Below are positions 1 to 64,000 of a stretch of DNA of 64,000 bases, one piece after another. The notes below the pieces were generated by a model. That model did no database searches. It was given only the letters and a program-made list of their open reading frames with translations, and was not told the DNA's origin. The first letter of the stretch is position 1. Each line of letters starts with the position of its first letter. The position numbers and the translations under genes were made by a program. The stretch comes from Luteitalea sp. TBR-22 (GTDB taxonomy: Bacteria > Acidobacteriota > Vicinamibacteria > Vicinamibacterales > Vicinamibacteraceae), in NCBI RefSeq assembly GCF_016865485.1, contig NZ_AP024452.1:496001-560000 (forward strand), in the 5' to 3' direction.

Positions 1-1613
1 GTGACTGGTCGCGTGTCCCTCGTCCCTTGACGCAGCAGGTCCTTGCGCACCTTGTGCGACGCGGTGCGGGGCAGGCGTTCCATCAGGACGAGGGCGTCGG
101 GCGCCCACCAGGCGGGCACGCGCCCGGCCAGATGGGCCCGAATCTCGGCCAGCGTCGGCGCCGGTCGGTCCCGGACCGGGACGACCACGGCAAGCGGGCG
201 CTCGCCCCAGCGTTCGTGCGGGGTGGCGATCACCGCGACTTCGGCGACGCCCGGGTGTTCGAGCAGCAACGCCTCGAGTGCCACAGAGCTGATCCACTCG
301 CCGCCGGACTTGACGAGGTCCTTCATGCGGTCGGTGACCGACACCTGCCCCGTGGGGCCGATCGTCACCACGTCGCCGGTCCGCAGCCAGCCGTCGGACG
401 TCCAGGCGACATCCGCGGACGACGGGCTGTGCACCGCCGCGGCTCCGACGTACGCCGACGCGATCCAGGGCCCGCGCACTTCGAGCTCTCCCGGCGTCGC
501 CCCGTCCCACGGCACCATGGCGCCGTCGCCGGCCCGGGCGCGGATCTCCACCAGCGGCGCCGGTCGGCCCTGCGTCGCCAGCCACGCGTACTGCGCGTCC
601 GGCGGCGCGCCGGCCAGCTCGCTCGGCAGGCGCGACAGCGTCCCCAGCGGGCCCGTCTCGGTCATGCCCCACGAATGTAGCAGCCGCACCCCGTGACGCT
701 CGGCGAAGGCGCGGATCGTCGCCTCTGGCAGCGCCGCGCCTCCCACGAGCATCACCCGCAGCGCGGAGACGTCCCGGTCCGGATGCGCGTCGAGGTGGTG
801 CAGCAGGTCGTGGGCGATCGTCGGCACGCCGGCCGTGTGCGTGACCCGCTCGGACGCGAAGAGCTCCACCAGGCCGGCCGCGTCCAGCCGTCTCCCGGGC
901 CATACCTGCGACGCGCCCACGAGCGCGCAGCTGAAGGGCAGCCCCCATGCGTTGGCGTGGAACATGTGCGCCGCGGGGAGCACGATCGACCGCTCCGACA
1001 GGTCGAACATGTCCGGCAACGCCTGCGCCATCGCGTGCAGCACCAGCGCACGGTGCGATGACAGCACGCCCTTGGGCCGGCCGGTGGTTCCCGACGTGTG
1101 GCACAGGAGGGCGCCCGCCTGCTCGTCGATGTCGGGGTCATCGTCGTGCGGCGCATGGGCGGCGATCAGTGTTCCGTGGTCGAGCGTGCCGGCAGGCACG
1201 TCGCCGCCGTCGGCGATGACCACGACGCGCCGGTCGCCGATGCGTGGCCGCACCGGCTCGAACGCCGGCCAGAGGTCCGCATCGACGATCACCACGGCGT
1301 CGTCGGCGTCGGTGATGGCAAATGCCAGTTCGTCTGCCGCCAGGCGGACGTTCAGCGTGTGCAGGATGGCGCCGAGCGCCGGGACGGCGTAGAACGCCTG
1401 CAGGTGACGCTGGTGGCTCCAGCAGAACGTCGCCACGCGGTCTCCCGGGCCCACGCCCAGGGCGCGCAGGGCCGCCGCGAGGCGACGCGACTGCGCGAGG
1501 CACGCGCCGTACGTCGTCTGCGCGATGCTGCCATCGGCCTCGCGGGACACGATCGGCTTGTGGGGGAAGAGCGAGGCCGCCCGACGCAGCAGGGCGGGAA
1601 CGGACAACTGCAT
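1..1613 (-). CDS. AMP-dependent fatty-acyl-CoA synthetase (3' end outside window)
   Basis: Acyl-activating enzyme that would make acyl-AMP and then acyl-CoA from a fatty acid, ATP and CoA. The minus-strand frame from ATG 1613 stays open to base 1. It shows the phosphate-binding motif TSGTTGRPKG near residues 173-182, the GWLRTGD adenylate motif, and DRMKDLVKSGGEWISS near residue 432, a signature of the medium/long-chain (AlkK/FadD-like) branch. About 537 residues are visible and family members are about 540, so only a few residues lie outside. The last visible codons run into a GTCCCTC heptamer repeat (15-29), so the natural C-terminus may be altered by it. Transcribed alone, divergent from the next gene. 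Substrate chain length is not readable from sequence. Confidence 0.92.
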   Translation of the reverse strand, partial: MQLSVPALLRRAASLFPHKPIVSREADGSIAQTTYGACLAQSRRLAAALRALGVGPGDRVATFCWSHQRHLQAFYAVPALGAILHTLNVRLAADELAFAITDADDAVVIVDADLWPAFEPVRPRIGDRRVVVIADGGDVPAGTLDHGTLIAAHAPHDDDPDIDEQAGALLCHTSGTTGRPKGVLSSHRALVLHAMAQALPDMFDLSERSIVLPAAHMFHANAWGLPFSCALVGASQVWPGRRLDAAGLVELFASERVTHTAGVPTIAHDLLHHLDAHPDRDVSALRVMLVGGAALPEATIRAFAERHGVRLLHSWGMTETGPLGTLSRLPSELAGAPPDAQYAWLATQGRPAPLVEIRARAGDGAMVPWDGATPGELEVRGPWIASAYVGAAAVHSPSSADVAWTSDGWLRTGDVVTIGPTGQVSVTDRMKDLVKSGGEWISSVALEALLLEHPGVAEVAVIATPHERWGERPLAVVVPVRDRPAPTLAEIRAHLAGRVPAWWAPDALVLMERLPRTASHKVRKDLLRQGTRDTRPV

Positions 1614-1736
1614 GCCTCATCATGAGGCCACGCCCGGCAGTGCAGGCAACCGCGACGTTCCTGACGCGGCCTGGCACGCCGGCGGTGGCCGAGTATCGCC
1701 CTCCACGCGCCGGGGACGGGCGTACCATGCTCGTTC

Positions 1737-2924
1737 ATGTCCACGGACGCGCGCGACTACCGGATACCGACGATCGACATCCTCAGGGGACTGGTCATCG
1801 TCATCATGGCTCTGGATCACGTGCGCGACTACGTGATGATCGGCGGCATCCAGGACCCCGCCGCCAGCGCCTCGACGGACCTGCCCCTGTTCCTCACCCG
1901 CTGGGTCACGCACTTCTGTGCGCCCGTCTTCGTCTTCCTCGCCGGCGCCAGTGCGGGCCTGATGTCGACGCGCCGCACCCATGCCGCGCTCGGCCGCTTC
2001 CTGCTGGCGCGCGGGCTCTGGCTGGTGGTGATGGAGGCGACCGTCGTGTCGCTGGCGTGGACGTTCGCACCGACCGGCGTGGCGGAGTTCGGCGGCGCGG
2101 TGCTCGTGGCCCTCGGCGTGATCTGGGCGATCGGCGCCAGCATGGTCGCCCTCGCCGCGTTGCAGTGGCTCGGGCGTCGCACATGTCTGGTGCTCGCGCT
2201 GGGCATCGTGCTGGGCCACAACCTGCTCGACGGGGTGTGGCCGGCGACCACCGGCATGTTCGACCTGACGCCGCCGTGGTGGGTCGGGCTGCACGCCCAG
2301 CTCTCGCGCGTGATCGGCCCCTTCCTCGTCGTCAACGTCTACCCGCTGCTGCCGTGGCTCGGCGTGATGCTCCTCGGCTTCGGCTCGTCGGGCGTGTTCG
2401 ACGACGTGGCGGCGCGGCGCGACCGCCGCCTGCTGGCCTGGGGCGCGGCGGCGACGCTGGCGTTCCTGGTGATCAGGGCGACCGGCGTGTACGGCGATCC
2501 GGACCCGTGGCGGGTGCAGGGCGTGGCGAGCACCGTCATCGACTTCCTCAACGTGACGAAGTACCCGCCGAGCCTGTTGTTCGTGCTGATGACGCTCGGG
2601 CCGGCGGCGATGTTCTGCGCCGTCGCCGGCCGCCTGCCCGCAGCGCTGGCGCGACCGCTCGCGACCTTCGGCCGCGCGCCCTTCGCGTTCTACATGGCGC
2701 ACCTCTACCTGATCCACCTCGTGGCCATGGGCCTCGGCGTGGCGCAGGGTTTCGTGCCCGGCGCCTTCCTCACCTTCTTCGCGTTCTTCCCCAAGGGATA
2801 CGGGGTCGGCTTGCCGGGCACGTACCTGATCTGGGTGCTGGTGGTGCTGGCGCTCTACCCGCTCTGCGCGTGGGTGGCCGGCGTCAAGGCGCGCCGCCGC
2901 GACTGGTGGCTCAGTTATCTCTGA
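1737..2924 (+). CDS. DUF1624 / heparan-alpha-glucosaminide N-acetyltransferase-like membrane protein
   Basis: Polytopic membrane protein of 395 residues with about ten hydrophobic segments. The N-terminus holds the family hallmark (DILRGLVIVIMALDHVRDYV, residues 14-33), seen in bacterial DUF1624/DUF5009 proteins related to the lysosomal HGSNAT acyltransferase; the Asp-His inside it fits the acyl-transfer site of the family. By homology it would move an acyl group across the inner membrane onto a sugar or glycan, but the acceptor is unknown. It starts 123 bases from the divergent CoA ligase and ends five bases before a GTAG-hairpin pair. The ATG start gives the usual short cytoplasmic N-terminus. 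Confidence 0.85.
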   Translation: MSTDARDYRIPTIDILRGLVIVIMALDHVRDYVMIGGIQDPAASASTDLPLFLTRWVTHFCAPVFVFLAGASAGLMSTRRTHAALGRFLLARGLWLVVMEATVVSLAWTFAPTGVAEFGGAVLVALGVIWAIGASMVALAALQWLGRRTCLVLALGIVLGHNLLDGVWPATTGMFDLTPPWWVGLHAQLSRVIGPFLVVNVYPLLPWLGVMLLGFGSSGVFDDVAARRDRRLLAWGAAATLAFLVIRATGVYGDPDPWRVQGVASTVIDFLNVTKYPPSLLFVLMTLGPAAMFCAVAGRLPAALARPLATFGRAPFAFYMAHLYLIHLVAMGLGVAQGFVPGAFLTFFAFFPKGYGVGLPGTYLIWVLVVLALYPLCAWVAGVKARRRDWWLSYL

Positions 2925-2929
2925 ACCGC

Positions 2930-3024
2930 GCGTCGACCTGAAGGTCGACGCCTACGGACATGCGCGCCAACCGCCACGCGACGCACCACGTCGGTCTCGT
3001 AGCGGCCGACCTTCAGGTCGGCCG
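2930..3024. repeat. Inverted pair of GTAG-headed REP-like hairpins
   Basis: First hairpin: GCGTCGACCT, loop GA, AGGTCGACGC (2930-2951), followed by CTAC, so it is headed by GTAG on the minus strand. Second: GTAG (2999-3002) then CGGCCGACCT, loop TC, AGGTCGGCCG (3003-3024). The pair fills the gap between two convergent genes and ends on the base before the stop codon of the minus-strand gene. Arms differ between copies but stay complementary. Confidence 0.85.
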
Positions 3025-4422
3025 TCAGGCGAAGAACGTGTAATACGGCTGCTTCAGGGCCATCCTGCGGATCAGCAGACCGAGTTCGCGGAGGTGGTAG
3101 TCACCCCACATGCACGACTCGCCGCACGGGATGGCGCGCCCCCTGGGGATGTGGTCCCAGCCGTTCGGTCGGTGGTACACGGCGTGCAGCAGCAGGCCCT
3201 GGTGCGTCCGTGACGTCGAAAGGTACGGCTCGTCCAGCAGCGTGCGCGCCACCGTCAGGCCAGCCTTCAGGTATCGCTCGCCTTCCGAGGCCGTGGCCGT
3301 CGGCCCTGGCCGACGGTCCTCCGCACCCAGATACAGCCCGAGCCTGATCAGGCCCTGCGCGGTGATGGCCGCGGCGGAACTGTCCACCGGCTCGTGGTCG
3401 TTGAACGGATCGGCGGGACGATCGAGGTAGTCGTCGAGGTGCGCGAGGCCTGGCGCGCCGGTGTCCCAGTACGGCACGCCGCAGGTCGGCGTGTGCGCGA
3501 GGTAGAAGTCGGCGGTGGCGCGCGCCGCGTCGAGGTAGCGCCGCAGCACGGCCTTCTTGCCGCCGTGCGCCTCGAACTCCTGCGGGGCAAGCGTCTCGAG
3601 GAACTCGAGCTCCTCGGCGTAGCCGGTGATCACCCACGCGAGGCCGCGCGTCCAGGTGCTGAACGGCGAGTAGCCCTGCTGCGTGGACGGGCAGCGATAC
3701 GAGCCGTCCTTCAGGTTGAAGATGGCCTCGTGCACCACGCGGCCGCGGACGTCGTAGGCGTCGCGGCCCTTGCCGAAGTACACGATGAAGCGCGCGTTCG
3801 TGTCGGCGTGCTGGATCAGGCGACCGAGCAGCGAGATCTTCCGATCACGCTCTCCCATCAGCACGTGCCCGAGCCGGTGGCCGACCGCCAGCGAGCGCAG
3901 CGACCGCATCGTGTCGGCAAAGAGCGAGTGCGGACCGTTGAACGAGTGGATGTAGCCGAGGCCCTCCGGCAGCTCCGTCCAGCGCGCCGCCTGCACGGCG
4001 CCCGACACCTTGAGCGCAAGCTCGTAGAAACGCACTTCCCAGTCGCTCGCCTCGATGCGGCCCTCGCGCGCCAGGCGCAGGAGGTTGCCGTACGTCGACA
4101 CGTTGTTGAAGCCGTGGTCGTGCACGCCCACGTGGCTCACGTGGCTGGCCATCAGGTCGACCGTCGCCTTGCGGCCGATCTCCAGCATCGCCGGATCGCC
4201 CGTCGCGTCGTACTGGAGGATCGCCGAGCCGAACTGGAAGCCCTGCGTCCACTCGGTCCAGCCGCGCGACGTGTACCTGCCGCGCACCGTGAACACGGGC
4301 GTGCCGTGCGCAGGGTTCCACGACTTCTCGATCAGCGCGACCTTGCGGCCCGACAGGTCGAACATCCGGTCGACGGCAGGGAGCAGGGACTTGGGCGTGA
4401 GGCGTTTGTCGATTCTGATCAT
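3025..4422 (-). CDS. GH88-family unsaturated glucuronyl hydrolase
   Basis: Predicted to remove delta-4,5-unsaturated uronic acids from the non-reducing end of oligosaccharides released by polysaccharide lyases (GH88, hydration mechanism). The 465-residue protein has the alpha/alpha-barrel motifs of the family: STWTRGLAWVITGYAEE, DSSAAAITAQGL and the C-terminal GESCMWGDYHLREL. ATG 4422 is chosen because homology begins there (MIRIDKRLTP); the open frame continues 106 codons upstream only as a shadow of the SDR gene. No signal peptide, so it acts in the cytoplasm. It is the last gene of a minus-strand run after the SDR (65-base gap). A heptamer repeat occupies its leader. Exact glycosaminoglycan or pectin-like substrate is unknown. 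Confidence 0.88.
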   Translation of the reverse strand: MIRIDKRLTPKSLLPAVDRMFDLSGRKVALIEKSWNPAHGTPVFTVRGRYTSRGWTEWTQGFQFGSAILQYDATGDPAMLEIGRKATVDLMASHVSHVGVHDHGFNNVSTYGNLLRLAREGRIEASDWEVRFYELALKVSGAVQAARWTELPEGLGYIHSFNGPHSLFADTMRSLRSLAVGHRLGHVLMGERDRKISLLGRLIQHADTNARFIVYFGKGRDAYDVRGRVVHEAIFNLKDGSYRCPSTQQGYSPFSTWTRGLAWVITGYAEELEFLETLAPQEFEAHGGKKAVLRRYLDAARATADFYLAHTPTCGVPYWDTGAPGLAHLDDYLDRPADPFNDHEPVDSSAAAITAQGLIRLGLYLGAEDRRPGPTATASEGERYLKAGLTVARTLLDEPYLSTSRTHQGLLLHAVYHRPNGWDHIPRGRAIPCGESCMWGDYHLRELGLLIRRMALKQPYYTFFA

Positions 4423-4425
4423 GTC

Positions 4426-4446
4426 GGGAGGCGGGAGTCGGGAATC
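4426..4446. repeat. Heptamer tandem repeat, GGGAGTC family (3 units)
   Basis: GGGAGGC, GGGAGTC, GGGAATC in tandem directly upstream of the GH88 start codon. The same units recur at 22796 and, inverted, at 40979. Confidence 0.8.
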
Positions 4447-4455
4447 GGCGGGTAC

Positions 4456-4491
4456 GGCCGGCTCTCCGAGCCGGCCGACTGCTTCGCCTAC
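4456..4491 (-). repeat. GTAG-headed hairpin variant at the SDR stop codon
   Basis: On the minus strand the SDR stop TAG lies inside GTAG (4491-4488). Eleven bases later comes a perfect stem, GGCCGGCTC with loop GGA and GAGCCGGCC (4476-4456). Looser than the other family members, but the position at a stop codon is the same. It could also act as a terminator within the operon. Confidence 0.5.
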
Positions 4492-5279
4492 AGGCGTCGC
4501 ACGTGGAAGCCGCCGTCGAGGTGAATCACGTCGCCGGTCGTGAACGGGAAGGCGCCGGCCAGCACCGCTCGCACGGCCCTGCCGACGTCCTCGGCGGTGC
4601 CCCAGCGGCGCTGCGGGACCAGCCCGTCGGCTAGCAGCGCGTCGTACTTGTCCTTCACGCCCGCGGTCATGTCGGTGGCCATGATCCCGGGACGCAACTC
4701 GAGCACCTGCACGCCCTCGGCAGCGAGGCGCACCGCCCACAGCTGCGACGTCATCGCCAGGCCGGCCTTCGAGACGCAGTACTCACCGCGGTTGATCGAG
4801 GCCGTGTCGGCCGAGATCGACGTGATGAAGAGGATCTTGAAGCCGCCCTCGAGGGCTGGCGCGTACGGCCTGGCGAGCCAGTGCTTGGCCACCGCCTGCG
4901 TCAGGAAGAACGGCCCCTGCAGGTTGACGCGGATCAGCTCCTCGAACGATGCCTCGCTCGTCTCGGTGAGGTCGGCGCGCACCCGCGGCGCCATGCCGGC
5001 GTTGTTCACGAGGGCATCGATCCGGCCGAACGTGTCGAGCGTGTGCGCGAGCAGCCCGGCGCGGTCGTCGCGATTGCCGATGTCGCCCTTGATGGGCACG
5101 AACCGCTGCTCCGGGCTCGCCGCCGCCGCGGCGCACATCGCCGCGGTCTCGTGCGCGGCCGCTGCGTTGCTCGCGTAGTTGATGGCCACCGAGCAGCCCT
5201 GCGCCGCTGCCTCGAGGGCGATGCCGCGCCCGAGCCCACGGCTGGCGCCAGTGATCAGGACGACGGGGACGACCGACAT
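4488..5279 (-). CDS. Short-chain dehydrogenase/reductase (FabG-like SDR)
   Basis: NAD(P)-dependent oxidoreductase of 263 residues, the usual classical-SDR length. The cofactor motif TGASRGLG lies at residues 9-16, NNAG follows the fourth strand, the catalytic Ser is in ITSIS, and YCVSK gives the Tyr-Lys pair. The C-terminal GDVIHLDGGFHVRRL is the usual SDR tail. ATG 5279 matches where homology begins (MSVVPVVLITGA). It lies between a beta-propeller gene (29-base gap) and the GH88 gene, so it may reduce or oxidise a sugar or keto-sugar released by the hydrolase. Most databases would call it 3-oxoacyl-ACP reductase, but nothing here supports fatty-acid synthesis. Confidence 0.88.
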   Translation of the reverse strand: MSVVPVVLITGASRGLGRGIALEAAAQGCSVAINYASNAAAAHETAAMCAAAAASPEQRFVPIKGDIGNRDDRAGLLAHTLDTFGRIDALVNNAGMAPRVRADLTETSEASFEELIRVNLQGPFFLTQAVAKHWLARPYAPALEGGFKILFITSISADTASINRGEYCVSKAGLAMTSQLWAVRLAAEGVQVLELRPGIMATDMTAGVKDKYDALLADGLVPQRRWGTAEDVGRAVRAVLAGAFPFTTGDVIHLDGGFHVRRL

Positions 5280-5308
5280 GGGTCCCGATTCTATCCGGAA
5301 GCCGTCGA

Positions 5309-6160
5309 TCAGAAGACGCGCGACGAGCCGTCGGCAGCCACTCGCCTGACGCGTTGGGCGTTGGTCGACGAGGCCTCCAGCACCCACAGGGCGCCGTCCG
5401 GTGCCACCGCCACTCCGGTCGGCTTCCAGTCGCGCGGGGTGGTGGCGACGGTCGTCACCTGTCCGGCGAGCGACAATCGTCGCACCGCGCCGTCCTCGAA
5501 CGCCGCGACGTACAGCGAGCCATCCGGCCCTACGGCCATGCCCATCACGGCGAGGCGCTCCCGACTTCGGCTCAGCGCCGCCGGCAGCCGCTCGGCGCTC
5601 GCACCGCGGCGGATACGCCACACCACTCCGCCTTCGCTCACGTAGCAGGTGCCGTCGGCCACTACCGTGAGCCACGACTGGTTGGTGAACGCCATGGACG
5701 CCAGTACCTCCGGGCGTGCGTCGGTGGCGGCGCGCGTCATCACGCGCGCCGGTCGTGATCCCTCAATCCAGTAGAGGTGCCGCCGCCCATCACGCGCGAA
5801 CGTGAAGTCGCGGTGGTCCTGCAGGAACCCGGCGCGGTTGGGGATGACGATGCTGATGACCCCGGCTGGGGTGCGCTTCCACACGCGATGCCCCCAGGTA
5901 TTGGTGGCGTCGCCGTTGTACCAGAGGTGTTCGCCGTAGAGCGTGCCGTCGGAGTCGAGCCATAGCTCGTGGGTGTGCACGTCAGGCACGACGACACGGC
6001 GGGTGCCGTCCGGGGCGATGGCCCAGACGCGCTCGGTGTCGCTGTAGTACACCGTGCCCCCCTTGTCGATCACGACGCTCACGGCGGGATGCGCGAGCGC
6101 CGACGAGGCGAGCGGCAACGACAGGAGGACGATGAGGAGTGCCCGAGCGAGTCGCGTCAT
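5309..6160 (-). CDS. Secreted SMP-30/NHL-type beta-propeller protein
   Basis: 283-residue exported protein. The first 23 residues form a signal peptide ending ASSALA. The rest shows repeated strand units such as DGTVY-like, DGSLYVAAF and DGALWVLEA, typical of SMP-30/NHL propellers. ATG 6160 is chosen since the signal peptide starts there; the frame runs further upstream only across the divergent esterase region. First gene of the SDR/GH88 operon. No catalytic role can be assigned; a lactonase or ligand-binding function is possible. Confidence 0.75.
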   Translation of the reverse strand: MTRLARALLIVLLSLPLASSALAHPAVSVVIDKGGTVYYSDTERVWAIAPDGTRRVVVPDVHTHELWLDSDGTLYGEHLWYNGDATNTWGHRVWKRTPAGVISIVIPNRAGFLQDHRDFTFARDGRRHLYWIEGSRPARVMTRAATDARPEVLASMAFTNQSWLTVVADGTCYVSEGGVVWRIRRGASAERLPAALSRSRERLAVMGMAVGPDGSLYVAAFEDGAVRRLSLAGQVTTVATTPRDWKPTGVAVAPDGALWVLEASSTNAQRVRRVAADGSSRVF

Positions 6161-6269
6161 GCCGGCTCCGACGAGGGCTTGCATCCGACCGAGGTGGCCG
6201 CGCACACTCTGCGCCACGCGAAGGGTTTGCGCAAGCGGGAGGACGCACGTGGGGAACAGGCGACAGGCG

Positions 6270-7394
6270 ATGGCTGTCACGGCCGCGGTCGTGGCGATGC
6301 TGATGAGCGGGTGGAAGCTGCTCGGGGCGCAGGGCCAGGTGCCGCCGGCGACGCAGCCGACCGAGGCGCCGCGGCCGCGCCCGACGCCGCCCACCCGACC
6401 CGCGCTGCGCCTGGTGCAGGCGACCGAACTGCCCGACGGCACGTTGCCGCGGCCCACCCAGGACGGCAACTTCATCGTCGGTCCGACGCACGCGCCTGCG
6501 CCGGAGACGATGGCACGCGAGGACGTGCCGAAGGGCACGGTGCACGAGTTCACGTTGACCTCGGGCGAGAGCACCGTCTACCCCGACGGCATCGCCCGCG
6601 ATCCCGGCACGTTCGGGACACCCGACCCGTCGAACCCCGCGAAGCTCGACGTGCCCACCAGTCGCCCGGCGCCGTGGACGCGCAAGGTCACCGTCTTCGT
6701 GCCGGCGCAGTACGTGCGCGGCACGGTGGCGCCCTTCATCGTCGGGGCCGACGGGCCCGACCCGATGCTCTTCACGACGCTCGAGAACCTGATCGCGCAG
6801 AAGCGCATCCCCGTGATGATCGGCATCGCCGTGGCCAACGGCGGCGGCGACGCGCAGGGCAGCCAGCGCGGACGCGAGTACGACACGCTCTCCGGCCGCT
6901 ACGCGGAGTTCATCGAGAACGACGTGCTGCCGCAGGTGGAGAAGCGCTTCGACGTGCGCCTCACGAAGGACCCCGATCAGCGCGCCACGATGGGCTGCAG
7001 TTCAGGCGCGGCCGCGGCGCTCTCGATGGCGTGGTACCGCACCGACCTGTACCACCGCGTCCTGAGCTACTCGGGCACCTTCGTCAACCAGCAGTGGCCG
7101 TGGAACCCGGAGACGCCGCAGGGGGCGTGGGGCTACCACACGACGCTGATCCCGAACACGCCGCGCAAGCCGCTGCGCATCTGGATGCACGTCGGCGACC
7201 GCGACCTCTACAACCCCAACGTCATGCGCGACGACATGCACGACTGGGTCGAGGCCAACGAGCGCATGGCGCAGGCGCTCGCCGCGAAGGGATACCCGTA
7301 CCAGTTCCTGTTCGTGCGCAACGCCGGGCACTGCGACAGGGCAGTGAAGGCGCAGACGCTGCCCACGGCGCTGGAATACGTGTGGGCAAGGTAA
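6270..7394 (+). CDS. Secreted enterochelin-esterase-like alpha/beta hydrolase
   Basis: Serine esterase of the Esterase D / Fes-related group (COG2382-like), 374 residues. After a short hydrophobic N-terminus and a Pro-rich linker, the catalytic domain has the nucleophile elbow GCSSG (Ser near residue 242), an Asp in HVGDRDLYNP and the His in NAGHCDRA. ATG 6270 is chosen to give the export signal (MAVTAAVVAMLMSGWKLLGA); a GTG lies about 20 bases upstream. It diverges from the propeller operon with only 109 bases between start codons. Likely periplasmic, hydrolysing carbohydrate or phenolic esters; the true substrate is not visible. It ends exactly at the left arm of a 54-base inverted repeat. 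Confidence 0.82.
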   Translation: MAVTAAVVAMLMSGWKLLGAQGQVPPATQPTEAPRPRPTPPTRPALRLVQATELPDGTLPRPTQDGNFIVGPTHAPAPETMAREDVPKGTVHEFTLTSGESTVYPDGIARDPGTFGTPDPSNPAKLDVPTSRPAPWTRKVTVFVPAQYVRGTVAPFIVGADGPDPMLFTTLENLIAQKRIPVMIGIAVANGGGDAQGSQRGREYDTLSGRYAEFIENDVLPQVEKRFDVRLTKDPDQRATMGCSSGAAAALSMAWYRTDLYHRVLSYSGTFVNQQWPWNPETPQGAWGYHTTLIPNTPRKPLRIWMHVGDRDLYNPNVMRDDMHDWVEANERMAQALAAKGYPYQFLFVRNAGHCDRAVKAQTLPTALEYVWAR

Positions 7395-7446
7395 GAAGAG
7401 TAGAAGGGTAGAAGGTAAGAAGGCAGGGCGGGAAGGAAGAAGGAAG
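7393..7446 (+). repeat. Left arm of a perfect 54-base inverted repeat (purine-rich)
   Basis: All 54 bases are identical to the reverse complement of 8957-9010. The arm is a run of AAG, TAGAAGG and GGAAGG words that begins inside the esterase stop codon. Confidence 0.92.
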
Positions 7447-7507
7447 AGCAAGGAGCAAGGGGGGAAGGGGAAAGGCGGGGCGCTGAATCGGTTACATAGG
7501 TAACAGA

Positions 7508-8515
7508 GTGGACCGGATGCATGGGTGACAGGTACGAGGGAGGCAGGAGGTCGGTCCTGCGATGCCCTGGAAAGAGACCTGTCCCATGGATCAGCGTGTG
7601 GCGTTCATCGCGGATTGGCTGCGCGAGGGCTGGACGATGACCGAGTTGGCCGCCCGGTACGGCATCAGTCGCAAGACGGCCTACAAGTGGGTCTGCCGGT
7701 AGGAGCCCGAGTCGGCGACGAGGCGCTGCGCCAGCAGCAGCCGACCTGAGGGCCCAAGAGGCTGCGTGCCGTGCTGCATCGGCGGGATCCGGCGACGGCG
7801 TGGCCCGCGGCGAGCACCATCGGCGATCTGCTGCGGCGACGCGGTCTCAGCGCGCCGCAGCGCCGGACGCGCTACCCGGTGCCGCTCACGCAGCCCTTGG
7901 CGGACGCCACCACGCCCAACGACGTGTGGTGCATCGACGTCAAAGGCTGGTCTCGCACGCAGGACGGCACGCGCTGCAAGCTCGGCATCGCCCCTTACCG
8001 GATCACACCCGGGGCGCCCCACTAGAACGGCCGCCACGAGCGCATTCATCTGACCTTGCAGCAGGACACCTGCACACCGCCTGCGCCCACACCACGCGCA
8101 CGGCAGCGGCGTTCCGATGCGCATCGGCGGCTCTTCAACGACGAGTGTCCGCACGAGGCGCTCGAAATGCAGCCACCCGCGACGCGCTATCACTCCTCGC
8201 CCTGCCCCTACCCCCGCGCATCGAGGACCCTTGGTACGAACGCGCAGCACCAGGTCCGCTGCGTCAAACGCTCGGGCCAGATCAGGTGGCTCGCTGCCCG
8301 AGGTGACCGGCGCGGAGAACTGCAGGCGCCCGTCACCACACGGCGGCCTGGCCATCGGGCGTGAAGCCCGCCGGGGCGAACTCGTGGGATTGGCTGACAC
8401 GCCCGACGGGGACTGGCCCGTCCGCTTTCCGCTTTCGCCGGCCTGGCAGGGGCGCCATGTCGCGGCCACGCACCCGTGAAAGGGTCTGGTTCGTTACCCA
8501 TGTCCCCGGTTGCAC
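7508..8515 (+). mobile_element. Degenerate IS481-family insertion sequence
   Basis: About 1.0 kb. Imperfect terminal inverted repeats can be seen at 7508-7533 (GACCGGATGCATGGGTGACA) and, reversed, at 8488-8515, agreeing at roughly two thirds of positions and sharing CATGGGT and ACCGG. Between them lies a broken IS481-type transposase. No clear target duplication was found. The element is dead. Confidence 0.75.
7562..8290 (+). pseudogene. IS481-family transposase remnant
   Basis: The N-terminal HTH piece starts at ATG 7562 (MPWKETCPMDQRVAFI, then ELAARYGISRKTAYKWV) and stops at TAG 7700. A second piece, in another frame, carries ATAWPAASTIGDLLRRRGL and NDVWCIDVKGWSRTQDG, which has the first catalytic Asp of the DDE domain. 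The central catalytic region is deleted. After an in-frame TAG (8023) the same frame goes on with NGRHERIHLTL and CPHEALEMQPPATRY, matching the C-terminal part with the catalytic Glu. Premature stops, a frameshift and the internal deletion mean no active enzyme is made. Confidence 0.88.
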
Positions 8516-8556
8516 AGGGGGAAGTGGCACGGCGCGTGCTGTGAAGACAGAACGCC

Positions 8557-8922
8557 ATGCACACGCGTCGGAGGGATCTGGTTCAGCGGTCGTCCGTGTT
8601 TTCGGGCCGTTTGCTGATGTTCACGGCCGACGAACGCAAGCGCGGCGTGATCCCGCACTCGTTGTTGCAGCAGGCGCTGCGTGCAGGAACTGCGATCGGC
8701 GCGCACAACGCGGAAGCAGATTCTGCAATGACCCGCCGCCATCTCATTGCGCTCAGGGCTGGCGCCCTGCGCGAGGCGCGAGAGGCAGCCTACTGGCTCG
8801 GCCTGATCGACCAATCCCGCCTCTGCGCCAGGGACAGCGACATCTGCTGGCTCCTGAACGAAGCCCACGAACTCGTCGCGATCCTCTCGGCCTCGATCAA
8901 GCGCCTCAGGGATCTCCCTTGA
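8557..8922 (+). CDS. Four-helix-bundle protein (23S rRNA intervening-sequence protein-like)
   Basis: 121-residue helical protein. Residues 38-85 match the conserved core of the four-helix-bundle family (LRAGTAIGAHNAEADSA, then ALREAREAAYWLGLI), and the C-terminus LLNEAHELVAILSASIKRL is also typical. Function unknown; family members form oligomeric bundles, are often multi-copy and can sit in rRNA intervening sequences or beside DGRs, none of which is present here. ATG 8557 gives a full-length protein; ATG 8617 is a shorter alternative. It lies between the IS481 relic and the right arm of the 54-base inverted repeat, so it may have arrived with this segment. Confidence 0.72.
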   Translation: MHTRRRDLVQRSSVFSGRLLMFTADERKRGVIPHSLLQQALRAGTAIGAHNAEADSAMTRRHLIALRAGALREAREAAYWLGLIDQSRLCARDSDICWLLNEAHELVAILSASIKRLRDLP

Positions 8923-8956
8923 CCCCTTCTCCCCTTCTTCCCCTTCTTCCCTTGCC

Positions 8957-9010
8957 CTTCCTTCTTCCTTCCCGCCCTGCCTTCTTACCTTCTACCCTTC
9001 TACTCTTCTT
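8957..9010 (-). repeat. Right arm of the 54-base inverted repeat (pyrimidine-rich on plus strand)
   Basis: Reverse complement of 7393-7446 with no mismatch. Preceded by more CCCTTCTT words and located 12 bases from the stop codon of the minus-strand ATP-grasp gene, so both arms lie at the 3' ends of convergent genes. Confidence 0.92.
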
Positions 9011-9022
9011 CCCTTCCGCTCA

Positions 9023-10561
9023 CTACGCGTGCCCTATTCCTGTCTCGCGCGCCAGCACGTCCAGCGTGCGCGCGTACAGATCCTGCACTTCCTCCGGGCT
9101 GCTCGCGATCACCGTCAGTCCGAGCTTGCCGTACTCCGACAACGCGCCGATCAGGTGGAACAGCACGCCCGACTCCGTCCGGTGCGAATAGTGCAGTCCG
9201 TTGTCGGTGACGATGTCGATCAGGTCCTCGGGGAGCACGCCGCGGTAGGTGGCGGCACGCAGGTTGTCGGTGGCCATGTAGAACTTCGGGCGGCCGCTCA
9301 GCGAGACGAACTCGCCCGTGTCCGGATCCAGCTGGCCGCCCGTGAGGAACTGCAGCGCCAGGAACGGGTGGGTCGTGCCGAGCACGCGCAGGTTGATCTC
9401 CAGCGCCGTCAGCTTCCACGGTTCGTCCACCGACTCGCGATACGCCAGGAAATCCACGCCGAACCGGCTCACCACGCCCTGCCGCGCCAGCGCCTGGCCG
9501 ACCAGGACGCTCCGGTACTGGATCGCCATCCGGTAGTCCTCGTGCGCCGGGAAGCTGCACCCCTGGTACACCTGGCCCGACGGCCCGCCGAGGATCTGAT
9601 CGTGCGTCGAGGTGGGCAGCACCTCGCCGGTCGGGCTGGTGCGCAGCTGCGCCGACGGCGACACCTTGATGGCCGCGTCGATGAACTCCTCGACGATGCC
9701 GCCCATCCGCGTGAACTTCTGGAAGTAGTTGTGGTGCGTCTCCCAGGGCACGGCGAACTCGAGGTTGCGCAAGGCCTTGCGGATCGCCAGGCGGTCGTCG
9801 GCCTGCTCCGGGAACCGGAAGATCGCGTTGCCCTCGCCCGAGAAGCTCTCGTTCAACTTCACGACGGCCTTGCGCAGGCCGGGCCGACGGTGGGCGAGTT
9901 CGACGAGCGCATCCTCGACGTCGGCCTCGCCGGTCAGGTCCTCGAAGCCCTCCGGCAGTTCGACACCGGCCTCCCGGAACACCTTGCGGCTCCCCGACTT
10001 GGTGCCGAGGTAGTTGAGCGTCGGGTCGAGGCCGTTGAGCGGGATGCCGAGCAGCACCGACAGCTTCCGCTCGAGCGGCGTCGAGTTGAACACCGTGAGG
10101 TACGCCCGCGACGGGTCGGGGATCGCCTGCCTGATGCGCTCGATGAGGCGCGGCCGCTCGAGGATCTTCTGCGTGAGCGCGCGCGGCGACGCATCGTACG
10201 TGCACAGCATCGTCAGGCGGGCCCGCGCATGGCTGGCCGGCACGCCGGCGAGCAGGTGCAGGTAGTAGTCGAGGATCAGCGGGTGCACCGGCTGCGACGT
10301 CACGTACACGACGTGGGCGCGCGGGTTGCGCAGGCGGATCAGGAGGAACAGCAGGCGTTCCTCGTAGAACGTGGCGCCATCGAGCTTGCGCAGTTCGTCC
10401 TGATCGAGCGTCAGCGACGGCACCACGACGGAGGTGCCGGGCTGGTCGGCCGTGCGCATCAGCACGTCCCAGACCTGGTTCAGGCGCGGCTTCAGTTCCT
10501 CGAAGCGGCGCAGTTCCTCTTCCGGTGTCAGCGTGGCGGCAAATGGCGGCTGCGGAATCAC
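9023..10561 (-). CDS. ATP-grasp peptide ligase, PGM1-related
   Basis: 512-residue cytoplasmic protein. The C-terminal half has ATP-grasp features: KLNESFSGEGNAIF (nucleotide-binding loop region), GGIVEEFI, a Lys-rich LRTSPTGEVLP, and LTALEINLRVLGTTHP, the Glu-x-Asn metal-binding segment. The N-terminal part (about residues 50-200) resembles the domain in front of Pgm1-type ligases, enzymes that join amino acids to peptides with ATP. The start is GTG 10561, overlapping the TGA of the upstream amidotransferase gene (GTGA), so the two are translationally coupled. The best reading is an ATP-dependent carboxylate-amine ligase supplied with ammonia or an amine by its partner. The product is unknown. 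Confidence 0.78.
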   Translation of the reverse strand: MIPQPPFAATLTPEEELRRFEELKPRLNQVWDVLMRTADQPGTSVVVPSLTLDQDELRKLDGATFYEERLLFLLIRLRNPRAHVVYVTSQPVHPLILDYYLHLLAGVPASHARARLTMLCTYDASPRALTQKILERPRLIERIRQAIPDPSRAYLTVFNSTPLERKLSVLLGIPLNGLDPTLNYLGTKSGSRKVFREAGVELPEGFEDLTGEADVEDALVELAHRRPGLRKAVVKLNESFSGEGNAIFRFPEQADDRLAIRKALRNLEFAVPWETHHNYFQKFTRMGGIVEEFIDAAIKVSPSAQLRTSPTGEVLPTSTHDQILGGPSGQVYQGCSFPAHEDYRMAIQYRSVLVGQALARQGVVSRFGVDFLAYRESVDEPWKLTALEINLRVLGTTHPFLALQFLTGGQLDPDTGEFVSLSGRPKFYMATDNLRAATYRGVLPEDLIDIVTDNGLHYSHRTESGVLFHLIGALSEYGKLGLTVIASSPEEVQDLYARTLDVLARETGIGHA

Positions 10562-11724
10562 AGCGCGGCTCCGAGTTCGTCGAGGGACAGCACTTCGCCG
10601 GTGGCGAGCATCGCCAGCGGCGTGGTGCGTTCGTGCAGCGGCCACGGCCGCCCGAGGCGCTCGGCGGCACGCCGCAGGCGTCGGCCCAGATGGTAGCGAA
10701 GGGGGCCGTGCAGGGAGAAGCTCGAGGTGAGTGCCAGCTGTTGCTCGCCCGCGCGGTCGTCGAGCGTCTCCATCAGCGTCCGGCGCCGCTCCTCGTACCA
10801 GGTGTCGTCGATCTTGCCCGCGGCGTGCCGCCGGCGCAGCAGCGACAGCTGCCGCGGGCGGTTGACGATCTCGGGATGGTGGTTGACGCCGAGGATGCGC
10901 GGCATGCCGTCGGCCACGTCGCGGGCGACTTCCAGCATGGTCAGCGCCGGCCCGACCGGCCCGCCGACGCCGATCGTCTCGTAACCGATCGCCTGCATGT
11001 GCGCAGGTAGTGGACCTGCCGGCAGCAGGTCGTACAGCCGGCTGTCGAGCACGGCGATGCGCTGCGACGGGCCCGCCTGCGTGCTCAGGTACCGGAACCA
11101 CGGGTGCTCGCGTGCGGCCGGCGTCAGCGCGTTCTCCATGATGCCGGCGCTCTTGCCGCCCTTCTCCGGGCCGCGCAGGTGCGCGTCGGCGACGCCGAGC
11201 CAGCGGCACATGATGCCGAAGGTGTGGCAGATGCCGAGCAGCACGCCCTCGGGATGGGTGCGGAGCTGGTCGAACAGGCCGAACACCTGCGGCTCCCAGG
11301 CGGGATCCTCGACGATGCCCTGGCTGCCGGCGCTGCAGCCGTCGTTGCGGCGCGGGTCGAGGTGACCGGGGCCGCCCGTCCCGATGCAGAGCAGGCCGTC
11401 GCGGTCGTGCACGTCGGGCGTGCCGCCGTGCCTGCGGACGTCGTAGGACGAGACGCGGACACGCAGGCCGGCCTCCGAGAGCGCCTCGCGCAGGTCGCAC
11501 ACCACCTGGCGCAGCGAGCGCACCACGGCAGCGTGCCCGAGGTTGGGCCAGCCGTGGTTCATGTCGAGGATGGCGACCTCCACCGTGCCCTCCTCGGCCA
11601 TGGGGGCATCGTCATGGGTGTTGACCCGCTGGTAGATGAACCCGCTCGTCGGGTGCCGCGTCGGGCAATCGGCCACGCAGGCGTCGTGCCCGTAAGCGTA
11701 CTGATGGCGGCAGTCGAAGGGCAC
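10558..11724 (-). CDS. Class I glutamine amidotransferase-like protein
   Basis: 388 residues from GTG 11724. A class I GATase fold is shown by LLGICHTFGIMCRW (nucleophile Cys near residue 166) and the NHHPEIV His/Glu pair near residue 280. The C-terminus carries an extra domain of about 100 residues. The N-terminal 40 residues carry three Cys at about 5, 16 and 20 (C-X10-C-X3-C), which could bind a metal. If this part is not translated, ATG 11601 (MAEEGTVEVAIL) is the alternative start; ATG 11793 is also open but lies in repeat-like DNA. It overlaps the ATP-grasp gene by four bases, so it probably provides NH3 or removes a gamma-glutamyl group for that ligase. Confidence 0.75.
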   Translation of the reverse strand: MPFDCRHQYAYGHDACVADCPTRHPTSGFIYQRVNTHDDAPMAEEGTVEVAILDMNHGWPNLGHAAVVRSLRQVVCDLREALSEAGLRVRVSSYDVRRHGGTPDVHDRDGLLCIGTGGPGHLDPRRNDGCSAGSQGIVEDPAWEPQVFGLFDQLRTHPEGVLLGICHTFGIMCRWLGVADAHLRGPEKGGKSAGIMENALTPAAREHPWFRYLSTQAGPSQRIAVLDSRLYDLLPAGPLPAHMQAIGYETIGVGGPVGPALTMLEVARDVADGMPRILGVNHHPEIVNRPRQLSLLRRRHAAGKIDDTWYEERRRTLMETLDDRAGEQQLALTSSFSLHGPLRYHLGRRLRRAAERLGRPWPLHERTTPLAMLATGEVLSLDELGAAL

Positions 11725-11786
11725 GGTCGGCTCGGGTGTCGGTTTCGCGGAGGAACGCGTCGATCGTACACGGGAATCCAGAGCGC

Positions 11787-11807
11787 CGAACACCGAACGC
11801 CGAACGG
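11787..11807. repeat. Heptamer tandem repeat, CGAACGC family (3 units)
   Basis: CGAACAC, CGAACGC, CGAACGG in tandem, upstream of the amidotransferase gene. A two-unit copy is at 13471-13484. A GAGAGCAT word like that in the CTGAGCC family follows at about 11833. Confidence 0.7.
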
Positions 11808-11890
11808 CTCGAGGCGACGGGCTCGAGGCGCCGAGAGCATCACCGTGTCACCCGGCTCCGGCGGATACCAGCGAACCGGCACCATGGTTT

Positions 11891-11918
11891 CTGAGCCCCG
11901 AGCCTAGAGCCCTGAGCC
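11891..11918. repeat. Heptamer tandem repeat, CTGAGCC family (4 units), containing a stop codon
   Basis: CTGAGCC, CCGAGCC, TAGAGCC, CTGAGCC. The third unit supplies the TAG (minus strand, 11906-11904) that ends the VTT-domain gene, so the last residues of that protein (GGSGL) are encoded by repeat DNA. Relatives are at 12650 and 38634. Confidence 0.85.
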
Positions 11919-12626
11919 GCCTTGCTCGCTGCCGATCGCGGTGTCGAGGGCCCGGCGTGCCAGCCAGCCCAGGATGCCGAGGACGACCATCGCCAGGCCG
12001 ATGGCGATGGCCGCCGACCCGAACGCATCGCGCTGGCTGAAGTCGAGGGTGGAGAGGTGGGAGCCGGCTTTCACCGCGACGGCCGTGCGTGGCGCCAGGC
12101 CGAGGAGCGTGCCGAGCAGGTAGGCGCCGATCGGCACGCGCGCGGCGGCCATGGCGGCGTTGCTGAGGGCGAACGGCGAGTTGGGCGGCACGCGCACGAG
12201 CGCCACGACCAGCAGGGTCTTCCACCAGGAACGGCCCACCAGCGCGTTCCGGACGGCCAGCCAGCGGGGGCGCTCCTGCAGGAGTTGCGCTGCGTGCACC
12301 ACCGACCACCGGTGCGCCCAGGCGTAGTTGATGGCCGAGGCGAGAACGAAGCCGGCCAGGGCCGCCGGGATCCCGATGCGGTCGCCGAACGCCCACCCCC
12401 CGAGCAGCGCGGGTGCGTAGGTGGGCAGCAGCGCGAAGCCCCCGAGCAGCGCGAAGCCCGCGACGTAGATGGCGATGCCCTCGAGACCCTGCTCCTGCAA
12501 CCACGGTCCGAGCCGCGACAGGTACCCGATGAGCAGGACCGCGCCAAGCGGGGGGAGCAGCAGCGAGACGATCGCCAGCGGCGCGAGCTTCCGGGCGGCC
12601 GTGGAACCGGTGGGCGGCTGGTTCAT
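11904..12626 (-). CDS. VTT-domain (TVP38/TMEM64, DedA-superfamily) membrane protein
   Basis: 240-residue inner-membrane protein with about six hydrophobic segments. The middle holds the VTT core: glycine-rich AFGDRIGIPAALAGFVLAS and the re-entrant region VRVPPNSPFALSNAAMAAARVP. DedA-superfamily proteins include polyprenyl-phosphate flippases and proton-dependent transporters; which role applies here is unknown. ATG 12626 gives a short polar N-terminus. It is followed on the same strand by the amidotransferase gene (about 180 bases) and preceded by a DedA gene. The C-terminal few codons are heptamer-repeat DNA. Confidence 0.82.
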   Translation of the reverse strand: MNQPPTGSTAARKLAPLAIVSLLLPPLGAVLLIGYLSRLGPWLQEQGLEGIAIYVAGFALLGGFALLPTYAPALLGGWAFGDRIGIPAALAGFVLASAINYAWAHRWSVVHAAQLLQERPRWLAVRNALVGRSWWKTLLVVALVRVPPNSPFALSNAAMAAARVPIGAYLLGTLLGLAPRTAVAVKAGSHLSTLDFSQRDAFGSAAIAIGLAMVVLGILGWLARRALDTAIGSEQGGSGL

Positions 12627-12649
12627 TGGGGGCTCAGGGCGCGGTAGCA

Positions 12650-12692
12650 GGCTCGAGGCTCAGCGCCCAGGGCCCAGAGAGCATCCCGAGCC
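12650..12692. repeat. Heptamer repeat, CTGAGCC/GGCTCAG family, palindromic array
   Basis: GGCTCGA, GGCTCAG, CGCCCAG, GGCCCAG, centre AGAGCATC, then CCGAGCC. The centre is nearly the same as in the copy at 38634-38683. Lies in the leader of the VTT gene. Confidence 0.75.
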
Positions 12693-12748
12693 GCGGATTG
12701 AGCCGTCCGGGCTGGAATCACGGCGTCGCACCGCCCTGAGCCGGGATC

Positions 12749-13408
12749 TCACGCCCGTCCCGTGGCGTGCCGCCACCGCTTCAGGATCTCCCATCCGAGC
12801 GGGAGCACCGACACGATGATGACCAGCAGGATCACGTGGTGCGCCTGCTTGGCGAGCGGGCTGAGGCCGAGGAAGTAGCCGATCCACAGCAGGCTGGTCA
12901 CCCACAGGACGCCGCCCACCACGTTGTAAGCGACGAAGCTGCGGTACGGCATCTGCGCGACGCCCGCGATGAACGGCACGAACGTCCGCATCACCGGCAC
13001 GAAGCGCGCGACGATGAGCGACGAGCCACCCTTGGTCGCGTACAACTCCTGCGCCTCGTACAGGTACTTCTTCTTGAAGAACCGGGTATCGGGCCGGTTG
13101 TAGATGGCCCGACCGGCCTTCAGCCCGAGGCCGTACCCGACCTGGTCGCCGATCACCGCCGCCGCGACGAGCAGCAGGTTGGTGACCCAGATGTTCAGCG
13201 GCGGCAGCCCGGGAAACGCACCCGAGCAGACGACGCCCGCGGTCACGAGCAGGGAGTCGCCGGGCAGGAAGAACCCGGCGAGCAGGCCGGTCTCCGCAAA
13301 GACGATGGCGACCAGGACGCCGAGCCCGCCCCACGCGATCAGGGCGCGCACGCCCTCGTCGCTGTGCAGCGTGCGGACCCAGTTGAGGAGATCGGCGAGC
13401 AGTTCCAT
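12749..13408 (-). CDS. DedA family membrane protein
   Basis: 219 residues with the DedA hallmarks: FAETGLLAGFFLPGDSLL near residues 37-54, GDQVGYGLGLKAGR, and RFVPVMRTFVPFIAGVAQMPYRSF with the conserved Arg residues. Such proteins act in the inner membrane, support envelope integrity and pH tolerance, and some flip undecaprenyl phosphate. ATG 13408 matches the family start. The gap to the VTT gene is 122 bases and includes a CTGAGCC repeat. Upstream, a short divergent region with CGAACGC units separates it from the plus-strand glycosyltransferase operon. Confidence 0.9.
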   Translation of the reverse strand: MELLADLLNWVRTLHSDEGVRALIAWGGLGVLVAIVFAETGLLAGFFLPGDSLLVTAGVVCSGAFPGLPPLNIWVTNLLLVAAAVIGDQVGYGLGLKAGRAIYNRPDTRFFKKKYLYEAQELYATKGGSSLIVARFVPVMRTFVPFIAGVAQMPYRSFVAYNVVGGVLWVTSLLWIGYFLGLSPLAKQAHHVILLVIIVSVLPLGWEILKRWRHATGRA

Positions 13409-13470
13409 GCGGGACAGGTAGGCGGCCCCGGACGGGACGGCCGAACGTCAAGGATACGGGACGGCCGCGC

Positions 13471-13484
13471 CGAACGCCGAACGC
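13471..13484. repeat. Heptamer repeat, CGAACGC (2 perfect units)
   Basis: Two perfect CGAACGC units in the divergent gap, with a related CGAACGT at 13442. Shares its unit with 11787-11807. Confidence 0.55.
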
Positions 13485-13541
13485 GGCTGCCGGGCCACCG
13501 CCCCTGAAACGGGCTAAACTGTCGCGCAACAGGGATTTGCC

Positions 13542-14060
13542 GTGACCACGCCGCCGCACCCGCCAGCCACCCCCGACACCTCGGACCGGACCTGGATCGC
13601 CACAGAGGACCTGATGGCCGAGGTGCGGGCGCGTGTGCGCGCCGAGGTCCGGGCGCGCCTGGTCCGCAGCGGCGTGCGCGAGTTCGAGGACGAAGCGGTC
13701 TTCCTCGCCGCCGAGCAGCTGCTGGAGCGCGCACTGCAGCAGTGCGACCGCCCCCTCCTGCTGTTGCCGGAACTGCTCGACGACGAGGACGACTGGCGGG
13801 TGAATCCGTCGCTGCGGCTGTCGAGCCACCGGCCGGTCGCCGGCGGCGCGATCGTGTGGCTCAAGCAGAAGCTGGTGCTCCCCGTCACGCGCTGGCTGTA
13901 CGACTACAGCCGCGAGAACTTCGCGCGCCAGGAGCGCCTCAACTTCGTGCTCATGGCGTGCCTGCAGCAACTGGCGATCGAGCATGCGCGGCTGGCCGCG
14001 CGTGTCGAGGCCCTCGAGCGCCAGCGCGTCGCCCCGACCGACGCGGAGGGGCGCTCGTGA
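13542..14060 (+). CDS. Hypothetical helical protein coupled to a glycosyltransferase
   Basis: 172-residue protein with no named catalytic motif. It is rich in charged helices (RARVRAEVRARLVRSG; a C-terminal heptad-like QLAIEHARLAARVEALERQ) and contains SSHRPVAGGAIVWLKQKLVLPVTRWLYDYS, a short segment seen in small proteins encoded beside cell-surface glycosyltransferases. The start is GTG 13542, preceded by AGGG. Its TGA overlaps the GTG of the next gene (GTGA), so it is translationally coupled to the GT4 enzyme and probably acts as a partner or membrane anchor for it. That role is inferred from context. Confidence 0.65.
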   Translation: MTTPPHPPATPDTSDRTWIATEDLMAEVRARVRAEVRARLVRSGVREFEDEAVFLAAEQLLERALQQCDRPLLLLPELLDDEDDWRVNPSLRLSSHRPVAGGAIVWLKQKLVLPVTRWLYDYSRENFARQERLNFVLMACLQQLAIEHARLAARVEALERQRVAPTDAEGRS

Positions 14061-15235
14061 AGCTCGCCTGCGTGGTCCAGCGCTACGGTGCCGACGTCAC
14101 GGGCGGCGCCGAGGCGCACTGCCGCGCCGTCGCCGAGCGCCTTGCCGAGCACCACGAGGTCACCGTCCTCACCAGCTGCGCGAAGGATTACCTCACGTGG
14201 CGCAACGCGTACCCGCCCGGCGACAGCCGGCTGGGGCGCGTCGCCATCCGCAGGTTCCCCGTCTCGCACCAGCGGCACCTGCACCGGTTCGCCGACCTCA
14301 GTCACGAGGTGTTCGGGCGCCGATCGACCACCGAGCAGCAGCACGCCTGGTTCGAGGAGAACGGGCCCACCGTCCCGGGGCTCCTCGAGCACCTGCGCGT
14401 CGAGGGCACGACGTACGACCTCGTGCTCTTCTGGTCGTACCGCTACTATCCGAGCTACTTCGGGCTGCCGCTCGTGCGGGACCGGGCCATCCTCGTGCCG
14501 ACGGCCGAGGAGGACCCGACGATCTGGCTCGACGTGCTCGCCGACTACTTCACGCAGCCGGCCGGCATCGTGTTCCTCACCGAGGAGGAGCGGGATCTCG
14601 TCGCCAGTCGCGCCCGGGGGCCGTTGCCGCCCTCGTGCGTGGTCGGGTCGGGGCTCGCCCCTGCGGAACTGCCGCACCCCGAGTTGCGCGGTGAGCTCGA
14701 GAACATGGGCGTGAGCTTCCCGTACGCGCTCTACCTCGGTCGCCTCGAGAAGAACAAGGGCTGCGACACGCTGTTCCGGCACTACCTCCATTACGTCGAG
14801 CAGGGGAGGCCCTCGCTGCCGCTGGTCCTCGCCGGGCCCGAGTTCATGGAGGTGCCGAGCCATCCGCAGATTCGTCCGCTCGGCTTCGTGCCCGAGCACC
14901 TGCGCGAGACGCTGCTCGGCAGCGCCCGCACGCTCATCATGCCGTCGCCGTACGAGAGCCTGAGCCTCGTGCTGCTCGAGGCGTGGAACCACGGCGTCCC
15001 GGCGCTCGTGAACGGCGGCTGCAAGGTCCTGAAGGGCCAGACGCTGCGCGCCAACGGCGGCCTCTACTACCACCACGCCAACGAGTTCGTCGAGGGGCTG
15101 TCGCTGCTGGCCACCGACGAGGACCTCGCCGTGCGCCTCGGCGCGCAGGGACGCGCGTACGTCGAGACGTGGTACCGCTGGCCGCGCGTGATGGCGACGC
15201 TGGAGCCGTTCCTCGCGCAGGTGGCCGACAAGTGA
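14057..15235 (+). CDS. GT4-family glycosyltransferase
   Basis: 392-residue GT-B fold sugar transferase. The N-terminus VKLACVVQRYGADVTGGAEAH is the acceptor-domain start with a GG loop. The C-terminal half holds LYLGRLEKNKGCDTLF (donor-domain Arg/Lys) and the E-x7-E motif in PSPYESLSLVLLEAWNHG. The start is GTG 14057 inside the previous gene's stop; the longer open frame upstream is a shadow. It would transfer a nucleotide-sugar donor to a lipid or polysaccharide acceptor at the cytoplasmic face. Donor and acceptor are unknown, and no larger surface-polysaccharide locus is next to it. Confidence 0.87.
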   Translation: MKLACVVQRYGADVTGGAEAHCRAVAERLAEHHEVTVLTSCAKDYLTWRNAYPPGDSRLGRVAIRRFPVSHQRHLHRFADLSHEVFGRRSTTEQQHAWFEENGPTVPGLLEHLRVEGTTYDLVLFWSYRYYPSYFGLPLVRDRAILVPTAEEDPTIWLDVLADYFTQPAGIVFLTEEERDLVASRARGPLPPSCVVGSGLAPAELPHPELRGELENMGVSFPYALYLGRLEKNKGCDTLFRHYLHYVEQGRPSLPLVLAGPEFMEVPSHPQIRPLGFVPEHLRETLLGSARTLIMPSPYESLSLVLLEAWNHGVPALVNGGCKVLKGQTLRANGGLYYHHANEFVEGLSLLATDEDLAVRLGAQGRAYVETWYRWPRVMATLEPFLAQVADK

Positions 15236-16506
15236 CGGAGCCGGCCCCCGCGGCGGTCCGCACCGAGATCGTCGCGGGGCTCACCACCTTCCTCGCCACC
15301 GCCTACATCATCGTCGTCAATCCGGCCATCCTGAGTGATGGCACGGGGATGCCCTTCGACGGCGTGTTGACGGCGACGGTGCTGCTCTGCGCCGCGCTCA
15401 CGATCCTGATGGGCGTGTACGCGCGGCTGCCCTTCGCGGTGGCGCCGGGCATGGGCCTCAACGCGTTCTTCGCCTACACGCTGGTGGTCGGCCAGAAGGT
15501 GCCCTGGCCGACCGCCCTCGGCATGGTGTTCTGGGCCGGCGTGCTGTTCCTGGCGATCTCGCTGACGCCGCTGCGGGAACGCCTGGCGACGACGATCCCG
15601 CCCTCGCTCCGCACGGCGATGGCCTGCGGCATCGGCCTGCTGATCACGCTGGTCGGGCTCAAGGGCGCCGGGATCATCGTCGCCGACGCGGCGACGATCG
15701 TGCGGCCGGGCCCGATGACGCCGCAGGTGCTGCTCGCGGTGGTCGGCCTGATGATCGCGGTGGCGCTGATGGTGCGGGGCTATGCGGTGGCCTTCCTGGC
15801 CTGCATGGTCACGGTGACCGCCCTGGCATGGGGCTTCGGCCTGGTGACGCCGCCCGCCTCATGGTTCAGTCAGCCTGACCTTACGTCGGTCACGCTGCAA
15901 CTCGACCTGTGGGGCGCGCTCGCGCCGGCGTTGTGGCCGTCGATCGTGGCGGTGCTGTTCACCGACCTGTTCGACTCGCTGAGCACGTTCATCGGCGTGG
16001 CCGAGGCGACGGGGTTCACCGACGATGAGGGCCGACCCATCCGGCTGCGGCAGGGCCTGATCGTCGACGCCTGGGCGACGCTCGGCGCCGGCCTGCTGGG
16101 GACCTCCTCCGGCACGGCCTACGTCGAAAGTGCGGCAGGCATCAACGCCGGTGGACGGACCGGCCTCACAGCCGTCGTGGCAGGGCTGTGTTTCCTGCCA
16201 GCGCTGTTGCTCGCGCCCCTGGCGGCCGCCGTGCCGTCGTACGCGACCGCGCCGGTGCTGATCGTGGTGGGCGTCCTGATGTTCCGCACCTGCCGCACGC
16301 TGCCGTTCGGGGTCCTCGAGGAGATGGTGCCGGCATTCCTGACGCTGGTGCTGATTCCCCTGACGCTGTCGATCACGCAGGGGCTGCTGTGGGGGCTCGT
16401 CGCGCACGTGGTGGCATTCGTCGTCGCCGGCCGCGCCCGCGATCTTGCGGCAGGACACTGGGCGCTCGGGGTGCTGGCGGTGGGGCTGCTGTATCTGCAC
16501 GGGTAG
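15232..16506 (+). CDS. NCS2-family purine permease (AzgA-type)
   Basis: 424-residue inner-membrane transporter with about 13 hydrophobic segments. The N-terminus has TEIVAGLTTFLATAYIIVVNPAILSD and PGMGLNAFF, both signatures of the adenine/guanine/hypoxanthine permease branch. The conserved FTDLFDSLSTFIGVAEATG and GTSSGTAYVESAAGI segments match the substrate-site helices of that branch. The GTG 15232 start overlaps the glycosyltransferase TGA. The coupling to a glycosyltransferase has no obvious metabolic reason. Proton-driven uptake of purine bases is the likely role. Confidence 0.88.
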   Translation: MTEPAPAAVRTEIVAGLTTFLATAYIIVVNPAILSDGTGMPFDGVLTATVLLCAALTILMGVYARLPFAVAPGMGLNAFFAYTLVVGQKVPWPTALGMVFWAGVLFLAISLTPLRERLATTIPPSLRTAMACGIGLLITLVGLKGAGIIVADAATIVRPGPMTPQVLLAVVGLMIAVALMVRGYAVAFLACMVTVTALAWGFGLVTPPASWFSQPDLTSVTLQLDLWGALAPALWPSIVAVLFTDLFDSLSTFIGVAEATGFTDDEGRPIRLRQGLIVDAWATLGAGLLGTSSGTAYVESAAGINAGGRTGLTAVVAGLCFLPALLLAPLAAAVPSYATAPVLIVVGVLMFRTCRTLPFGVLEEMVPAFLTLVLIPLTLSITQGLLWGLVAHVVAFVVAGRARDLAAGHWALGVLAVGLLYLHG

Positions 16507-16515
16507 GCGGAGCAG

Positions 16516-16630
16516 TTTCAGAATTTCAGGAATTTCAGGAATTGCCCAGGTCTCGCCACACGTCGCAACACCGAGGCGGTGATCCCGCCTTGGAGGCGCT
16601 CCAATTCTGAAATTCTGAAACTCTGAAATT
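16516..16630. repeat. AT-rich inverted array (GAATTTCAG units) with GC-rich centre
   Basis: Left arm 16516-16544 repeats GAATTTCAG; right arm 16602-16630 repeats TTCTGAAA in the opposite sense. The 57-base centre is GC-rich and has its own small hairpin. The arms are far more AT-rich than anything around them. The right arm ends 13 bases before the ATG of the next gene. Related elements: 46209, 54097, 55427, 59013. Confidence 0.82.
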
Positions 16631-16643
16631 GCAGATCCCTCCC

Positions 16644-18116
16644 ATGTTCAGCCCCGACCCACAGCTTGCCGCGCAGGTCTTCCCGCCGACGCACCGCAAC
16701 CCGGTGCCGGCGGCGAGGTACAACCTCGTCGTCATCGGCGGCGGCACGGCGGGACTGGTGTGCGCCGCGGGCGCGGCCGGGCTCGGGGCGAAGGTGGCGC
16801 TGGTCGAGCGCCGGGCGCTCGGCGGCGACTGCCTGAACGTCGGCTGCGTGCCCTCCAAGGCGTTCATCCGCGCCGCGCACGCCGCCCACGCGGTGCGCGA
16901 GGCGGCCCGCTTCGGCGTCCACGCGACGATCGATCGCGTCGATTTCGCGGCGGTGATGGCCCGGGTGCGCGCGGTGCGGCAGTCGATCAGCCCGCACGAC
17001 TCGGTGGCGCGCTTTGCCGGGCTGGGTGTCGACGTGTTCCTCGGCGACGCGCGATTCACGGGACGCGACACCGTGGAGGTCGGTGGGGCAGCGCTCCGCC
17101 TGGCGCGCGGCGTCATCGCGACGGGCGCGCGACCGAAGATGCCCGACGTCCCGGGACTGGCCGACGCGCGGCCCCACACCAACGAGACGATCTTCGAGAT
17201 CGAGGCGCAGCCGAGGCGATTGCTCGTGATCGGCGGCGGGCCGATCGGCTGCGAGTTGGGGCAGGCCTTCCAGCGCCTGGGCACGCAGGTGACGCTGGTG
17301 CAGTCCAACCCCACGCTGCTGGCGCGCGAGTCGGCCGACGCGGCCGCGACGGTGCATGCGGCGCTGCTGGCCGACGGCGTCGCCGTGTACACGCGCAGTC
17401 GCATCCTCCGCATCGACGCCGGTGCCGCCCCCGACGGGGCGCATCGGGTCCACGTGCACGGCGATGCCGGCGCGGCGGTGGTCGACGTCGATGCGGTGCT
17501 GGTGGCCGCGGGCCGGCAGCCCAACGTCGAGGGCCTCGGCCTCGAGGCGGCGGGCGTCGCCTGGACCGACCGCGGCATCACCGTCGACGCGCACCTGCGC
17601 ACGTCCAACCCGGCCATCTATGCCGCCGGCGACGTGTGCCTCCCGCAGGCGTTCACCCACGCCGCCGACGCGAGTGCGCGGGCCGTCATCCAGAACGCGC
17701 TGTTCCTCGGGCGCAAGGGCATCGACACGAGCGCCATCCCCCGCTGCACGTACACGGACCCCGAGGTCGCGCACGTCGGCGAGACGTCCGGGCCGGGCCT
17801 CGTCACGCATGAGGTGGCCTGGACCGACGTCGATCGCGCCCGCACCGACGACGAGCGGCAGGGCGGCGTCCGACTCCACGCGCGCGACGGCCGCGTGGTC
17901 GGCGGCACTGTCGTCGGGCGGGGCGCCGGCGACCTGATCGGCGAGGTCGCCGTGCTGGTGGCGACGCGCACCACGCTGTCGCAGCTGGCCGCCATCGTCC
18001 ACCCCTACCCGACGCGCGCCGAGGCCTTCCGGAAGATTGGCGATCTCCACAACCGCGGCCGCCTCACGCCCACCGTACGCGGCCTCTTCGACCGCTGGCT
18101 CGCGTGGCGACGGTGA
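16644..18116 (+). CDS. Pyridine nucleotide-disulfide oxidoreductase (mercuric reductase-like)
   Basis: 490-residue flavoprotein. In order: FAD motif VIGGGTAGL, redox-active disulfide GGDCLNVGCVPSKAF, second nucleotide motif VIGGGPIGCELGQAF, FAD-closing AAGDVC, and the C-terminal HPYPTRAEAF of the dimerisation domain. It lacks an N-terminal HMA domain and the C-terminal vicinal Cys pair of true mercuric reductases, so Hg(II) reduction is unlikely; these MerA-like proteins probably act on other disulfides or metals. ATG 16644 is preferred to the in-frame TTG at 16629, which lies in the repeat. It overlaps the following TVP38 gene by four bases, a pairing common for this family. Confidence 0.87.
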   Translation: MFSPDPQLAAQVFPPTHRNPVPAARYNLVVIGGGTAGLVCAAGAAGLGAKVALVERRALGGDCLNVGCVPSKAFIRAAHAAHAVREAARFGVHATIDRVDFAAVMARVRAVRQSISPHDSVARFAGLGVDVFLGDARFTGRDTVEVGGAALRLARGVIATGARPKMPDVPGLADARPHTNETIFEIEAQPRRLLVIGGGPIGCELGQAFQRLGTQVTLVQSNPTLLARESADAAATVHAALLADGVAVYTRSRILRIDAGAAPDGAHRVHVHGDAGAAVVDVDAVLVAAGRQPNVEGLGLEAAGVAWTDRGITVDAHLRTSNPAIYAAGDVCLPQAFTHAADASARAVIQNALFLGRKGIDTSAIPRCTYTDPEVAHVGETSGPGLVTHEVAWTDVDRARTDDERQGGVRLHARDGRVVGGTVVGRGAGDLIGEVAVLVATRTTLSQLAAIVHPYPTRAEAFRKIGDLHNRGRLTPTVRGLFDRWLAWRR

Positions 18117-18817
18117 CGACCCGGCTCGCCGCACGCGCCGCCCTGGGGCTGGCCACGCTCGCCGTCGTCGTGCTGCTCGTGCGCAGCCAGCTGCATCACG
18201 TGGTGTCGCTGCTGGAGTGGGTGCGCAGCCTCGGCTGGCTCGCCCCGGTCGCGTATGGCCTGATCTACGCGCTGGCCGTGCCGTTCGCCGTGCCGGGTTC
18301 GCTGCTCACGCTGACCGCCGGGGCGCTGTTCGGCCTCTGGCCCGGCGTGCCGGTGGTGTTCTGCGCCTCGACCGCGGGATCGACGCTGGCCTTCCTGGTG
18401 GCCCGCCAAGTCGCACGTCCGTGGGTCGAGGCGTGGGCCTCGAGCCATCCCCGGTTTGCGGCCGTGGATCGCGCCGTCGCCGCAGAGGGCACGCGGATGG
18501 TGTTCTTGCTCCGACTGACGCCGCTCATCCCGTTCACCGTGCTGAACTACCTCCTGGGACTGACCCGGATTCGCTGGCGCGACATGGTACTGGCCTCGCC
18601 GGGCACGCTGCCGGGGACGTTCCTGTACGTGTACTACGGCCACGTCATCGGCGACGTGGCCGCCGTCGCCGCGGGCGCCCGCCCGCCCCGCACGCCAGGC
18701 CAGTACGTCCTGCTCGCGACGGGGCTGGTCGCGGCGCTCCTGGTGGCGCTCCGCGTCGCCGCGGTGGCGCGGCGCGCCCTGACACACACCGAGCTCGCCC
18801 CCTCCGGGGAGGCGTGA
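18113..18817 (+). CDS. TVP38/TMEM64 family membrane protein
   Basis: 234-residue membrane protein with a VTT domain: LAVPFAVPGSLLTLTAGALFG, STAGSTLAFLVARQVARPWVE and RLTPLIPFTVLNYLLGLTRIRWRDMVLASPG are the usual family blocks (residues about 55-165). The start GTG 18113 gives the same GTGA overlap used by neighbouring gene pairs; GTG 18104 is a three-codon-longer alternative. Coupled to the MerA-like oxidoreductase, which suggests joint action, perhaps transport of the oxidoreductase substrate. It is the third DedA-superfamily gene within 7 kb. Confidence 0.87.
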   Translation: MTTRLAARAALGLATLAVVVLLVRSQLHHVVSLLEWVRSLGWLAPVAYGLIYALAVPFAVPGSLLTLTAGALFGLWPGVPVVFCASTAGSTLAFLVARQVARPWVEAWASSHPRFAAVDRAVAAEGTRMVFLLRLTPLIPFTVLNYLLGLTRIRWRDMVLASPGTLPGTFLYVYYGHVIGDVAAVAAGARPPRTPGQYVLLATGLVAALLVALRVAAVARRALTHTELAPSGEA

Positions 18818-18832
18818 AATACTTTTCGCAAA

Positions 18833-20290
18833 ATGCCCTCGTTCGCTCCCGAGTACGTCGACCTCGTCCTGAATGACATCTTCGAGGACGCCAAGCGCCT
18901 CTTCCTCGTCCAGCTCCGGGCCATCGACTACGCCCACCTCGTGATGCTCACCGAGCAGGGCATCGTCGCCCGCGACGCCGCGCGCCTGATACGCGCCGGC
19001 CTCGATCGCATCGACGAGGACCACGTCCGGACCGTCACCTTCGACGGCACCTACGAGGACCTGTTCTTCTACCTCGAGCAGATCCTCGTCGACGCATGCG
19101 GACACGAGATCGCGGGGCGCCTGCACACCGCCCGCAGCCGCAACGACATCGACATGACGATGTACCGGATGCGGCTCCGACAGGCGGTGCTCGAGGCCGC
19201 GGTGGCGGTGGAGGAGCTGCGGGCGTCGCTGATCGAGCTGGCCGGGCGGCACGTGCACACCGTGTATGCCGCGCACACCCACACGCAGCCGGCGCAGCCG
19301 AGCACCGTCGCCCACTACCTGCTCGCGGTGGTCGAGCAGCTCGGGCGCGACCACCAGCGCCTGCGCGCGGCGTACGCGAGCGTCAACCGCAACCCGCTCG
19401 GCGCCTGCGCGATCACCGGCACGGGCTTCCCGATCGACCGCGAACGGACCTCGGCGCTGCTCGGCTTCTCCGGCCCGACCGGCAACACCTACGGCAGCAT
19501 CGCGACGGTGGACTACCTGCTCGAGGCGACGAGCGCGCTGTCGGTGCTGCTGGTGGGCACCGGCCGGTTCGTGCAGGACCTGATGCTCTGGTGCACCGCC
19601 GAATTCGGCTACCTGCGGCTCTCGGACGGCTACGTGCAGTGCAGCAGCATCATGCCGCAGAAGCGCAACCCGGTGGCGCTCGAGCACGCGCGGGCGCTCG
19701 GCAGCAAGGCGTTCGCCCAGGCGCAAGCGGTCGCGGTGACCGTGCACAACACGCCCTTCGGCGACATCGTCGACACCGAGGACGACCTGCAGCCGCTCGT
19801 GGCGACGGCCTTCCGTGACGGGATCCGGGCGATCCGGCTGGTGGCCGGCGCGATGTCGCAGGCCACCTTCGACGTGGCGAAGATGGCCTCGCGCGCTGCC
19901 GAGGGCGGCACGACGGTGACCGAGCTGGCCGACACGCTGGCGCGCACGCACGCGCTGCCGTTCCGGGTGAGCCACGAGGTGGCGGCGCACTTCGTCGCCG
20001 GTCGCCGGCAGCAGCCCGAGGCGCCGCTCGTGGCGGTGCTCGACGCCGCGACCACCGCCGTGCTCGGCAGGACCCTGCCGTACACCGAGGAGGAGCTGCA
20101 GCACGTGTTGAGCGCGCGGCACTTCGTCGAGGTGCGTCGCACCCTCGGCGGGCCGTCGCCGGAGCGGACGACCGAGGCCCTGGCGGCCGAGGCCGCGAGC
20201 CTGTCCGCCGATCGCGCCTGGACGACACGCACGCGGAATGCGCTGCTGGAGGCGTCGCGCGGGTTGCGCGAGGCCGTGGAGGCCCTGTGA
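18833..20290 (+). CDS. Argininosuccinate lyase-like protein (fumarase/aspartase superfamily)
   Basis: 485-residue lyase. The superfamily signature [10 protein letters not shown] is near residues 264-273, [14 protein letters not shown] gives the HTARSRND-type block of argininosuccinate lyases, and [17 protein letters not shown] holds the conserved His. Unlike typical ArgH it lacks the N-terminal WGGRF motif and starts with a different about 40-residue segment, so it may be a paralogue acting on another amino-succinate or carboxylate. It starts 15 bases after the TVP38 gene and is coupled by GTGA to a tiny membrane peptide followed by an SSS symporter. That context favours breakdown of an imported compound over arginine synthesis. 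Confidence 0.78.
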
Positions 20291-20403
20291 CCTCGAGCGA
20301 GTCCCGACACCAGAAGACGGCGACGTCGGCGATCTCGGTGATCGTCGTCGAGATCGTGACCCTGCTCGCGCTGTTCGCGTTGCAGCAGGCCTTCACCCGC
20401 TAG
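20287..20403 (+). CDS. 38-residue single-span membrane peptide, possible symporter accessory subunit
   Basis: GTG 20287 overlaps the TGA of the lyase gene (GTGA) and the frame ends at TAG 20401-20403, two bases before the symporter ATG. The peptide has a polar start ([13 protein letters not shown]), one hydrophobic segment of about 20 residues (residues 14-33, rich in I, V, L, A) and a short QQAFTR tail. Known SSS systems have small partners (YjcH with ActP, YhdT with PanF, small accessory peptides with other SSS members). Exact packing between two genes and a clean membrane span support a real gene. Coding status is inferred. Confidence 0.6.
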
Positions 20404-20405
20404 CC

Positions 20406-22103
20406 ATGCACCCCATCGACTGGATCATCATCGGCGCCTACCTGGCGTGGATCATCTGGACCGGCGTCGAGCACACGCGAGGCAGCAAGGAGATCGAGGG
20501 CTACTTCCTCGGCAACCGCAGCAACCCCTGGTGGGCGGTCGGCCTCTCGGTGATGGCGACGCAGCTCAGCGCCATCACGATGGTCGGCACCACCGGGCAG
20601 GGCTACGCCGACGGGCTGCGCTTCGTGCAGTTCTACTTCGGCCTGCCGCTGGCGATGGTGATCCTCTCGGTCACGGCCGTGCCCTTCTTCCATCGGGCGA
20701 AGGTGTACACGGCCTACGAGTACCTGGAGCGCCGGTTCGACATCAAGACGCGGACGCTGACGAGCGCGCTGTTCCTGGTCTCGCGCGGCCTCTCGTGCGG
20801 CACGATCATCTCGGCGCCCGCGGTGATCCTGTCGATCATCATGGGCTGGAACCTGACGCTCACGGTGCTGCTGATCGGCATCCCGACGGCGATCTACACC
20901 ATGCTCGGCGGTGTGCAGGCGGTGACGTGGACCGACGTCAAGCAGATGTACATCATCGTGTTCGGCCTCGTCGCCGTCGCGATTGCGCTGGTCGTCGGCC
21001 TGCCTGCGGACGTGAGCCTCGGCGACGCGCTCACCGTGGCCGGCGCCACCGGCCGGATGCAGGCGTTCGATTTCCGGTTCACGCTCAACGAGACCTACAC
21101 GTTCTGGTCGGGCCTCATCGGTGGCCTGTTCCTGATGCTGTCGTACTTCGGGTGTGACCAGAGCCAGGTGCAGCGCTACCTCACCGCGAAGTCGGAGCAG
21201 GAGGCGACCTCCTCGCTCTACATGAGTGCCTACTGGAAGATTCCGCTTCAGGTGCTCGTGCTGATGATCGGCGTGCTGGTGTTCGTGTTCTACCTGTTCA
21301 ACCAGCCGCCGATGCTGTTCAACCCGGTGCACGAGGCAAAGGTGAAGGCCAGCCCACAGGCTGGCGCGTACGCCGCCGCCGAGCAGCGGTTCGACACGGC
21401 CTTCGCGGCGCGCCGCGAGGCGGCGACCATCCTGGCCAGAGTCGAGGAGCCGGTCGCGCGCGCCGCCGCGGAATCGACCTTTCTCGCCGCCGATGCCGAC
21501 CTCAAGGCCGTCCGCAAGGAAGCCACGGCGCTGGTGCAGGAGGTGACCGGAGACAAGGCCTATCGCGACGTGAACTACGTCTTCCCGACCTTCGTCACCA
21601 CGCACCTGCCGATCGGCCTGATCGGCATCATCCTCGCCGCCATCATGGCCGCCGCGATGTCGAGCATCGCCTCCGAGCTCAACGCGCTCGCCACGACCAC
21701 CGTCATCGACTTCTATCGCCGGCTCGTGAGGCCGGAGGCGCCCGACGCGCACTACCTGCACGTCTCGCGCATCGCCACCGGTTTCTGGGGGATCTTCGCC
21801 TGCGTCGTGGCGCTGTTTGCAACCAACCTGGGGTCGCTCATCGAGGTGGTGAACCGCTTCGGCTCGTTCTTCTACGGGTCAATCCTCGGCGTCTTCATGC
21901 TCGCCATGCTGACGCGCCGCGCGTCGGGCACCGGCGCCTTCGTGGGGCTCATCGGCGGCATGTCGCTGGTCGCGACGGTGGCCTTCACGCGCCCGGAGAT
22001 CTCCTTCCTGTGGCACAACGTCATCGGCGCCGTCGGCGTGGTCGTCGTCGGGCTGCTGGTGAGCGTGGTCGTGCCGGCGCGACAGGCGGAGCCGGCCTCG
22101 TGA
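20406..22103 (+). CDS. Sodium:solute symporter (SSS family)
   Basis: 565-residue transporter with the SSS pattern: [20 protein letters not shown] near the N-terminus, [38 protein letters not shown], and [21 protein letters not shown] in the core. A soluble, Ala- and Glu-rich insert of about 85 residues (about 310-395, with heptad character) splits two membrane segments. ATG 20406 is fixed by the upstream stop; the longer open frame is a shadow. The lyase, peptide and symporter lie in one tight unit, so the solute may be the lyase substrate (an amino-succinate or related acid), but this is inference. Confidence 0.87.
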
Positions 22104-22792
22104 GTCGTCGCCTGCTCGCGGCCGCGTGCATGGCTGCGAGCCTGTGGTCGGTGCCGGCCCGGGCCCAGGACCCCGCGCCGGCCCCCCCGCCACCGCCGGA
22201 GGCGAACAAGATCACGCGTGTCGAGCGACAGCGGTTCTGGACCGGGCTGGCGGTCGGCGCCGGGTGGGAGAAGGTCTTCACCACCGCCGGCCACGTGTCC
22301 AACCCGTTCCCGTACCGCTTCCTGTTCCGCGCCCCCTCCAAGAGCGGCTGGGCGATCTCCCCGCTGTTCGGCTGGTTCCGGGCCGACGTCGACGCCGTGG
22401 CCCTCGCCCGACCGACGACCCCGATGGGCCGGCTGACGGTACGGCCCGTCCTGGTGGGCGTGCGGCGTACGTGGGTCCAGCACCCGCTCAGCTACGACGT
22501 CGCGCTGGCCGCTGGCCCGTCCTTCAACAGCTTCAAGGTCGCCGACGAGATCAAGCCCGACCTCGCCCTCGGTTCCGGCGCCATCACCGGCGACGCCAAC
22601 ATCTCGTTCGCCTGGCGCCTGCAGGGGAGCCTGTGGCACGACTTCAACGAGAAGTTCGCCATCCGCGGCAACGTCGCCTACGCCTGGTGCCAGCCCGAGA
22701 TCACCTTCAGGTCTGGCGCCTCGGGGCGCCGCATCACCGAGAACGCCAACGCCGTGACGATCGGCGCTGGCCTGGTGTATCGGATCTTCTGA
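22100..22792 (+). CDS. Secreted envelope protein, probably outer-membrane
   Basis: 230 residues from GTG 22100, which overlaps the symporter TGA. The signal peptide [19 protein letters not shown] is followed by a Pro-rich linker ([10 protein letters not shown]). The rest alternates short strands ([71 protein letters not shown]) and ends in Phe, as beta-barrel outer-membrane proteins do. No family name is assigned. Last gene of the lyase-symporter run; a porin-like role for the same solute is possible. A five-unit heptamer array begins four bases after its stop. Confidence 0.68.
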
Positions 22793-22795
22793 GCC

Positions 22796-22830
22796 GGGAA
22801 TCGGGAGTCGGGAATCGGGAGTCGGGAGTC
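22796..22830. repeat. Heptamer tandem repeat, GGGAGTC/GGGAATC (5 units)
   Basis: GGGAATC, GGGAGTC, GGGAATC, GGGAGTC, GGGAGTC with no spacer, four bases after the stop codon of the preceding gene. The remaining 170 bases to the next gene have no other clear feature apart from the GGAGG ribosome site before 23000. Confidence 0.9.
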
Positions 22831-22999
22831 GAAGGGCTTCCCCGAGACTCGGCCGTCGCGCCCCTCGCGGCGGTCACCTCGCCTCTCGCTCGTCACGCGC
22901 GTGCGCCGCGCCGTCCCTGCGCCCTTCCTGATCGCGTAATAACCCGAACGCTCGCGCTCGCGCCTCGTCTCCTCTGCCACATCCATCACGGAGGACTCG

Positions 23000-24634
23000 A
23001 TGCGACAGGTCAGCCTGCTGCAGGTCGGTATCGGTACGTTCGCCATGTTCGCAGCCCTCTGTCCGGCGCCCGCACTCGCGTCTGCGCCCGGCATCGAGGG
23101 GCGATGGATCGGCGGGTTCGAGAACCGCAACACCGTGGTGACCGTCGATGCGACGTTCACGACCACGGACTCGCTGTCGGGCACCATCGCGCTCCCGCAG
23201 CGCGGCGAGGCGGGCATCCCCTTGCGCGCGGTCACCCAGCGGGGCCGCTCACTCTCCTTCGAGGTGCCCGGGCAGCAGGGCAACCTTCTCTTCGAGGGCC
23301 GCCTGGAGGGCGAGGGACGACTGCAGGGCAACGTCCGCCAGGGCTATGCCTACGCCCGCTTCGAGATGCTGCGCCTGGCCGAGCCGACGCCCACGCAGAT
23401 GCAGGGGGTGTACGGGACGTACGAGTGGGCGCCCGGCAAGGTGCTGCTCGTGGCCCCCGGGCAGGACGCGCCCGTGTACGTGGACTACGAGTCGGGGCGC
23501 ACCGGCATGCTGTTCCCCATCAGCGCCGACGAATTCGTCGCCGGCCCGTCGCTGTCCACGGGCTATCCCGTCGAGGTGCGCATCCGCGCCCAGCGTGATG
23601 CCGACGGTGTCGCGCGGCGCATCGAGTACGCCCGCCGCGGCCACGTCGTCGCCGCGCAGCGCCGCGAGTTCTATACCGAGCAGTTCGTGCGCTATGCCAG
23701 CGGCGAGGTCAGCATCGCCGGCAGCCTGCTGCTCCCGGCCGGCCCCGGTCCCCATCCGGCCATCGTCATGATTCACGGGTCGGGCGCCGTCACCCGCGAC
23801 ACCCTGCGCCCGTTCGCCGATCACTTCGCCCGCAACGGCGTCGCCGTGCTCATCACCGACAAGCGTGGGACGGGCGTCTCGACCGGCCGATGGGCACGCG
23901 CCACGTTCGACGACCTGGCCGACGACGCACTGGCGGGAGTGCGGTACCTGAGGTCGCGGTCCGACATCCAGGCCTCGGCGATCGGGCTGCATGGCATGAG
24001 CCTCGGTGGGTGGGTCGCCCCCCTCGCGGCGGTCAGGTCCCCGGATGTCGCGTTCGTCATCGTCGAGTCGGCGCCGGTGATGACGCCGCTCGAGCACGAG
24101 CGGCTGCGCGTCGAGTCGACGATGCGCGCCGACGGGCAGAAGGGCGAGGCGATCGCGGCCGCGGTCGCCTTCATGGACCAGAAGTTCGAGGTCGCCCGCA
24201 CGGGCGAGGGCTGGGATCGGCTCGAGGCGGCCATCGGCACGGCGGCGCGGGGCGGCTGGCTGTCCTACGTCAACGCGCCGACCTCGCTCGACTCGCTCCG
24301 CTGGAACTGGGAGCACGTGTTCTCGTACGACCCGCTGCCAGTCCTGAAGCAGCTGACCGTTCCGATGCTCGTGCTGTACGGCGAACTGGACTCCATCGTG
24401 CCGCCGCGCGTGCATCGCGCGCGGATGGAGCAGGCGGTCCGCGAGGCGGGCAAGGCCAACGTCACGATCCGCGAGTTCGCCCGCGCCAACCACGGCTTCT
24501 TCCAGGCGATCACGGGCGGCAAGCAGGAGCAGCCGACCCTGGGCGGCTTCGTGGCCGGCTACTTCGAGACGCGCACGGACTGGGTGCGGGCGCGATCCCA
24601 GGAAGCGGTGATGGCGGCAACCGAGCTCCAGTAA
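23000..24634 (+). CDS. Secreted alpha/beta hydrolase
   Basis: 544 residues with a signal peptide (cleavage near PALASA). Residues 30-220 form a beta-rich N-terminal domain; the C-terminal hydrolase domain has IVMIHGSGAVTRDTL (oxyanion region), the nucleophile elbow GMSLGG (Ser near residue 333), Asp in LYGELDSIVPP and His in ANHGFFQ. It belongs to the dienelactone hydrolase/prolyl oligopeptidase-like secreted esterases common in Acidobacteriota. ATG 23000 is preceded by GGAGG. Natural ester or peptide substrate unknown. Confidence 0.83.
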   Translation: MRQVSLLQVGIGTFAMFAALCPAPALASAPGIEGRWIGGFENRNTVVTVDATFTTTDSLSGTIALPQRGEAGIPLRAVTQRGRSLSFEVPGQQGNLLFEGRLEGEGRLQGNVRQGYAYARFEMLRLAEPTPTQMQGVYGTYEWAPGKVLLVAPGQDAPVYVDYESGRTGMLFPISADEFVAGPSLSTGYPVEVRIRAQRDADGVARRIEYARRGHVVAAQRREFYTEQFVRYASGEVSIAGSLLLPAGPGPHPAIVMIHGSGAVTRDTLRPFADHFARNGVAVLITDKRGTGVSTGRWARATFDDLADDALAGVRYLRSRSDIQASAIGLHGMSLGGWVAPLAAVRSPDVAFVIVESAPVMTPLEHERLRVESTMRADGQKGEAIAAAVAFMDQKFEVARTGEGWDRLEAAIGTAARGGWLSYVNAPTSLDSLRWNWEHVFSYDPLPVLKQLTVPMLVLYGELDSIVPPRVHRARMEQAVREAGKANVTIREFARANHGFFQAITGGKQEQPTLGGFVAGYFETRTDWVRARSQEAVMAATELQ

Positions 24635-24647
24635 CTACAATCGCGGC

Positions 24648-25967
24648 ATGCGCCGCCGACAGTTCGCCCTGGCCCTCGCGGCCGTGCTCGGCACCGTCGT
24701 GCCGGCGCGCGGCCGCCTCCCGCGCGCGGCCGCCGACCCCACCCTGCCATGGGTGACCCTCTACGAGCAGGCACTCGTCGCGCTGGCAGGCGCCGATGTG
24801 GCGGCGGCGGTCGAGGCGGTCGCGCGAGCTGCCCGGCGGGCGCCGCCCAACCATCCCTTCATCCTCCATGCGCAGGTCCACGCCGCGGCGCGGGCGGGGC
24901 GCTACGACGAGGCGTTCGCCGCGCTCGGCCTGCTCGCCGACAAGGGCATCGCCGCGGACGTGCTGGTGTCGCCCTCGTTCGAGGTCCTGCGCGACCAGCC
25001 GCGCTGGCCCGAGTGGCAGGAGCGATTGCAGGCACTCGTCGCGCCGGCGCAGCACAGCGTCGTCGCCTTCCGCCTCAACGAGCCCGACTTCTTCCCGGAG
25101 GCGATGACGTACGACCGGGGATCACGCCGGTTCCTCGTCGGCAGCCTCTACAAGCGGAAGGTCGTGGTGGTCGACGAGGTGACGGGGCGCGCCGCCGACT
25201 ACGCGACGTCGCGCGAGGCCGGCTTCCTGGGGGTGCGCGGCCTCGAGGCCGACAACACCAGGGGGGCGCTCTACGTGTTGAGCGCCGGCGGACCCGAGAT
25301 GCAGGCGTATGCGCCAGCCGACGAGGGGCAGTCGTACCTGCATCGGCTGCAGTTGTCGTCGGGGCGGCAGGTCACGCGGCTGGCGCCGCCGCTGGCCGCT
25401 GGTGGACATCGCCTCGACGAGATCGTGCAGGCGCCTGACGGCGCGCTCTACATGACCGACGCGCGCGCCGGCGTGCTGTATCGCTGGCGCCCGGGCACCA
25501 GGGCGCTCGAGCCCTTCGTGCGCCTGGACCCCGACCTGCGTCCTGCCGGCCTGGCGTGGAGCGGTGACGGACGGGCGCTGTACGTCGCCCACCTCGAGGG
25601 CGTGTCGCGGGTGATGCTCTCGACGAGGGCCATCGAGCCGGTGGGCCATCCGGCATCGGTCACGTTGGTCGGCATCGACGGTCTGGCGACACACAAGTCG
25701 GACCTGGTGGCGGTGCAGAACGGCCTGCCTGGCCTGTCGCGCGTGGTGCGCCTGCGACTCACGCCGGACGGCCTCAACGTCCGGGCGCTCGACGTCCTCG
25801 ACGCCAACCTCCCCGACCACGACATGCCCACGGCCGGCGTGGTGGTCGGTGACGGCTTCTACTACATCGCCAACAGCCAGATCCGCCGCTTCACTGCGCC
25901 CGGCGTTCCTGCCTCGATGGACACGCTGCAGAAGCCGGTCATCAGGCGCGTGAACCTGGCGAGCTGA
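24648..25967 (+). CDS. Exported protein with N-terminal TPR-like helices and SMP-30-type propeller
   Basis: 439 residues. The N-terminus MRRRQFALALAAVLGTVVPARG is a possible Tat or Sec signal. Residues 35-110 form helical repeat units (VALAGADVAAAVEAVARAARR; YDEAFAALGLLADKG). From about residue 140 there are propeller blades: FLVGSLYKRKVVVVDEVTG, GALYMTDARAGVLYRWRPG, RALYVAHLEGVSRVML. It starts 14 bases after the hydrolase stop, so the two probably form an operon. Ligand binding or lactonase activity are possible, but active-site residues are not clear. Confidence 0.7.
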   Translation: MRRRQFALALAAVLGTVVPARGRLPRAAADPTLPWVTLYEQALVALAGADVAAAVEAVARAARRAPPNHPFILHAQVHAAARAGRYDEAFAALGLLADKGIAADVLVSPSFEVLRDQPRWPEWQERLQALVAPAQHSVVAFRLNEPDFFPEAMTYDRGSRRFLVGSLYKRKVVVVDEVTGRAADYATSREAGFLGVRGLEADNTRGALYVLSAGGPEMQAYAPADEGQSYLHRLQLSSGRQVTRLAPPLAAGGHRLDEIVQAPDGALYMTDARAGVLYRWRPGTRALEPFVRLDPDLRPAGLAWSGDGRALYVAHLEGVSRVMLSTRAIEPVGHPASVTLVGIDGLATHKSDLVAVQNGLPGLSRVVRLRLTPDGLNVRALDVLDANLPDHDMPTAGVVVGDGFYYIANSQIRRFTAPGVPASMDTLQKPVIRRVNLAS

Positions 25968-25994
25968 ACGAGGGACAAGGTAGTTGTCCCTCGT
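25968..25994. terminator. Hairpin between convergent genes, built from GTCCCTC heptamers
   Basis: Perfect 11-base stem ACGAGGGACAA / TTGTCCCTCGT with a 5-base loop, directly after the TGA of the preceding gene and eight bases from the stop of the facing gene. No T run. The word TGTCCCTCGTCCCTTG also occurs at 14-29 in the tail of the first gene, so this is a repeated sequence as well as a likely bidirectional terminator. Confidence 0.6.
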
Positions 25995-26001
25995 CCCTTG
26001 G

Positions 26002-28551
26002 CTACATCCCGCCAATCGGATCGCCTGCCGGCGTCGGCAGCAGCTTCTGCGGCGTGTAGGGGGAGAACGGCCGTGCCTGGTACCGCGTCACCATGTCGCG
26101 CAGTGCCGCGGCATGCGCGACCCACTCGGGGCTCGCTGGCGTGGCCGTGCCGCGGGCCATCGTGAGCATCTCGAGCTGGCCGACCTGCTGCTGCGCGATG
26201 GCGCGCACATCGGCGGCAGCGGACTCGTTGGCGCCGAGTTCCATGAGCCGCATCGCGAACACCGTCTGCGCGGCACGCAGCGCCAGGGCTGCCGCATCCT
26301 CTCGACCGCTCGCCGGCCGCAGCGCCGTGCGCATCGCCTGGATCACCTCGTGCAGGCCCGGGTTCTTCGCGTCGCGCGCGTGGAACTCCACCAGGCGCGC
26401 GGCGCGCTCGGGATTGAGCAGGCCGGAGATGGTCAGGTCCGCGGCGATGGCCGCGGCCGACGCCGGATCGAACGTGAGGCCGGTGCGGCGCGGGAACATC
26501 TCGGTGTTGTAGCCGCCGAAGGCCTCCGTCCGCGGCTGCAGCAGCGCCAGGATTCGATCGGGCACCACCAGCACGTCGGGCGACAACGTCGCGAGCAGGG
26601 CGTCGAGCGCGGCGCGCTGCACCTCGGGAGCCACGATCCGCGTGGCGGCCGGCGCCGGCGCTCCGCCCTTGCGCACGGCGTAGGTGTAGAACTGTCCGCC
26701 CACCGACTTCACCGTCGCCTGCACCTGGTAGCGATGGTGGAGATAGAGCGGCAGGAACTGCTGCTCCAGGAAGCTGAGCGAACGGCCCTCGGGGATGTTG
26801 CCGATGTCGAACGTGCCCATCGCCAGGGCGCGCACGGCGAGTTCGTGCTTCAGGTTGGCGATCGGGTCGCTGCCGTTGTCCCACAGGCTGGCCAGCGGGT
26901 GCGCGGCGCCTGCCGGCCTCGCGTCGTTGTCGGCGATGAACAACAGGCCTTTCGCGGTGGCCTCGTCGACGAGGCGCGCGAGCTCGGCGGCCTCGTCGGC
27001 GCCCGGCGCGAACTGGCTGTACGCGTACTTCACCGCGAACTCGTCGAAGGCGCCGACGCCGACGCCGTATGCCTCCGACAGGTCGACCTTGCCGTTGGTG
27101 ATCTTCGCCATCGGCGCCGGGTAGTCCATCACCGAGGCGCGGCCGTAGGTGCTCGCGGCGAAGTTGTGCGTGAAGCCGAGCGTGTGTCCCACCTCGTGCG
27201 CCGACAGCTGGCGGATGCGCGCCAGGGCCATCGCCGTCGCGTCGGTGCTCGGGTCGAGGGCGGCGAGGTACTCGGCGTCGGGCGAGTCGCCGGCCGCGCA
27301 GGCGAGGGCGCCCGCGACAGGCGCGCCGGCCGCGTCGTTGCCGGCCTGCGCCGTCAGCCCGGTGCCGAGCATGATGTCCTGTCGCACGCGCAGGGAGCCG
27401 AGGCTGACGTTGCCCTTGAGGATCTGGCCGGTGCGCGGATCCTCGACGGCGGCGCCATACGACCAGCCGCGCGTCGAGCGATGCACCCAGTTGATCATGT
27501 TGTAGCGGAGGTCCATCGGGTCGGCGTCGGCCGGCAGCACCTTCACCTGGAAGCCGTTGCGGAAGCCCGCCGCCTCGAAGGCCTTCGCCCACCACTGGGC
27601 ACCCTCGACCAGCGCCGTGCGGATCGGCTCCGGCGTGCCGTTGTCGACGTAGTACACGATGGGCTCGACCACGTCGCTCACGGCGGCCGCGGGATCCTTC
27701 TTCTGCAGGTGGTGCCGCAGCGCCCAGTGCTTCTCGATCGGCGCGGTGATCGGCGACGCGTAGTCGTGGAACATCAGGTCGATGCCACCGGCGCGCGGGT
27801 CGGCGACCCGGGGCCTGAAGGGGTGCGTCGCGAGGTCGGGCAACTCGACGAACGAGTGGTGCTGGCGCACGGTCACCGCCGCGCCGGTCGGCGTCACCTG
27901 GCTGACGAGCGGCCCTGGCGACGCCTCGGTGACCAGGGTCACCACCGCCTCGACCTCGCTGTTCTTCGGGAAGGCCCTGGTGCGCGGCAGGTAGAGCGCC
28001 GTGCGTGAGCCGTCCACGCGGTAGGCGCCCTGGCCCGACCCGCGCAGCCGGTCGGAGACGCCGTGCGCGTCGCGCAGCACGAAGTCCGTGGCGTCGACCA
28101 GCACGCGCCCCCCCTCCTGCGCCTCCACCTTGAACCCCCAGAGCACCGACCGCGCGAACGAATCGGCCACGGCCTGCCGTTCGGCGGCATCCTCGGTCAG
28201 GGCGCGGAAGCGGTAGTTGGCCTGCGTGAGCAACACCTTCGGGCCGACGCGCTGGAAGGTCACCACCGAGGTCGGGCCGAGTTGTCCGCGATCCAGCCCC
28301 ACCGGGTTGGAGCCGAGGCCTGCCGGCAGCGACACCTGGTAGAGGAACTCCTGGTCGAACCGCGAGATCTCCAGGTACAGCCTGCCCGAGGCCTCGTCCC
28401 AGTACATCGGCACGAAGCCGTCCATCCGCGTCCACGCCTTCGTGCGCTCTGCGAGCGTGGCGGGCGCCGTTTGCGCGACGGCCGGCGGGGCGATGCCGGC
28501 GGCGGTGAGGACGGACAGCGTGATCAGCAGCGCGCGTGTGTGGGTGTGCAT
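26002..28551 (-). CDS. Secreted zinc-dependent metalloprotease (DUF5117/DUF5118/DUF4953 type)
   Basis: 849-residue exported protein. The signal peptide ends near PPAVAQ. The N-terminal region (WTRMDGFVPMYWDEASGRLYLEI) matches the DUF5118/DUF5117 module, and the catalytic domain has HEVGHTLGFTH near residues 448-458 (three zinc His and the Glu base, metzincin-like HExxHxxGxxH). The C-terminal 350 residues are the DUF4953-type extension. Family length is about 800-900. It faces the upstream propeller gene and is followed on the same strand by nothing close; the S9 peptidase gene lies 73 bases upstream. Likely digests external protein. Confidence 0.88.
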   Translation of the reverse strand: MHTHTRALLITLSVLTAAGIAPPAVAQTAPATLAERTKAWTRMDGFVPMYWDEASGRLYLEISRFDQEFLYQVSLPAGLGSNPVGLDRGQLGPTSVVTFQRVGPKVLLTQANYRFRALTEDAAERQAVADSFARSVLWGFKVEAQEGGRVLVDATDFVLRDAHGVSDRLRGSGQGAYRVDGSRTALYLPRTRAFPKNSEVEAVVTLVTEASPGPLVSQVTPTGAAVTVRQHHSFVELPDLATHPFRPRVADPRAGGIDLMFHDYASPITAPIEKHWALRHHLQKKDPAAAVSDVVEPIVYYVDNGTPEPIRTALVEGAQWWAKAFEAAGFRNGFQVKVLPADADPMDLRYNMINWVHRSTRGWSYGAAVEDPRTGQILKGNVSLGSLRVRQDIMLGTGLTAQAGNDAAGAPVAGALACAAGDSPDAEYLAALDPSTDATAMALARIRQLSAHEVGHTLGFTHNFAASTYGRASVMDYPAPMAKITNGKVDLSEAYGVGVGAFDEFAVKYAYSQFAPGADEAAELARLVDEATAKGLLFIADNDARPAGAAHPLASLWDNGSDPIANLKHELAVRALAMGTFDIGNIPEGRSLSFLEQQFLPLYLHHRYQVQATVKSVGGQFYTYAVRKGGAPAPAATRIVAPEVQRAALDALLATLSPDVLVVPDRILALLQPRTEAFGGYNTEMFPRRTGLTFDPASAAAIAADLTISGLLNPERAARLVEFHARDAKNPGLHEVIQAMRTALRPASGREDAAALALRAAQTVFAMRLMELGANESAAADVRAIAQQQVGQLEMLTMARGTATPASPEWVAHAAALRDMVTRYQARPFSPYTPQKLLPTPAGDPIGGM

Positions 28552-28624
28552 GCGAGTGGTGGCGTCCGGTCCTGTCCGGCCGTCTGGCCGTGGGACGAGT
28601 CCCGCGGCGACGTCTCCTGAAGGA

Positions 28625-31060
28625 TCAGCGATTGGTGGCGCTCGTCGCCGGACGGGTCGGCGCGGACTTCACGTGCGTGTCGAGCCAGTCGAGCATCTCG
28701 GCAACGGTGTGCAACACCGACTCGCGTGCCGCGTAGCCATGCGCCTCATGGGGCAGGGTCACGTACCGGACGGTGGCGCCGTGTCCCTTCAGGGCCATGT
28801 AGAAGCGCTCCGACTGGATCGGGAAGGTGCCCTGGTTGTTGTCGGCCTCGCCGTGCGTCAGCAGGATCGGCTCCTTGATCCGGTCGGCGTACCAGAACGG
28901 CGACATGCGCGCGTACACCTCGGGGACCTCCCAGAACGTCCGTGACTCCGACTGGAAGCCGAACGGCGTGAGCGTGCGGTTGTAGGCCCCGCTCCGTGCG
29001 ATGCCGGCCCGGAACAGGTCGGTGTGCGCGAGCAGGTTGGCCGTCATGAAGGCGCCGTAGCTGTGGCCGCCGACGGCGATCCGATCGCGATCGGTCACGC
29101 CGCGCGCCACCACCGCGTCGACGGCGGCCTCGGCGCTCGCCACCAGCTGCTCCACATAGTGGTCGTTGGCGGTCTCGCCTTCGCCGACGATCGGCATCGA
29201 CGGATCGTCGAGGATCGCGTAGCCCTGCGTGAGCAGCAGCAGGTGCGAGGCGCCTCGGACGACGTCGAACCGATACGGCGAGCCGCTCACCTGGCCGGCT
29301 GCCGCGGCACTGGTGAACTCCTGGGGATAGGCCCACATCAGCAGCGGCAGTCGGGTCCCGGCGGTGTAGCCGGCCGGGAGGTAGAGCGTGGCGCTCAGCG
29401 CGACGCCGTCCTTGCGCGTGTAGCTGAGGCGCTCCTTGGTGACGCCGCGCAGCTGTGGCGCCGGGTCGGCGAACGACGTGAGGGCGAGCCTGGCGCCATC
29501 TCCGGCCCCGCCCTGGCCGAGCGTGCGCAACACGTAATTGGGCGGTGACGTCCTGGACTCATGCCGCGTCAGGATCCGGCTGCCGTCGCGCGTCACCACG
29601 GCGACGACCTGCTCGTACTGCTCCCCGCTGCTGCGGAACAGGCGCGTCGCCGTGCCGGTGGCCAGGTCGAGCCGGTCGACGAACGGCCGGTCGCCCTCGG
29701 GCGAGGCGCCCTGCCCGAGCAGGTAGATGCCGCCGTCGTGCGTCAGCACCGTGTCCTGCCCGGGCAGTCTGTACGGAGTGCCGGGATTGGCGTAGGCGTC
29801 CTCGGCCGAGCGCTGCGAGAGCACGCGGACGGTGCCGTCGCGGGCCACCAGGGTCAGCCGCGTGCCGCGTGTCGGCCGGTCGAACTCGCTGACGAGCGCC
29901 TGCCCATCCTCGGTCCACGCCACGCCCACGCACCGATGCTGGGTCTGGTGCCAGGCCACCGGCGCCATGCGGCTGGGCACCGTCAGCGCCATCAACCGAT
30001 CGCGGTGCGCGGCCGTCGCCTTCGGGTTGCCGCCGTCGAGCGCCTCGACCCACGTCAGGCGCGCCGGCTGCGTCGGATCCCAGTCGTACCGGCGCGGACC
30101 CGTCGGCACGCCATTGATCGGCACGGCGTCGGCCAGCGGGAGCTTCGCAAGTGAGTACACCTCGGCGCCGCCCATGTCGATCACGCGCACGTGCTTCGGG
30201 AAGTCGTCGTAGGGCACCAGCCGCGAGAACGGGCGCTCGATCGACTCGACGAGCAGGAACCGTCCGGAAGGCGCCGGGCTGACCATGGTGTACTGACCGG
30301 CAGCCCCGACGATGCGCGGCGTGCCACCGGCGGCCGGGATCACGGCGATGGTGCTCGTCGTGTACCAGGTGAACAGCGCTTCGTCGTGTGCGCTCGTGAG
30401 CAGGTCCTGGTAGGTGCGCACCGGCGCCGGCGTGCCGCGGGTCTCCTGCACGTTCGGCCCGGCGGGCGCGCGTGGCGCCGTTGGCATCGCGCCGCGGTCG
30501 GCGGGAACGGTCAGGCATGCCAGCGACCGGCTGTCGGACAGCCACGAGCACTGCACACCGAGCGGCGCGCTCAGGCGGACGTCCGGCACCTGTCGCGCAC
30601 TGGCCGCGACCGGATCGACCAGCCACAACTGCACATGGTCGGCGCGCACCACGGCGACGGCGTAGCGCGAGCCATCCGGGGCAAAGCCGATGGGCAGCAG
30701 GCGATCGGCAGCGTCGAGCGCAATCGCGACGGGGCGCGGTGCACGTCCGTCGAGCCCGGCCACCGACAGGGCGGCATAGCCGATGCCGCCGACCGGAGCG
30801 CCCGACGCCGCGGCGAAGCGCGCGCCGGCGAGACGGCGCACCGGCTCGGCCAGTTCCGCAATCGTCGGCATCGCGCGTGCCTGCAGCAGGAGCAGGCGAT
30901 CGCCGGTGGGCGACAGCTGCGCGGTCGGCACCGGGGGCGCGTCGAGGATGGCCGGGATCGGCTCCGGCGGCACGCGATAGCCGGACGCCGGCTGCGCCTG
31001 TGTCGGTGACGTGATCGCAAGCGCGGTGAGCGTGAGCGCGCCCAGCCAGGAGCGGGTCAT
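28625..31060 (-). CDS. Secreted S9-family prolyl-oligopeptidase-type peptidase
   Basis: 811 residues from ATG 31060. Signal peptide LGALTLTALAITSPTQAQ, then a long N-terminal beta-propeller (about 40-570) and a C-terminal alpha/beta hydrolase domain with GGHSYGAFM (Ser near residue 667), Asp in LTHGEADNNQ (near 737) and His in PHEAHGY (near 773). The architecture is that of S9 peptidases of the glutamyl-endopeptidase-like branch. The open frame upstream of ATG 31060 overlaps the divergent amidase and is not used. Together with the next gene on the strand (metalloprotease) it suggests extracellular protein use. Confidence 0.87.
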   Translation of the reverse strand: MTRSWLGALTLTALAITSPTQAQPASGYRVPPEPIPAILDAPPVPTAQLSPTGDRLLLLQARAMPTIAELAEPVRRLAGARFAAASGAPVGGIGYAALSVAGLDGRAPRPVAIALDAADRLLPIGFAPDGSRYAVAVVRADHVQLWLVDPVAASARQVPDVRLSAPLGVQCSWLSDSRSLACLTVPADRGAMPTAPRAPAGPNVQETRGTPAPVRTYQDLLTSAHDEALFTWYTTSTIAVIPAAGGTPRIVGAAGQYTMVSPAPSGRFLLVESIERPFSRLVPYDDFPKHVRVIDMGGAEVYSLAKLPLADAVPINGVPTGPRRYDWDPTQPARLTWVEALDGGNPKATAAHRDRLMALTVPSRMAPVAWHQTQHRCVGVAWTEDGQALVSEFDRPTRGTRLTLVARDGTVRVLSQRSAEDAYANPGTPYRLPGQDTVLTHDGGIYLLGQGASPEGDRPFVDRLDLATGTATRLFRSSGEQYEQVVAVVTRDGSRILTRHESRTSPPNYVLRTLGQGGAGDGARLALTSFADPAPQLRGVTKERLSYTRKDGVALSATLYLPAGYTAGTRLPLLMWAYPQEFTSAAAAGQVSGSPYRFDVVRGASHLLLLTQGYAILDDPSMPIVGEGETANDHYVEQLVASAEAAVDAVVARGVTDRDRIAVGGHSYGAFMTANLLAHTDLFRAGIARSGAYNRTLTPFGFQSESRTFWEVPEVYARMSPFWYADRIKEPILLTHGEADNNQGTFPIQSERFYMALKGHGATVRYVTLPHEAHGYAARESVLHTVAEMLDWLDTHVKSAPTRPATSATNR

Positions 31061-31101
31061 CAGTGGCCTCCGGAGAGGCCGGGATTGTAACATCCGCCCC
31101 C

Positions 31102-32727
31102 ATGGATCGTCGGCAGTTCCTCCAGCACACCGTCGCCGGCACCGCCGTGCTCGCGACCGGCTCACATCCGCGCGCCCAGCCCGTCCTCGCCCAGGAGCCG
31201 CCGCGGGTCACGAGCGCGCCGCTTGCCGTCGGCGAGGAGGTGGCCGAGCGTGACGTGGCCGATCTCCGCCGCGGGCTCGAGTCCGGCCAGCTCACGGCGC
31301 GGGCGCTCACCCAGGCCTACCTGCGGCGCATCGATGCGCTCGACCGGCAGGGGCCGACCCTCAACAGCGTCATCGAGCTCAATCCCGACGCGCTCGAGAT
31401 CGCCGAGCGGCTCGACATCGAGCGGAAGGCGGGCAAGGTCCGCGGGCCTCTGCACGGCATTCCGGTCCTGATCAAGGACAACATCGACACCGCCGATCGG
31501 ATGAAGACCACCGCCGGATCGCTGGCGCTCGTGGATGCCCGGCCGCTCGCCGATGCCGGCCTGGTCACCCGCCTGCGCGAGGCCGGCGTCGTGATCCTCG
31601 GCAAGACGAACCTGAGCGAGTGGGCCAACTTCCGGTCGGAACACTCGACCAGCGGGTGGAGCGGCCGCGGCGGGCTCACCCGCAACGCGTACGCCCTCGA
31701 CCGGAACGCCTGCGGATCGAGCTCCGGGTCCGGCACGGCCGCCGCCGCGAGCCTGTGCGCCGTCGCCGTGGGCACCGAGACGGACGGCTCGATCATCTGC
31801 CCCTCGTCACGGTCCGGCCTGGTGGGCATCAAGCCGACCGTCGGACTGGTCAGCCGCAGCGGCATCATCCCGATCTCGGCCACACAGGACACGGCCGGGC
31901 CGATGGCGCGGACCGTCGCCGACGCCGCGGCGCTGCTGCAGGTGCTGGCCGGCACCGACGCCCGCGACGCGGCCACCACGGCGCAGCGGCGTGCCAGGGA
32001 CTACACCGAATACCTGCAGGCCGACGCGCTGCAGGGCAAGCGGATCGGCGTGATGCGCAACTTCTTCGGGTTCGACGCGCGCGTCGACGCCCTCATGGAG
32101 GACGCCATCAAGGCGCTCGAGGCGGCCGGCGCGGTCATCGTCGACAAGGCCAACCTGCCGACCCGCGGGCAGTTCGGCGACGCCGAGTACGAGGTGCTGC
32201 TGTACGAGTTCAAGGCGGGCGTGAACGCGTACCTCGCGACGCTCGGGCCGTCGGCGCCGATGAAGACGCTGCAGGACCTGATCGCGTTCAACGAGGCGCA
32301 CGCGAAGGAGGAGATGCCCTACTTCGGACAGGACATCTTCCTCGCGGCCCAGAAGAAGGGGCCGCTGACCGACAAGGCGTATCTCGCGGCGAAGGCCAGG
32401 GCCGCGCGCCTGTCGCGCGCCGAGGGCCTCGACCGGGTGTTCGCGCTCAAGAAGGTCGACGCCCTGCTGTCGCCCAGTGGCGGGCCGGCGTGGCTCACCG
32501 ACCTCGTGAACGGCGACTATGGGACGGGCGGCAGCTCGGGGCCGGCCGCCGTGTCGGGCTATCCGAGCATCACGGTGCCGGCGGGCCTGGTGCGGGGGTT
32601 GCCGGTCGGCGTGTCGTTCACCGGTCCCGCGTGGTCCGAAGGCGCGCTCATCGCGATCGCGTACGCCTACGAGCAGCGCACGAAGCTGCGGCGCCCGCCG
32701 CAGTATCTGCCGAACGCGCTGGTCTAG
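31102..32727 (+). CDS. Amidase-signature family hydrolase, Tat-exported
   Basis: 541 residues. MDRRQFLQHTVAGTAVLATG is a twin-arginine signal. The amidase signature follows: catalytic Lys in LIKDNIDT (near residue 125), the Gly/Ser-rich GSSSGSGTAAA with the cis-Ser and nucleophile Ser near residues 205-230, and GTETDGSIICPSSRSGLVG. ATG 31102 is used since the longer frame from 31063 has no plausible signal. Its start is only 41 bases from that of the divergent S9 peptidase, so both promoters are packed in that gap or overlap the other gene. Substrate (amino-acid amide, nitrile-derived amide) unknown. Confidence 0.88.
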   Translation: MDRRQFLQHTVAGTAVLATGSHPRAQPVLAQEPPRVTSAPLAVGEEVAERDVADLRRGLESGQLTARALTQAYLRRIDALDRQGPTLNSVIELNPDALEIAERLDIERKAGKVRGPLHGIPVLIKDNIDTADRMKTTAGSLALVDARPLADAGLVTRLREAGVVILGKTNLSEWANFRSEHSTSGWSGRGGLTRNAYALDRNACGSSSGSGTAAAASLCAVAVGTETDGSIICPSSRSGLVGIKPTVGLVSRSGIIPISATQDTAGPMARTVADAAALLQVLAGTDARDAATTAQRRARDYTEYLQADALQGKRIGVMRNFFGFDARVDALMEDAIKALEAAGAVIVDKANLPTRGQFGDAEYEVLLYEFKAGVNAYLATLGPSAPMKTLQDLIAFNEAHAKEEMPYFGQDIFLAAQKKGPLTDKAYLAAKARAARLSRAEGLDRVFALKKVDALLSPSGGPAWLTDLVNGDYGTGGSSGPAAVSGYPSITVPAGLVRGLPVGVSFTGPAWSEGALIAIAYAYEQRTKLRRPPQYLPNALV

Positions 32728-32734
32728 GCCCGCT

Positions 32735-32769
32735 GTGGTGGGGACGCCTCGCTGAGGCGTCCCCACCAC
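32735..32769. terminator. Perfect 16-base stem between convergent genes
   Basis: GTGGTGGGGACGCCTC, loop GCT, GAGGCGTCCCCACCAC. It lies between the amidase stop (32727) and the stop of the facing lipoprotein gene (32777). Very strong stem, no T tract; either a bidirectional terminator or another repeat hairpin. CTAC follows at 32777. Confidence 0.6.
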
Positions 32770-32776
32770 GAGCGTG

Positions 32777-33601
32777 CTACCTGAACTCGATCTCGAGCTT
32801 CTCGACCTCGTTGATCTTGATGCCCTTCATGCCCTTGAGGGCGGTCTTGATCTCGGTCAGCGACGGGTTGTTCCCGAGCTTTTCCATCTTCTCGAGGCCG
32901 GCAGGATCGGCGAACAGCTCGCCGAACGCGACGTCGAACAGCGTCACGCGCTTGCCCTGCACGTGCGTCGCGTTGGTGCGCACCAGCGCGCCGACCGGTT
33001 CCACGGCGATCGCCACCCGCATGTCCTTGAACATCGGCGCCAGCATCGCGAGCATCTCCTTGGGCATCTCGGGCTGGCCCTCGGCCTTCTTCGCCTCCGG
33101 CTTGCGCTTGGCGTCGGCCTTGGCCAGCTCGTCGAGCATGTTCATCGTCAGCATCGACGAGCCCGCGCCGCGGCTGAACTTGATCGGGAGCGGCTCGCCC
33201 TTGCCCGTCGCCTTCGCGCCGCCCTCGTCCATGTCGGGCAGCGCCGTGCTCACCTTGAGCGTGTTGAAGTCCTTGAACGCATAGACCGCGCGCACGCCCT
33301 TCATCTCGCCCTGCGTGACCGGTTCGCTGGACACGAACGTGACGCCCTCGCCGAGTTCGGCGGCCTGCGCCTGCAGCTTCTCCTTCGAGAAGATCGTCGT
33401 CGGGTCGATCTTGGGCGCCGCGGCCTTGTTGTCGCCGCCGCCCATCATCCCCATCATGCCCATCGCCGAGCTGTTGATGAGCATCGTCTGCTCCATCGTG
33501 CCCGAGCCGTCGGCCTTGATCTTGATGACCGAATCGATCGAGATGCAGCCGACCGCCACCGAGGCGACGAGGGCCAGCAGGGCCATCTTCACGTAACGCA
33601 T
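32777..33601 (-). CDS. Lipoprotein of unknown function with Met/Gly-rich segment
   Basis: 274 residues. MRYVKMALLALVASVAVGC is a lipoprotein signal with Cys 19 as lipid site. Then IDSVIKIKADGSGTMEQTMLI, and a Met/Gly-rich stretch AMGMMGMMGGGDNK near residues 46-59. The middle is Lys-rich (KADAKRKPEAKKAEGQ). No named family recognised; beginning and composition resemble uncharacterised acidobacterial lipoproteins. ATG 33601 is preceded by GGGAG. The frame continues far upstream only as an antisense shadow of the aminotransferase. The Met cluster could bind a soft metal, but that is speculative. Confidence 0.7.
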   Translation of the reverse strand: MRYVKMALLALVASVAVGCISIDSVIKIKADGSGTMEQTMLINSSAMGMMGMMGGGDNKAAAPKIDPTTIFSKEKLQAQAAELGEGVTFVSSEPVTQGEMKGVRAVYAFKDFNTLKVSTALPDMDEGGAKATGKGEPLPIKFSRGAGSSMLTMNMLDELAKADAKRKPEAKKAEGQPEMPKEMLAMLAPMFKDMRVAIAVEPVGALVRTNATHVQGKRVTLFDVAFGELFADPAGLEKMEKLGNNPSLTEIKTALKGMKGIKINEVEKLEIEFR

Positions 33602-33682
33602 GCATGTTCTCCCGGGCCCGGAGGCCCTGCTTCCGCCCGTCATCTTGCCGTCGGAACGCGGATGGTAAGCTGCCGGAGGCCG

Positions 33683-34849
33683 ATGTTCTCGACCCGCCTG
33701 CCTTCCTCGCTCGTGCCGTCTCCGCTGGCTGCCGCGGTGGCGGCCCGGCGCGCGCGCCCGGGGCGGCTCATCGACCTGACGCAGTCCAATCCTACGACGG
33801 CAGGGGTGGCATATCCGGAAACGCTGGCCGCCGCCTGGTCGAACGTGGCGGCCCTGCGCTATGCCCCCGATCCACGGGGTCTGGCCACCGCCCGCGCCGC
33901 CGTGGCCGACTGGCACGCCTCGGTCGGCGATGTCATCGACGCCGACCGCCTCATCCTGACGGCGAGCACGAGCGAGGCGTACTCCCACCTCTTCAAGTTG
34001 CTCTGCAACCCGGGCGACCGTGTCCTGGTGCCGTGCCCGAGCTACCCGCTGTTCGAGCACCTCGCACAGCTCGACGCCGTGGCCGTCGACAGGTACACCT
34101 TCCGCGATGCCGGCCGGTGGGAACTCGACCAGGCGGATCTGCGCGACCGCATCACCCCACGCACCCGCGCGCTCGTGGTCGTGTCGCCGAACAACCCGAC
34201 GGGATCGGTGCCTTCGCCCGCAGAGTGGGCGGCGCTGGCCGACGCCTGCCGCGCCCACCGCCTCGCCCTGATCGTCGACGAGGTGTTCGCGGCCTATCCA
34301 CTGGCTCCCGGCGTGGACTACGTGCGCACGCCGCGCCTCGACGATGTGCTGACCTTCAGGCTCAATGGACTGTCCAAGCTCGTCGGCCTGCCACAGGCCA
34401 AGCTGGGCTGGATCGTCGTCGAGGGCCCTGACGGCCTCGCTCGTCAGGCGCTCGAGGCGCTCGAGCTGATCGCCGACACGTACCTCTCCGTGTCCACGCC
34501 CGTGCAACTGGCCGCGCCGACCCTGATCGCCGACGGGGCGGTCGTACGCACGGCCATCGCCGCGCGGCTGCGCGCCAACCTCGCGCACCTGATGACCCGC
34601 GTCGCCGGCACCGCCGTCGACGTGCGCATGCCCGAGGGCGGATGGAGCGTGGTGCTCCGCGTGCCCTGCGTGGGCGAGCCCGACGATCTCGCGCTGGCCC
34701 TGCTGGCGCGCGACGTCGTGGTGCATCCCGGCTACTTCTACGACCTGCCGCACGACGGATACCTGGTGCTGAGCCTGCTCGCGCCGGAAGCCGACATGCG
34801 GGCGGGCCTCGACGTCCTCTGCGGGCTGCCCCTGCTGCAGCCGGCCTGA
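33683..34849 (+). CDS. PLP-dependent aminotransferase, class I/II
   Basis: 388 residues, fold type I. SPNNPTG near residues 170-176 and the Schiff-base Lys in NGLSKLVGLPQAKLGW (near 233) mark the family; VDEVFAAY holds the PLP-ring Asp. ATG 33683 is chosen over the long upstream frame, which is antisense to the lipoprotein; GGAGG lies seven bases upstream. It precedes malQ by eight bases, so the two are co-transcribed although the functions do not obviously connect. Amino-acid specificity is not readable. Confidence 0.87.
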   Translation: MFSTRLPSSLVPSPLAAAVAARRARPGRLIDLTQSNPTTAGVAYPETLAAAWSNVAALRYAPDPRGLATARAAVADWHASVGDVIDADRLILTASTSEAYSHLFKLLCNPGDRVLVPCPSYPLFEHLAQLDAVAVDRYTFRDAGRWELDQADLRDRITPRTRALVVVSPNNPTGSVPSPAEWAALADACRAHRLALIVDEVFAAYPLAPGVDYVRTPRLDDVLTFRLNGLSKLVGLPQAKLGWIVVEGPDGLARQALEALELIADTYLSVSTPVQLAAPTLIADGAVVRTAIAARLRANLAHLMTRVAGTAVDVRMPEGGWSVVLRVPCVGEPDDLALALLARDVVVHPGYFYDLPHDGYLVLSLLAPEADMRAGLDVLCGLPLLQPA

Positions 34850-34857
34850 TCCCGACC

Positions 34858-36423
34858 ATGCCCTATCCGTCCCTCGGCCGCCGCGCCGGCCTGCTCCTCC
34901 CGCTGTTCTCCGCGCGCTCGACGCGCAGTTGGGGCATCGGCGACATCGCCGACATGACTCGCCTCGGCCCCTGGCTCCGCGCCTCGGGACTGCGGTTGCT
35001 GCAGGTGCTGCCGGTCAACGACATGGCCACCGGGCAGACCTCGCCGTACTCGGCCCTCAGCGCGATGGCCCTCGAGCCGCTGTACATCGCGGTCGACGAG
35101 GTGCCCGACGCGCAGGCACTCGGCGATGCGGTCTTCGAGTCCGGCACGCGCCCGGATTTCGCGGCGCTCAACGCCTCGCCGCGGGTCGCGTACGAGGAAG
35201 CGATGGCCCTCAAGGAAGGCGCGCTGCACCGGGCCTTCCTCCGGTTCCGCGACCACGAGTGGAGGCGTGACTCGGCGCGCGCCGGCGACCTGCGCGCCTA
35301 CCTGGCCGAGCAGGCCTGGTGGCTCGACGACTACGCGTTGTTCCGCGTGCTCCACGATCACCACGAGGCGCGGGCGTGGTGGGACTGGCCGGCAGGGCTG
35401 GCCTCGCGCGACCCCGAGGCGCTCGCCGAGGCGCGGACCGTGCACGCCGAGGCCGTGCTCGAGACCTGCTGGCTGCAGTGGGTGGCGCAGCGGCAGTGGG
35501 AGCAGGCTCGACGAGATCTCGACGGCATCGCCCTGGTCGGCGATCTGCCCTTCATGGTCAGTGCCGACAGCGCCGACGTGTGGTCGCACCAGCACCTCTT
35601 CTCGCGCGAGTACACCGTCGGCACGCCCCCCGACGCCTTCTCTGAGACGGGCCAGGACTGGGGCCTGCCCGTGTACCTGTGGGACGAGATGCGCGCCGAC
35701 GACTTCGGCTGGCTGCGCGCCCGTGGGCGGCGCATGGCGGCGATGTTCGACGGCTTCCGCATCGACCACCTGGTGGGCTTCTACCGCACGTACTGGCGGC
35801 CGCTCGACGGCGCCGCTCCCCGCTTCGTGCCTGGCGAGGAGGCGGAGCAGCGGGCGCTCGGCGAGGCGGTGATCGAGGCCTTCGCGTCGGCGGGTGCGGC
35901 CCTCATCGCCGAGGATCTGGGCACCATCCCCGACTTCGTGCGCGAGTCGCTCCAGCGACTCCAGCTCCCGGGCTACAAGGTGATGCGCTGGGAGCGCGAC
36001 TGGCACGCCGAGGGGCAGCCCTTCCACGATCCCGCTGCGTACGGACCCACCTCGCTGGCGACCACGGGCACGCACGACACCGACATGCTCGCCGACTGGT
36101 GGGACACGGCCACGGCGGAGGAGAAGACGGCACTGCTCGCGATTCCGGCGCTCGCCGGGGCCGGTTTCACCCCCGAGCAGCCGTTCGACGAGGCGATCCG
36201 CGACGCGCTGATCGCCACGCTGCTGCAGTCGGGATCGGACCTGGTGATCTTCCCGCTGCAGGACCTCTTCGGCTGGCGCGATCGCATCAACGTGCCCGCG
36301 ACCGTCGGCCCCGGGAACTGGAGCTGGGCCTCACACATCCCCGTCGACCGGCTGCTCGACGATGAGCAGGGACGCGAGCGCGCCGAGACCCTGCGCGCAA
36401 TGGTCGACGCGTCAGGGAGGTAG
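34858..36423 (+). CDS. malQ: 4-alpha-glucanotransferase (amylomaltase)
   Basis: Transfers alpha-1,4-glucan segments between maltodextrins in the cytoplasm (GH77). 521 residues. Typical blocks: SPYSALSAMALEPLYI near residue 60, the nucleophile Asp in GFRIDHLVGFYR (near 305), the acid/base Glu in LIAEDLG (near 350), and TTGTHDTDMLADWW. ATG 34858 matches the family start. The stop TAG is part of a GTAG-headed hairpin repeat, which may have set the present C-terminus. Follows the aminotransferase by eight bases. Confidence 0.93.
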   Translation: MPYPSLGRRAGLLLPLFSARSTRSWGIGDIADMTRLGPWLRASGLRLLQVLPVNDMATGQTSPYSALSAMALEPLYIAVDEVPDAQALGDAVFESGTRPDFAALNASPRVAYEEAMALKEGALHRAFLRFRDHEWRRDSARAGDLRAYLAEQAWWLDDYALFRVLHDHHEARAWWDWPAGLASRDPEALAEARTVHAEAVLETCWLQWVAQRQWEQARRDLDGIALVGDLPFMVSADSADVWSHQHLFSREYTVGTPPDAFSETGQDWGLPVYLWDEMRADDFGWLRARGRRMAAMFDGFRIDHLVGFYRTYWRPLDGAAPRFVPGEEAEQRALGEAVIEAFASAGAALIAEDLGTIPDFVRESLQRLQLPGYKVMRWERDWHAEGQPFHDPAAYGPTSLATTGTHDTDMLADWWDTATAEEKTALLAIPALAGAGFTPEQPFDEAIRDALIATLLQSGSDLVIFPLQDLFGWRDRINVPATVGPGNWSWASHIPVDRLLDDEQGRERAETLRAMVDASGR

Positions 36424-36487
36424 GCGTCGGCCTTGGCCGACGCCCAGCGAATCATCACTGACTGTCGACCTGAAGGTCGACGGCTAC
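36420..36487. repeat. REP-like pair in opposite orientation, overlapping the malQ stop codon
   Basis: GTAG (36420-36423, containing the malQ stop TAG) then GCGTCGGCC, loop TT, GGCCGACGC. Twenty bases later GTCGACCT, loop GA, AGGTCGAC (36464-36481) followed by GGCTAC, i.e. a minus-oriented copy. A third stem, CCGTCGCGC/GCGCGACGG at 36518-36537, lacks GTAG. Confidence 0.88.
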
Positions 36488-36575
36488 ACATCAACGGCCT
36501 CAGCGACAGATCACCGACCGTCGCGCAAGCGCGACGGCGACATTCGCGAAACCGACGGTCACACATCAGGAACGC

Positions 36576-38054
36576 ATGGAAGAAGAAGTCGGCCCCGTCC
36601 GTGCGCCCGAACTCGATGGCGCAATCGCCTGGCTCAACACGCCAGCGCCGATCACGCTCGCGCAATTGCGCGGGAAGGTCGTCCTGCTCGACTTCTGGAC
36701 CTACGGCTGCATCAACTGCCTGCACGTGCTGCCCGATCTCCAGCGTCTGCAGGCGAAGTTCCAGGACGAGCTCGTGGTCATCGGTATCCACGCGGCCAAG
36801 TTCGACAACGAGCGCAGCACCGAGAACATCAGGCGCACGCTGCAGCGGCTCGGCATCCGGCACCCGGTGGCCAACGACGCGGCGTTCCGCATCTGGCAGG
36901 CCTACACGGTGCGGGCGTGGCCCACGCAGGTGCTGATCGACCCGCGCGGCTACGTGGTCGGGACGGCGACGGGTGAAGGACACGGCGCGCAACTCGAAGA
37001 GGTGATCGGCGCCGTGGCGACGGTTTTCGAGCAGGAAGGCCTGCTCGATCGCACACCACGTCCGCTGGCGCCGGTGGACCGCGCCGACGACGGCCCGCTG
37101 GCGTTCCCGGGGAAGGTGCTCGCCGACGAGGCCGGCGGCCGACTCTTCATCGCCGACACGCAGCACCACCGCATCGTCGAGACCGACCTCGACGGGCGTA
37201 TCGGTCGCGTCTTCGGCACGGGCACGCCGGGGCGTGACTACGGGCCGGCCGACGCCGCGCAGTTCCAGGAGCCGCAAGGGCTCGCCCTCGCTGGCGACAC
37301 GCTGTGGGTGGCCGACGCGGGCAACCACCTCATCCGACGCATCGACCTGGTGAGCGGGATGGTCAGCACGGTTGCCGGGACGGGGCGCCAGGCGACGTGG
37401 CAGCAGTCCGACGGGGGCGCGGCGCTCGAGACGTCCCTCAACTCGCCGTGGGACCTGGCGTGGGACGGACGGCTGTTGTTCATCGCGATGGCCGGCCCCC
37501 ATCAGGTATGGCTGCTCGACCCGGCGCGCGGTCTGGTGCTGCGGTATGCCGGGACCGGGGCAGAGGGGCGTGCCGACGGCGACGTCGACGCCGCGGCGTT
37601 CGCGCAGCCGTCGGGCCTGGCCATCGACGGCCGGACGCTCCTGGTCGCCGACGCGGAGGCCAACATCGTGCGCGCAGTGGCGCTGCCGCCCGAGAACACG
37701 GTACGAACCCTGGCCGGCGGGGATCTCTTCGAATTCGGCGACGTCGACGGGGAGGGCGACGCGGCCCGGTTCCAGCACCCGCTCGGGCTGGCGGTGTCGG
37801 AGGGGCAGGTCCTGGTCGCCGACACGTACAATCATCGGATCAGGCGCCTCGACCCCGTGTCGGGGCGGGTGACGCGGTGGGTCGGGTCGGGACGTCCCGG
37901 ACACGTGGACGGCGCGCCCCACCAGGCCTGCTTCTACGAGCCAGGGGGCCTGTCGGCATCGTCGACCCACGTGTACGTGGCCGACACGAACAACCACGCG
38001 GTGCGGGTGATCGAGATCGCCTCGGGCGAGGTCCGCACGCTCCGCATCACGTAG
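36576..38054 (+). CDS. Thioredoxin-like/NHL-repeat protein (NHLRC2-like)
   Basis: 492 residues. Residues 25-150 form a TlpA-type thioredoxin domain with LLDFWTYGCINCLHVLP (CINC redox site) and AWPTQVLIDPRG (cis-Pro). From about residue 165 there are NHL propeller repeats (RLFIADTQHHRIVETDLDGRI; LWVADAGNHLIRRIDL; VLVADTYNHRIRRLDP; VYVADTNNHAVRVIEI). This is the architecture of animal NHLRC2 and its bacterial relatives; CINC is the usual active site there. No signal peptide, so cytoplasmic. The stop TAG lies inside a GTAG hairpin repeat. The redox partner is unknown. Confidence 0.87.
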   Translation: MEEEVGPVRAPELDGAIAWLNTPAPITLAQLRGKVVLLDFWTYGCINCLHVLPDLQRLQAKFQDELVVIGIHAAKFDNERSTENIRRTLQRLGIRHPVANDAAFRIWQAYTVRAWPTQVLIDPRGYVVGTATGEGHGAQLEEVIGAVATVFEQEGLLDRTPRPLAPVDRADDGPLAFPGKVLADEAGGRLFIADTQHHRIVETDLDGRIGRVFGTGTPGRDYGPADAAQFQEPQGLALAGDTLWVADAGNHLIRRIDLVSGMVSTVAGTGRQATWQQSDGGAALETSLNSPWDLAWDGRLLFIAMAGPHQVWLLDPARGLVLRYAGTGAEGRADGDVDAAAFAQPSGLAIDGRTLLVADAEANIVRAVALPPENTVRTLAGGDLFEFGDVDGEGDAARFQHPLGLAVSEGQVLVADTYNHRIRRLDPVSGRVTRWVGSGRPGHVDGAPHQACFYEPGGLSASSTHVYVADTNNHAVRVIEIASGEVRTLRIT

Positions 38055-38160
38055 GCGTCGGCCTTGGCCGACGCGAGTAGCACGCTGCAGAACACGTGGC
38101 CGTCGACGTTCACGTCGACGGATGGCAGTGGTTCGTGGCCGTCGACCTCCAGGTCGACGG
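38051..38160 (+). repeat. Three tandem REP-like hairpins, the first overlapping a stop codon
   Basis: GTAG (38051-38054, with the preceding stop TAG) plus GCGTCGGCC-TT-GGCCGACGC; GTGG plus CCGTCGACGT-TC-ACGTCGACGG (38096-38121); GTGG plus CCGTCGACCT-CC-AGGTCGACGG (38135-38160). All point the same way. The third ends 27 bases before the OsmC start codon, so the hairpins would be in the leader of that mRNA if it is cotranscribed. Confidence 0.88.
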
Positions 38161-38187
38161 AACATTCACTCAGGAGAGGACACACAG

Positions 38188-38613
38188 ATGATTCGTACGT
38201 CGAAGGCGCAGTGGAACGGTGGGCTCAAGGACGGCAACGGGACGGTGAAGCTCGGGAGCGGCGCGTACGAGGGGCAGTACTCGTTCACGTCGCGTTTCGA
38301 GAGCGGCACGGGCACCAACCCGGAGGAGCTCATCGCCGCGGCGCACGCGGGGTGCTTCTCGATGGCGCTGTCGGCGGGCCTCGGCAAGGCCGGCATCAAC
38401 GCGACGCGCATCAACACCGAGGCGAAGGTGAATTTCGAGAAGGTGGGTGATGGCTTCAGCATCACCCGCATCGACCTGGTGACCGAGGGCGTGGTGCCGG
38501 GCATCGATCAGGCGACGTTCCTCGAGCACGCCGAGGCGGCCAAGAAGGGCTGCCCGATCAGCCGCGCGCTCGCGTCGGTGGAGATCACGCTCGACGCGAA
38601 GCTGGTCTCGTAG
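38188..38613 (+). CDS. OsmC/Ohr-family peroxiredoxin
   Basis: 141-residue thiol peroxidase. NPEELIAAAHAGCFSMALSAGL carries the peroxidatic Cys and GCPISRAL the resolving Cys, both in family positions; the conserved Arg is in FESGTGTNPEE-preceding SRF. It reduces organic hydroperoxides in the cytoplasm. ATG 38188 is preceded by GGAGAGGA. The leader contains three hairpin repeats. The length is standard for OsmC. It follows the thioredoxin-like gene, which fits a redox role. Confidence 0.92.
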   Translation: MIRTSKAQWNGGLKDGNGTVKLGSGAYEGQYSFTSRFESGTGTNPEELIAAAHAGCFSMALSAGLGKAGINATRINTEAKVNFEKVGDGFSITRIDLVTEGVVPGIDQATFLEHAEAAKKGCPISRALASVEITLDAKLVS

Positions 38614-38633
38614 TCCCGAAGCTCCGGGCTTCA

Positions 38634-38683
38634 GGCTCAGGGCTCAGAGAGCATTCTGAGCCTTGAGCCCTGGGCCTCGAGCC
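38634..38683. repeat. Heptamer array, CTGAGCC family, palindromic
   Basis: GGCTCAG, GGCTCAG, centre AGAGCATT, then CTGAGCC, TTGAGCC, CTGGGCC, TCGAGCC. The two sides can pair. The array fills the gap between convergent genes and ends one base before the stop codon of the gamma-glutamyltransferase gene. Same family and centre as 12650-12692. Confidence 0.88.
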
Positions 38684-38684
38684 A

Positions 38685-40400
38685 TCAGTACCCCGCGGCG
38701 TATCCGTCTTTCCTGCTCTCGGACGCCCCGTAGTACACGCCGTCCTTGCGCATGATGGCCTGGTAGCCGCCGTACATGCCGTAGGCGTGGGTCACCTTGT
38801 GGCCGCGCCGCATCAGCTCGCGGATCGTCTCGGCCGGATACCCCGCTTCGAGGTTCAGCTCGCCGACGTTGGGCACGTGTCCGCTGCGCGGGAACGAGCC
38901 GACGTGGTAGATGCGCGGCGCGTCGCCGGCCTCCTGCAGGTTCATCCCGAAGTCGATCAGGTTGAGCAGCACCTGCACGTGGCCCTGCGGCTGCATGTCG
39001 CCGCCCATCAGGCCGAAGCTCAGGTACGGCTCGTCGTTGCGCGTCACCATCGCAGGGATGATGGTGTGGAACGGCCGCTTGCCAGGCGCGTAGCCGTTGG
39101 GGTGATCCTCGCGCAGCTCGAACCACATGCCGCGGTTGTGCAGCGCGAAGCCGGTGCCCGCCGCCACTTCCATCGACCCGAACGACAGCGAGTTGCTCTG
39201 GATGAGCGACACCATCATGCCGTCCTTGTCGGCGACGGTGAGGTACACGGTGTGGCTGTCGACGGGGAAGCCCGAGTCGTACACGCCGGCGACGTCCGGC
39301 TTCACGAGGGCGCGCCGCTGCGCCGCGTACTCCTTCGTGAGCAGCTTCTCGACCGGCACCTTCATCGAGCCCGGCTCGGCGTACACCGCGGCCAGGTCCT
39401 CGAAGGCGAGCTTCTTGGCCTCGGTGAACCAGTGCACGTGGTCGGCGCTGCCGAAGCCGGCCTTCGCCAGGTCGACGCCCTCGAGCACGTTCAGCATCTC
39501 CAGCACGGCGCTGCCCTGCGTGTTGGGGGGCATCTCCCATACGCGGTGGCCGCGGTAGGTGGTGCTCACCGGCGTCACCCAGTCGGACGTATGGGCGGCG
39601 AAGTCCTCGACCGACAGGAAGCCGCCCTGCGCCTGGATGTGCGTGGCGATGGCCTTGGCGATCTGCCCCTTGTAGTAGGCGTCGCGGCCGCCCTTGGCGA
39701 TCAGTTCCAGGCTGGTGGCCAGATCCGGGTTGCGGAAGATCGCGCCCTTGGCCGGGAACTGGCCGCCCGGCATGTAGAGCGCGCGCAGGTTGGCGAAGCT
39801 GCCAGCCGGCGTGGCTGGAAGGCGCTGGCTGAGGCGCAGGCGTGAATCGTCCGAGATGTCGGGCGCGACGGGAATGCCCTCGCGCGCGTAGGCAATCGTC
39901 GGCGCCAGCAGTTGCGCCATCGGCGTGCGGCCGAACCGCGCGTGCAGCATGAACCAGCCGTCGACGCAGCCGGGCACGCTGACCGCCAGCGGGCCGTTGG
40001 CCGGGATCTGCGACAGCCCGCGCCGTTTGAGTTCGGCAAGCGTCATCCCGCGTGCCGAGCGGCCCGAGGAGTTGAGCCCGTACGGCTGGCGCGTCTTCGG
40101 GTCCCAGACCATCGCGAACAGGTCGCCGCCGATGCCGCTGTTGCCGGGATCTCCGAGGCCCAGGAAGGCGTTGGCGGCGATGGCGGCGTCCACGGCGTTG
40201 CCGCCGGACTTCAGCACGTCGAGCGCGATCTGCGTGGCGAAGGGATGGCTGGTGGCCACCATGCCGTGCCGCGCGATCACCTCCGAGCGCGACGCGAACG
40301 GGCGCCCCGAGAGCCGGTCCTGCGCGACCATCGTGGCGCCACACGCCACGGCCACGGCTGCCGCGACGATGGCGCGGGCGAATCGGGACGGAGCCGTCAT
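38685..40400 (-). CDS. Gamma-glutamyltransferase family protein
   Basis: 571 residues, Ntn-hydrolase that cuts itself into two subunits and moves or hydrolyses gamma-glutamyl groups of glutathione and its conjugates. Signal peptide AIVAAAVAVACGATMVAQ, then GMVATSHPFATQIALDVLKSGGNAVDAAIAA at the start of the large subunit and the processing site in DSHTVYLTVAD (the Thr near residue 381 aligns with the GGT nucleophile; the usual TTH is replaced by TVY). Likely periplasmic. Its ATG overlaps the TGA of the DinB gene (ATGA), so expression is coupled. Confidence 0.87.
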   Translation of the reverse strand: MTAPSRFARAIVAAAVAVACGATMVAQDRLSGRPFASRSEVIARHGMVATSHPFATQIALDVLKSGGNAVDAAIAANAFLGLGDPGNSGIGGDLFAMVWDPKTRQPYGLNSSGRSARGMTLAELKRRGLSQIPANGPLAVSVPGCVDGWFMLHARFGRTPMAQLLAPTIAYAREGIPVAPDISDDSRLRLSQRLPATPAGSFANLRALYMPGGQFPAKGAIFRNPDLATSLELIAKGGRDAYYKGQIAKAIATHIQAQGGFLSVEDFAAHTSDWVTPVSTTYRGHRVWEMPPNTQGSAVLEMLNVLEGVDLAKAGFGSADHVHWFTEAKKLAFEDLAAVYAEPGSMKVPVEKLLTKEYAAQRRALVKPDVAGVYDSGFPVDSHTVYLTVADKDGMMVSLIQSNSLSFGSMEVAAGTGFALHNRGMWFELREDHPNGYAPGKRPFHTIIPAMVTRNDEPYLSFGLMGGDMQPQGHVQVLLNLIDFGMNLQEAGDAPRIYHVGSFPRSGHVPNVGELNLEAGYPAETIRELMRRGHKVTHAYGMYGGYQAIMRKDGVYYGASESRKDGYAAGY

Positions 40401-40921
40401 GCCTGCGTTCCCGCGACGATCTGCAGGTGCGCGACGTGGTGCCGCCCGTGCCACGCATACATCTGCACCAGCTTGTCGAGGGTCATCGGGCCGCGCTCGG
40501 GGTGGACGATCTCCCGTGCGAAGGCCTCGTCGGGCAACGCCTCGAGCAGCGTCGCCCAGCGCTGGTGCAGGGCCTCCACCAGCGCCAGCGACGGCTCGAT
40601 CGGGGTGAGCGCCGCGTCGGGCAGTTCGGCCCAGGCCTTCTCGTCGTAGGCCTTCAGGTCGGGGCGGTCCTCGGTGAGCAGCCACCGCGTTCTGACGTAC
40701 GCGTTGACGTGGCTGTCGGCGACGTGGTGGATCACCTGCCGGGCCGTCCAGCCGCCCTCGCGGTACGGCGTGGCGAGTTGCGCCTCGCTCAGGGAGGCGG
40801 CGGCCGCTCGCAGGGTCTGCGGGAACTGCCGGATCGTGGAGATGGCGTCGCGGCGTACCGACGTGTCGCCGCTCTCGTCGAAGACGAAGCGGCCTACCGG
40901 GTAGCGAAGAGCATCGGACAT
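40397..40921 (-). CDS. DinB-superfamily protein, YfiT/BstA-like
   Basis: 174 residues, four-helix bundle with a metal site. HHVADSH near residue 68 and HGRHHVAH near the C-terminus provide the His ligands seen in YfiT-type (BstA-like) proteins; YDEKAWAELPD is also typical. Relatives are divalent-metal thiol S-transferases or hydrolases. ATG 40921 follows the family start. A GTTTGAC heptamer array begins nine bases upstream. Coupling to gamma-glutamyltransferase suggests that the pair conjugates and then trims thiol adducts; this is inferred. Confidence 0.83.
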   Translation of the reverse strand: MSDALRYPVGRFVFDESGDTSVRRDAISTIRQFPQTLRAAAASLSEAQLATPYREGGWTARQVIHHVADSHVNAYVRTRWLLTEDRPDLKAYDEKAWAELPDAALTPIEPSLALVEALHQRWATLLEALPDEAFAREIVHPERGPMTLDKLVQMYAWHGRHHVAHLQIVAGTQA

Positions 40922-40929
40922 GGAGGGAA

Positions 40930-42054
<1,125 letters not shown>

Positions 42055-42096
42055 GACCCATTCTGGCGCGAAAGCGGGAGGGCTCTCGCAGTCGGA

Positions 42097-43134
42097 TCAC
42101 GGATGAGCGTGTGTCACGCCGTGCGGCCGCCCCGGGTACGGCCAACGGTCCACCACGACGTGGCCGGCTGGGTGATCGATCACCGCCACGCCAGGCGCCG
42201 TGCCGCCCTCGTACGCGGCGAACGTGTAGCGCCCGTTCGGCGCCGTCCATTGGTGAGCGCCGAGCGTCGTGAGCTCGTCCGGTCTGCCGAGCGTGACGAG
42301 CGTGTGCTCGAACGTCTCGGTGTTCACGACCGCGAGTCGCGCCGGCGTGGTGCGCAGTCCCACCGTCAGCAGCTTCTCGTTGGCAGAGAGGCGAAGCGTG
42401 TCGGGCAGACCGACCTCGAGTCTGTCCTCGTACCCGTAGGGCTGCGTGAGGTCGATCACGGCGATGCGGTTGGCCGTGCGGCGACTGACGTACGCGATCC
42501 TCTCGTCGTGCGTGATGGCGAGCTCGTGTGCCCCCGGAACCGCCAGTCGCCAGAGGACCGTGCCCGTGAACGGATCCATCGCGATGACCTCGCTGGTGGC
42601 GTCACTGGTCAGATAGATCGTGCGCCCGCTGTTGGAGAAGACGGCGGCATGCACGCGGGCGGTGGAAGCGTCCGGGTCGACGTCCCACGTGCCGATCAGC
42701 ATGTCGGCGTGCGTGTCGATGATCGCGACCTTGTCGGTGCCGTACAGGCCGACTGCCACCAGGGTGCCACCCGGACTGGCGTGGACGTGGTGTGGGCGGA
42801 TGCCGCCAGGAGGGATGATCCGCGTGAGCGTCTCGCCCGTGTCCTCGTCCACGACGACCACGGCCGGGCTGGCCCCGAACTCCTCCGCGACATAGAGCTT
42901 GCCGTTGGCGTACGCCAGGTCGCCCGGTTGCGAGTTGGTGGCCATGGGAACCGTCCGCACCACCGCGCCGGTGGCTGCGTCGAAGCCGCGGATGCTGTGG
43001 GCGCCCCGGTTGGCCACCCAGATGGTGCCGGCAGTGCCCGGCCAGGTGCTGGCGGCCGGCAGGGTGACCACGCCCCAGCAGGCCAGGCCCATCGTTGCCC
43101 CGAGGGTCGTGTAGACACGAATCGAGTGACGCAT
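42097..43134 (-). CDS. Secreted YncE-like beta-propeller protein
   Basis: 345 residues. The N-terminal 30 residues are a signal peptide. Seven-blade type repeats follow, with WVANRGAHSIRGFDAATG, LYVAEEFGASPAVVVVDEDTG, VAIIDTHADMLIGTWDVD and AYVSRRTANRIAVIDL, as in YncE/YVTN-family proteins. ATG 43134 has a near-perfect ribosome site (AGGAGG, seven bases upstream). It diverges from the transmembrane regulator at 43424 across a 289-base gap with a promoter and repeated GTGAA sites, so it may be a target of that regulator. No enzyme activity can be assigned. Confidence 0.8.
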   Translation of the reverse strand: MRHSIRVYTTLGATMGLACWGVVTLPAASTWPGTAGTIWVANRGAHSIRGFDAATGAVVRTVPMATNSQPGDLAYANGKLYVAEEFGASPAVVVVDEDTGETLTRIIPPGGIRPHHVHASPGGTLVAVGLYGTDKVAIIDTHADMLIGTWDVDPDASTARVHAAVFSNSGRTIYLTSDATSEVIAMDPFTGTVLWRLAVPGAHELAITHDERIAYVSRRTANRIAVIDLTQPYGYEDRLEVGLPDTLRLSANEKLLTVGLRTTPARLAVVNTETFEHTLVTLGRPDELTTLGAHQWTAPNGRYTFAAYEGGTAPGVAVIDHPAGHVVVDRWPYPGRPHGVTHAHP

Positions 43135-43285
43135 CGCTCCTCCTGTCGCATCGCGGCGAGGCGCGCCGCGCGCCGCCGGCCTGCGGGTAGCCGATCCCCG
43201 TGCCAGGCGGACGGGCGTGGCCGGGTGCCGTGGTGGGTTAGGCCTGACCCTACGCGACCGGCGCGCGCGATGCGATGCACGCGTG

Positions 43286-43359
43286 GTGAAACGATGGTGA
43301 CCCGGGTGAACTTCGCGTGAACTGGCCCGCGTGGCCCCGGCGATGGGCCCGCCGTGAAC
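43286..43359. promoter_or_regulatory. Repeated GTGAA sites, candidate operator
   Basis: GTGAA(C) occurs at 43286, 43306, 43317 and 43354 in one orientation; the two central copies form an 11-base direct repeat. OmpR/CadC-type winged helices bind such tandem direct repeats. They lie 16-89 bases upstream of the -35 box of the regulator gene. Confidence 0.45.
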
Positions 43360-43374
43360 TCATCCGCGCGGTGT

Positions 43375-43403
43375 TTGACCCCTCCCAGGGGCACGCCTAC
43401 ACT
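43375..43403 (+). promoter_or_regulatory. Sigma-70-type promoter of the winged-helix regulator
   Basis: TTGACC (43375-43380), 17-base spacer, TACACT (43398-43403), then ATG 20 bases downstream with AGGA as ribosome site. The spacer contains a small palindrome (CCCCTCCCAGGGG). Confidence 0.7.
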
Positions 43404-43423
43404 GGGCGCACACAGCAGGACAC

Positions 43424-45469
43424 ATGGACACCCGGGCGACGAAGGCTCGCCTCCGCTTCGGTCCATTCGAGCTCGACACTGCGGCAGGTGAACTCCACCG
43501 CGGGCGCGAGCGCGTTCGGCTCCAGGAGCACCCGCGCCAGGTGCTCGAGGCGCTGCTCGAACGGCCGGGCGAGGTGGTCTCACGCACGGCGCTGCGCGAG
43601 CGGTTGTGGAGCCAGGACACGTTCGTCGACTTCGAGCACGGGCTCAACACCGCGATCAAGAAGCTGCGGCAGGCGCTCGGCGACTCGGCAGACGCGCCCG
43701 AGTTCGTCGAGACGCTTGCCAGGCGTGGCTACCGCTTCATCGCGCCCGTGCAGCGGGTCGTGTCGCCGCCAGGCGCCGATGTGCCGGTACCGACGGAGCT
43801 GTCGCACGCTGCCGGGCTCGCGGCCGCCACCACGCGGCGGCACGCCTGGCTGCGGGACCACGCGTGGTGGACCCTCGCCGCAGCGGTTCTACTCGTCGCG
43901 GCGATGACCGCCGCGGTCCGCTTCGTCATGCCTCACGGCGATGCGTCCGCAGCAGCGGCAGCGCCGGTCACCTCGTCGGTCGAGCTCGCGGTGCTGCCGC
44001 TGCGCGTGCTGCCCTCGCCCGAGCCGGGCGACATCTCCTACATGGGCGTCGGCATCGCGGAAGCGATCACCACACGGCTCGCCAACGTGCGGCAGCTCAG
44101 GGTGCGGCCCATTTCTGCCGTGCTGCCGTTTCGCGACGGCCCACTGGAGCCAGCTCGCATCGCAGCCGCCCTCCGCGTCGGGCACCTGCTCGTCGGCACC
44201 ATCCAGCCGCTGGCCGGCACTTGGCGCGTGAGCGTTCAACTGGTCGAGGCCGACGGGGTCGCCGTCTGGGGGCGCAGTTACGACGAGCCCCGCACGGACC
44301 TGCTGCACGTGCAGGATGCGATTGCCGAGCAGGTGGTGCACGCGCTCCGCGTGGAGCTGTCGCCGCCCGAGGTCGCGCGGTTGCACGTGCGATACACGCG
44401 CGACCCCGTGGCGTACGACCTCTACCTGCGCGGCCGTGCGCGCCTGGTCGACTACTCGGAAGACCACATGCGGGAGGCGCTGGACCTGTTCGAACAGGCG
44501 CTTGCGCGCGATCCCGGCTACGCGCTGGCACGTGCTGCGCTGGCGACGGGGCTCGCCTGGTTCAGCGTGCGGTACGCCTACGAGGAAGAGGCCAACGCCT
44601 GGGGCGCCCGTGCGGAGCGCGAGGGACAACAGGCCCTGAGCCAGGACCCGAGCCTGGCCGACGCGCACCTCGCGCTGGCAAACGCGGCCGGCACCCTCTA
44701 TGGCCGGTTCGACTGGGGTGCCGTCCTGTCGCACACCAGCCGCGCCCTGGCGCTCGACCCCTCCCTCGATCTCGCGCATGTGGTCCGCATGCGCGCCTTC
44801 TACCACCTGGGGCGACTCGACGAGGCGCGAGCGGAAGCGGCGCGGGTTCGCACCCTGAACCCGTTCCCCAACCTGGAGACCGCCCGCATCACGATCGCCG
44901 TGCATCTGGCCGCCGGGGAGTTCGAGCAGACGGCCACGCTCGCCTCTCAGGTCCTCGGCCAGACACGGACCGACGTGCCCGCGATTCGGCAGTACCTCGC
45001 GATGGCCCGCTACTACACCGGGCATGTCGAGGAGGCGCGCGCGATGCTCTCGGGGATCCGCCGCGGCGGCCATCCGGATGTCCGCGCGCAGGCCTCACTC
45101 GCCTCCATCGAGGCCGCCAGCGGGCGGCGTGCGGAGGCCCGCAGGCGCATCGGCGCAATCCTGCGGACTGGCTACATGGACCACCACGTGGCGTACAGCC
45201 TTGCGGCGGCGTATGCCCAACTCCGTGATCCGCAGGCGAGCGTGACGTGGCTGACCCGTGCTGCCGACAGCGGATTCCCGTGCGTGCCGTACATCGAGCA
45301 CGACACGCTGTTCGCGCCGGTGCGCGACGTCCCCGCCTTCAGGGCGCTGCTGCGTGACTTGCGCGCGCGTGCCGAGCAGGCGCCCGCCTCCCGACCCCCG
45401 CTCGAGCCGTTGCCGCAGCCGGCTCGGTCCGCGCGTGACGAATCAGTCACCGCCGCGCGCGGCAGGTAA
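43424..45469 (+). CDS. CadC-type transmembrane winged-helix regulator with TPR domain
   Basis: 681 residues. Residues 10-105 form an OmpR/CadC winged-helix DNA-binding domain (FGPFELDTAAGELHR; DFEHGLNTAIKKLRQALGD; ETLARRGYRFIAPV). A single membrane span is at about 147-167. After it come a TolB-like segment (LAVLPLRVLPSPEP, GDISYMGVGIAEAITTRLA) and TPRs from about residue 300. This is a standard acidobacterial one-component sensor: DNA-binding inside, repeats outside the membrane. It has its own promoter and a GTGAA repeat region shared with the divergent propeller gene. The signal is unknown. Confidence 0.88.
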   Translation: MDTRATKARLRFGPFELDTAAGELHRGRERVRLQEHPRQVLEALLERPGEVVSRTALRERLWSQDTFVDFEHGLNTAIKKLRQALGDSADAPEFVETLARRGYRFIAPVQRVVSPPGADVPVPTELSHAAGLAAATTRRHAWLRDHAWWTLAAAVLLVAAMTAAVRFVMPHGDASAAAAAPVTSSVELAVLPLRVLPSPEPGDISYMGVGIAEAITTRLANVRQLRVRPISAVLPFRDGPLEPARIAAALRVGHLLVGTIQPLAGTWRVSVQLVEADGVAVWGRSYDEPRTDLLHVQDAIAEQVVHALRVELSPPEVARLHVRYTRDPVAYDLYLRGRARLVDYSEDHMREALDLFEQALARDPGYALARAALATGLAWFSVRYAYEEEANAWGARAEREGQQALSQDPSLADAHLALANAAGTLYGRFDWGAVLSHTSRALALDPSLDLAHVVRMRAFYHLGRLDEARAEAARVRTLNPFPNLETARITIAVHLAAGEFEQTATLASQVLGQTRTDVPAIRQYLAMARYYTGHVEEARAMLSGIRRGGHPDVRAQASLASIEAASGRRAEARRRIGAILRTGYMDHHVAYSLAAAYAQLRDPQASVTWLTRAADSGFPCVPYIEHDTLFAPVRDVPAFRALLRDLRARAEQAPASRPPLEPLPQPARSARDESVTAARGR

Positions 45470-45659
45470 TCGCCCGACCCGTGTCTGGCCCCGTCGGCCT
45501 CTCGCCGCCAGGACCGGCCGCACGACGTCGGCAAGCCGCGCCACGAGGCAGTCTGTAGCCGTCGGACCCGTCGGCCGGGCGAGCCGCCCGTGAGCACGGC
45601 TCCGGAACCGCGGGCGCCGGGCTCGCGTCAAAGGCCGACAGTCACGCATCGACCCACTG

Positions 45660-46229
45660 ATGGCCGCACCCGCGCAGTCCCTCGACGAGCAGCGGCGCGA
45701 GTTCGCGTCGCGGCGGTTCCTCGCCATGCCGCTGGCCGGCACCGTCGCGTGGCTGGTGGTCGCCGCAGGCGGCGTGTTCGCGCCGCGTGCCGCCTGGCTC
45801 GTGCTGTTCATCGCGACCGGCTCGATCGCCTATCTCGGTATCGGCCTGTCGAAACTCACCGGCGAGGATTTTCTCGACAGGTCGCGGCCGAAGAACGCCT
45901 TCGACGCCCTGTTCTTCCACACCGTGGGGATGTCGCTGCTGGTGTACGGCATCGCGATTCCGTTCTTCATGGTGGAGCACTCGTCGCTGCCGCTCTCGGT
46001 CGGCATCCTGAGCGGGCTGATGTGGCTGCCGGTGTCGTGGTTGCTCCAGCACTGGGTGGGCTACTTCCACGCGGGTGCACGCACGCTCCTGCTCGTCGCC
46101 GCGCACTACCTGTTCCCCGGTCAGCGCTTCATCGTGTTGCCGCTCGTCATCGTCGCCGTCTACGCCGTGACGATTGTCGCCCTCGAGCAACGCTGGCGAG
46201 CCCTCCGCAATGTGAAATTGGACATGTGA
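45660..46229 (+). CDS. DUF7010-like integral membrane protein
   Basis: 189 residues with about six hydrophobic segments (FLAMPLAGTVAWLVVAAGGVF; AAWLVLFIATGSIAYLGIGLS; LFFHTVGMSLLVYGIAIPFF). Pattern and length match the DUF7010 family, which has no known function; the match is by eye. The last codons (NVKLDM) and the stop are encoded by an AT-rich GAAATTGGA repeat element. The 190 bases upstream contain a decayed GTAGCCGTCGG word at 45555 and nothing else clear. Confidence 0.6.
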   Translation: MAAPAQSLDEQRREFASRRFLAMPLAGTVAWLVVAAGGVFAPRAAWLVLFIATGSIAYLGIGLSKLTGEDFLDRSRPKNAFDALFFHTVGMSLLVYGIAIPFFMVEHSSLPLSVGILSGLMWLPVSWLLQHWVGYFHAGARTLLLVAAHYLFPGQRFIVLPLVIVAVYAVTIVALEQRWRALRNVKLDM

Positions 46230-46260
46230 AATGCTCGGGCGAGGGCCTTCGGCCACTCGC
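46209..46260. repeat. AT-rich GAAATTGGA repeat element with adjoining CTTCGG hairpin
   Basis: AATGTGAAATTGGACATGTG contains the stop region of the preceding gene. It is followed by GCTCGGGC, as in the element at 54097-54194, and a stem GCGAGGGC/GCCACTCGC closed by a CTTCGG loop (46239-46260), which could end transcription. Confidence 0.65.
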
Positions 46261-46331
46261 GGCCTGGCATGTGAGGGCGAGGAGAAGTACTCCATGGCCA
46301 GCGGCAGTGTCCGTGAGTATCCTGGCGCGGC

Positions 46332-48257
46332 ATGACCGAGCAGCGCGCGCGTTACGGTTGGGAGTCTGACTTCCCCGGGTTCTCCGCGTCCGATCCCAAG
46401 GCGATCCGAGACAGGTTGCAATCGTTCGTGCGGGATGCCTCGCCCGAACAGCTGCGCGCGTGGACGGACTCGATTCCGCCACTCCAGCGTGAGGTCGGTG
46501 AGGTCCTGCTCAGGGATCAGCTGGCGGGGAAGTACTCGGCCATCCTCGAGTATGAGCTCCCGCTCGAGTCGCGTCGGCCAGACGTGGTCCTGCTCGTGGG
46601 CGACGGCGTGCTGGTCATCGAACTGAAGGGCAAGGAGCAACCGTCACAGGCAGACATCGACCAGGCTGCGGCGTACGCCCGCGATCTGAAGTGCTACCAC
46701 CGTGAATGCTGGGAGCGCGAAGTCGTACCCGTGCTCGTGCCAACGAGAGCGCGTGGCTACGTCGGGCAGGAGGGCCACGTGCACGTGGCCGGCCCCGATG
46801 CCGTGGATTGGCTGGTCGAGCAACTGTCGGCGCGGGCGGTGCGGGGCGACGTGCTGTCTCGCGAGCGCTTCCTCGACGAGGACGCCTACTGCCCGCTCCC
46901 GACCCTCATCGAGGCGGCACGCGAGCTGTTCGAGTCACGAACGCTGCGCCGCATCCACAGGGCGCACGCGGACACTGCGCCCGCGCTCGACGCGATCAGC
47001 GAGATCATCCACCACGCGGCCGCCACCGGCACGCGCCACCTGGTGCTGCTCACCGGAGTGCCTGGCGCCGGCAAGACACTCGTGGGGCTGCAAACCGCGC
47101 ACGCGCGATTCCTCGACGATCTTGCCGTATCGCGGGGCGGAGGTCGTCCGGCGTCGCCAGCCGTGTTCCTCAGTGGGAACGGCCCCCTTGTCGAGGTCCT
47201 CCAGTACGAGTTTCGTTCGTCTGGCGGCGGCGGCAAGACCTTCGTGCGCGGCGTCAAGGACTACGTCAAGACGTACTCGCGCAGGCCTGACCTCGTGCCT
47301 CCCGAGCACATCCTCATCTTCGACGAAGCGCAGCGTGCCTTTGATGCGGAGATGGTCGCGGCCAAGCATCCCGACCAGCATGGACCGGCCAGGTCCGAGC
47401 CCGAGCACTTCATCGATTTTGCGGATCGGGTGAAGGGGTGGTGTGTGGTCCTGGGGCTGATTGGCACAGGCCAGGAGATTCACGTGGGCGAGGAGGGCGG
47501 CCTCGGGCAGTGGCGCATCGCTGTGGAGGGTTCGAGGCTTGCCAACCAGTGGACCGTCCATGCGCCACTGGCTGTAGCGGAGGTCTTCGAGGGGGCCTTC
47601 GTGCCACTTCGCGTCCATCCCGCACTCAACCTCGACACCAGCCTTCGTCAACACCAGGCGTCTGAACTTCACGCCTTCGTACGACGCCTTCTCGAGGCGG
47701 CCGCTGCGGAAGAACTGCGTCCCGAAGCCGCGGCACTCGAGCATGTGGGATTCAACTTCCGGATCACGCGGTCACTGGAGGTCGCCAAGGCCTACATGCG
47801 GGAGCGCTATGGCGACGACAGGGACGCGCGCTTCGGCGTGCTGGCATCCTCCCGTGATCGCGACCTGGTGAAGTTCGGCGTGATGAACGACTTTCAGTCG
47901 ACCAAGCGCGTACGCGTAGGCCCCTGGTATGGCGATGCGGAGGACGCGTACGCGAGTCGCAGTTGCCGGTTGATGGAAGAGTGCGTCACGGAGTTTGCGG
48001 CACAGGGGCTGGAACTCGACGCCACATTGCTGGCATGGGGCTCGGACCTGCGACTGGTCGATGGCGCCTGGTCCAACTCGCTCGCGTCGAAGTACCAGCG
48101 TCGCGGCATGGTCAAGGACGCCATGCAGCTGCGCCTGAACTCCTACCGGGTCTTGTTGACGCGCGGTCGTGATGCATGCGCGATCTTCGTCCCGCCGCTG
48201 GAGTGCCTCGACGAGACATGGCAGTACTTTGTCGACATCGGGTTTACGGTGCTGTGA
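46332..48257 (+). CDS. PD-(D/E)xK-like nuclease fused to DUF2075 ATPase/helicase
   Basis: 641 residues. The N-terminal part (about 70-130) has a restriction-nuclease-like pattern: YELPLESRRPDVVLL then VLVIELKGKEQPSQ, i.e. Asp followed by Glu-x-Lys, and DQAAAYARDL. The DUF2075 motor follows: Walker A GVPGAGKTLVGL near residue 242, Walker B ILIFDEAQRAFD near 326, and the SF1-type end motif NSYRVLLTRGRDA near 606. Composition is somewhat less GC-rich than its neighbours. Single-gene nuclease-motor fusions of this kind act in DNA processing or phage defence. The AlkZ-like glycosylase gene follows on the opposite strand. Confidence 0.8.
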   Translation: MTEQRARYGWESDFPGFSASDPKAIRDRLQSFVRDASPEQLRAWTDSIPPLQREVGEVLLRDQLAGKYSAILEYELPLESRRPDVVLLVGDGVLVIELKGKEQPSQADIDQAAAYARDLKCYHRECWEREVVPVLVPTRARGYVGQEGHVHVAGPDAVDWLVEQLSARAVRGDVLSRERFLDEDAYCPLPTLIEAARELFESRTLRRIHRAHADTAPALDAISEIIHHAAATGTRHLVLLTGVPGAGKTLVGLQTAHARFLDDLAVSRGGGRPASPAVFLSGNGPLVEVLQYEFRSSGGGGKTFVRGVKDYVKTYSRRPDLVPPEHILIFDEAQRAFDAEMVAAKHPDQHGPARSEPEHFIDFADRVKGWCVVLGLIGTGQEIHVGEEGGLGQWRIAVEGSRLANQWTVHAPLAVAEVFEGAFVPLRVHPALNLDTSLRQHQASELHAFVRRLLEAAAAEELRPEAAALEHVGFNFRITRSLEVAKAYMRERYGDDRDARFGVLASSRDRDLVKFGVMNDFQSTKRVRVGPWYGDAEDAYASRSCRLMEECVTEFAAQGLELDATLLAWGSDLRLVDGAWSNSLASKYQRRGMVKDAMQLRLNSYRVLLTRGRDACAIFVPPLECLDETWQYFVDIGFTVL

Positions 48258-48408
48258 GGGCCGGGGTGGCCCGCACCGAACGAAGTCGATGGCGACCGGC
48301 GCTCCTGCCGTCTTCCTGAAGCATGCGGCCGCCCAAAAGCGGACTGCGGGGGGCGGCTCGCCGCTGCCCCCCAGCCCGCCGGTCTCCATTCCCGGTATCG
48401 CGGCATTC

Positions 48409-49512
48409 TCACCGCACCTCGACCACCAGCGGAGCGCCGAGGTACGCGGCGTAGCGCTCCGCTGCCGCCACGCTCTCGCTCGCCTCCGCCTCGTCAGGGC
48501 GCTCGATCCATTGCACGTCGACGGTCACGGGTCCGCCGCGACGTGTCGGAAGCGCTCGTCGCCACGTGCCCGCGTGCACGCCCTCGTGCACCACCGGCTG
48601 CATCAGCAGCGCCGACTGCGCCAGCGACGTGACAGGCGTCGACGGGTGCAGCAGCACCGTGCGGTCGCGATACGCGACCACGTACTCGTCGTAGTTCGGC
48701 AGCAGGTGCACGGCGTCGTCGCCGCCAGCCGGTCGCGGCCGGCTGCGCGCCGGCGCCTGTGGACCCGCCGCCACCCACCACGTGATCCCGTCCTCGTTCC
48801 ACCGCGTCAACGCGTCGCCTGCGGCCTCCAGTCCCGCGCGCACGTCCTGTATCGTCAGCCCCGACCACCACGCGGCGTCGCGTGCGGTCACCGGGCCGTG
48901 ACTGGCCACGTAGCGCTGCATCAACGCCGCCAGGGCCTCGTCGCGGCTGCGCGCGGGGGAGGCGGGCACCCGCGCATCCACGAGGGCATGGGTGAACTGC
49001 TTGCCGCGGCGCGGCCCGCTGCAGATCACGCCCTCGAGCTCGGCGTGCATCAGCAGGTGAGGCAGGCGCTGGCCGTCGGGCGGGATGCCGGCGACCCCGA
49101 GGGCCTCGGCGAGCTCCTGCCGCGTCAGGGAGACGCCGCCCGCCAGGGCCTTCGCCAATGCCCGTTCCGCGGCCGCGCGCGTCCGCGCGTCGAGCCCCAG
49201 TTCGGCGTATCGGGCGGCGTTGGCCGCGTGGACGCGGGGGGCCGTGAGCGCCAGCATCCACCGCAGGTCCTCGGGCGCCACGAAGTGCCAGGTCGGACGC
49301 AGCACGTGCGTGCGGATGAAGGCGCCCTCGTCGAAGGCCGCGAGCAACGCCGCTTCCGTGGTCGGCGCGGCGAGGCGCTGGGCCAGCGCCCAGAGTGCGC
49401 CCGCGAAGTCCTGCGCCTGGACGGCGCCGAACCAGCGAACGACCTGGTCGGGGCGTGCCGGCCTGGTGCGACCCGTCAGGAAGTGGTGACGCAAGCGTTC
49501 CGGCAGGATCAT
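48409..49512 (-). CDS. AlkZ-like winged-helix DNA glycosylase
   Basis: 367 residues of the HTH_42 (AlkZ/AZL) family. RWFGAVQAQDFAGALWALAQRL near residue 30 holds the catalytic QxQ-type motif (QAQ), RTHVLRPTWHFVAPEDLRWML is the next family block, and LLPNYDEYVVAYRDR lies near the end. AlkZ enzymes remove bulky or crosslinked bases; AZL members are often tied to natural-product resistance. ATG 49512 fits the family start; the upstream open frame is antisense to the TIM-barrel gene. It is convergent with the nuclease-ATPase gene. Confidence 0.85.
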   Translation of the reverse strand: MILPERLRHHFLTGRTRPARPDQVVRWFGAVQAQDFAGALWALAQRLAAPTTEAALLAAFDEGAFIRTHVLRPTWHFVAPEDLRWMLALTAPRVHAANAARYAELGLDARTRAAAERALAKALAGGVSLTRQELAEALGVAGIPPDGQRLPHLLMHAELEGVICSGPRRGKQFTHALVDARVPASPARSRDEALAALMQRYVASHGPVTARDAAWWSGLTIQDVRAGLEAAGDALTRWNEDGITWWVAAGPQAPARSRPRPAGGDDAVHLLPNYDEYVVAYRDRTVLLHPSTPVTSLAQSALLMQPVVHEGVHAGTWRRALPTRRGGPVTVDVQWIERPDEAEASESVAAAERYAAYLGAPLVVEVR

Positions 49513-49563
49513 GAGCGGCTCCAGGCGGCACGGCGGGCAATCGCCATACACTAGCGCCTTCCC

Positions 49564-50538
49564 ATGGCACAGCCGCGCAGGACCTTTCTCGAGTACGCCG
49601 CCATGCTGCCGCTCGCGGGCCGGTCGAGCCTGCTTGCCGTCCCGGCGGCGGCCACTGCGCCACCGATCAGGCGGGTGGGTGGCGCGCGCCTCAAGCCGGC
49701 CGTCAATGCCTACTCGTTCCTCGAGCTGCTCAACGCCAACGCCAGGGATCCGCGCCAGGGCCTCGACCTGTTCGGCGTGTGCGACTTCTGCGCCGAGCTG
49801 GGCAGTGACGCGGTCGACCTGACGGGCTACTTCTTCCCCGGCTATCCGGCCTCGCCCGCCGACGACTATCTGCGGCGGCTCAAGCGCCACACGTTCGACT
49901 GCGGCCTGGCGATCAGCGGCACGGGCGTGCGCAACGACTTCACGGCGGCCGACCCGGGCGTGCGCGCCGAAGGCGTGGCGCGCATCAGGACGTGGATCGA
50001 GGTGGCGGCAAGGCTCGGGGCTCCGACCGTGCGCGCGTTCGCCGACGCGCAGCCGCCCTTCCGCACCTGGCAGCAGGCGTCGGGCGACGCGAGCCGGGAC
50101 ACCGTCGAGCGCTGGATGGCCGACGCGCTGCGCGAATGCGCCGAGCACGGCCGGCGGTTCGGGGTGATCGTCGCCGTGCAGAACCACGGCGACTTCATCA
50201 GCACGGGCCCGCAGCACCTGTCCCTGCTCGACCGCGTCGACCACGAGTGGTGCGCCGCCCTGGTCGACACCGGCAAGTACCTCACCGACGACCCGTACGC
50301 CGACATCGCCCTGGTGGCGCCGTACGCCGTGAACTGGCAGGTGAAGGAGACGCTGGACAGTAGCACGGCGTCGCCGCGGCTCGATGTGCCGCGCCTGGTC
50401 GGCATCATCAGGCGTGCCGGCTACCGGGGGTACGTGCCGATCGAGACGCTGTCGATGCGGCGGAAGGACTACGACCCGCGCGCTGAGGTCACGCGGCTGT
50501 TCGGCGAGCTCCGCGACGCGATCGCCACGCCGCGCTGA
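49564..50538 (+). CDS. Tat-exported sugar phosphate isomerase/epimerase-like TIM barrel
   Basis: 324 residues. The N-terminus PRRTFLEYAAMLPLAG is a twin-arginine signal. The barrel matches the AP-endonuclease-2/xylose isomerase family: KPAVNAYSFLELL, SDAVDLTGYF, GVIVAVQNHGDF (metal ligands), DTGKYLTDDPYADI and VPIETLSMRR. Such exported members in Acidobacteriota and Planctomycetes probably act on sugars or inositols. Divergent from the AlkZ gene with a 51-base gap. Confidence 0.83.
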   Translation: MAQPRRTFLEYAAMLPLAGRSSLLAVPAAATAPPIRRVGGARLKPAVNAYSFLELLNANARDPRQGLDLFGVCDFCAELGSDAVDLTGYFFPGYPASPADDYLRRLKRHTFDCGLAISGTGVRNDFTAADPGVRAEGVARIRTWIEVAARLGAPTVRAFADAQPPFRTWQQASGDASRDTVERWMADALRECAEHGRRFGVIVAVQNHGDFISTGPQHLSLLDRVDHEWCAALVDTGKYLTDDPYADIALVAPYAVNWQVKETLDSSTASPRLDVPRLVGIIRRAGYRGYVPIETLSMRRKDYDPRAEVTRLFGELRDAIATPR

Positions 50539-50686
50539 AGGCCTGGCCCACTTGCCGGCCCGCCCCCGGTATCTCCGGCCTTGCAGCTTGCGGCACGACG
50601 AGCAAACGAGAAGGGGCGCGCCCGTGATGAGCGCGCCCGTTGCCACGTCGGCCGTGCCGAGACAGCCGACCCGACCTCCCGGTTCT

Positions 50687-50728
50687 CGGCGCCCGGTGCC
50701 CGGCGCCCGGTGCCCGGTGCCCGGTCCC
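50687..50728. repeat. Heptamer tandem repeat, CGGTGCC family (6 units)
   Basis: CGGCGCC, CGGTGCC, CGGCGCC, CGGTGCC, CGGTGCC, CGGTCCC without spacers. The last base is the first base of the M28 peptidase stop codon (minus strand TAG at 50730-50728). Again a gene end. Confidence 0.9.
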
Positions 50729-52386
50729 TATCGCTGCGTCACTGGCCGCGCCGCCGCGGTCCCCGGCGTCCCTGCCGGCGGCATGCCAGGCGTGCCCTGC
50801 CCGGCCGGGCGCGCCTTCGGCATCGGCTTGCGGGGGAAGAGCGCGTCGCGGTTGGCGGCCTGGTAGGCGAACGACGCGACGACGATCGCGTTCTGCATCA
50901 GGTCGGCCGGCACGGCACGCTCGTAGAGGTCGAGGTTCGTGTGGTGCGTCCGGCTCGAGTACTCGAGCGGATCCTGGATGAACTGGAAGCCGGGCAGCCC
51001 CACCGAGTCGAATGCGAGGTGATCGGTGCCGCTCGTGTTGCGGATGGTGAGCGACTGGAGTCCGAGGTTGTGGAACGGCTTCATCCACGCCTCGAACACG
51101 GGTGCCGCCGCCTCGTTGCCCTGCAGGTACACGCCGCGGAAGGCGCCGCCGCCGTTGTCCATGTTCAGGTACACCGACAGCTTGCCGTGCTCCGGCTTCG
51201 GCTTCATGTCGGTCGGGTCGGCGAAGTGCTCCTTCACGTAGGCGCGCGATCCGAGCAGGCCCTGCTCCTCGCCGGTCCACAGCGCCATGCGGATGGTGCG
51301 ACGCGGCTTGAGGCCGGAGGCCTGCAGGATGCGCATCGCCTCCATCATCACCGCGGAGCTCACCGCGTTGTCGGTCGCGCCCGTGCCCGTGTGCCACGAG
51401 TCGAAGTGCGCGCCGATCATCACGATCTCGTCGGCCTTGTCGGTGCCGGGCAGCTCCGCGATGATGTTGTGGCTGTCGAGCGTCGTGTCCACGAAGCGGT
51501 TGCGGACGTTCATCGTGAGCTTCACCGGCAGCTTCTTGTCGAGCACGCGCATCAGCCGGCCGTAGTGCTCGGCCGCGAGCACCACCTGCGGCAGCGGCGC
51601 CTGGCCGTCCACGGTGCGGTCACCTTCGCCGGGCGCCGGGCCCTGCGCGATCACCGTGCCGTTGTCGCCGCGCATGCCCGACGACATCTCCACCACCGCG
51701 AGCACGCCCTCTTCCTTGTAGAAGGCCATCCGCTTCTTGCGCAGCGCCGCCGGGGCGCCGAAGTTCATGCCGGCCGGGAACCGCGGGCGCGCCCCGAACT
51801 GCTCCTGCGAGAGTTCGTCGAGCCCGCTCTGGGTGTATCGACGGGTCGGCGACTCGAAGTACGCGGCGATGTCGCGCAGCGGCGACACGAGCACGAACTT
51901 GCCCTTCAACGTGCCCTTGTACCTGGCGAAGTCCTCCTCCTTGTCGATCGTCACGGCCACGGCCTCGCCGCTGACCTCGCCATCGGTGCCGGGCGTCCAG
52001 GCCTTCGGGTAGGCGAGCATCACGAACGGCTGCGGCGCGTCCATGCGCACCGACGTGTGCTCGTTCACCCAGCCGCGCCCGAACGGACCCCACTTCTCGG
52101 TGTGGACATTGGCCAGGCCCCAGGCCTTGAGCTGCTGCTGCGCCCACTCGGACGCCTGGTACATCAGGGGCGAATTGGTCAGCCGCGGACCGTTGACGTC
52201 GGTCAGGTAGCTCAGCGTCTCCATCACCTTGGAGTTGCTGGTGCCCTCCTGCTTGATGCGGGTGAGCGCGTCGAGGTCGGCCTGGTCGCGCGTCTGCGCG
52301 GCCGCGGGGGCGGCGAGCAGTCCGGCGATCAGGGTCGCGCCGACGAGGGCGCGGCGCGCGTGGCGAGGGGAGGACAGTCGAAGCAT
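50728..52386 (-). CDS. Secreted M28-family zinc aminopeptidase/carboxypeptidase
   Basis: 552 residues. Signal peptide ALVGATLIAGLLAAPAAAQ. A PA-type insert lies at about 130-300. The M28 metal ligands are visible in order: GAHFDSW, GATDNAVS, WTGEEQG, LNMDNGG and the late His in THHTNLDLY. It cleaves peptides outside the cytoplasm with two zinc ions. ATG 52386 starts the signal peptide. The C-terminus ends in a Pro/Gly/Ala-rich tail (GTPGMPPAGTPGTAAARP). Stands alone on its strand. Confidence 0.92.
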   Translation of the reverse strand: MLRLSSPRHARRALVGATLIAGLLAAPAAAQTRDQADLDALTRIKQEGTSNSKVMETLSYLTDVNGPRLTNSPLMYQASEWAQQQLKAWGLANVHTEKWGPFGRGWVNEHTSVRMDAPQPFVMLAYPKAWTPGTDGEVSGEAVAVTIDKEEDFARYKGTLKGKFVLVSPLRDIAAYFESPTRRYTQSGLDELSQEQFGARPRFPAGMNFGAPAALRKKRMAFYKEEGVLAVVEMSSGMRGDNGTVIAQGPAPGEGDRTVDGQAPLPQVVLAAEHYGRLMRVLDKKLPVKLTMNVRNRFVDTTLDSHNIIAELPGTDKADEIVMIGAHFDSWHTGTGATDNAVSSAVMMEAMRILQASGLKPRRTIRMALWTGEEQGLLGSRAYVKEHFADPTDMKPKPEHGKLSVYLNMDNGGGAFRGVYLQGNEAAAPVFEAWMKPFHNLGLQSLTIRNTSGTDHLAFDSVGLPGFQFIQDPLEYSSRTHHTNLDLYERAVPADLMQNAIVVASFAYQAANRDALFPRKPMPKARPAGQGTPGMPPAGTPGTAAARPVTQR

Positions 52387-52463
52387 CTCTTCAGCTCCTT
52401 GAATCGGGCAGGCACGCCGGACGGGGCCGACCGCGCCAAACGATCAGTTTAGCCTGTCGTCCC

Positions 52464-52604
52464 GTGCCCCGCCGACGGCTGCGGGAAGGTGGGAATTCGC
52501 GGATCGACTTCGTGACCCCGCAGACCGGCACCTATGTGCTGGTCGTCGGCGACTACACCGACACGACGGTCGGCTGCTATCGGTATCAGGTCCTGATTCA
52601 GTGA
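52464..52604 (+). pseudogene. Orphan C-terminal fragment of a pre-peptidase (PPC-like) domain
   Basis: A 46-codon plus-strand frame. From about 52503 it reads IDFVTPQTGTYVLVVGDYTD then TTVGCYRYQVLIQ and stops, which resembles the end of a PPC beta-sandwich appended to secreted peptidases. Nothing upstream continues it; the M28 gene lies on the other strand. It looks like the surviving tail of a lost gene. GTG 52464 is only the first possible start. Confidence 0.5.
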
Positions 52605-52612
52605 GGAAGGCG

Positions 52613-52660
52613 GGGGCGGTAGCCGCCCCGAGACGGGGCAGAGAGCCGGCCAGCGCCGGC
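52613..52660. repeat. Overlapping GC hairpins at the 3' side of the M23 gene
   Basis: GGGGCGG TAG CCGCCCC (52613-52628) contains a GTAG; GCCCC GAGA CGGGGC and GCCGGC CAGC GCCGGC follow. Probable terminator or decayed REP cluster between the orphan fragment and the M23 stop codon (52675). Confidence 0.45.
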
Positions 52661-52674
52661 CCTGCCCTTCGACG

Positions 52675-53985
52675 TCAGTTGCCGGTGGCGGCGGCCGGCT
52701 TGCTCGTCGGGACGACGGCCTGGGCGAGACGGCCCAGGGGGCGGTCCGGCGAGCCGGCGAAGCGGTAGGCCTGACGGTCGCGGTGCGCGATGTAGGCCGC
52801 AAGGGCGCCGGCCGGGATCGGCTGTCCCGGGGGCAGCTTGCGATGCTCGTCGAGCGGGTTGACGTGCACGCCGCCCTTGAGGAGCTCGTAGTGGAGGTGC
52901 GGACCGGTCGACAGGCCCGTCGATCCGACGTAGCCGATGAGCTCGCCCTGCGACACCCGCATGCCGGCCCGCAGGCCCGGCGCGATGCGCGAGAAGTGCA
53001 GGTAGCGCGTCTCGTAGCCGTTGTCGTGCTTGATGTAGACCGAGTTGCCACCGCCGCCCGTCCAGCCGGCCCGGACGACCGTGCCGCTGGCCACCGAGAG
53101 CACCGGGGCGCCGCTCGGGGCGCCGTAATCCACGCCGCGGTGGGCCCGGGCGGTCTTGAGGACCGGGTGCACGCGACGGAACGAGAAGCCCGACGTCACG
53201 CGCGGCTCGAACTTCAGCGGCGTCTTGAGGAAGAAGCGGCGCATCGACCGGCCGTCGCGGTCGTAGTAGTCGGCCTTCTGGCCGGGGATCTCGTACCGGA
53301 AGGCCTCGAAGCTGCGGCCGCCGGTCGTGAACCGGGCGGCGAGGATGTCGCCGTAGCCGCCGAACTCGCCCTCGCGGACGACCTTCTCGAACAGGATCTC
53401 GAACGAGTCGCCCGGCTGCAGTTCGTTGCCGAAGTCGACCTCGCCCTCGAAGATCTTGGCGAACTCGAGCGCCAGGCCGATGCTCTCGCCGGCGGCGTTC
53501 ACCGCCCCGATGAGCGACGGGGTCTCCCTCGAGATCTCGCCACGAATCGACATCAGTGCCTTGTGCTTCTCGTAGGGCACCACCTGCACGTCGTACTCGG
53601 GCAGGGCGTCGGGCGCGGCCTTCTCGTCGCCGCCGACCACCTTCAGGAACTTGTCGGCGTCGATCTGGTAGGTGAACTCGCGAATCGCGCCGTCGAGCCC
53701 GACCTGCAGGCGATACGGCCGGTCGGCGCGGAGACGGCGGAGGTCGAACCGCTTCTTCGCGGTCTCGACGAAGTGGTTGACGATGTCGTCGCTGACCTGG
53801 TGGGCGCGCAGCAGGCTGGCCAGCGTGGCGTTCCGGGGCACGCGGGCCTCGATCAGCCGGGTGGCCTGCTCATGCACCTGCACCGCCGCCAGCGCCGTGG
53901 CCGACGCCTGGGGCGCCGGTTGCTGCGAACAGCCGGCCGTGAGCACGGCGACCGTCAAGGCGAAGGAGAAGGAGCGGGTCGTCAT
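52675..53985 (-). CDS. M23-family murein endopeptidase, lipoprotein
   Basis: 436 residues. The signal SFSFALTVAVLTAGC has a lipobox ending in Cys 19. Residues 30-260 form a helical/OapA-like N-terminal domain; the LytM domain has HRGVDYGAPSGAPV (first His and Asp) and PHLHYELLKGG (HxH). It would cut peptide crosslinks in the wall from the outer or inner membrane; all zinc ligands are present, so it is likely active rather than an EnvC-type activator. ATG 53985 starts the signal. Divergent from DUF1015 across an AT-rich inverted repeat. Confidence 0.9.
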   Translation of the reverse strand: MTTRSFSFALTVAVLTAGCSQQPAPQASATALAAVQVHEQATRLIEARVPRNATLASLLRAHQVSDDIVNHFVETAKKRFDLRRLRADRPYRLQVGLDGAIREFTYQIDADKFLKVVGGDEKAAPDALPEYDVQVVPYEKHKALMSIRGEISRETPSLIGAVNAAGESIGLALEFAKIFEGEVDFGNELQPGDSFEILFEKVVREGEFGGYGDILAARFTTGGRSFEAFRYEIPGQKADYYDRDGRSMRRFFLKTPLKFEPRVTSGFSFRRVHPVLKTARAHRGVDYGAPSGAPVLSVASGTVVRAGWTGGGGNSVYIKHDNGYETRYLHFSRIAPGLRAGMRVSQGELIGYVGSTGLSTGPHLHYELLKGGVHVNPLDEHRKLPPGQPIPAGALAAYIAHRDRQAYRFAGSPDRPLGRLAQAVVPTSKPAAATGN

Positions 53986-54096
53986 TCCGGGCCGTCAGGA
54001 TACAAACTTTTGAACAACCCCGCTACGAAATTTTGTTCGGTTGCCGATTGTGTATCGTTTCCACCCCCCACAACTGTGATCCAGCGCGCAATTCGA

Positions 54097-54194
54097 CATT
54101 TGAAATTGGAAATGCCAGAGGCTCGGGCCCTGGCCCTCGCCCGCGCCAAGGCGGAGCCGGCGCGCCAGAATTTCAGATTCTCCAATTTCAAATG
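54097..54194. repeat. AT-rich inverted element, CATTTGAAATTGGA arms
   Basis: Perfect 14-base arms CATTTGAAATTGGA (54097-54110) and reverse complement (54181-54194) around a 70-base GC-rich centre starting GCTCGGGC and ending GGCGCGCC. It lies in the divergent region between the M23 and DUF1015 genes, where promoters should be, 20 bases before the DUF1015 start. Confidence 0.85.
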
Positions 54195-54214
54195 GCGACC
54201 GATAGAATCGTCGG

Positions 54215-55426
54215 GTGGCCCTCGTTCGACCGTTCCGCGCCCTCCGCCCCCGCCCTGACCTCGCCGCCGAGATCGCAGCCGTCCCCTACGACGTCGTCAG
54301 CACCGAGGAGGCGCGCGCCCTCGCGGCCGGAAAGCCGAACAGCTTCCTGCACGTCTCCCGGGCCGAAATCGACCTGCCGTCGACCGTCTCTCCCTACGCC
54401 GATGAGGTGTACACCCGCGCCTGGGAGACGTTCGAGGCGTTTCGCTCCAGTGCCCTGGTCCAGGACGCCAGGCCGACCCTGTACGTCTACCGCCTGCGCA
54501 TGGGCGACCACGAGCAGACCGGCCTGGCCGGCGCCTTCTCGGTGGACGAGTACCGCCGCGACGTCATCCTGAAGCACGAGCGGACCCGCAAGGACAAGGA
54601 AGACGACCGCACCCGGCACATCACGGAGTTGCGTGCGCAGACCGGCCCGGTGCTGCTCACCTATCGCGGCACGGATGCCTCGACGGCTGCCATCGCCGCC
54701 GTGACCGCCGGCACGCCGCTCTACGACTTCACGGCAGACGACGGCATCGCGCACACGGTATGGGCGGCCACGCCGGAGCAGGCGCAGGCGCTCGTGGCGG
54801 CGTTCGCCGATGTGCCGCGCCTGTACATCGCCGACGGGCACCACCGGGCTGCCAGCGCCGCACGCGCGCAGGAGGCGCTCGGCGCCGAGCCGGACGAGGA
54901 GGGCAGCTTCTTCCTCGCGGTGGCGTTCCCCGACAGCCAGATGCGCATCCTGCCGTACCACCGCGTGGTGAAGGATCTCAACGGCCACACGGTGGAGGCG
55001 TTGCTGACGGTGCTGTCGCAGCAGTTCCCGATGTCGGCAGGTACGCCGTCGCCGTCCCGCAAGGGCGAGTGCGGCGTGTTCGTCCGTGGCAAGTGGTACA
55101 CGCTCACGCTCGGCGACCAGTCCACCGACCCTGCCGATCCGATCCGGACGCTCGACGTGTCGCGCCTGCAGGACCGCCTCCTCGCGCCCATCCTCGGCAT
55201 CGCCGATCCGCGCACCGACACGCGCATCGATTTCGTCGGCGGCATCCGTGGGACGGGTGAACTCGAGAAGCTCGTGAACGCCAGGAAGGCGGCGATCGCC
55301 TTCTCGATGTACCCGGTGACGCTCGACGAACTGATGGCCATCGCCGACGCGGGCGCCATCATGCCGCCCAAGTCGACGTGGTTCGAGCCGAAGCTCCGCG
55401 ACGGGCTGCTGAGCCACGAGATCTAG
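54215..55426 (+). CDS. DUF1015 family protein
   Basis: 403 residues, full family length. ALVRPFRALRPRPDLAAEIAAVPYDVVS is the usual N-terminus, LKHERTRKDKEDDRTRHI and YIADGHHRAASAA are conserved blocks, and IMPPKSTWFEPKLRDGLL is the C-terminal signature. Function is not proven; the family is commonly encoded beside serA/serC and resembles ParB/HTH-like kinases in part. Start GTG 54215. It is followed by serC after a repeat element of 117 bases, which supports a link to serine metabolism. Confidence 0.9.
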   Translation: MALVRPFRALRPRPDLAAEIAAVPYDVVSTEEARALAAGKPNSFLHVSRAEIDLPSTVSPYADEVYTRAWETFEAFRSSALVQDARPTLYVYRLRMGDHEQTGLAGAFSVDEYRRDVILKHERTRKDKEDDRTRHITELRAQTGPVLLTYRGTDASTAAIAAVTAGTPLYDFTADDGIAHTVWAATPEQAQALVAAFADVPRLYIADGHHRAASAARAQEALGAEPDEEGSFFLAVAFPDSQMRILPYHRVVKDLNGHTVEALLTVLSQQFPMSAGTPSPSRKGECGVFVRGKWYTLTLGDQSTDPADPIRTLDVSRLQDRLLAPILGIADPRTDTRIDFVGGIRGTGELEKLVNARKAAIAFSMYPVTLDELMAIADAGAIMPPKSTWFEPKLRDGLLSHEI

Positions 55427-55543
55427 CAATTGCAGAAGTACAGGAATTTCAGAATTTCATCGGCACTGCCAACCGTCGACCAGCTCCGGTGCTACTTGAA
55501 GTCCTGAATGAAGTTCTGAAATCCTGAAATTCTGAGATTTCCA
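55427..55543. repeat. AT-rich inverted element (GAATTTCAG units) before serC
   Basis: Left arm 55427-55460 and right arm 55498-55543 carry GAATTTCAG and CTGAAATTCTGA words in opposite sense around a 37-base GC centre. It starts right after the DUF1015 stop and runs to the serC start codon, so it replaces the normal ribosome-binding region. Confidence 0.8.
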
Positions 55544-56653
55544 ATGGCCCCTGCCATGACCCTCACCGCCACGCATCGCGTATTCAACTTCTCCTCCGGG
55601 CCCGCCGTGCTCCCCGAGCCGGTGCTCCTCGAGGCGCAGCGCGACCTGTTCGAGTTCCCGGGCGCCGGCATGTCGGTGATGGAGATGAGTCACCGGTCGA
55701 GGCCCTTCGACCGGATTCTCGAGGAGGCCGAATCCACGTTGCGCGAGGTGGCAGCCATCCCCGACTCGCACGCCGTGCTGTTCCTGCAGGGCGGCGCGAG
55801 CCTGCAGTTCTCGATGCTGCCGATGAACCTGCTGCCCCCGGGCGGGAGCGCCGACTACGTGATCACGGGGGTGTGGGGGCAGAAAGCGATCGCCGAGGCC
55901 CGCAAGCTCGGTGCGGTGCGTGTGGCCGCCTCCACCGAGGCCGGCGGCTTCCGGCGCGTGCCGCGCCAGGACGAGCTCGACCTGGACCCGTCGGCGGCCT
56001 TCGTGCACCTCACCACGAACAACACGATCTACGGCAGCCAGTGGCCGGCGATGCCCGACGTCGGCGACGTGCCGCTCGTCGTGGACGCGTCGTCGGACAT
56101 CTTCAGCCGCCCGATCGACGTCGCCCGCTACGGCGTCGTCTACGCGGGGGCGCAGAAGAATCTCGGCCCCTCCGGCGTCACGCTGGTCGTCATCAGGAAG
56201 GACCTCCTCGCGCGTTCCTCCTCGTCGCTGCCGACGATGCTGAACTACGCGGTGCACGCGGAGCACGGGTCCAGGTACAACACGCCGAACACGTTCGGCA
56301 TCTACATCCTCGGCCTGGTGGCCAGGTGGATGCGTGCCGAGGGCGGCCTCGAGGCGCTGGGCGCGCGCAACGCGCGCAAGGCGGCCGCGGTGTACGCCGA
56401 GATCGACCGCACCGGCTTCTACCGCGGTCACGCCGATGCCGACTCGCGGTCGTTGATGAACATCACCTTCCGGTTGCGGGACGAGTCGCTCGAGGACGCT
56501 TTCGCGCAGGCCGCGACGCGCGAGGGACTCGACGGACTGAAGGGGCATCGCTCGGTCGGCGGTCTCCGCGCCTCGATGTACAACGCGTTCCCCGAGTCGG
56601 GCGTCGAGGCGCTCGTGCAGTTCATGCGCGAGTTCGAGCGTATTCACGGATAG
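55544..56653 (+). CDS. serC: Phosphoserine aminotransferase
   Basis: 369-residue PLP enzyme that converts 3-phosphohydroxypyruvate to phosphoserine (serine and vitamin B6 synthesis). RVFNFSSGPAVLPEPVL at the start, EMSHRSRPF, LFLQGGASLQFSM, the Schiff-base Lys in AGAQKNLGPSG (near residue 205) and the C-terminal HRSVGGLRASMYNAFP are all typical. Two starts are possible, ATG 55544 and ATG 55556; neither has a clear Shine-Dalgarno since the leader is a repeat element. Co-directional with DUF1015, a classical pairing. Confidence 0.94.
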   Translation: MAPAMTLTATHRVFNFSSGPAVLPEPVLLEAQRDLFEFPGAGMSVMEMSHRSRPFDRILEEAESTLREVAAIPDSHAVLFLQGGASLQFSMLPMNLLPPGGSADYVITGVWGQKAIAEARKLGAVRVAASTEAGGFRRVPRQDELDLDPSAAFVHLTTNNTIYGSQWPAMPDVGDVPLVVDASSDIFSRPIDVARYGVVYAGAQKNLGPSGVTLVVIRKDLLARSSSSLPTMLNYAVHAEHGSRYNTPNTFGIYILGLVARWMRAEGGLEALGARNARKAAAVYAEIDRTGFYRGHADADSRSLMNITFRLRDESLEDAFAQAATREGLDGLKGHRSVGGLRASMYNAFPESGVEALVQFMREFERIHG

Positions 56654-56674
56654 CCTGTCTCGCACGGCACCCAG

Positions 56675-56761
56675 GTAGGGCGGGGGACCCACCCCGCCGT
56701 CAGCCAGCCAACGGCGCGGTCGCTCGCCCTGAGCGTAGTCGAAGGGGAGACCGCGCCCTAC
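56675..56761. repeat. Second-class REP-like pair with GTAGGGC heads
   Basis: GTAG (56675) then GGCGGGG-GACCCA-CCCCGCC, and an inverted copy: GCGCGGTC (56714-56721) ... GACCGCGC (56749-56756) followed by CTAC (56758-56761). Its inner part CCCTGAGCGTAGTCGAAGGG is a word that turns up in many bacterial genomes (in translation PFDYAQGE). Lies five bases before the TonB receptor start. Confidence 0.7.
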
Positions 56762-56765
56762 CCCG

Positions 56766-59012
56766 ATGCTCTCTCTCCCGAAAGCCACGCACGTGCTCCC
56801 CCAGAGATTCCGCGCCACCCTCACGCTCCTCGTCCTGCTCGCTTGCGCGCTCCGCGCCGATGCCCAGCCGCCGGCCGCCGATCTGCGCGTGCGGGTGATG
56901 GACGCGCTCGGCGATCCCATCGCCGGCGCGAGTGCGGTGGTCGACGCCGACGACCGCGGACGCGGCAAGGCCGTCATCACCGGCGCCGACGGCGTCGCCA
57001 TCGTCCCCGTGCCCGAGCTCGCGCTGCCGCTCGTGCTGCGCGTGTCGGCCCCCGGGTTCGGCGAGCACGTCGAGGCGCTGCAGCCGGGCTCGGCGGCCTT
57101 CGACGTCACGCTCGAGCCGGCCGCGCGGACCGAGCAGGTCACCGTGACCGCTGGCCGCCGGGCAGTGCGCGGCGCCGACCTGCCTGCCGACGCCACGGTG
57201 CTGTCGCGTCGCGACCTGGAGGTGGCGGCCGCCGGGACCATCGACGACGTGCTGCGGCTCACGCCGGGCTTTTCGCTGTTCCGCCGCTCGCCGTCGCGCA
57301 CGGCCAACCCGACCACCCAGGGGGTGACGCTGCGCGGGCTGTCGGCCTCCGGCGCCAGCCGCACGCTGGTGCTCGCCGACGGCGTGCCGCTCAACGATCC
57401 CTTCGGCGGCTGGGTGAGCTGGGATCGCGTCCCGCAGGTGGCCATCGACCGCGTCGAGGTGGTCCGCGGTGGCGCGAGCGACCTCTACGGCGCCGACGCC
57501 GCCGGTGGCGTCATCCAGGTGCTGTCGGTGGAACCCTCATCGCCGGTGATGCGCGCGCTCGTCGAGGGCGGTACGCAGGAGTCCGGCCGCGTGTCGGCGC
57601 TCGCGGGCACGCGCCGAGGCCCATGGACCGGCATGCTGGCCGGCGAGTTCAACACCACCGAAGGCGCGATTCCGATCGCCCCCGAGATTCGCGGGCCGAT
57701 CGACACACCGGCCGGCGTGGAGTCGTCGGTGCTGTCGGCGACGGTCGGTGGCGCGATCACGCGGCTCTGGCGCGCCTCGCTGCGCGGGCACGTCTACGAC
57801 GAGGACCGCACCAACGGCACGCCGCTGCAGGACAACGACACCAACCAGCGCCAGGCCAGCTTCGACATCGCCGGCGCCGGCCCGTGGGGCGACCTGCGAC
57901 TCCGCGCCTTCGCGCTGGGCCAGGGCTACGATCAGGCGTTCTCTGCCGTCAACGCGACGCGCACGGCCGAGACGCTCAGCTCGCGCCAGCGCGTCGCCTC
58001 GACGATGGGCGGCGGGTCGGCGGAGTTCGTGCGGGCGCTCGGACGCGTGGTGCTGCTGGCCGGTGGTGATTTCCGTCGCGTCGACGGCGACATGATCGAG
58101 AGGCGCCCGGTCGGCGCGCCGACGGTCGCCGATGGCCGCCAGGACATGCTCGGCGGCTTCGCGCAGGCGACGTGGGCGGCCTGGTCTCGGGTGGTGGTGG
58201 TCGGCGGCGTGCGCGCCGACAGCATCGACGTCGAGACGACCCCTGGCGGGCAGCGCGACATCGACGCGTTCTCCCCCAAGGGCTCGGTGGCCTGGACGCT
58301 CGGCAGCGCGTTCACGCTGCGCGGCAGCGCCTACAAGGCCTTCCGCGCGCCGACGCTCAACGAGCGCCTGCGCTCGTTCCGCGCCGGCAACACGCTGACG
58401 CAGAACAACCCCGCGCTCGATCGCGAGCGTGCCACCGGCGGCGACGTCTCGCTGGCCTGGGAGCCGCGTCGCGTGTCGCTGCGCGCCACGCTGTTCGCGG
58501 CGCGCCTCGAGGATGCGATCACCAACGTCACGGTGACCACGACGCCGACGCTCATCACCCGCGAACGCCGCAACGCCGGCACGATCGGCGCGCGCGGGCT
58601 CGAGGTCGAGGGACGCGTGCAGCTGCTGCCGTCGCTCTCGGTGGCCGGCACGCTGGCGTGGACCCGGTCACGTTTCGACGAGTCCGACGAACCCGGCCTC
58701 GAGGGCAACCGGGTGCCGCAGGTGCCGACCGCGCAGGGCGGGTTCGACGTCCGCTGGCAGCCGTTGGCCGCCTCGATGATCGTCACGCAGATGCGCTGGA
58801 CCGGCACGCAGTACGACGATGACCGGAATCTGTTCGAGTTGGGCCGTTCCTTCGTGACCGACCTGATGGGCGAGCACCGCTTCGCCGAGGCGCTCCGGGC
58901 GTTCGTCGCGATCGAGAACCTCTTCGACGCCGACTACGACACGGGCCGCACGCCGCTGCGCACGGTGGGACCGCCGCGGCGGATCCGCGGCGGCGTGCGG
59001 GTGGCCTTCTGA
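56766..59012 (+). CDS. TonB-dependent receptor with N-terminal carboxypeptidase-regulatory-like domain
   Basis: 748 residues. Signal peptide TLLVLLACALRADAQ; an Ig-like carboxypeptidase-regulatory-like domain at about 35-115 (LRVRVMDALGDPIAGASAVV); plug domain 130-250 with NPTTQGVTLRGLSASGASRT and VEVVRGGASDLYGADAAGGVI; then the 22-strand barrel ending in VRVAF. Uptake of a siderophore, vitamin or glycan across the outer membrane is the expected role; the cargo is not readable. ATG 56766 is used, though an internal GTG could also serve. Its stop is followed directly by an AT-rich heptamer element. Confidence 0.92.
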   Translation: MLSLPKATHVLPQRFRATLTLLVLLACALRADAQPPAADLRVRVMDALGDPIAGASAVVDADDRGRGKAVITGADGVAIVPVPELALPLVLRVSAPGFGEHVEALQPGSAAFDVTLEPAARTEQVTVTAGRRAVRGADLPADATVLSRRDLEVAAAGTIDDVLRLTPGFSLFRRSPSRTANPTTQGVTLRGLSASGASRTLVLADGVPLNDPFGGWVSWDRVPQVAIDRVEVVRGGASDLYGADAAGGVIQVLSVEPSSPVMRALVEGGTQESGRVSALAGTRRGPWTGMLAGEFNTTEGAIPIAPEIRGPIDTPAGVESSVLSATVGGAITRLWRASLRGHVYDEDRTNGTPLQDNDTNQRQASFDIAGAGPWGDLRLRAFALGQGYDQAFSAVNATRTAETLSSRQRVASTMGGGSAEFVRALGRVVLLAGGDFRRVDGDMIERRPVGAPTVADGRQDMLGGFAQATWAAWSRVVVVGGVRADSIDVETTPGGQRDIDAFSPKGSVAWTLGSAFTLRGSAYKAFRAPTLNERLRSFRAGNTLTQNNPALDRERATGGDVSLAWEPRRVSLRATLFAARLEDAITNVTVTTTPTLITRERRNAGTIGARGLEVEGRVQLLPSLSVAGTLAWTRSRFDESDEPGLEGNRVPQVPTAQGGFDVRWQPLAASMIVTQMRWTGTQYDDDRNLFELGRSFVTDLMGEHRFAEALRAFVAIENLFDADYDTGRTPLRTVGPPRRIRGGVRVAF

Positions 59013-59091
59013 CAATTTGAAGTTTGAAATTCGAAATGTCGGCGCGCCGGCTACGCCCCGCCGAGAATTTCAAATTTCAAATTTCAAATTG
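59013..59091. repeat. AT-rich inverted heptamer element (ATTTCAA units)
   Basis: Left arm 59013-59038 and right arm 59065-59091, the latter an almost perfect tandem of ATTTCAA. The arms pair over about 26 bases with three mismatches around a GC-rich 26-base centre. It exactly fills the gap between the TonB receptor stop and the facing pcnB stop, and would form a large hairpin in either transcript. Confidence 0.9.
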
Positions 59092-59096
59092 CCACC

Positions 59097-60416
59097 TTAC
59101 CGATTGAAGCCACCACGCCGGCGTCGCGGCCTGCGGCGACGCCGACGCTCGGCCTCTTCCTCGGCCGTTGGCGGTGGCGGCGGATCCTCGCGCAGCAGCG
59201 TCTCCCAGTGCTCCACGACCTTCGGGCGCTCGCCGTGGATGTCGAGCCACGTCAGCGCGTCGCGGAAGGCGCCGCGCTGCATCAGCGCGCGCTGCGCCTT
59301 CTGCGGCGCGTCGATGTCGAGCAGGCGCTTCTGCAGCGCCATCATGTGCCGCAGCTTCTCGATGTCCTTGCGGGCCACCTGCATCCGGCCCAGCATGTGG
59401 GGCGCCTCGCGCTCCCAGTCGTCGTCGGCGTAGCGGTAGCGGTGGCCCTCGTCGCGCAGCAACCCCAGGGGGAGCAGCAGCGTGCCGGCGAGGATCGGGT
59501 TGGTCAGCGTGTCCGGCGCGTCGTCGAAGCGCCGGCGATAGGCGTCGACGGCCTCGAAGGCCTCGGTCAGCGGGCCATCGTCGTTGAGCAGCTCCGGCGA
59601 CATGTGCTCGAGCAGGCCGCTGTCGGCGAGGTGATCGAAGCAGGCGCGCGCGTGGCCGCTGCGCAGGATCTTGTAGTACTCCTCGAGCAGGCGCGCCGAC
59701 GATGCCTCGGCGATCAGGGTCGCCTTGCGCTCGATGGCGTCCATCACCGCGCCGTCGACCGCGAAGTCGAGCCGCGCGGCAAGGACCAGCGCGCGCAGCA
59801 TGCGCACCGGGTCCTCGACGAACCGCACGTCGGGGTCGCCGATGCAGCGGATGAGGCGTTGCTCGAGATCCTGCAAGCCGCCCGTGTAGTCGATGATCGA
59901 GAACGACCCGATGTCGTAGAACAGCGCGTTCACCGTGAAGTCGCGGCGGAACGCGTCCTCCTCCGGCGTGCCGTATTCGTTGTCGCGCTGGATCGGGCGG
60001 TCGATCTGCTCGGCGGTGACATCTACCGACGGATCGGCCACGACCGGCAGTTCGCTCTCGTCGGGATGGTCGGAACGGAAGTGCTGTTCCTGCGGCTCCT
60101 GCGCGAGACTCACCTGTCGCCTGAACGTCGCCACCTCGATCGTCTTCGGCCCGAAGCGGACGTGCGCGAGGCGGAACCGTCGCCCGATGATCCAGCAGTT
60201 ACGGAAGAGTCGCTTGACCTCGTGCGGGTGAGCGCTCGTCCCGATGTCGAAGTCCTTCGGGCGACGATGGAGCAGCAGATCGCGTACGCTGCCCCCTACG
60301 AGGTAAGCCTCGAACCCGGAGGCGTGCAGGCGATAGAGGACGCGGAGAGCGTCGGGGTCGATGTCCTGGCGAGAGAGCCCATGCTCGCTCCGCGGGACGA
60401 CGATTGGAGTGACCAC
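59097..60416 (-). CDS. pcnB: Poly(A) polymerase / CCA-adding family nucleotidyltransferase
   Basis: 439 residues. IVVPRSEHGLSRQDIDPDALRVLYRLHASG and YLVGGSVRDLLL are the PcnB-type N-terminus; the metal-binding pair is in RPKDFDIGTSA (DxD), then RRDFTVNALFYDI and DPVRMLRA. The basic C-terminus ([13 protein letters not shown]) binds RNA. Adds A tails to RNA 3' ends. GTG 60416 is the only start matching homology; a TATACT box ends eight bases upstream, so the mRNA may be leaderless. PcnB proteins differ from CCA enzymes by this N-terminal PR-EH segment. Confidence 0.92.
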   Translation of the reverse strand: MVTPIVVPRSEHGLSRQDIDPDALRVLYRLHASGFEAYLVGGSVRDLLLHRRPKDFDIGTSAHPHEVKRLFRNCWIIGRRFRLAHVRFGPKTIEVATFRRQVSLAQEPQEQHFRSDHPDESELPVVADPSVDVTAEQIDRPIQRDNEYGTPEEDAFRRDFTVNALFYDIGSFSIIDYTGGLQDLEQRLIRCIGDPDVRFVEDPVRMLRALVLAARLDFAVDGAVMDAIERKATLIAEASSARLLEEYYKILRSGHARACFDHLADSGLLEHMSPELLNDDGPLTEAFEAVDAYRRRFDDAPDTLTNPILAGTLLLPLGLLRDEGHRYRYADDDWEREAPHMLGRMQVARKDIEKLRHMMALQKRLLDIDAPQKAQRALMQRGAFRDALTWLDIHGERPKVVEHWETLLREDPPPPPTAEEEAERRRRRRPRRRRGGFNR

Positions 60417-60424
60417 GCCTCGGG

Positions 60425-60430
60425 AGTATA
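60425..60430 (-). promoter_or_regulatory. Candidate -10 box for pcnB (TATACT)
   Basis: TATACT on the minus strand, eight bases from the GTG start codon. With a usual start site six to seven bases downstream, the transcript would begin at or next to the start codon. The -35 region is weak (AACCTC at 17 bases). Confidence 0.5.
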
Positions 60431-60467
60431 GCAAGCCGCCGGGGTGCGAGGTTTGGAAGTCGCTGAC

Positions 60468-61295
60468 ATGGAAGCACTTACTGATTTCGCGCGAGCTGCG
60501 ATGCTCGTCGTCCTGCTGGGGGCCGTCGCGCCGGCCGCGGCGCAGCCGGCCGCCACCGACCCGCTCGCCCGAGCCCGGCAGCTGTACAACAGCGGCAAGT
60601 ACGACGAGGCCGTGAGCGCGGCCCGCGAGGCGGCGGCGCGCCCCGGAGCCCGCCCGGAAGCCAGCCTGTTGCTCGGTCGGGCGCTGCTCGAGCGCCACCG
60701 GGCCAGTCGTGCCCCCGAGGACCTGGTGGATGGCCGCGCCGCCCTGCGCGGAGTGGCGGCGGCGGGACTCGACGACCGCGGCCGGGTCGATCTGGTAGTC
60801 GGCCTCGGCGAGGCGCTCTACCTCGACGGCCAGTACCGCTCCGCGGCCGCGATGCTGGAGCCGGTGCTCGAGCAGATGGGCCTGTTGGCGCCCGAGGGCC
60901 GCGAGCAGGTGCTCGACTGGTGGGCGACGGCGATGGATCGGCACGCGCAGACGCGCGGCCCCGACGAGCGCCCGGCCATCTATCACGACATCTCGGACCG
61001 GCTCTCGCGGCACCTCGCGCGCTACCCCGACTCGGCGGCGGCATCCTACTGGCTGCCGGCGTCGGCCCTGGCGCGCGGCGACCTCGAACTGGCATGGGAC
61101 CTCGCCGTGGCCGGCTGGGTGCGCTCCACGCTGGCGCCCGGCGCCGGCGTCACCCTGCGCGCCGACCTCGATCGCCTCGTGACTACCGCCCTGATCCCCG
61201 AGCGCGTCAAGCGCATGGTCGACGAGCCCGACGCGGGATCGGCCAGCGCACGCTTCACCGCCGAGTGGGACGAGGCCAAGGGACGGTGGAAGTGA
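60468..61295 (+). CDS. Secreted TPR-like protein
   Basis: 275 residues. Signal peptide with AMLVVLLGAVAPAAAQ. Helical repeats follow: ARQLYNSGKYDEAVSAAREAAAR, ASLLLGRALLERHRA, LVVGLGEALYLDGQYRSAAAMLEPVLEQ. These suit a periplasmic scaffold protein; no partner is known. ATG 60468 is chosen; GTG 60444 would add eight residues. Divergent from pcnB with only 51 bases between starts. Its stop TGA is the first part of a TGAC-GTTTAAC repeat. Confidence 0.75.
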   Translation: MEALTDFARAAMLVVLLGAVAPAAAQPAATDPLARARQLYNSGKYDEAVSAAREAAARPGARPEASLLLGRALLERHRASRAPEDLVDGRAALRGVAAAGLDDRGRVDLVVGLGEALYLDGQYRSAAAMLEPVLEQMGLLAPEGREQVLDWWATAMDRHAQTRGPDERPAIYHDISDRLSRHLARYPDSAAASYWLPASALARGDLELAWDLAVAGWVRSTLAPGAGVTLRADLDRLVTTALIPERVKRMVDEPDAGSASARFTAEWDEAKGRWK

Positions 61296-61296
61296 C

Positions 61297-61324
61297 GTTT
61301 AACGTTTGACGTTTGACGTTTGAC
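61297..61324. repeat. Heptamer tandem repeat, GTTTGAC family (4 units)
   Basis: GTTTAAC, GTTTGAC, GTTTGAC, GTTTGAC, preceded by TGAC, whose TGA is the stop codon of the TPR gene. Same family as 40930-40965, 20 kb away. Confidence 0.92.
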
Positions 61325-61334
61325 ATCTGCGGGC

Positions 61335-61387
61335 GTAGCCGTCGGCCTTGGCCGACGGTCCGTAGCCGTCGACATTCATGTCGACGG
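61335..61387 (+). repeat. Two tandem GTAG-headed REP-like hairpins
   Basis: GTAG plus CCGTCGGCC-TT-GGCCGACGG (61335-61358), three bases, then GTAG plus CCGTCGACAT-TC-ATGTCGACGG (61362-61387). Both in the same direction, directly after the GTTTGAC array, between two convergent genes. Confidence 0.9.
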
Positions 61388-61419
61388 TCAGGGGTCTGCC
61401 GCGTCCGCGCCCTCGGCGC

Positions 61420-63390
61420 TCACACCGGTTGCAATCCGCCCTCGGCGGTCGTCCTGAACCGCAACTGACGCTCGCCCACGCGCAGCTGGATGCGCCTTCC
61501 ATCCCGGCTCCGGGCCAGCGACAGCGACGGCGCCTCCGCCTCGCCCGGCGCGATGGCGGTGACCACCAGGTGCTGCGGCGAGGCCGCCAGGCGCGCGCTC
61601 AACACCTGCACCGGCCGGATCCACCCCTCTGGGGTCGCCACCTCCAGCGGCGGCACGCCGCTCAGGGCGAGCGTGCGCACCGCGGCGCGCACCGGGCCAT
61701 TGGTGACCACCGCGCTGCCGCTCGGGCCCAGTGCCCACGTGCCGCCCGTATGCCAGCGCAACTCGATCGGCTGGGGCTCCGCCGTCTCGATCTCATCGAC
61801 GATGACGAACGACTGGCGCTCGTCGAGCGCGATGACATGGCGTCGCGCGATCGGCGTGGGTACGTCGTACGTGTCGTCGGCCACGCCGGTCAGCACCTGC
61901 ACCCCGTCCCGATCGACGAGCGGCAGGAGGCGCCCCTTGCGGCGATGCACCTGCCCCTTGCCGCCGACCAGCACCGTGTTGTGCCCGCCGGTGCCGATCT
62001 CGTAATAGCCATGGCGCTTGTCGGCCCGGAAGTAGTCGGCCGGATATGGCCGGCTGCCCAGTTCCGCCAGCAGGAAGCGGTCGCCGACGGCAAGGCTCAC
62101 GTGGTTGAGATCGAGGTGCGTGTGGTTGGCTGCGAGCGAGCCGTTCTTGAACGCCAGGAAGTGCGCGGGATCGGGCTGACTCGGGGCGAGCAGCGCCCAA
62201 CCGATGCTCGGGAACACGGCGGCGGCCGGCACCCGCGGCAGGTAGTCGCGCTGCCGTTCGGGCAGCCACGGTTGATCGACCGGGCGCCACAGGAGCGCCA
62301 GCGCCTCGTCGGGCCAGCCCTCGGCCTGGCGGGGGACGGGCACGCGGTCCTGGTACCAGATGAACGCAGGGTCGCGGTACGTGGCTCCGAGGAGGTAGAA
62401 GATGGCGTCGGCGGCCCGGCCGTTCGAGTCGCCAAAGCTTGCCGACAGCGTCGTCCCCGGATTGAAGACGATGGGGAAGTAGCCGGTCTGGCGGACGCCG
62501 CTGCGCGCGAAGACCGCGGCGCCGGCCGGATGTCCTGCCCGACGCAACGCCTCGGCGGCCATCAGGCCGTAGCGGTGGCCGTAGCGCCAGTAGCCGGTCC
62601 CCTCGTCCCAGGCGCCGTCGGGACCGAGGTGATCCCAGTAGCGCTCCATCGCCGGCACGGCCCTGGCGAGCACGCGCGCCGCCTTGTCGGCGTGCGTCGG
62701 CTGCAGCGCGAGCGCCAGCATCGCCGCGCCGCCGTTGCACACGGTGTTCCAGTTGTGTTGCGCCGTGTGCCATGCCGGCGGCTTCTCCCGTTCGACGGCC
62801 TCCAGGAACGCGTCGAGCGCGCGCCGCACGACGCCGTCGACGGTCGGCCTGCGACGGTCGTCGGCGACGGCCGGCAGCAGCCAGTCGATGGCGAGCGCAA
62901 AGGTGAGCGACAGCTCACCGGTCATCAGGTCGAACGGCGGCTGATGGGCGGTGTCGACCCAGATGTGCCAGGAGCGGACAGCGTGTTCGAGTTGGGCGAT
63001 CGCGCTCTCGAGGAAGCGTGCCTCGCCGGTCAGTTCCCACGCCATGCCGAGCGTGACCACCCGGCCCTGGAGGGCGCGAGCGCAGGCGAGTCCCTTGTCC
63101 TCGCCCGGCGGATCGGGCTCGCCACGCCCGGTGATGGATGGCACGAGCCGCGGCGCCGACACGTATTGCTCGGCCTTGGCAAGGGTGGTATCGCGAAAGC
63201 GGACCAGCTGCGGGTGCGAGGCGCGGGCGCGGACGCGATCGAGTTCCTCGCGGGTGAACAGCAGGCGGGGGCCACGTTCCGGCGCGCCTGGCTGCGCGTC
63301 CCACGTGGCGGCGACCACCGGCGCGGCCAGCGCACCGAGGCACGTGCGGCGATCGATCGATCCGGACCTCAGGCCTTGGCGTCGTTCCAT
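61420..63390 (-). CDS. Heparinase II/III-family polysaccharide lyase, exported
   Basis: 656 residues. A Tat-like signal (SIDRRTCLGALAAPVVAATW) precedes an alpha/alpha-toroid domain (about 60-360, with HTAQHNWNTVCNGGAAMLAL, DEGTGYWRYGHRYG) and a C-terminal beta-sandwich (HTHLDLNHVSLAVGDRFLLAELG; GYYEIGTGGHNTVLVGG), the layout of heparinase II/III-like lyases. It would cut uronic-acid polysaccharides by beta-elimination, producing the unsaturated ends that a GH88 enzyme (3025-4422) removes. ATG 63390 overlaps the polA 3' end by 22 bases and has GGGACGG upstream within polA. Confidence 0.87.
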   Translation of the reverse strand: MERRQGLRSGSIDRRTCLGALAAPVVAATWDAQPGAPERGPRLLFTREELDRVRARASHPQLVRFRDTTLAKAEQYVSAPRLVPSITGRGEPDPPGEDKGLACARALQGRVVTLGMAWELTGEARFLESAIAQLEHAVRSWHIWVDTAHQPPFDLMTGELSLTFALAIDWLLPAVADDRRRPTVDGVVRRALDAFLEAVEREKPPAWHTAQHNWNTVCNGGAAMLALALQPTHADKAARVLARAVPAMERYWDHLGPDGAWDEGTGYWRYGHRYGLMAAEALRRAGHPAGAAVFARSGVRQTGYFPIVFNPGTTLSASFGDSNGRAADAIFYLLGATYRDPAFIWYQDRVPVPRQAEGWPDEALALLWRPVDQPWLPERQRDYLPRVPAAAVFPSIGWALLAPSQPDPAHFLAFKNGSLAANHTHLDLNHVSLAVGDRFLLAELGSRPYPADYFRADKRHGYYEIGTGGHNTVLVGGKGQVHRRKGRLLPLVDRDGVQVLTGVADDTYDVPTPIARRHVIALDERQSFVIVDEIETAEPQPIELRWHTGGTWALGPSGSAVVTNGPVRAAVRTLALSGVPPLEVATPEGWIRPVQVLSARLAASPQHLVVTAIAPGEAEAPSLSLARSRDGRRIQLRVGERQLRFRTTAEGGLQPV

Positions 63391-64000
63391 GTCCGTCCCA
63401 CGCCCACGTCGACGTCGAGCGGCACGTCGAGCGTGACGGCGTGCTCCATGTGGTGCTTCACGAGCGCCGCGGCCTCCTCGGCCCGGTCCTCGGGCGCCTC
63501 GAACACGAGCTCGTCGTGCACGGTCAGGATCATCCGGAGCCCCGGGACCGACGCCTGCGCCGTGTGCAGGTCGATCATGGCGCGCTTGAGGATGTCGGCG
63601 GCAGTGCCCTGGATGGGCAGGTTGACCGTGACGCGCTCGGCGGCGGCGCGGATCTGGCCGTTGCGGCTCGTCAGCTCGGGGACGCGCCGCCGCCGGCCGA
63701 AGAGCGTGCTCACCACGCCCGTGTCGCGCGCCCTGGCAATCGTCTCGTCGATGAACTGTCGCACCGACGGGTAGCCGGCGAAGTAGGCGTCGATGAAGGC
63801 CTGCGCGGCCTGCTGGGTGACGCCGATGTCCTTGGCGAGCGTGAACGCGGTCTTGCCGTAGAGCAGCGCGTAATTGATGATCTTGGCGCGCCGGCGCAGC
63901 TCGTGGGCGCTCAGGCCGCTGTCGGTCCCGAACACGCGCGCCGACGTCTGGTCGTGGATGTCGTCGCCACGCCGGAAGGCGTCGATCAGGCTCTGTTCCT
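63369..64000 (-). CDS. polA: DNA polymerase I, C-terminal part (5' end outside window)
   Basis: The last about 210 residues of a family A polymerase. RRAKIINYALLYG is motif B (O-helix Lys and Tyr), LPIQGTAADILKRAMIDLH follows, and LTVHDELVFE is motif C with a catalytic Asp. HDQTSARVFG precedes motif B as in all Pol I. Replication and repair enzyme of the cytoplasm. It ends 22 bases inside the lyase gene, so the two may be cotranscribed. Only the palm/fingers end can be judged. Confidence 0.95.
   Translation of the reverse strand, partial: EQSLIDAFRRGDDIHDQTSARVFGTDSGLSAHELRRRAKIINYALLYGKTAFTLAKDIGVTQQAAQAFIDAYFAGYPSVRQFIDETIARARDTGVVSTLFGRRRRVPELTSRNGQIRAAAERVTVNLPIQGTAADILKRAMIDLHTAQASVPGLRMILTVHDELVFEAPEDRAEEAAALVKHHMEHAVTLDVPLDVDVGVGRTWNDAKA

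Follow-up and report, generated by a model that had tools for sequence, protein, structure and literature searches.

What are the two perfect inverted repeats that bound a 1.6-kb segment in the genome of Luteitalea sp. TBR-22, and what does the four-helix-bundle (4HB) gene between them have to do with them? The window analysed here is a stretch of 64,000 nt (NZ_AP024452.1, positions 496,001 to 560,000), and its genome is labelled G000.

An exact inverted repeat between convergent genes

Sequence comparison in the window confirmed that 7393-7446 is the exact reverse complement of 8957-9010, as the earlier note had claimed. Base composition alone predicts about 3e-20 exact 54-mer pairs in 64 kb, which rules out a chance origin of the repeat. 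The perfect arms are embedded in a longer imperfect pair (7380-7480 and 8923-9023) that is 82% complementary. The features of the locus, in window positions, are as follows.

6054-7394, + strand: left neighbour ORF, Esterase family (PF00756); its stop codon touches the left arm
7380-7480, + strand: left array arm, purine-rich; perfect part 7393-7446
7418-7436, + strand: core AGAAGGCAGGGCGGGAAGG, species-specific (G000:C1:503418-503436)
7484-8514, + strand: IS481-like insertion sequence with broken frames, between the left arm and the 4HB gene
8557-8922, + strand: 4HB gene (TIGR02436, S23/IVP-like), 121 aa
8923-9023, - strand: right array arm, inverted, pyrimidine-rich on the + strand; perfect part 8957-9010
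8967-8985, - strand: second copy of the core (G000:C1:504967-504985)
9023-11500, - strand: right neighbour ORF, ATP-grasp/PGM1_C, convergent with the left neighbour

Each arm lies at the 3′ end of a convergent gene, as had been noticed before, since the left ORF ends at 7394 (+) and the right ORF at 9023 (-); the right arm begins directly after the stop codon of the 4HB gene. When the perfect part of the left arm is divided into units by eye, octamers (AGAAGAGT, AGAAGGGT and AGAAGGTA) are followed by the core and then by units of 7-8 bases. A known RNA family as the identity of the repeats was ruled out, as Rfam gave no match, either in 7300-9100 with E values of up to 1 allowed or in eight 4HB loci at gathering scores.

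The 4HB protein scored above the cut-off of TIGR02436 (47 bits, cut-off 24) and is related to PF05635 (23S_rRNA_IVP) below the gathering score (26.7 bits, E 6.6e-6, gathering score 33.8). The structure 2gsc (Xanthomonas XCC0516) matches the same family. The gene is under purifying selection, with dN/dS of 0.29-0.39 in six pairs from four species. A phage origin of 4HB genes is disfavoured by the result for a single query, the order-level 4HB protein L095 (other than the window's protein), for which a search of 50,697 phage records at E 1e-5 gave nothing.

The IS481-like element is a later insertion

The earlier note had suggested that the bounded 1.6-kb segment may be a mobile or invertible unit. 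IS481 or a recombinase could be its mover, and the perfection of the inverted 54-bp ends speaks for such a unit. We found, however, that the IS481-like element has ends of its own, at 7484 and 8514, which by eye are unlike the arms and are situated inside them. This difference also rules out the arms as a MITE of IS481. The element is absent at the same place in the sister species G001 and G004, and G001 has the arms and the 4HB gene there without it; a sister copy of the element, in L071, lies inside another array of the hairpin family described below. The IS481-like element is a later insertion between the left arm and the 4HB gene, and because this part came later and is missing in G001 and G004, the 1.6-kb segment is not old as a unit. 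The only genes identified in the segment, among the ORFs scanned, were the broken IS481 and the 4HB gene. An invertible or composite IS481 segment is disfavoured since the element is late and has its own ends; none of our observations points to inversion of 7447-8956, and movement or inversion of the whole segment as one unit is very improbable. Once the element is removed, the locus consists of an array, the TIGR02436 4HB gene and an inverted array. The 4HB gene belongs with the arms.

Within the element, a 57-aa piece (7529-7699) matched HTH_23 above the cut-off, and a 91-aa piece (7750-8022) had no match at E 0.1. The L071 sister copy scored 44.2 bits against rve (cut-off 32.6) and weakly, 43.5 bits, against NF033577 IS481 (cut-off 224).

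The arms belong to a dispersed hairpin family

A genome search showed that the arm has many other copies. At one mismatch or fewer the core occurs at 38 places in G000 (reversed control, 0), and at two or fewer at 42 places, 28 of which form 14 inverted pairs. Beyond the pair in the window, 13 inverted pairs share the core and enclose diverse spacers of 28-105 bases, which leave no room for a 4HB gene; the 14 further core places, with one recognizable arm each, are spread over the genome. Most arms in G000 stand where no 4HB gene exists, and the window holds one gene-bearing copy.

Such hairpins might be run by the host, as REP-like arrays at gene ends that serve mRNA 3′ ends, termination or supercoiling and are homogenized when broken palindromes undergo ordinary gene conversion, the 4HB gene being a passenger lodged in one of them. 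Consistent with this, convergent genes flank 14 of the 27 hairpin sites, whereas 31 of the 168 adjacent gene pairs are convergent (p 0.0004, a count that rests on our own crude gene caller), and one hairpin folded as RNA gave a z of -5.0. No transposase or reverse transcriptase would be required, and several hairpin sites are common to more than one species, so that conversion in place fits. Host-run hairpins, however, predict neither the inverted repeats at 53 of 71 4HB loci (1 of 202 other ORFs) nor the shared unit profile, both described below, and we consider this explanation rather unlikely.

Alternatively, the hairpins might be copied by a RAYT (Y1 transposase) or a reverse transcriptase encoded elsewhere in the genome, with the 4HB gene as an accessory, like Avd in diversity-generating retroelements. 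The architecture parallels that of REPIN/RAYT systems as described in PMC8049555, and Avd is described as resembling PF05635 (PMC10053308). Avd works with a reverse transcriptase, but in G000 (one contig, 100% complete) we found no match to RVT_1 (PF00078) at E ≤ 1e-6, which rules out a diversity-generating retroelement as the identity of the locus. Nor was there an RVT_1 match at this threshold in G001, G003 or G004; G002 carries two. Y1_Tnp (PF01797) had no match at E ≤ 1e-6 in G000, G002, G003 or G004, and G001 has one partial match above the family cut-off. These results argue against both models and largely refute an enzyme acting in trans for G000, where it may have been lost in the past or be too divergent for the RVT_1 and Y1_Tnp models; we give this explanation next to no weight.

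In G000 and G001, arms follow the species

The 4HB gene stands at the same place in both sister species, G001 and G004. The G001 copy has an internal deletion, with 20 residues missing, though the hairpin family of G001 is dispersed. In G003 the place lacks a 4HB gene, and in G002 one lies 4 kb off. The refuting conditions named in the earlier note thus give a mixed picture: the arm has many other copies, and the 4HB gene is kept here in G001 and G004 and missing in G003. In G009, CGGGAGT places are present and no 4HB match was found at E ≤ 1e-8.

The core differs between species. The G001 core, AAGACAGAAYCGAAGG, occurs at one mismatch or fewer at 16 places in G001 and at none in G000, and the G000 core at 38 places in G000 and none in G001; elsewhere, the search pattern of the G001 core was found at one place in G002, three in G006 and one in G007. 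In both G000 and G001, the arms of the 4HB locus match the dispersed hairpins of their own species and differ between the two species. Arms from different sites of the same species had a mean identity of 0.838 (60 pairs), and arms from one site in two species a mean of 0.684 (14 pairs), in a set of 21 arms left from 25 after four spurious ones had been dropped by eye, with left and right assigned by hand, and in which within-species likeness is favoured because the G001 and G004 sites were found by core search. The observed contrast was reached by 7 of 2000 label permutations. At the G000 hairpin site 411667, G001 has a different array. Support from the other two species is thin: G002 contributes one further site, and G004 is mixed, with the core of its own 4HB locus recurring at one other place, the G001 version present at two further places and the G000 core occurring once, about 1.5 kb upstream of the 4HB gene. 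Some homogenizing process looks to be at work on the arms, in keeping with one option of the earlier note, that they are kept equal.

4HB genes of many phyla lie between inverted arrays

Of 71 named 4HB loci, drawn from many phyla, 53 had inverted flanking repeats (inverted score at least 36), usually of 7-base units, and the same score was reached by 8 of 2096 upstream/downstream pairs taken from different loci, 2 of 1101 comparisons elsewhere in the same loci and 1 of 202 around other ORFs. The other 18 named loci fall below the threshold, and 8 of the 71 pass in direct orientation too. Arrays within 500 bp of 4HB genes had a period of 7 (52 arrays), 14 (17), 8 (6) or 6 (2), and 31 of 80 loci had no array within this distance. 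The 5′ arm was G-rich in 51 of the 53 inverted-repeat loci. The recurrent layout is a G-rich array, the 4HB gene and an inverted array, with a unit of 7, sometimes 8.

A unit profile shared across 4HB loci reached a log-likelihood of 165.9 (maximum of 40 null runs, 155.4), and far arrays matched the unit of their own locus exactly in 11 of 50 cases, compared with 0.6% for other loci. Unit-by-unit mirroring is not a general rule: it was significant in the window's arms (fraction 0.0015 of 2000 shuffles), which had been picked as perfect, and at p ≤ 0.05 in none of the 41 other rows, among which one locus appears twice, in a test that is low in power because arrays hold few distinct units. A scan for purine tracts was weak as a general marker because other 4HB loci use other units, and the inverted-score and period tests were used instead.

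In comparisons of related plasmids with and without the insert, the insert ends fall at the arrays. The array-4HB-array units in the plasmids examined lie between protein genes, as in the window; in N. edaphicum the unit is antisense to both neighbours, nrdB/nrdA, and in Anabaena sp. 90 it stands between cas6 and cas4. These locations bear on a further explanation, in which the unit is a selfish RNA-level element, a kind of 23S rRNA intervening sequence (IVS) that is folded out and cut by RNase III, the repeats being merely its stem. The constant polarity of the 5′ arm fits this, as does the Coxiella 23S rRNA IVS, described as carrying terminal inverted repeats and an S23-family ORF preceded by tandem GACAGAT heptamers (PMC4990558). 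The placement of the window and plasmid units between protein genes, the antisense unit of N. edaphicum and the position of most G000 arms away from any 4HB gene all speak against it, however, and make it improbable.

4HB genes of many bacterial groups are thus flanked by mirrored seven-base arrays, a link that we did not find in print: our searches of the open-licence literature, preprints aside, turned up no paper that ties 4HB/S23 genes to heptamer or inverted arrays.

A putative partner of the hairpins

We favour the interpretation, which we think probable, that a REPIN-like hairpin family has its gene-bearing master locus here. The 4HB protein would then be the probable partner of the family. 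The protein, a pentamer in one solved relative, may bind the repeat unit of the hairpins, as DNA or as RNA. Such binding, directly or via recruited host repair, would seed new hairpins and would convert old ones to the current version.

A broader proposal, which we put forward tentatively, is that TIGR02436 proteins are agents of bacteria-wide selfish or domesticated repeats. Each subunit of their pentameric ring might read one 7-nt unit of a DNA or RNA hairpin, with hairpins copied or converted in trans; they, and not slippage alone, might be the makers of the heptamer arrays long known from Xanthomonas, Nostoc and elsewhere, and the 23S rRNA IVS might be a copy that has come to lie in rRNA. 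What the S23/four-helix-bundle family does and where heptameric intergenic repeats come from were separate questions; they are now tied together, and since inverted arrays occur at 53 of 71 loci with controls at or below 0.5%, both become testable in one experiment. If the 4HB protein is the agent, repeats would here be propagated by a system in which no transposase or reverse transcriptase is known. A published screen places the 4HB family among CRISPR-linked genes (PMC10910872), and the unit between cas6 and cas4 in Anabaena sp. 90 offers a simple reading of that listing.

Comparison with known systems

Like the 23S rRNA IVS, the window locus has an S23-type ORF between terminal inverted repeats. 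Unlike the IVS, it lies outside rRNA, between esterase and ATP-grasp genes, and ORF-less arms are dispersed through G000.

The STRR of cyanobacteria are heptameric intergenic repeats. Others are described in Xanthomonas (GGGAATC) and Nostoc (GGGGA(C/T)T), with 70 and 75 inverted pairs in two Xanthomonas genomes and only a few in Nostoc (PMC4692102), and in Beggiatoaceae and cyanobacteria (TAACTGA; PMC4679880). They share with the window arrays the unit of 7 and a mostly intergenic location. We saw no link to 4HB genes in PMC4692102 and PMC4679880; their main texts contain 'S23' 0 times, and that of PMC4692102 leaves XCC0516 unmentioned.

The window's locus also invites comparison with RAYT genes, which are flanked by their own repeats. 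REPIN/RAYT systems are described as inverted repeat pairs with diverse spacers, located between genes, together with a gene that is linked to the repeats and passed on vertically (PMC8049555). The differences are that a RAYT is a tyrosine transposase and the product here a four-helix-bundle protein, that G000 has no PF01797 match at E ≤ 1e-6, and that the repeats here are arrays of 7-8 base units. The likenesses are that G000 has dispersed inverted pairs with diverse spacers (14 pairs, 42 core places), that the 4HB gene is vertically inherited at one place in G000, G001 (with its deletion) and G004, G003 and G002 being different, and that in G000 and G001 the arms match the hairpins of their own species and differ between species.

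Arms of the window and their dispersal in the genome

The earlier note had described a perfect 54-base inverted repeat bounding an IS481 relic and a four-helix-bundle (4HB) gene. The arms are indeed exact reverse complements (chance expectation about 3e-20), enclosed in a longer inverted pair, 7380-7480 and 8923-9023, matching at 82%. They also lie, as claimed, at convergent gene ends, the left touching an esterase gene's stop codon and the right set against that of an ATP-grasp gene.

7393-7446 and 8957-9010: 54-base arms
7484-8514: IS481-like copy, 1031 bases
8557-8922: 4HB gene, 121 aa; TIGR02436, 47 bits (cut-off 24)

The arms are dispersed through the genome carrying the window (G000; one contig, 6,468,984 bp). 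Searching it with a 61-base arm query and an E limit of 10 gave 49 matches. The core of the arm, AGAAGGCAGRGCGGGAAGG, occurs at 38 places at up to one mismatch (reversed pattern, 0), and at 47 at up to three mismatches, versus 16 for the reversed control. At up to two mismatches, 28 of 42 core places form 14 inverted pairs with the purine arm leading, and one recognisable arm is present at each of the remaining 14; spacers are 28-105 bases in the pairs other than the window's. Gene settings, read with our own simple codon-usage gene caller, were convergent at 14 of 27 hairpin sites, tandem at 7 + 1, divergent at 4 and undecided at 1, against a background of 31 convergent among 168 adjacent gene pairs in the fetched stretches. 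The single hairpin folded as RNA gave a z of -5.0.

The window 4HB gene, one of six 4HB matches in G000, is kept at the same place in the sister species G001 and G004. In G002 roughly 4 kb separate a relative from the same right-hand neighbour, and G003 has no 4HB gene at this place. The protein is under constraint (dN/dS 0.29-0.39; six pairs, four species); the G001 copy has 20 residues missing. With PF05635 the window protein scores 26.7 bits, under 33.8. Solved structures of relatives, 2gsc (XCC0516) and 2rld, contain five chains each, and according to PMC4990558 the XCC0516 protein is a pentamer of four-helix bundles.

The IS481-like sequence that separates the left arm from the 4HB gene arrived late, because neither G004 nor G001 carries it at the locus; in G004, window position 7398 is joined to 8514 with one intervening base. 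The left arm is also missing from G004. A sister IS481 copy lies within another array of the window's hairpin family (locus L071), and arrays of this family may be a target of IS481. This second copy (L071:7380-8540) is in the inner array and adjoins GGGGGAAG, as in the window.

Concerted change of arms between species

The arms have changed in concert between G000 and G001. At the G001 4HB locus they carry a different core: AAGACAGAAYCGAAGG, at up to one mismatch, is found at 16 places in G001, 10 of which make five inverted pairs, and elsewhere at 4 in G004, 0 in G000, 0 in G003, 1 in G002, 3 in G006 and 1 in G007 (reversed control 0, save 1 in G003). The G000 core, conversely, has no place in G001 and one in G004, about 1.5 kb upstream of the G004 4HB gene. 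G004 is mixed, with the version at its own 4HB locus found once more and the G001 version at two places; by eye, G002 has its own version at the 4HB locus and one further site.

Some hairpin places are common to different species (L009/L235, L026/L242/L225, L033/L238, L010/L231 and L018/L221). Among 21 arms, after removal of four spurious ones, mean identity was 0.838 for other places in the same species (60 pairs), 0.817 for both arms at one place (7 pairs), 0.684 for the same place in other species (14 pairs) and 0.670 for other species and other place (117 pairs). The difference was reached in 7 of 2000 permutations; the G001 and G004 places in this comparison were located by searching with the core itself. 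Site 411667 of the G000 family holds a different array in G001, as if hairpin sites changed family. The array there (L245, G001:C1:463929-464484) is GAACGCC-like.

The main rival explanation is that hairpins at 3' ends are altered by host gene conversion and that the 4HB gene is a lodger.

4HB genes between inverted arrays across phyla

The order of array, 4HB gene and inverted array recurs far beyond this genome. Within the same order, 16 of 30 4HB loci (25 from other genomes and 5 from G000), with varying repeat units, had inverted flanking repeats past the 2% level of cross-locus pairs. We then took the best 80 of at least 585 confirmed 4HB loci in named genomes; these 80 come from many phyla. 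Up to 500 bp from the gene there were 77 tandem arrays, with periods of 7 (52), 14 (17), 8 (6) and 6 (2), and by our own count 49 of the 80 loci had at least one. These 77 arrays fall in 76.6 kb of sequence, whereas the 635 kb lying more than 1 kb away hold 68. Inverted likeness of at least 36 between flanks of 300 bp was present at 53 of 71 loci (flanks of the other 9 were too short) and direct likeness at 8 of 71; controls gave 8 of 2096 for up/down pairs of different loci, 2 of 1101 for other places within the same loci, and 1 of 202 for other ORFs of 70-250 aa.

The 5' arm was G-rich at 51 of the 53 inverted-repeat loci. Rotation-aligned, 55 units gave a profile of roughly G-T-C-A-G-T/G-G/A, with a fit of 165.9 versus a mean of 138.2 (sd 5.6, maximum 155.4 of 40) for letter-shuffled units. 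Arrays farther off in the same stretch had the exact unit of their own locus in 11 of 50 cases versus 0.6% for other loci. The median was 4.4 copies per array (146 arrays; those under 3 copies are seldom detectable). Host gene conversion leaves this association of 4HB genes with arrays across phyla unexplained.

G000 also has a second repeat family, CGGGAGT, whose arrays flank a different 4HB gene of its own (L001) and one in G004 (L111). Counting overlapping places, triple CGGGAGT at up to two mismatches occurs 606 times in G000, 190 in G001, 141 in G004 and 24 in G003, and no more than 28 times in any of the remaining 56 genomes; for the reversed control the counts reached 6 in G000 and 36 in G016. 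G009 has 11 such places and no 4HB match at E <= 1e-8. In G001:C1, exact CGGGAGT among the matches listed is mostly on the - strand below about 2.5 Mb and on + at about 4.2-5.9 Mb, as if its orientation tracked the replichore.

22795-22831: CGGGAGT array
40930-41051, 50687-50725, 59066-59090 and 61295-61324: further heptamer arrays

Units among the window's heptamer arrays are CGGGAGT, GTTTGAC, TCCCGCC/TCCCGAC, CGGTGCC, AATTTCA and ACGTTTG; by eye, CGGGAGT and AATTTCA equal units beside other G000 4HB genes.

Boundaries of plasmid inserts

In Nostoc edaphicum, nrdB and nrdA are split by a 4HB gene with AGTAGGG arrays; in Calothrix sp. NIES-4105 they are adjacent. Nostoc C052 and N. edaphicum carry, next after a TraM-like gene, a unit with AGGGAAC/CTGTTCC arrays that is missing from two C057 plasmids and UHCC 0926. 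In ATCC 53789 (L203) this TraM-side site holds an array-bearing hairpin in which no ORF is annotated; other sequence lies there in L204, a third plasmid of C057, and in L207, a further one of ATCC 53789. By eye, these inserts stop at the arrays, filled sites lack about 15-45 bases of the empty one, and no target duplication was established. In a type I-D CRISPR operon on an Anabaena sp. 90 plasmid, a 4HB unit with an array of roughly 270 bp (L197:2580-3420) separates cas6 from cas4; a different repeat fills this gap in Dolichospermum UHCC 0315A. On a Geminocystis plasmid, a 4HB unit (L198:2794-3851) lies with an AAA ATPase gene on one side and a ParB gene on the other.

Possible mechanism and comparison with known systems

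In the reading we prefer to host gene conversion, the 4HB protein would recognise the repeat unit and would drive copying or conversion, or recruit the host to drive either. Neither a reverse transcriptase nor a Y1 (RAYT-type) transposase had a match in G000 at E <= 1e-6.

Heptamer repeats are known from Xanthomonas, Nostoc and Beggiatoaceae (PMC4692102, PMC4679880), and the accessible parts of both papers state no 4HB link; among open-licence papers, preprints excluded, we found none linking 4HB genes with heptamer arrays. An ATCAGTT array lies upstream of a Phycisphaerae 4HB gene (L128:5900-6000); its unit, when reverse-complemented and rotated, gives TAACTGA, reported for Beggiatoaceae and cyanobacteria (PMC4679880). 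The window's hairpin family works like REPIN/RAYT, a known system of hairpin repeats and their gene (PMC8049555), and is not a member of it, since no Y1 transposase was found in G000 at that threshold. It also resembles the 23S rRNA intervening sequences (IVS; PMC4990558); unlike these, the window unit lies outside rRNA.
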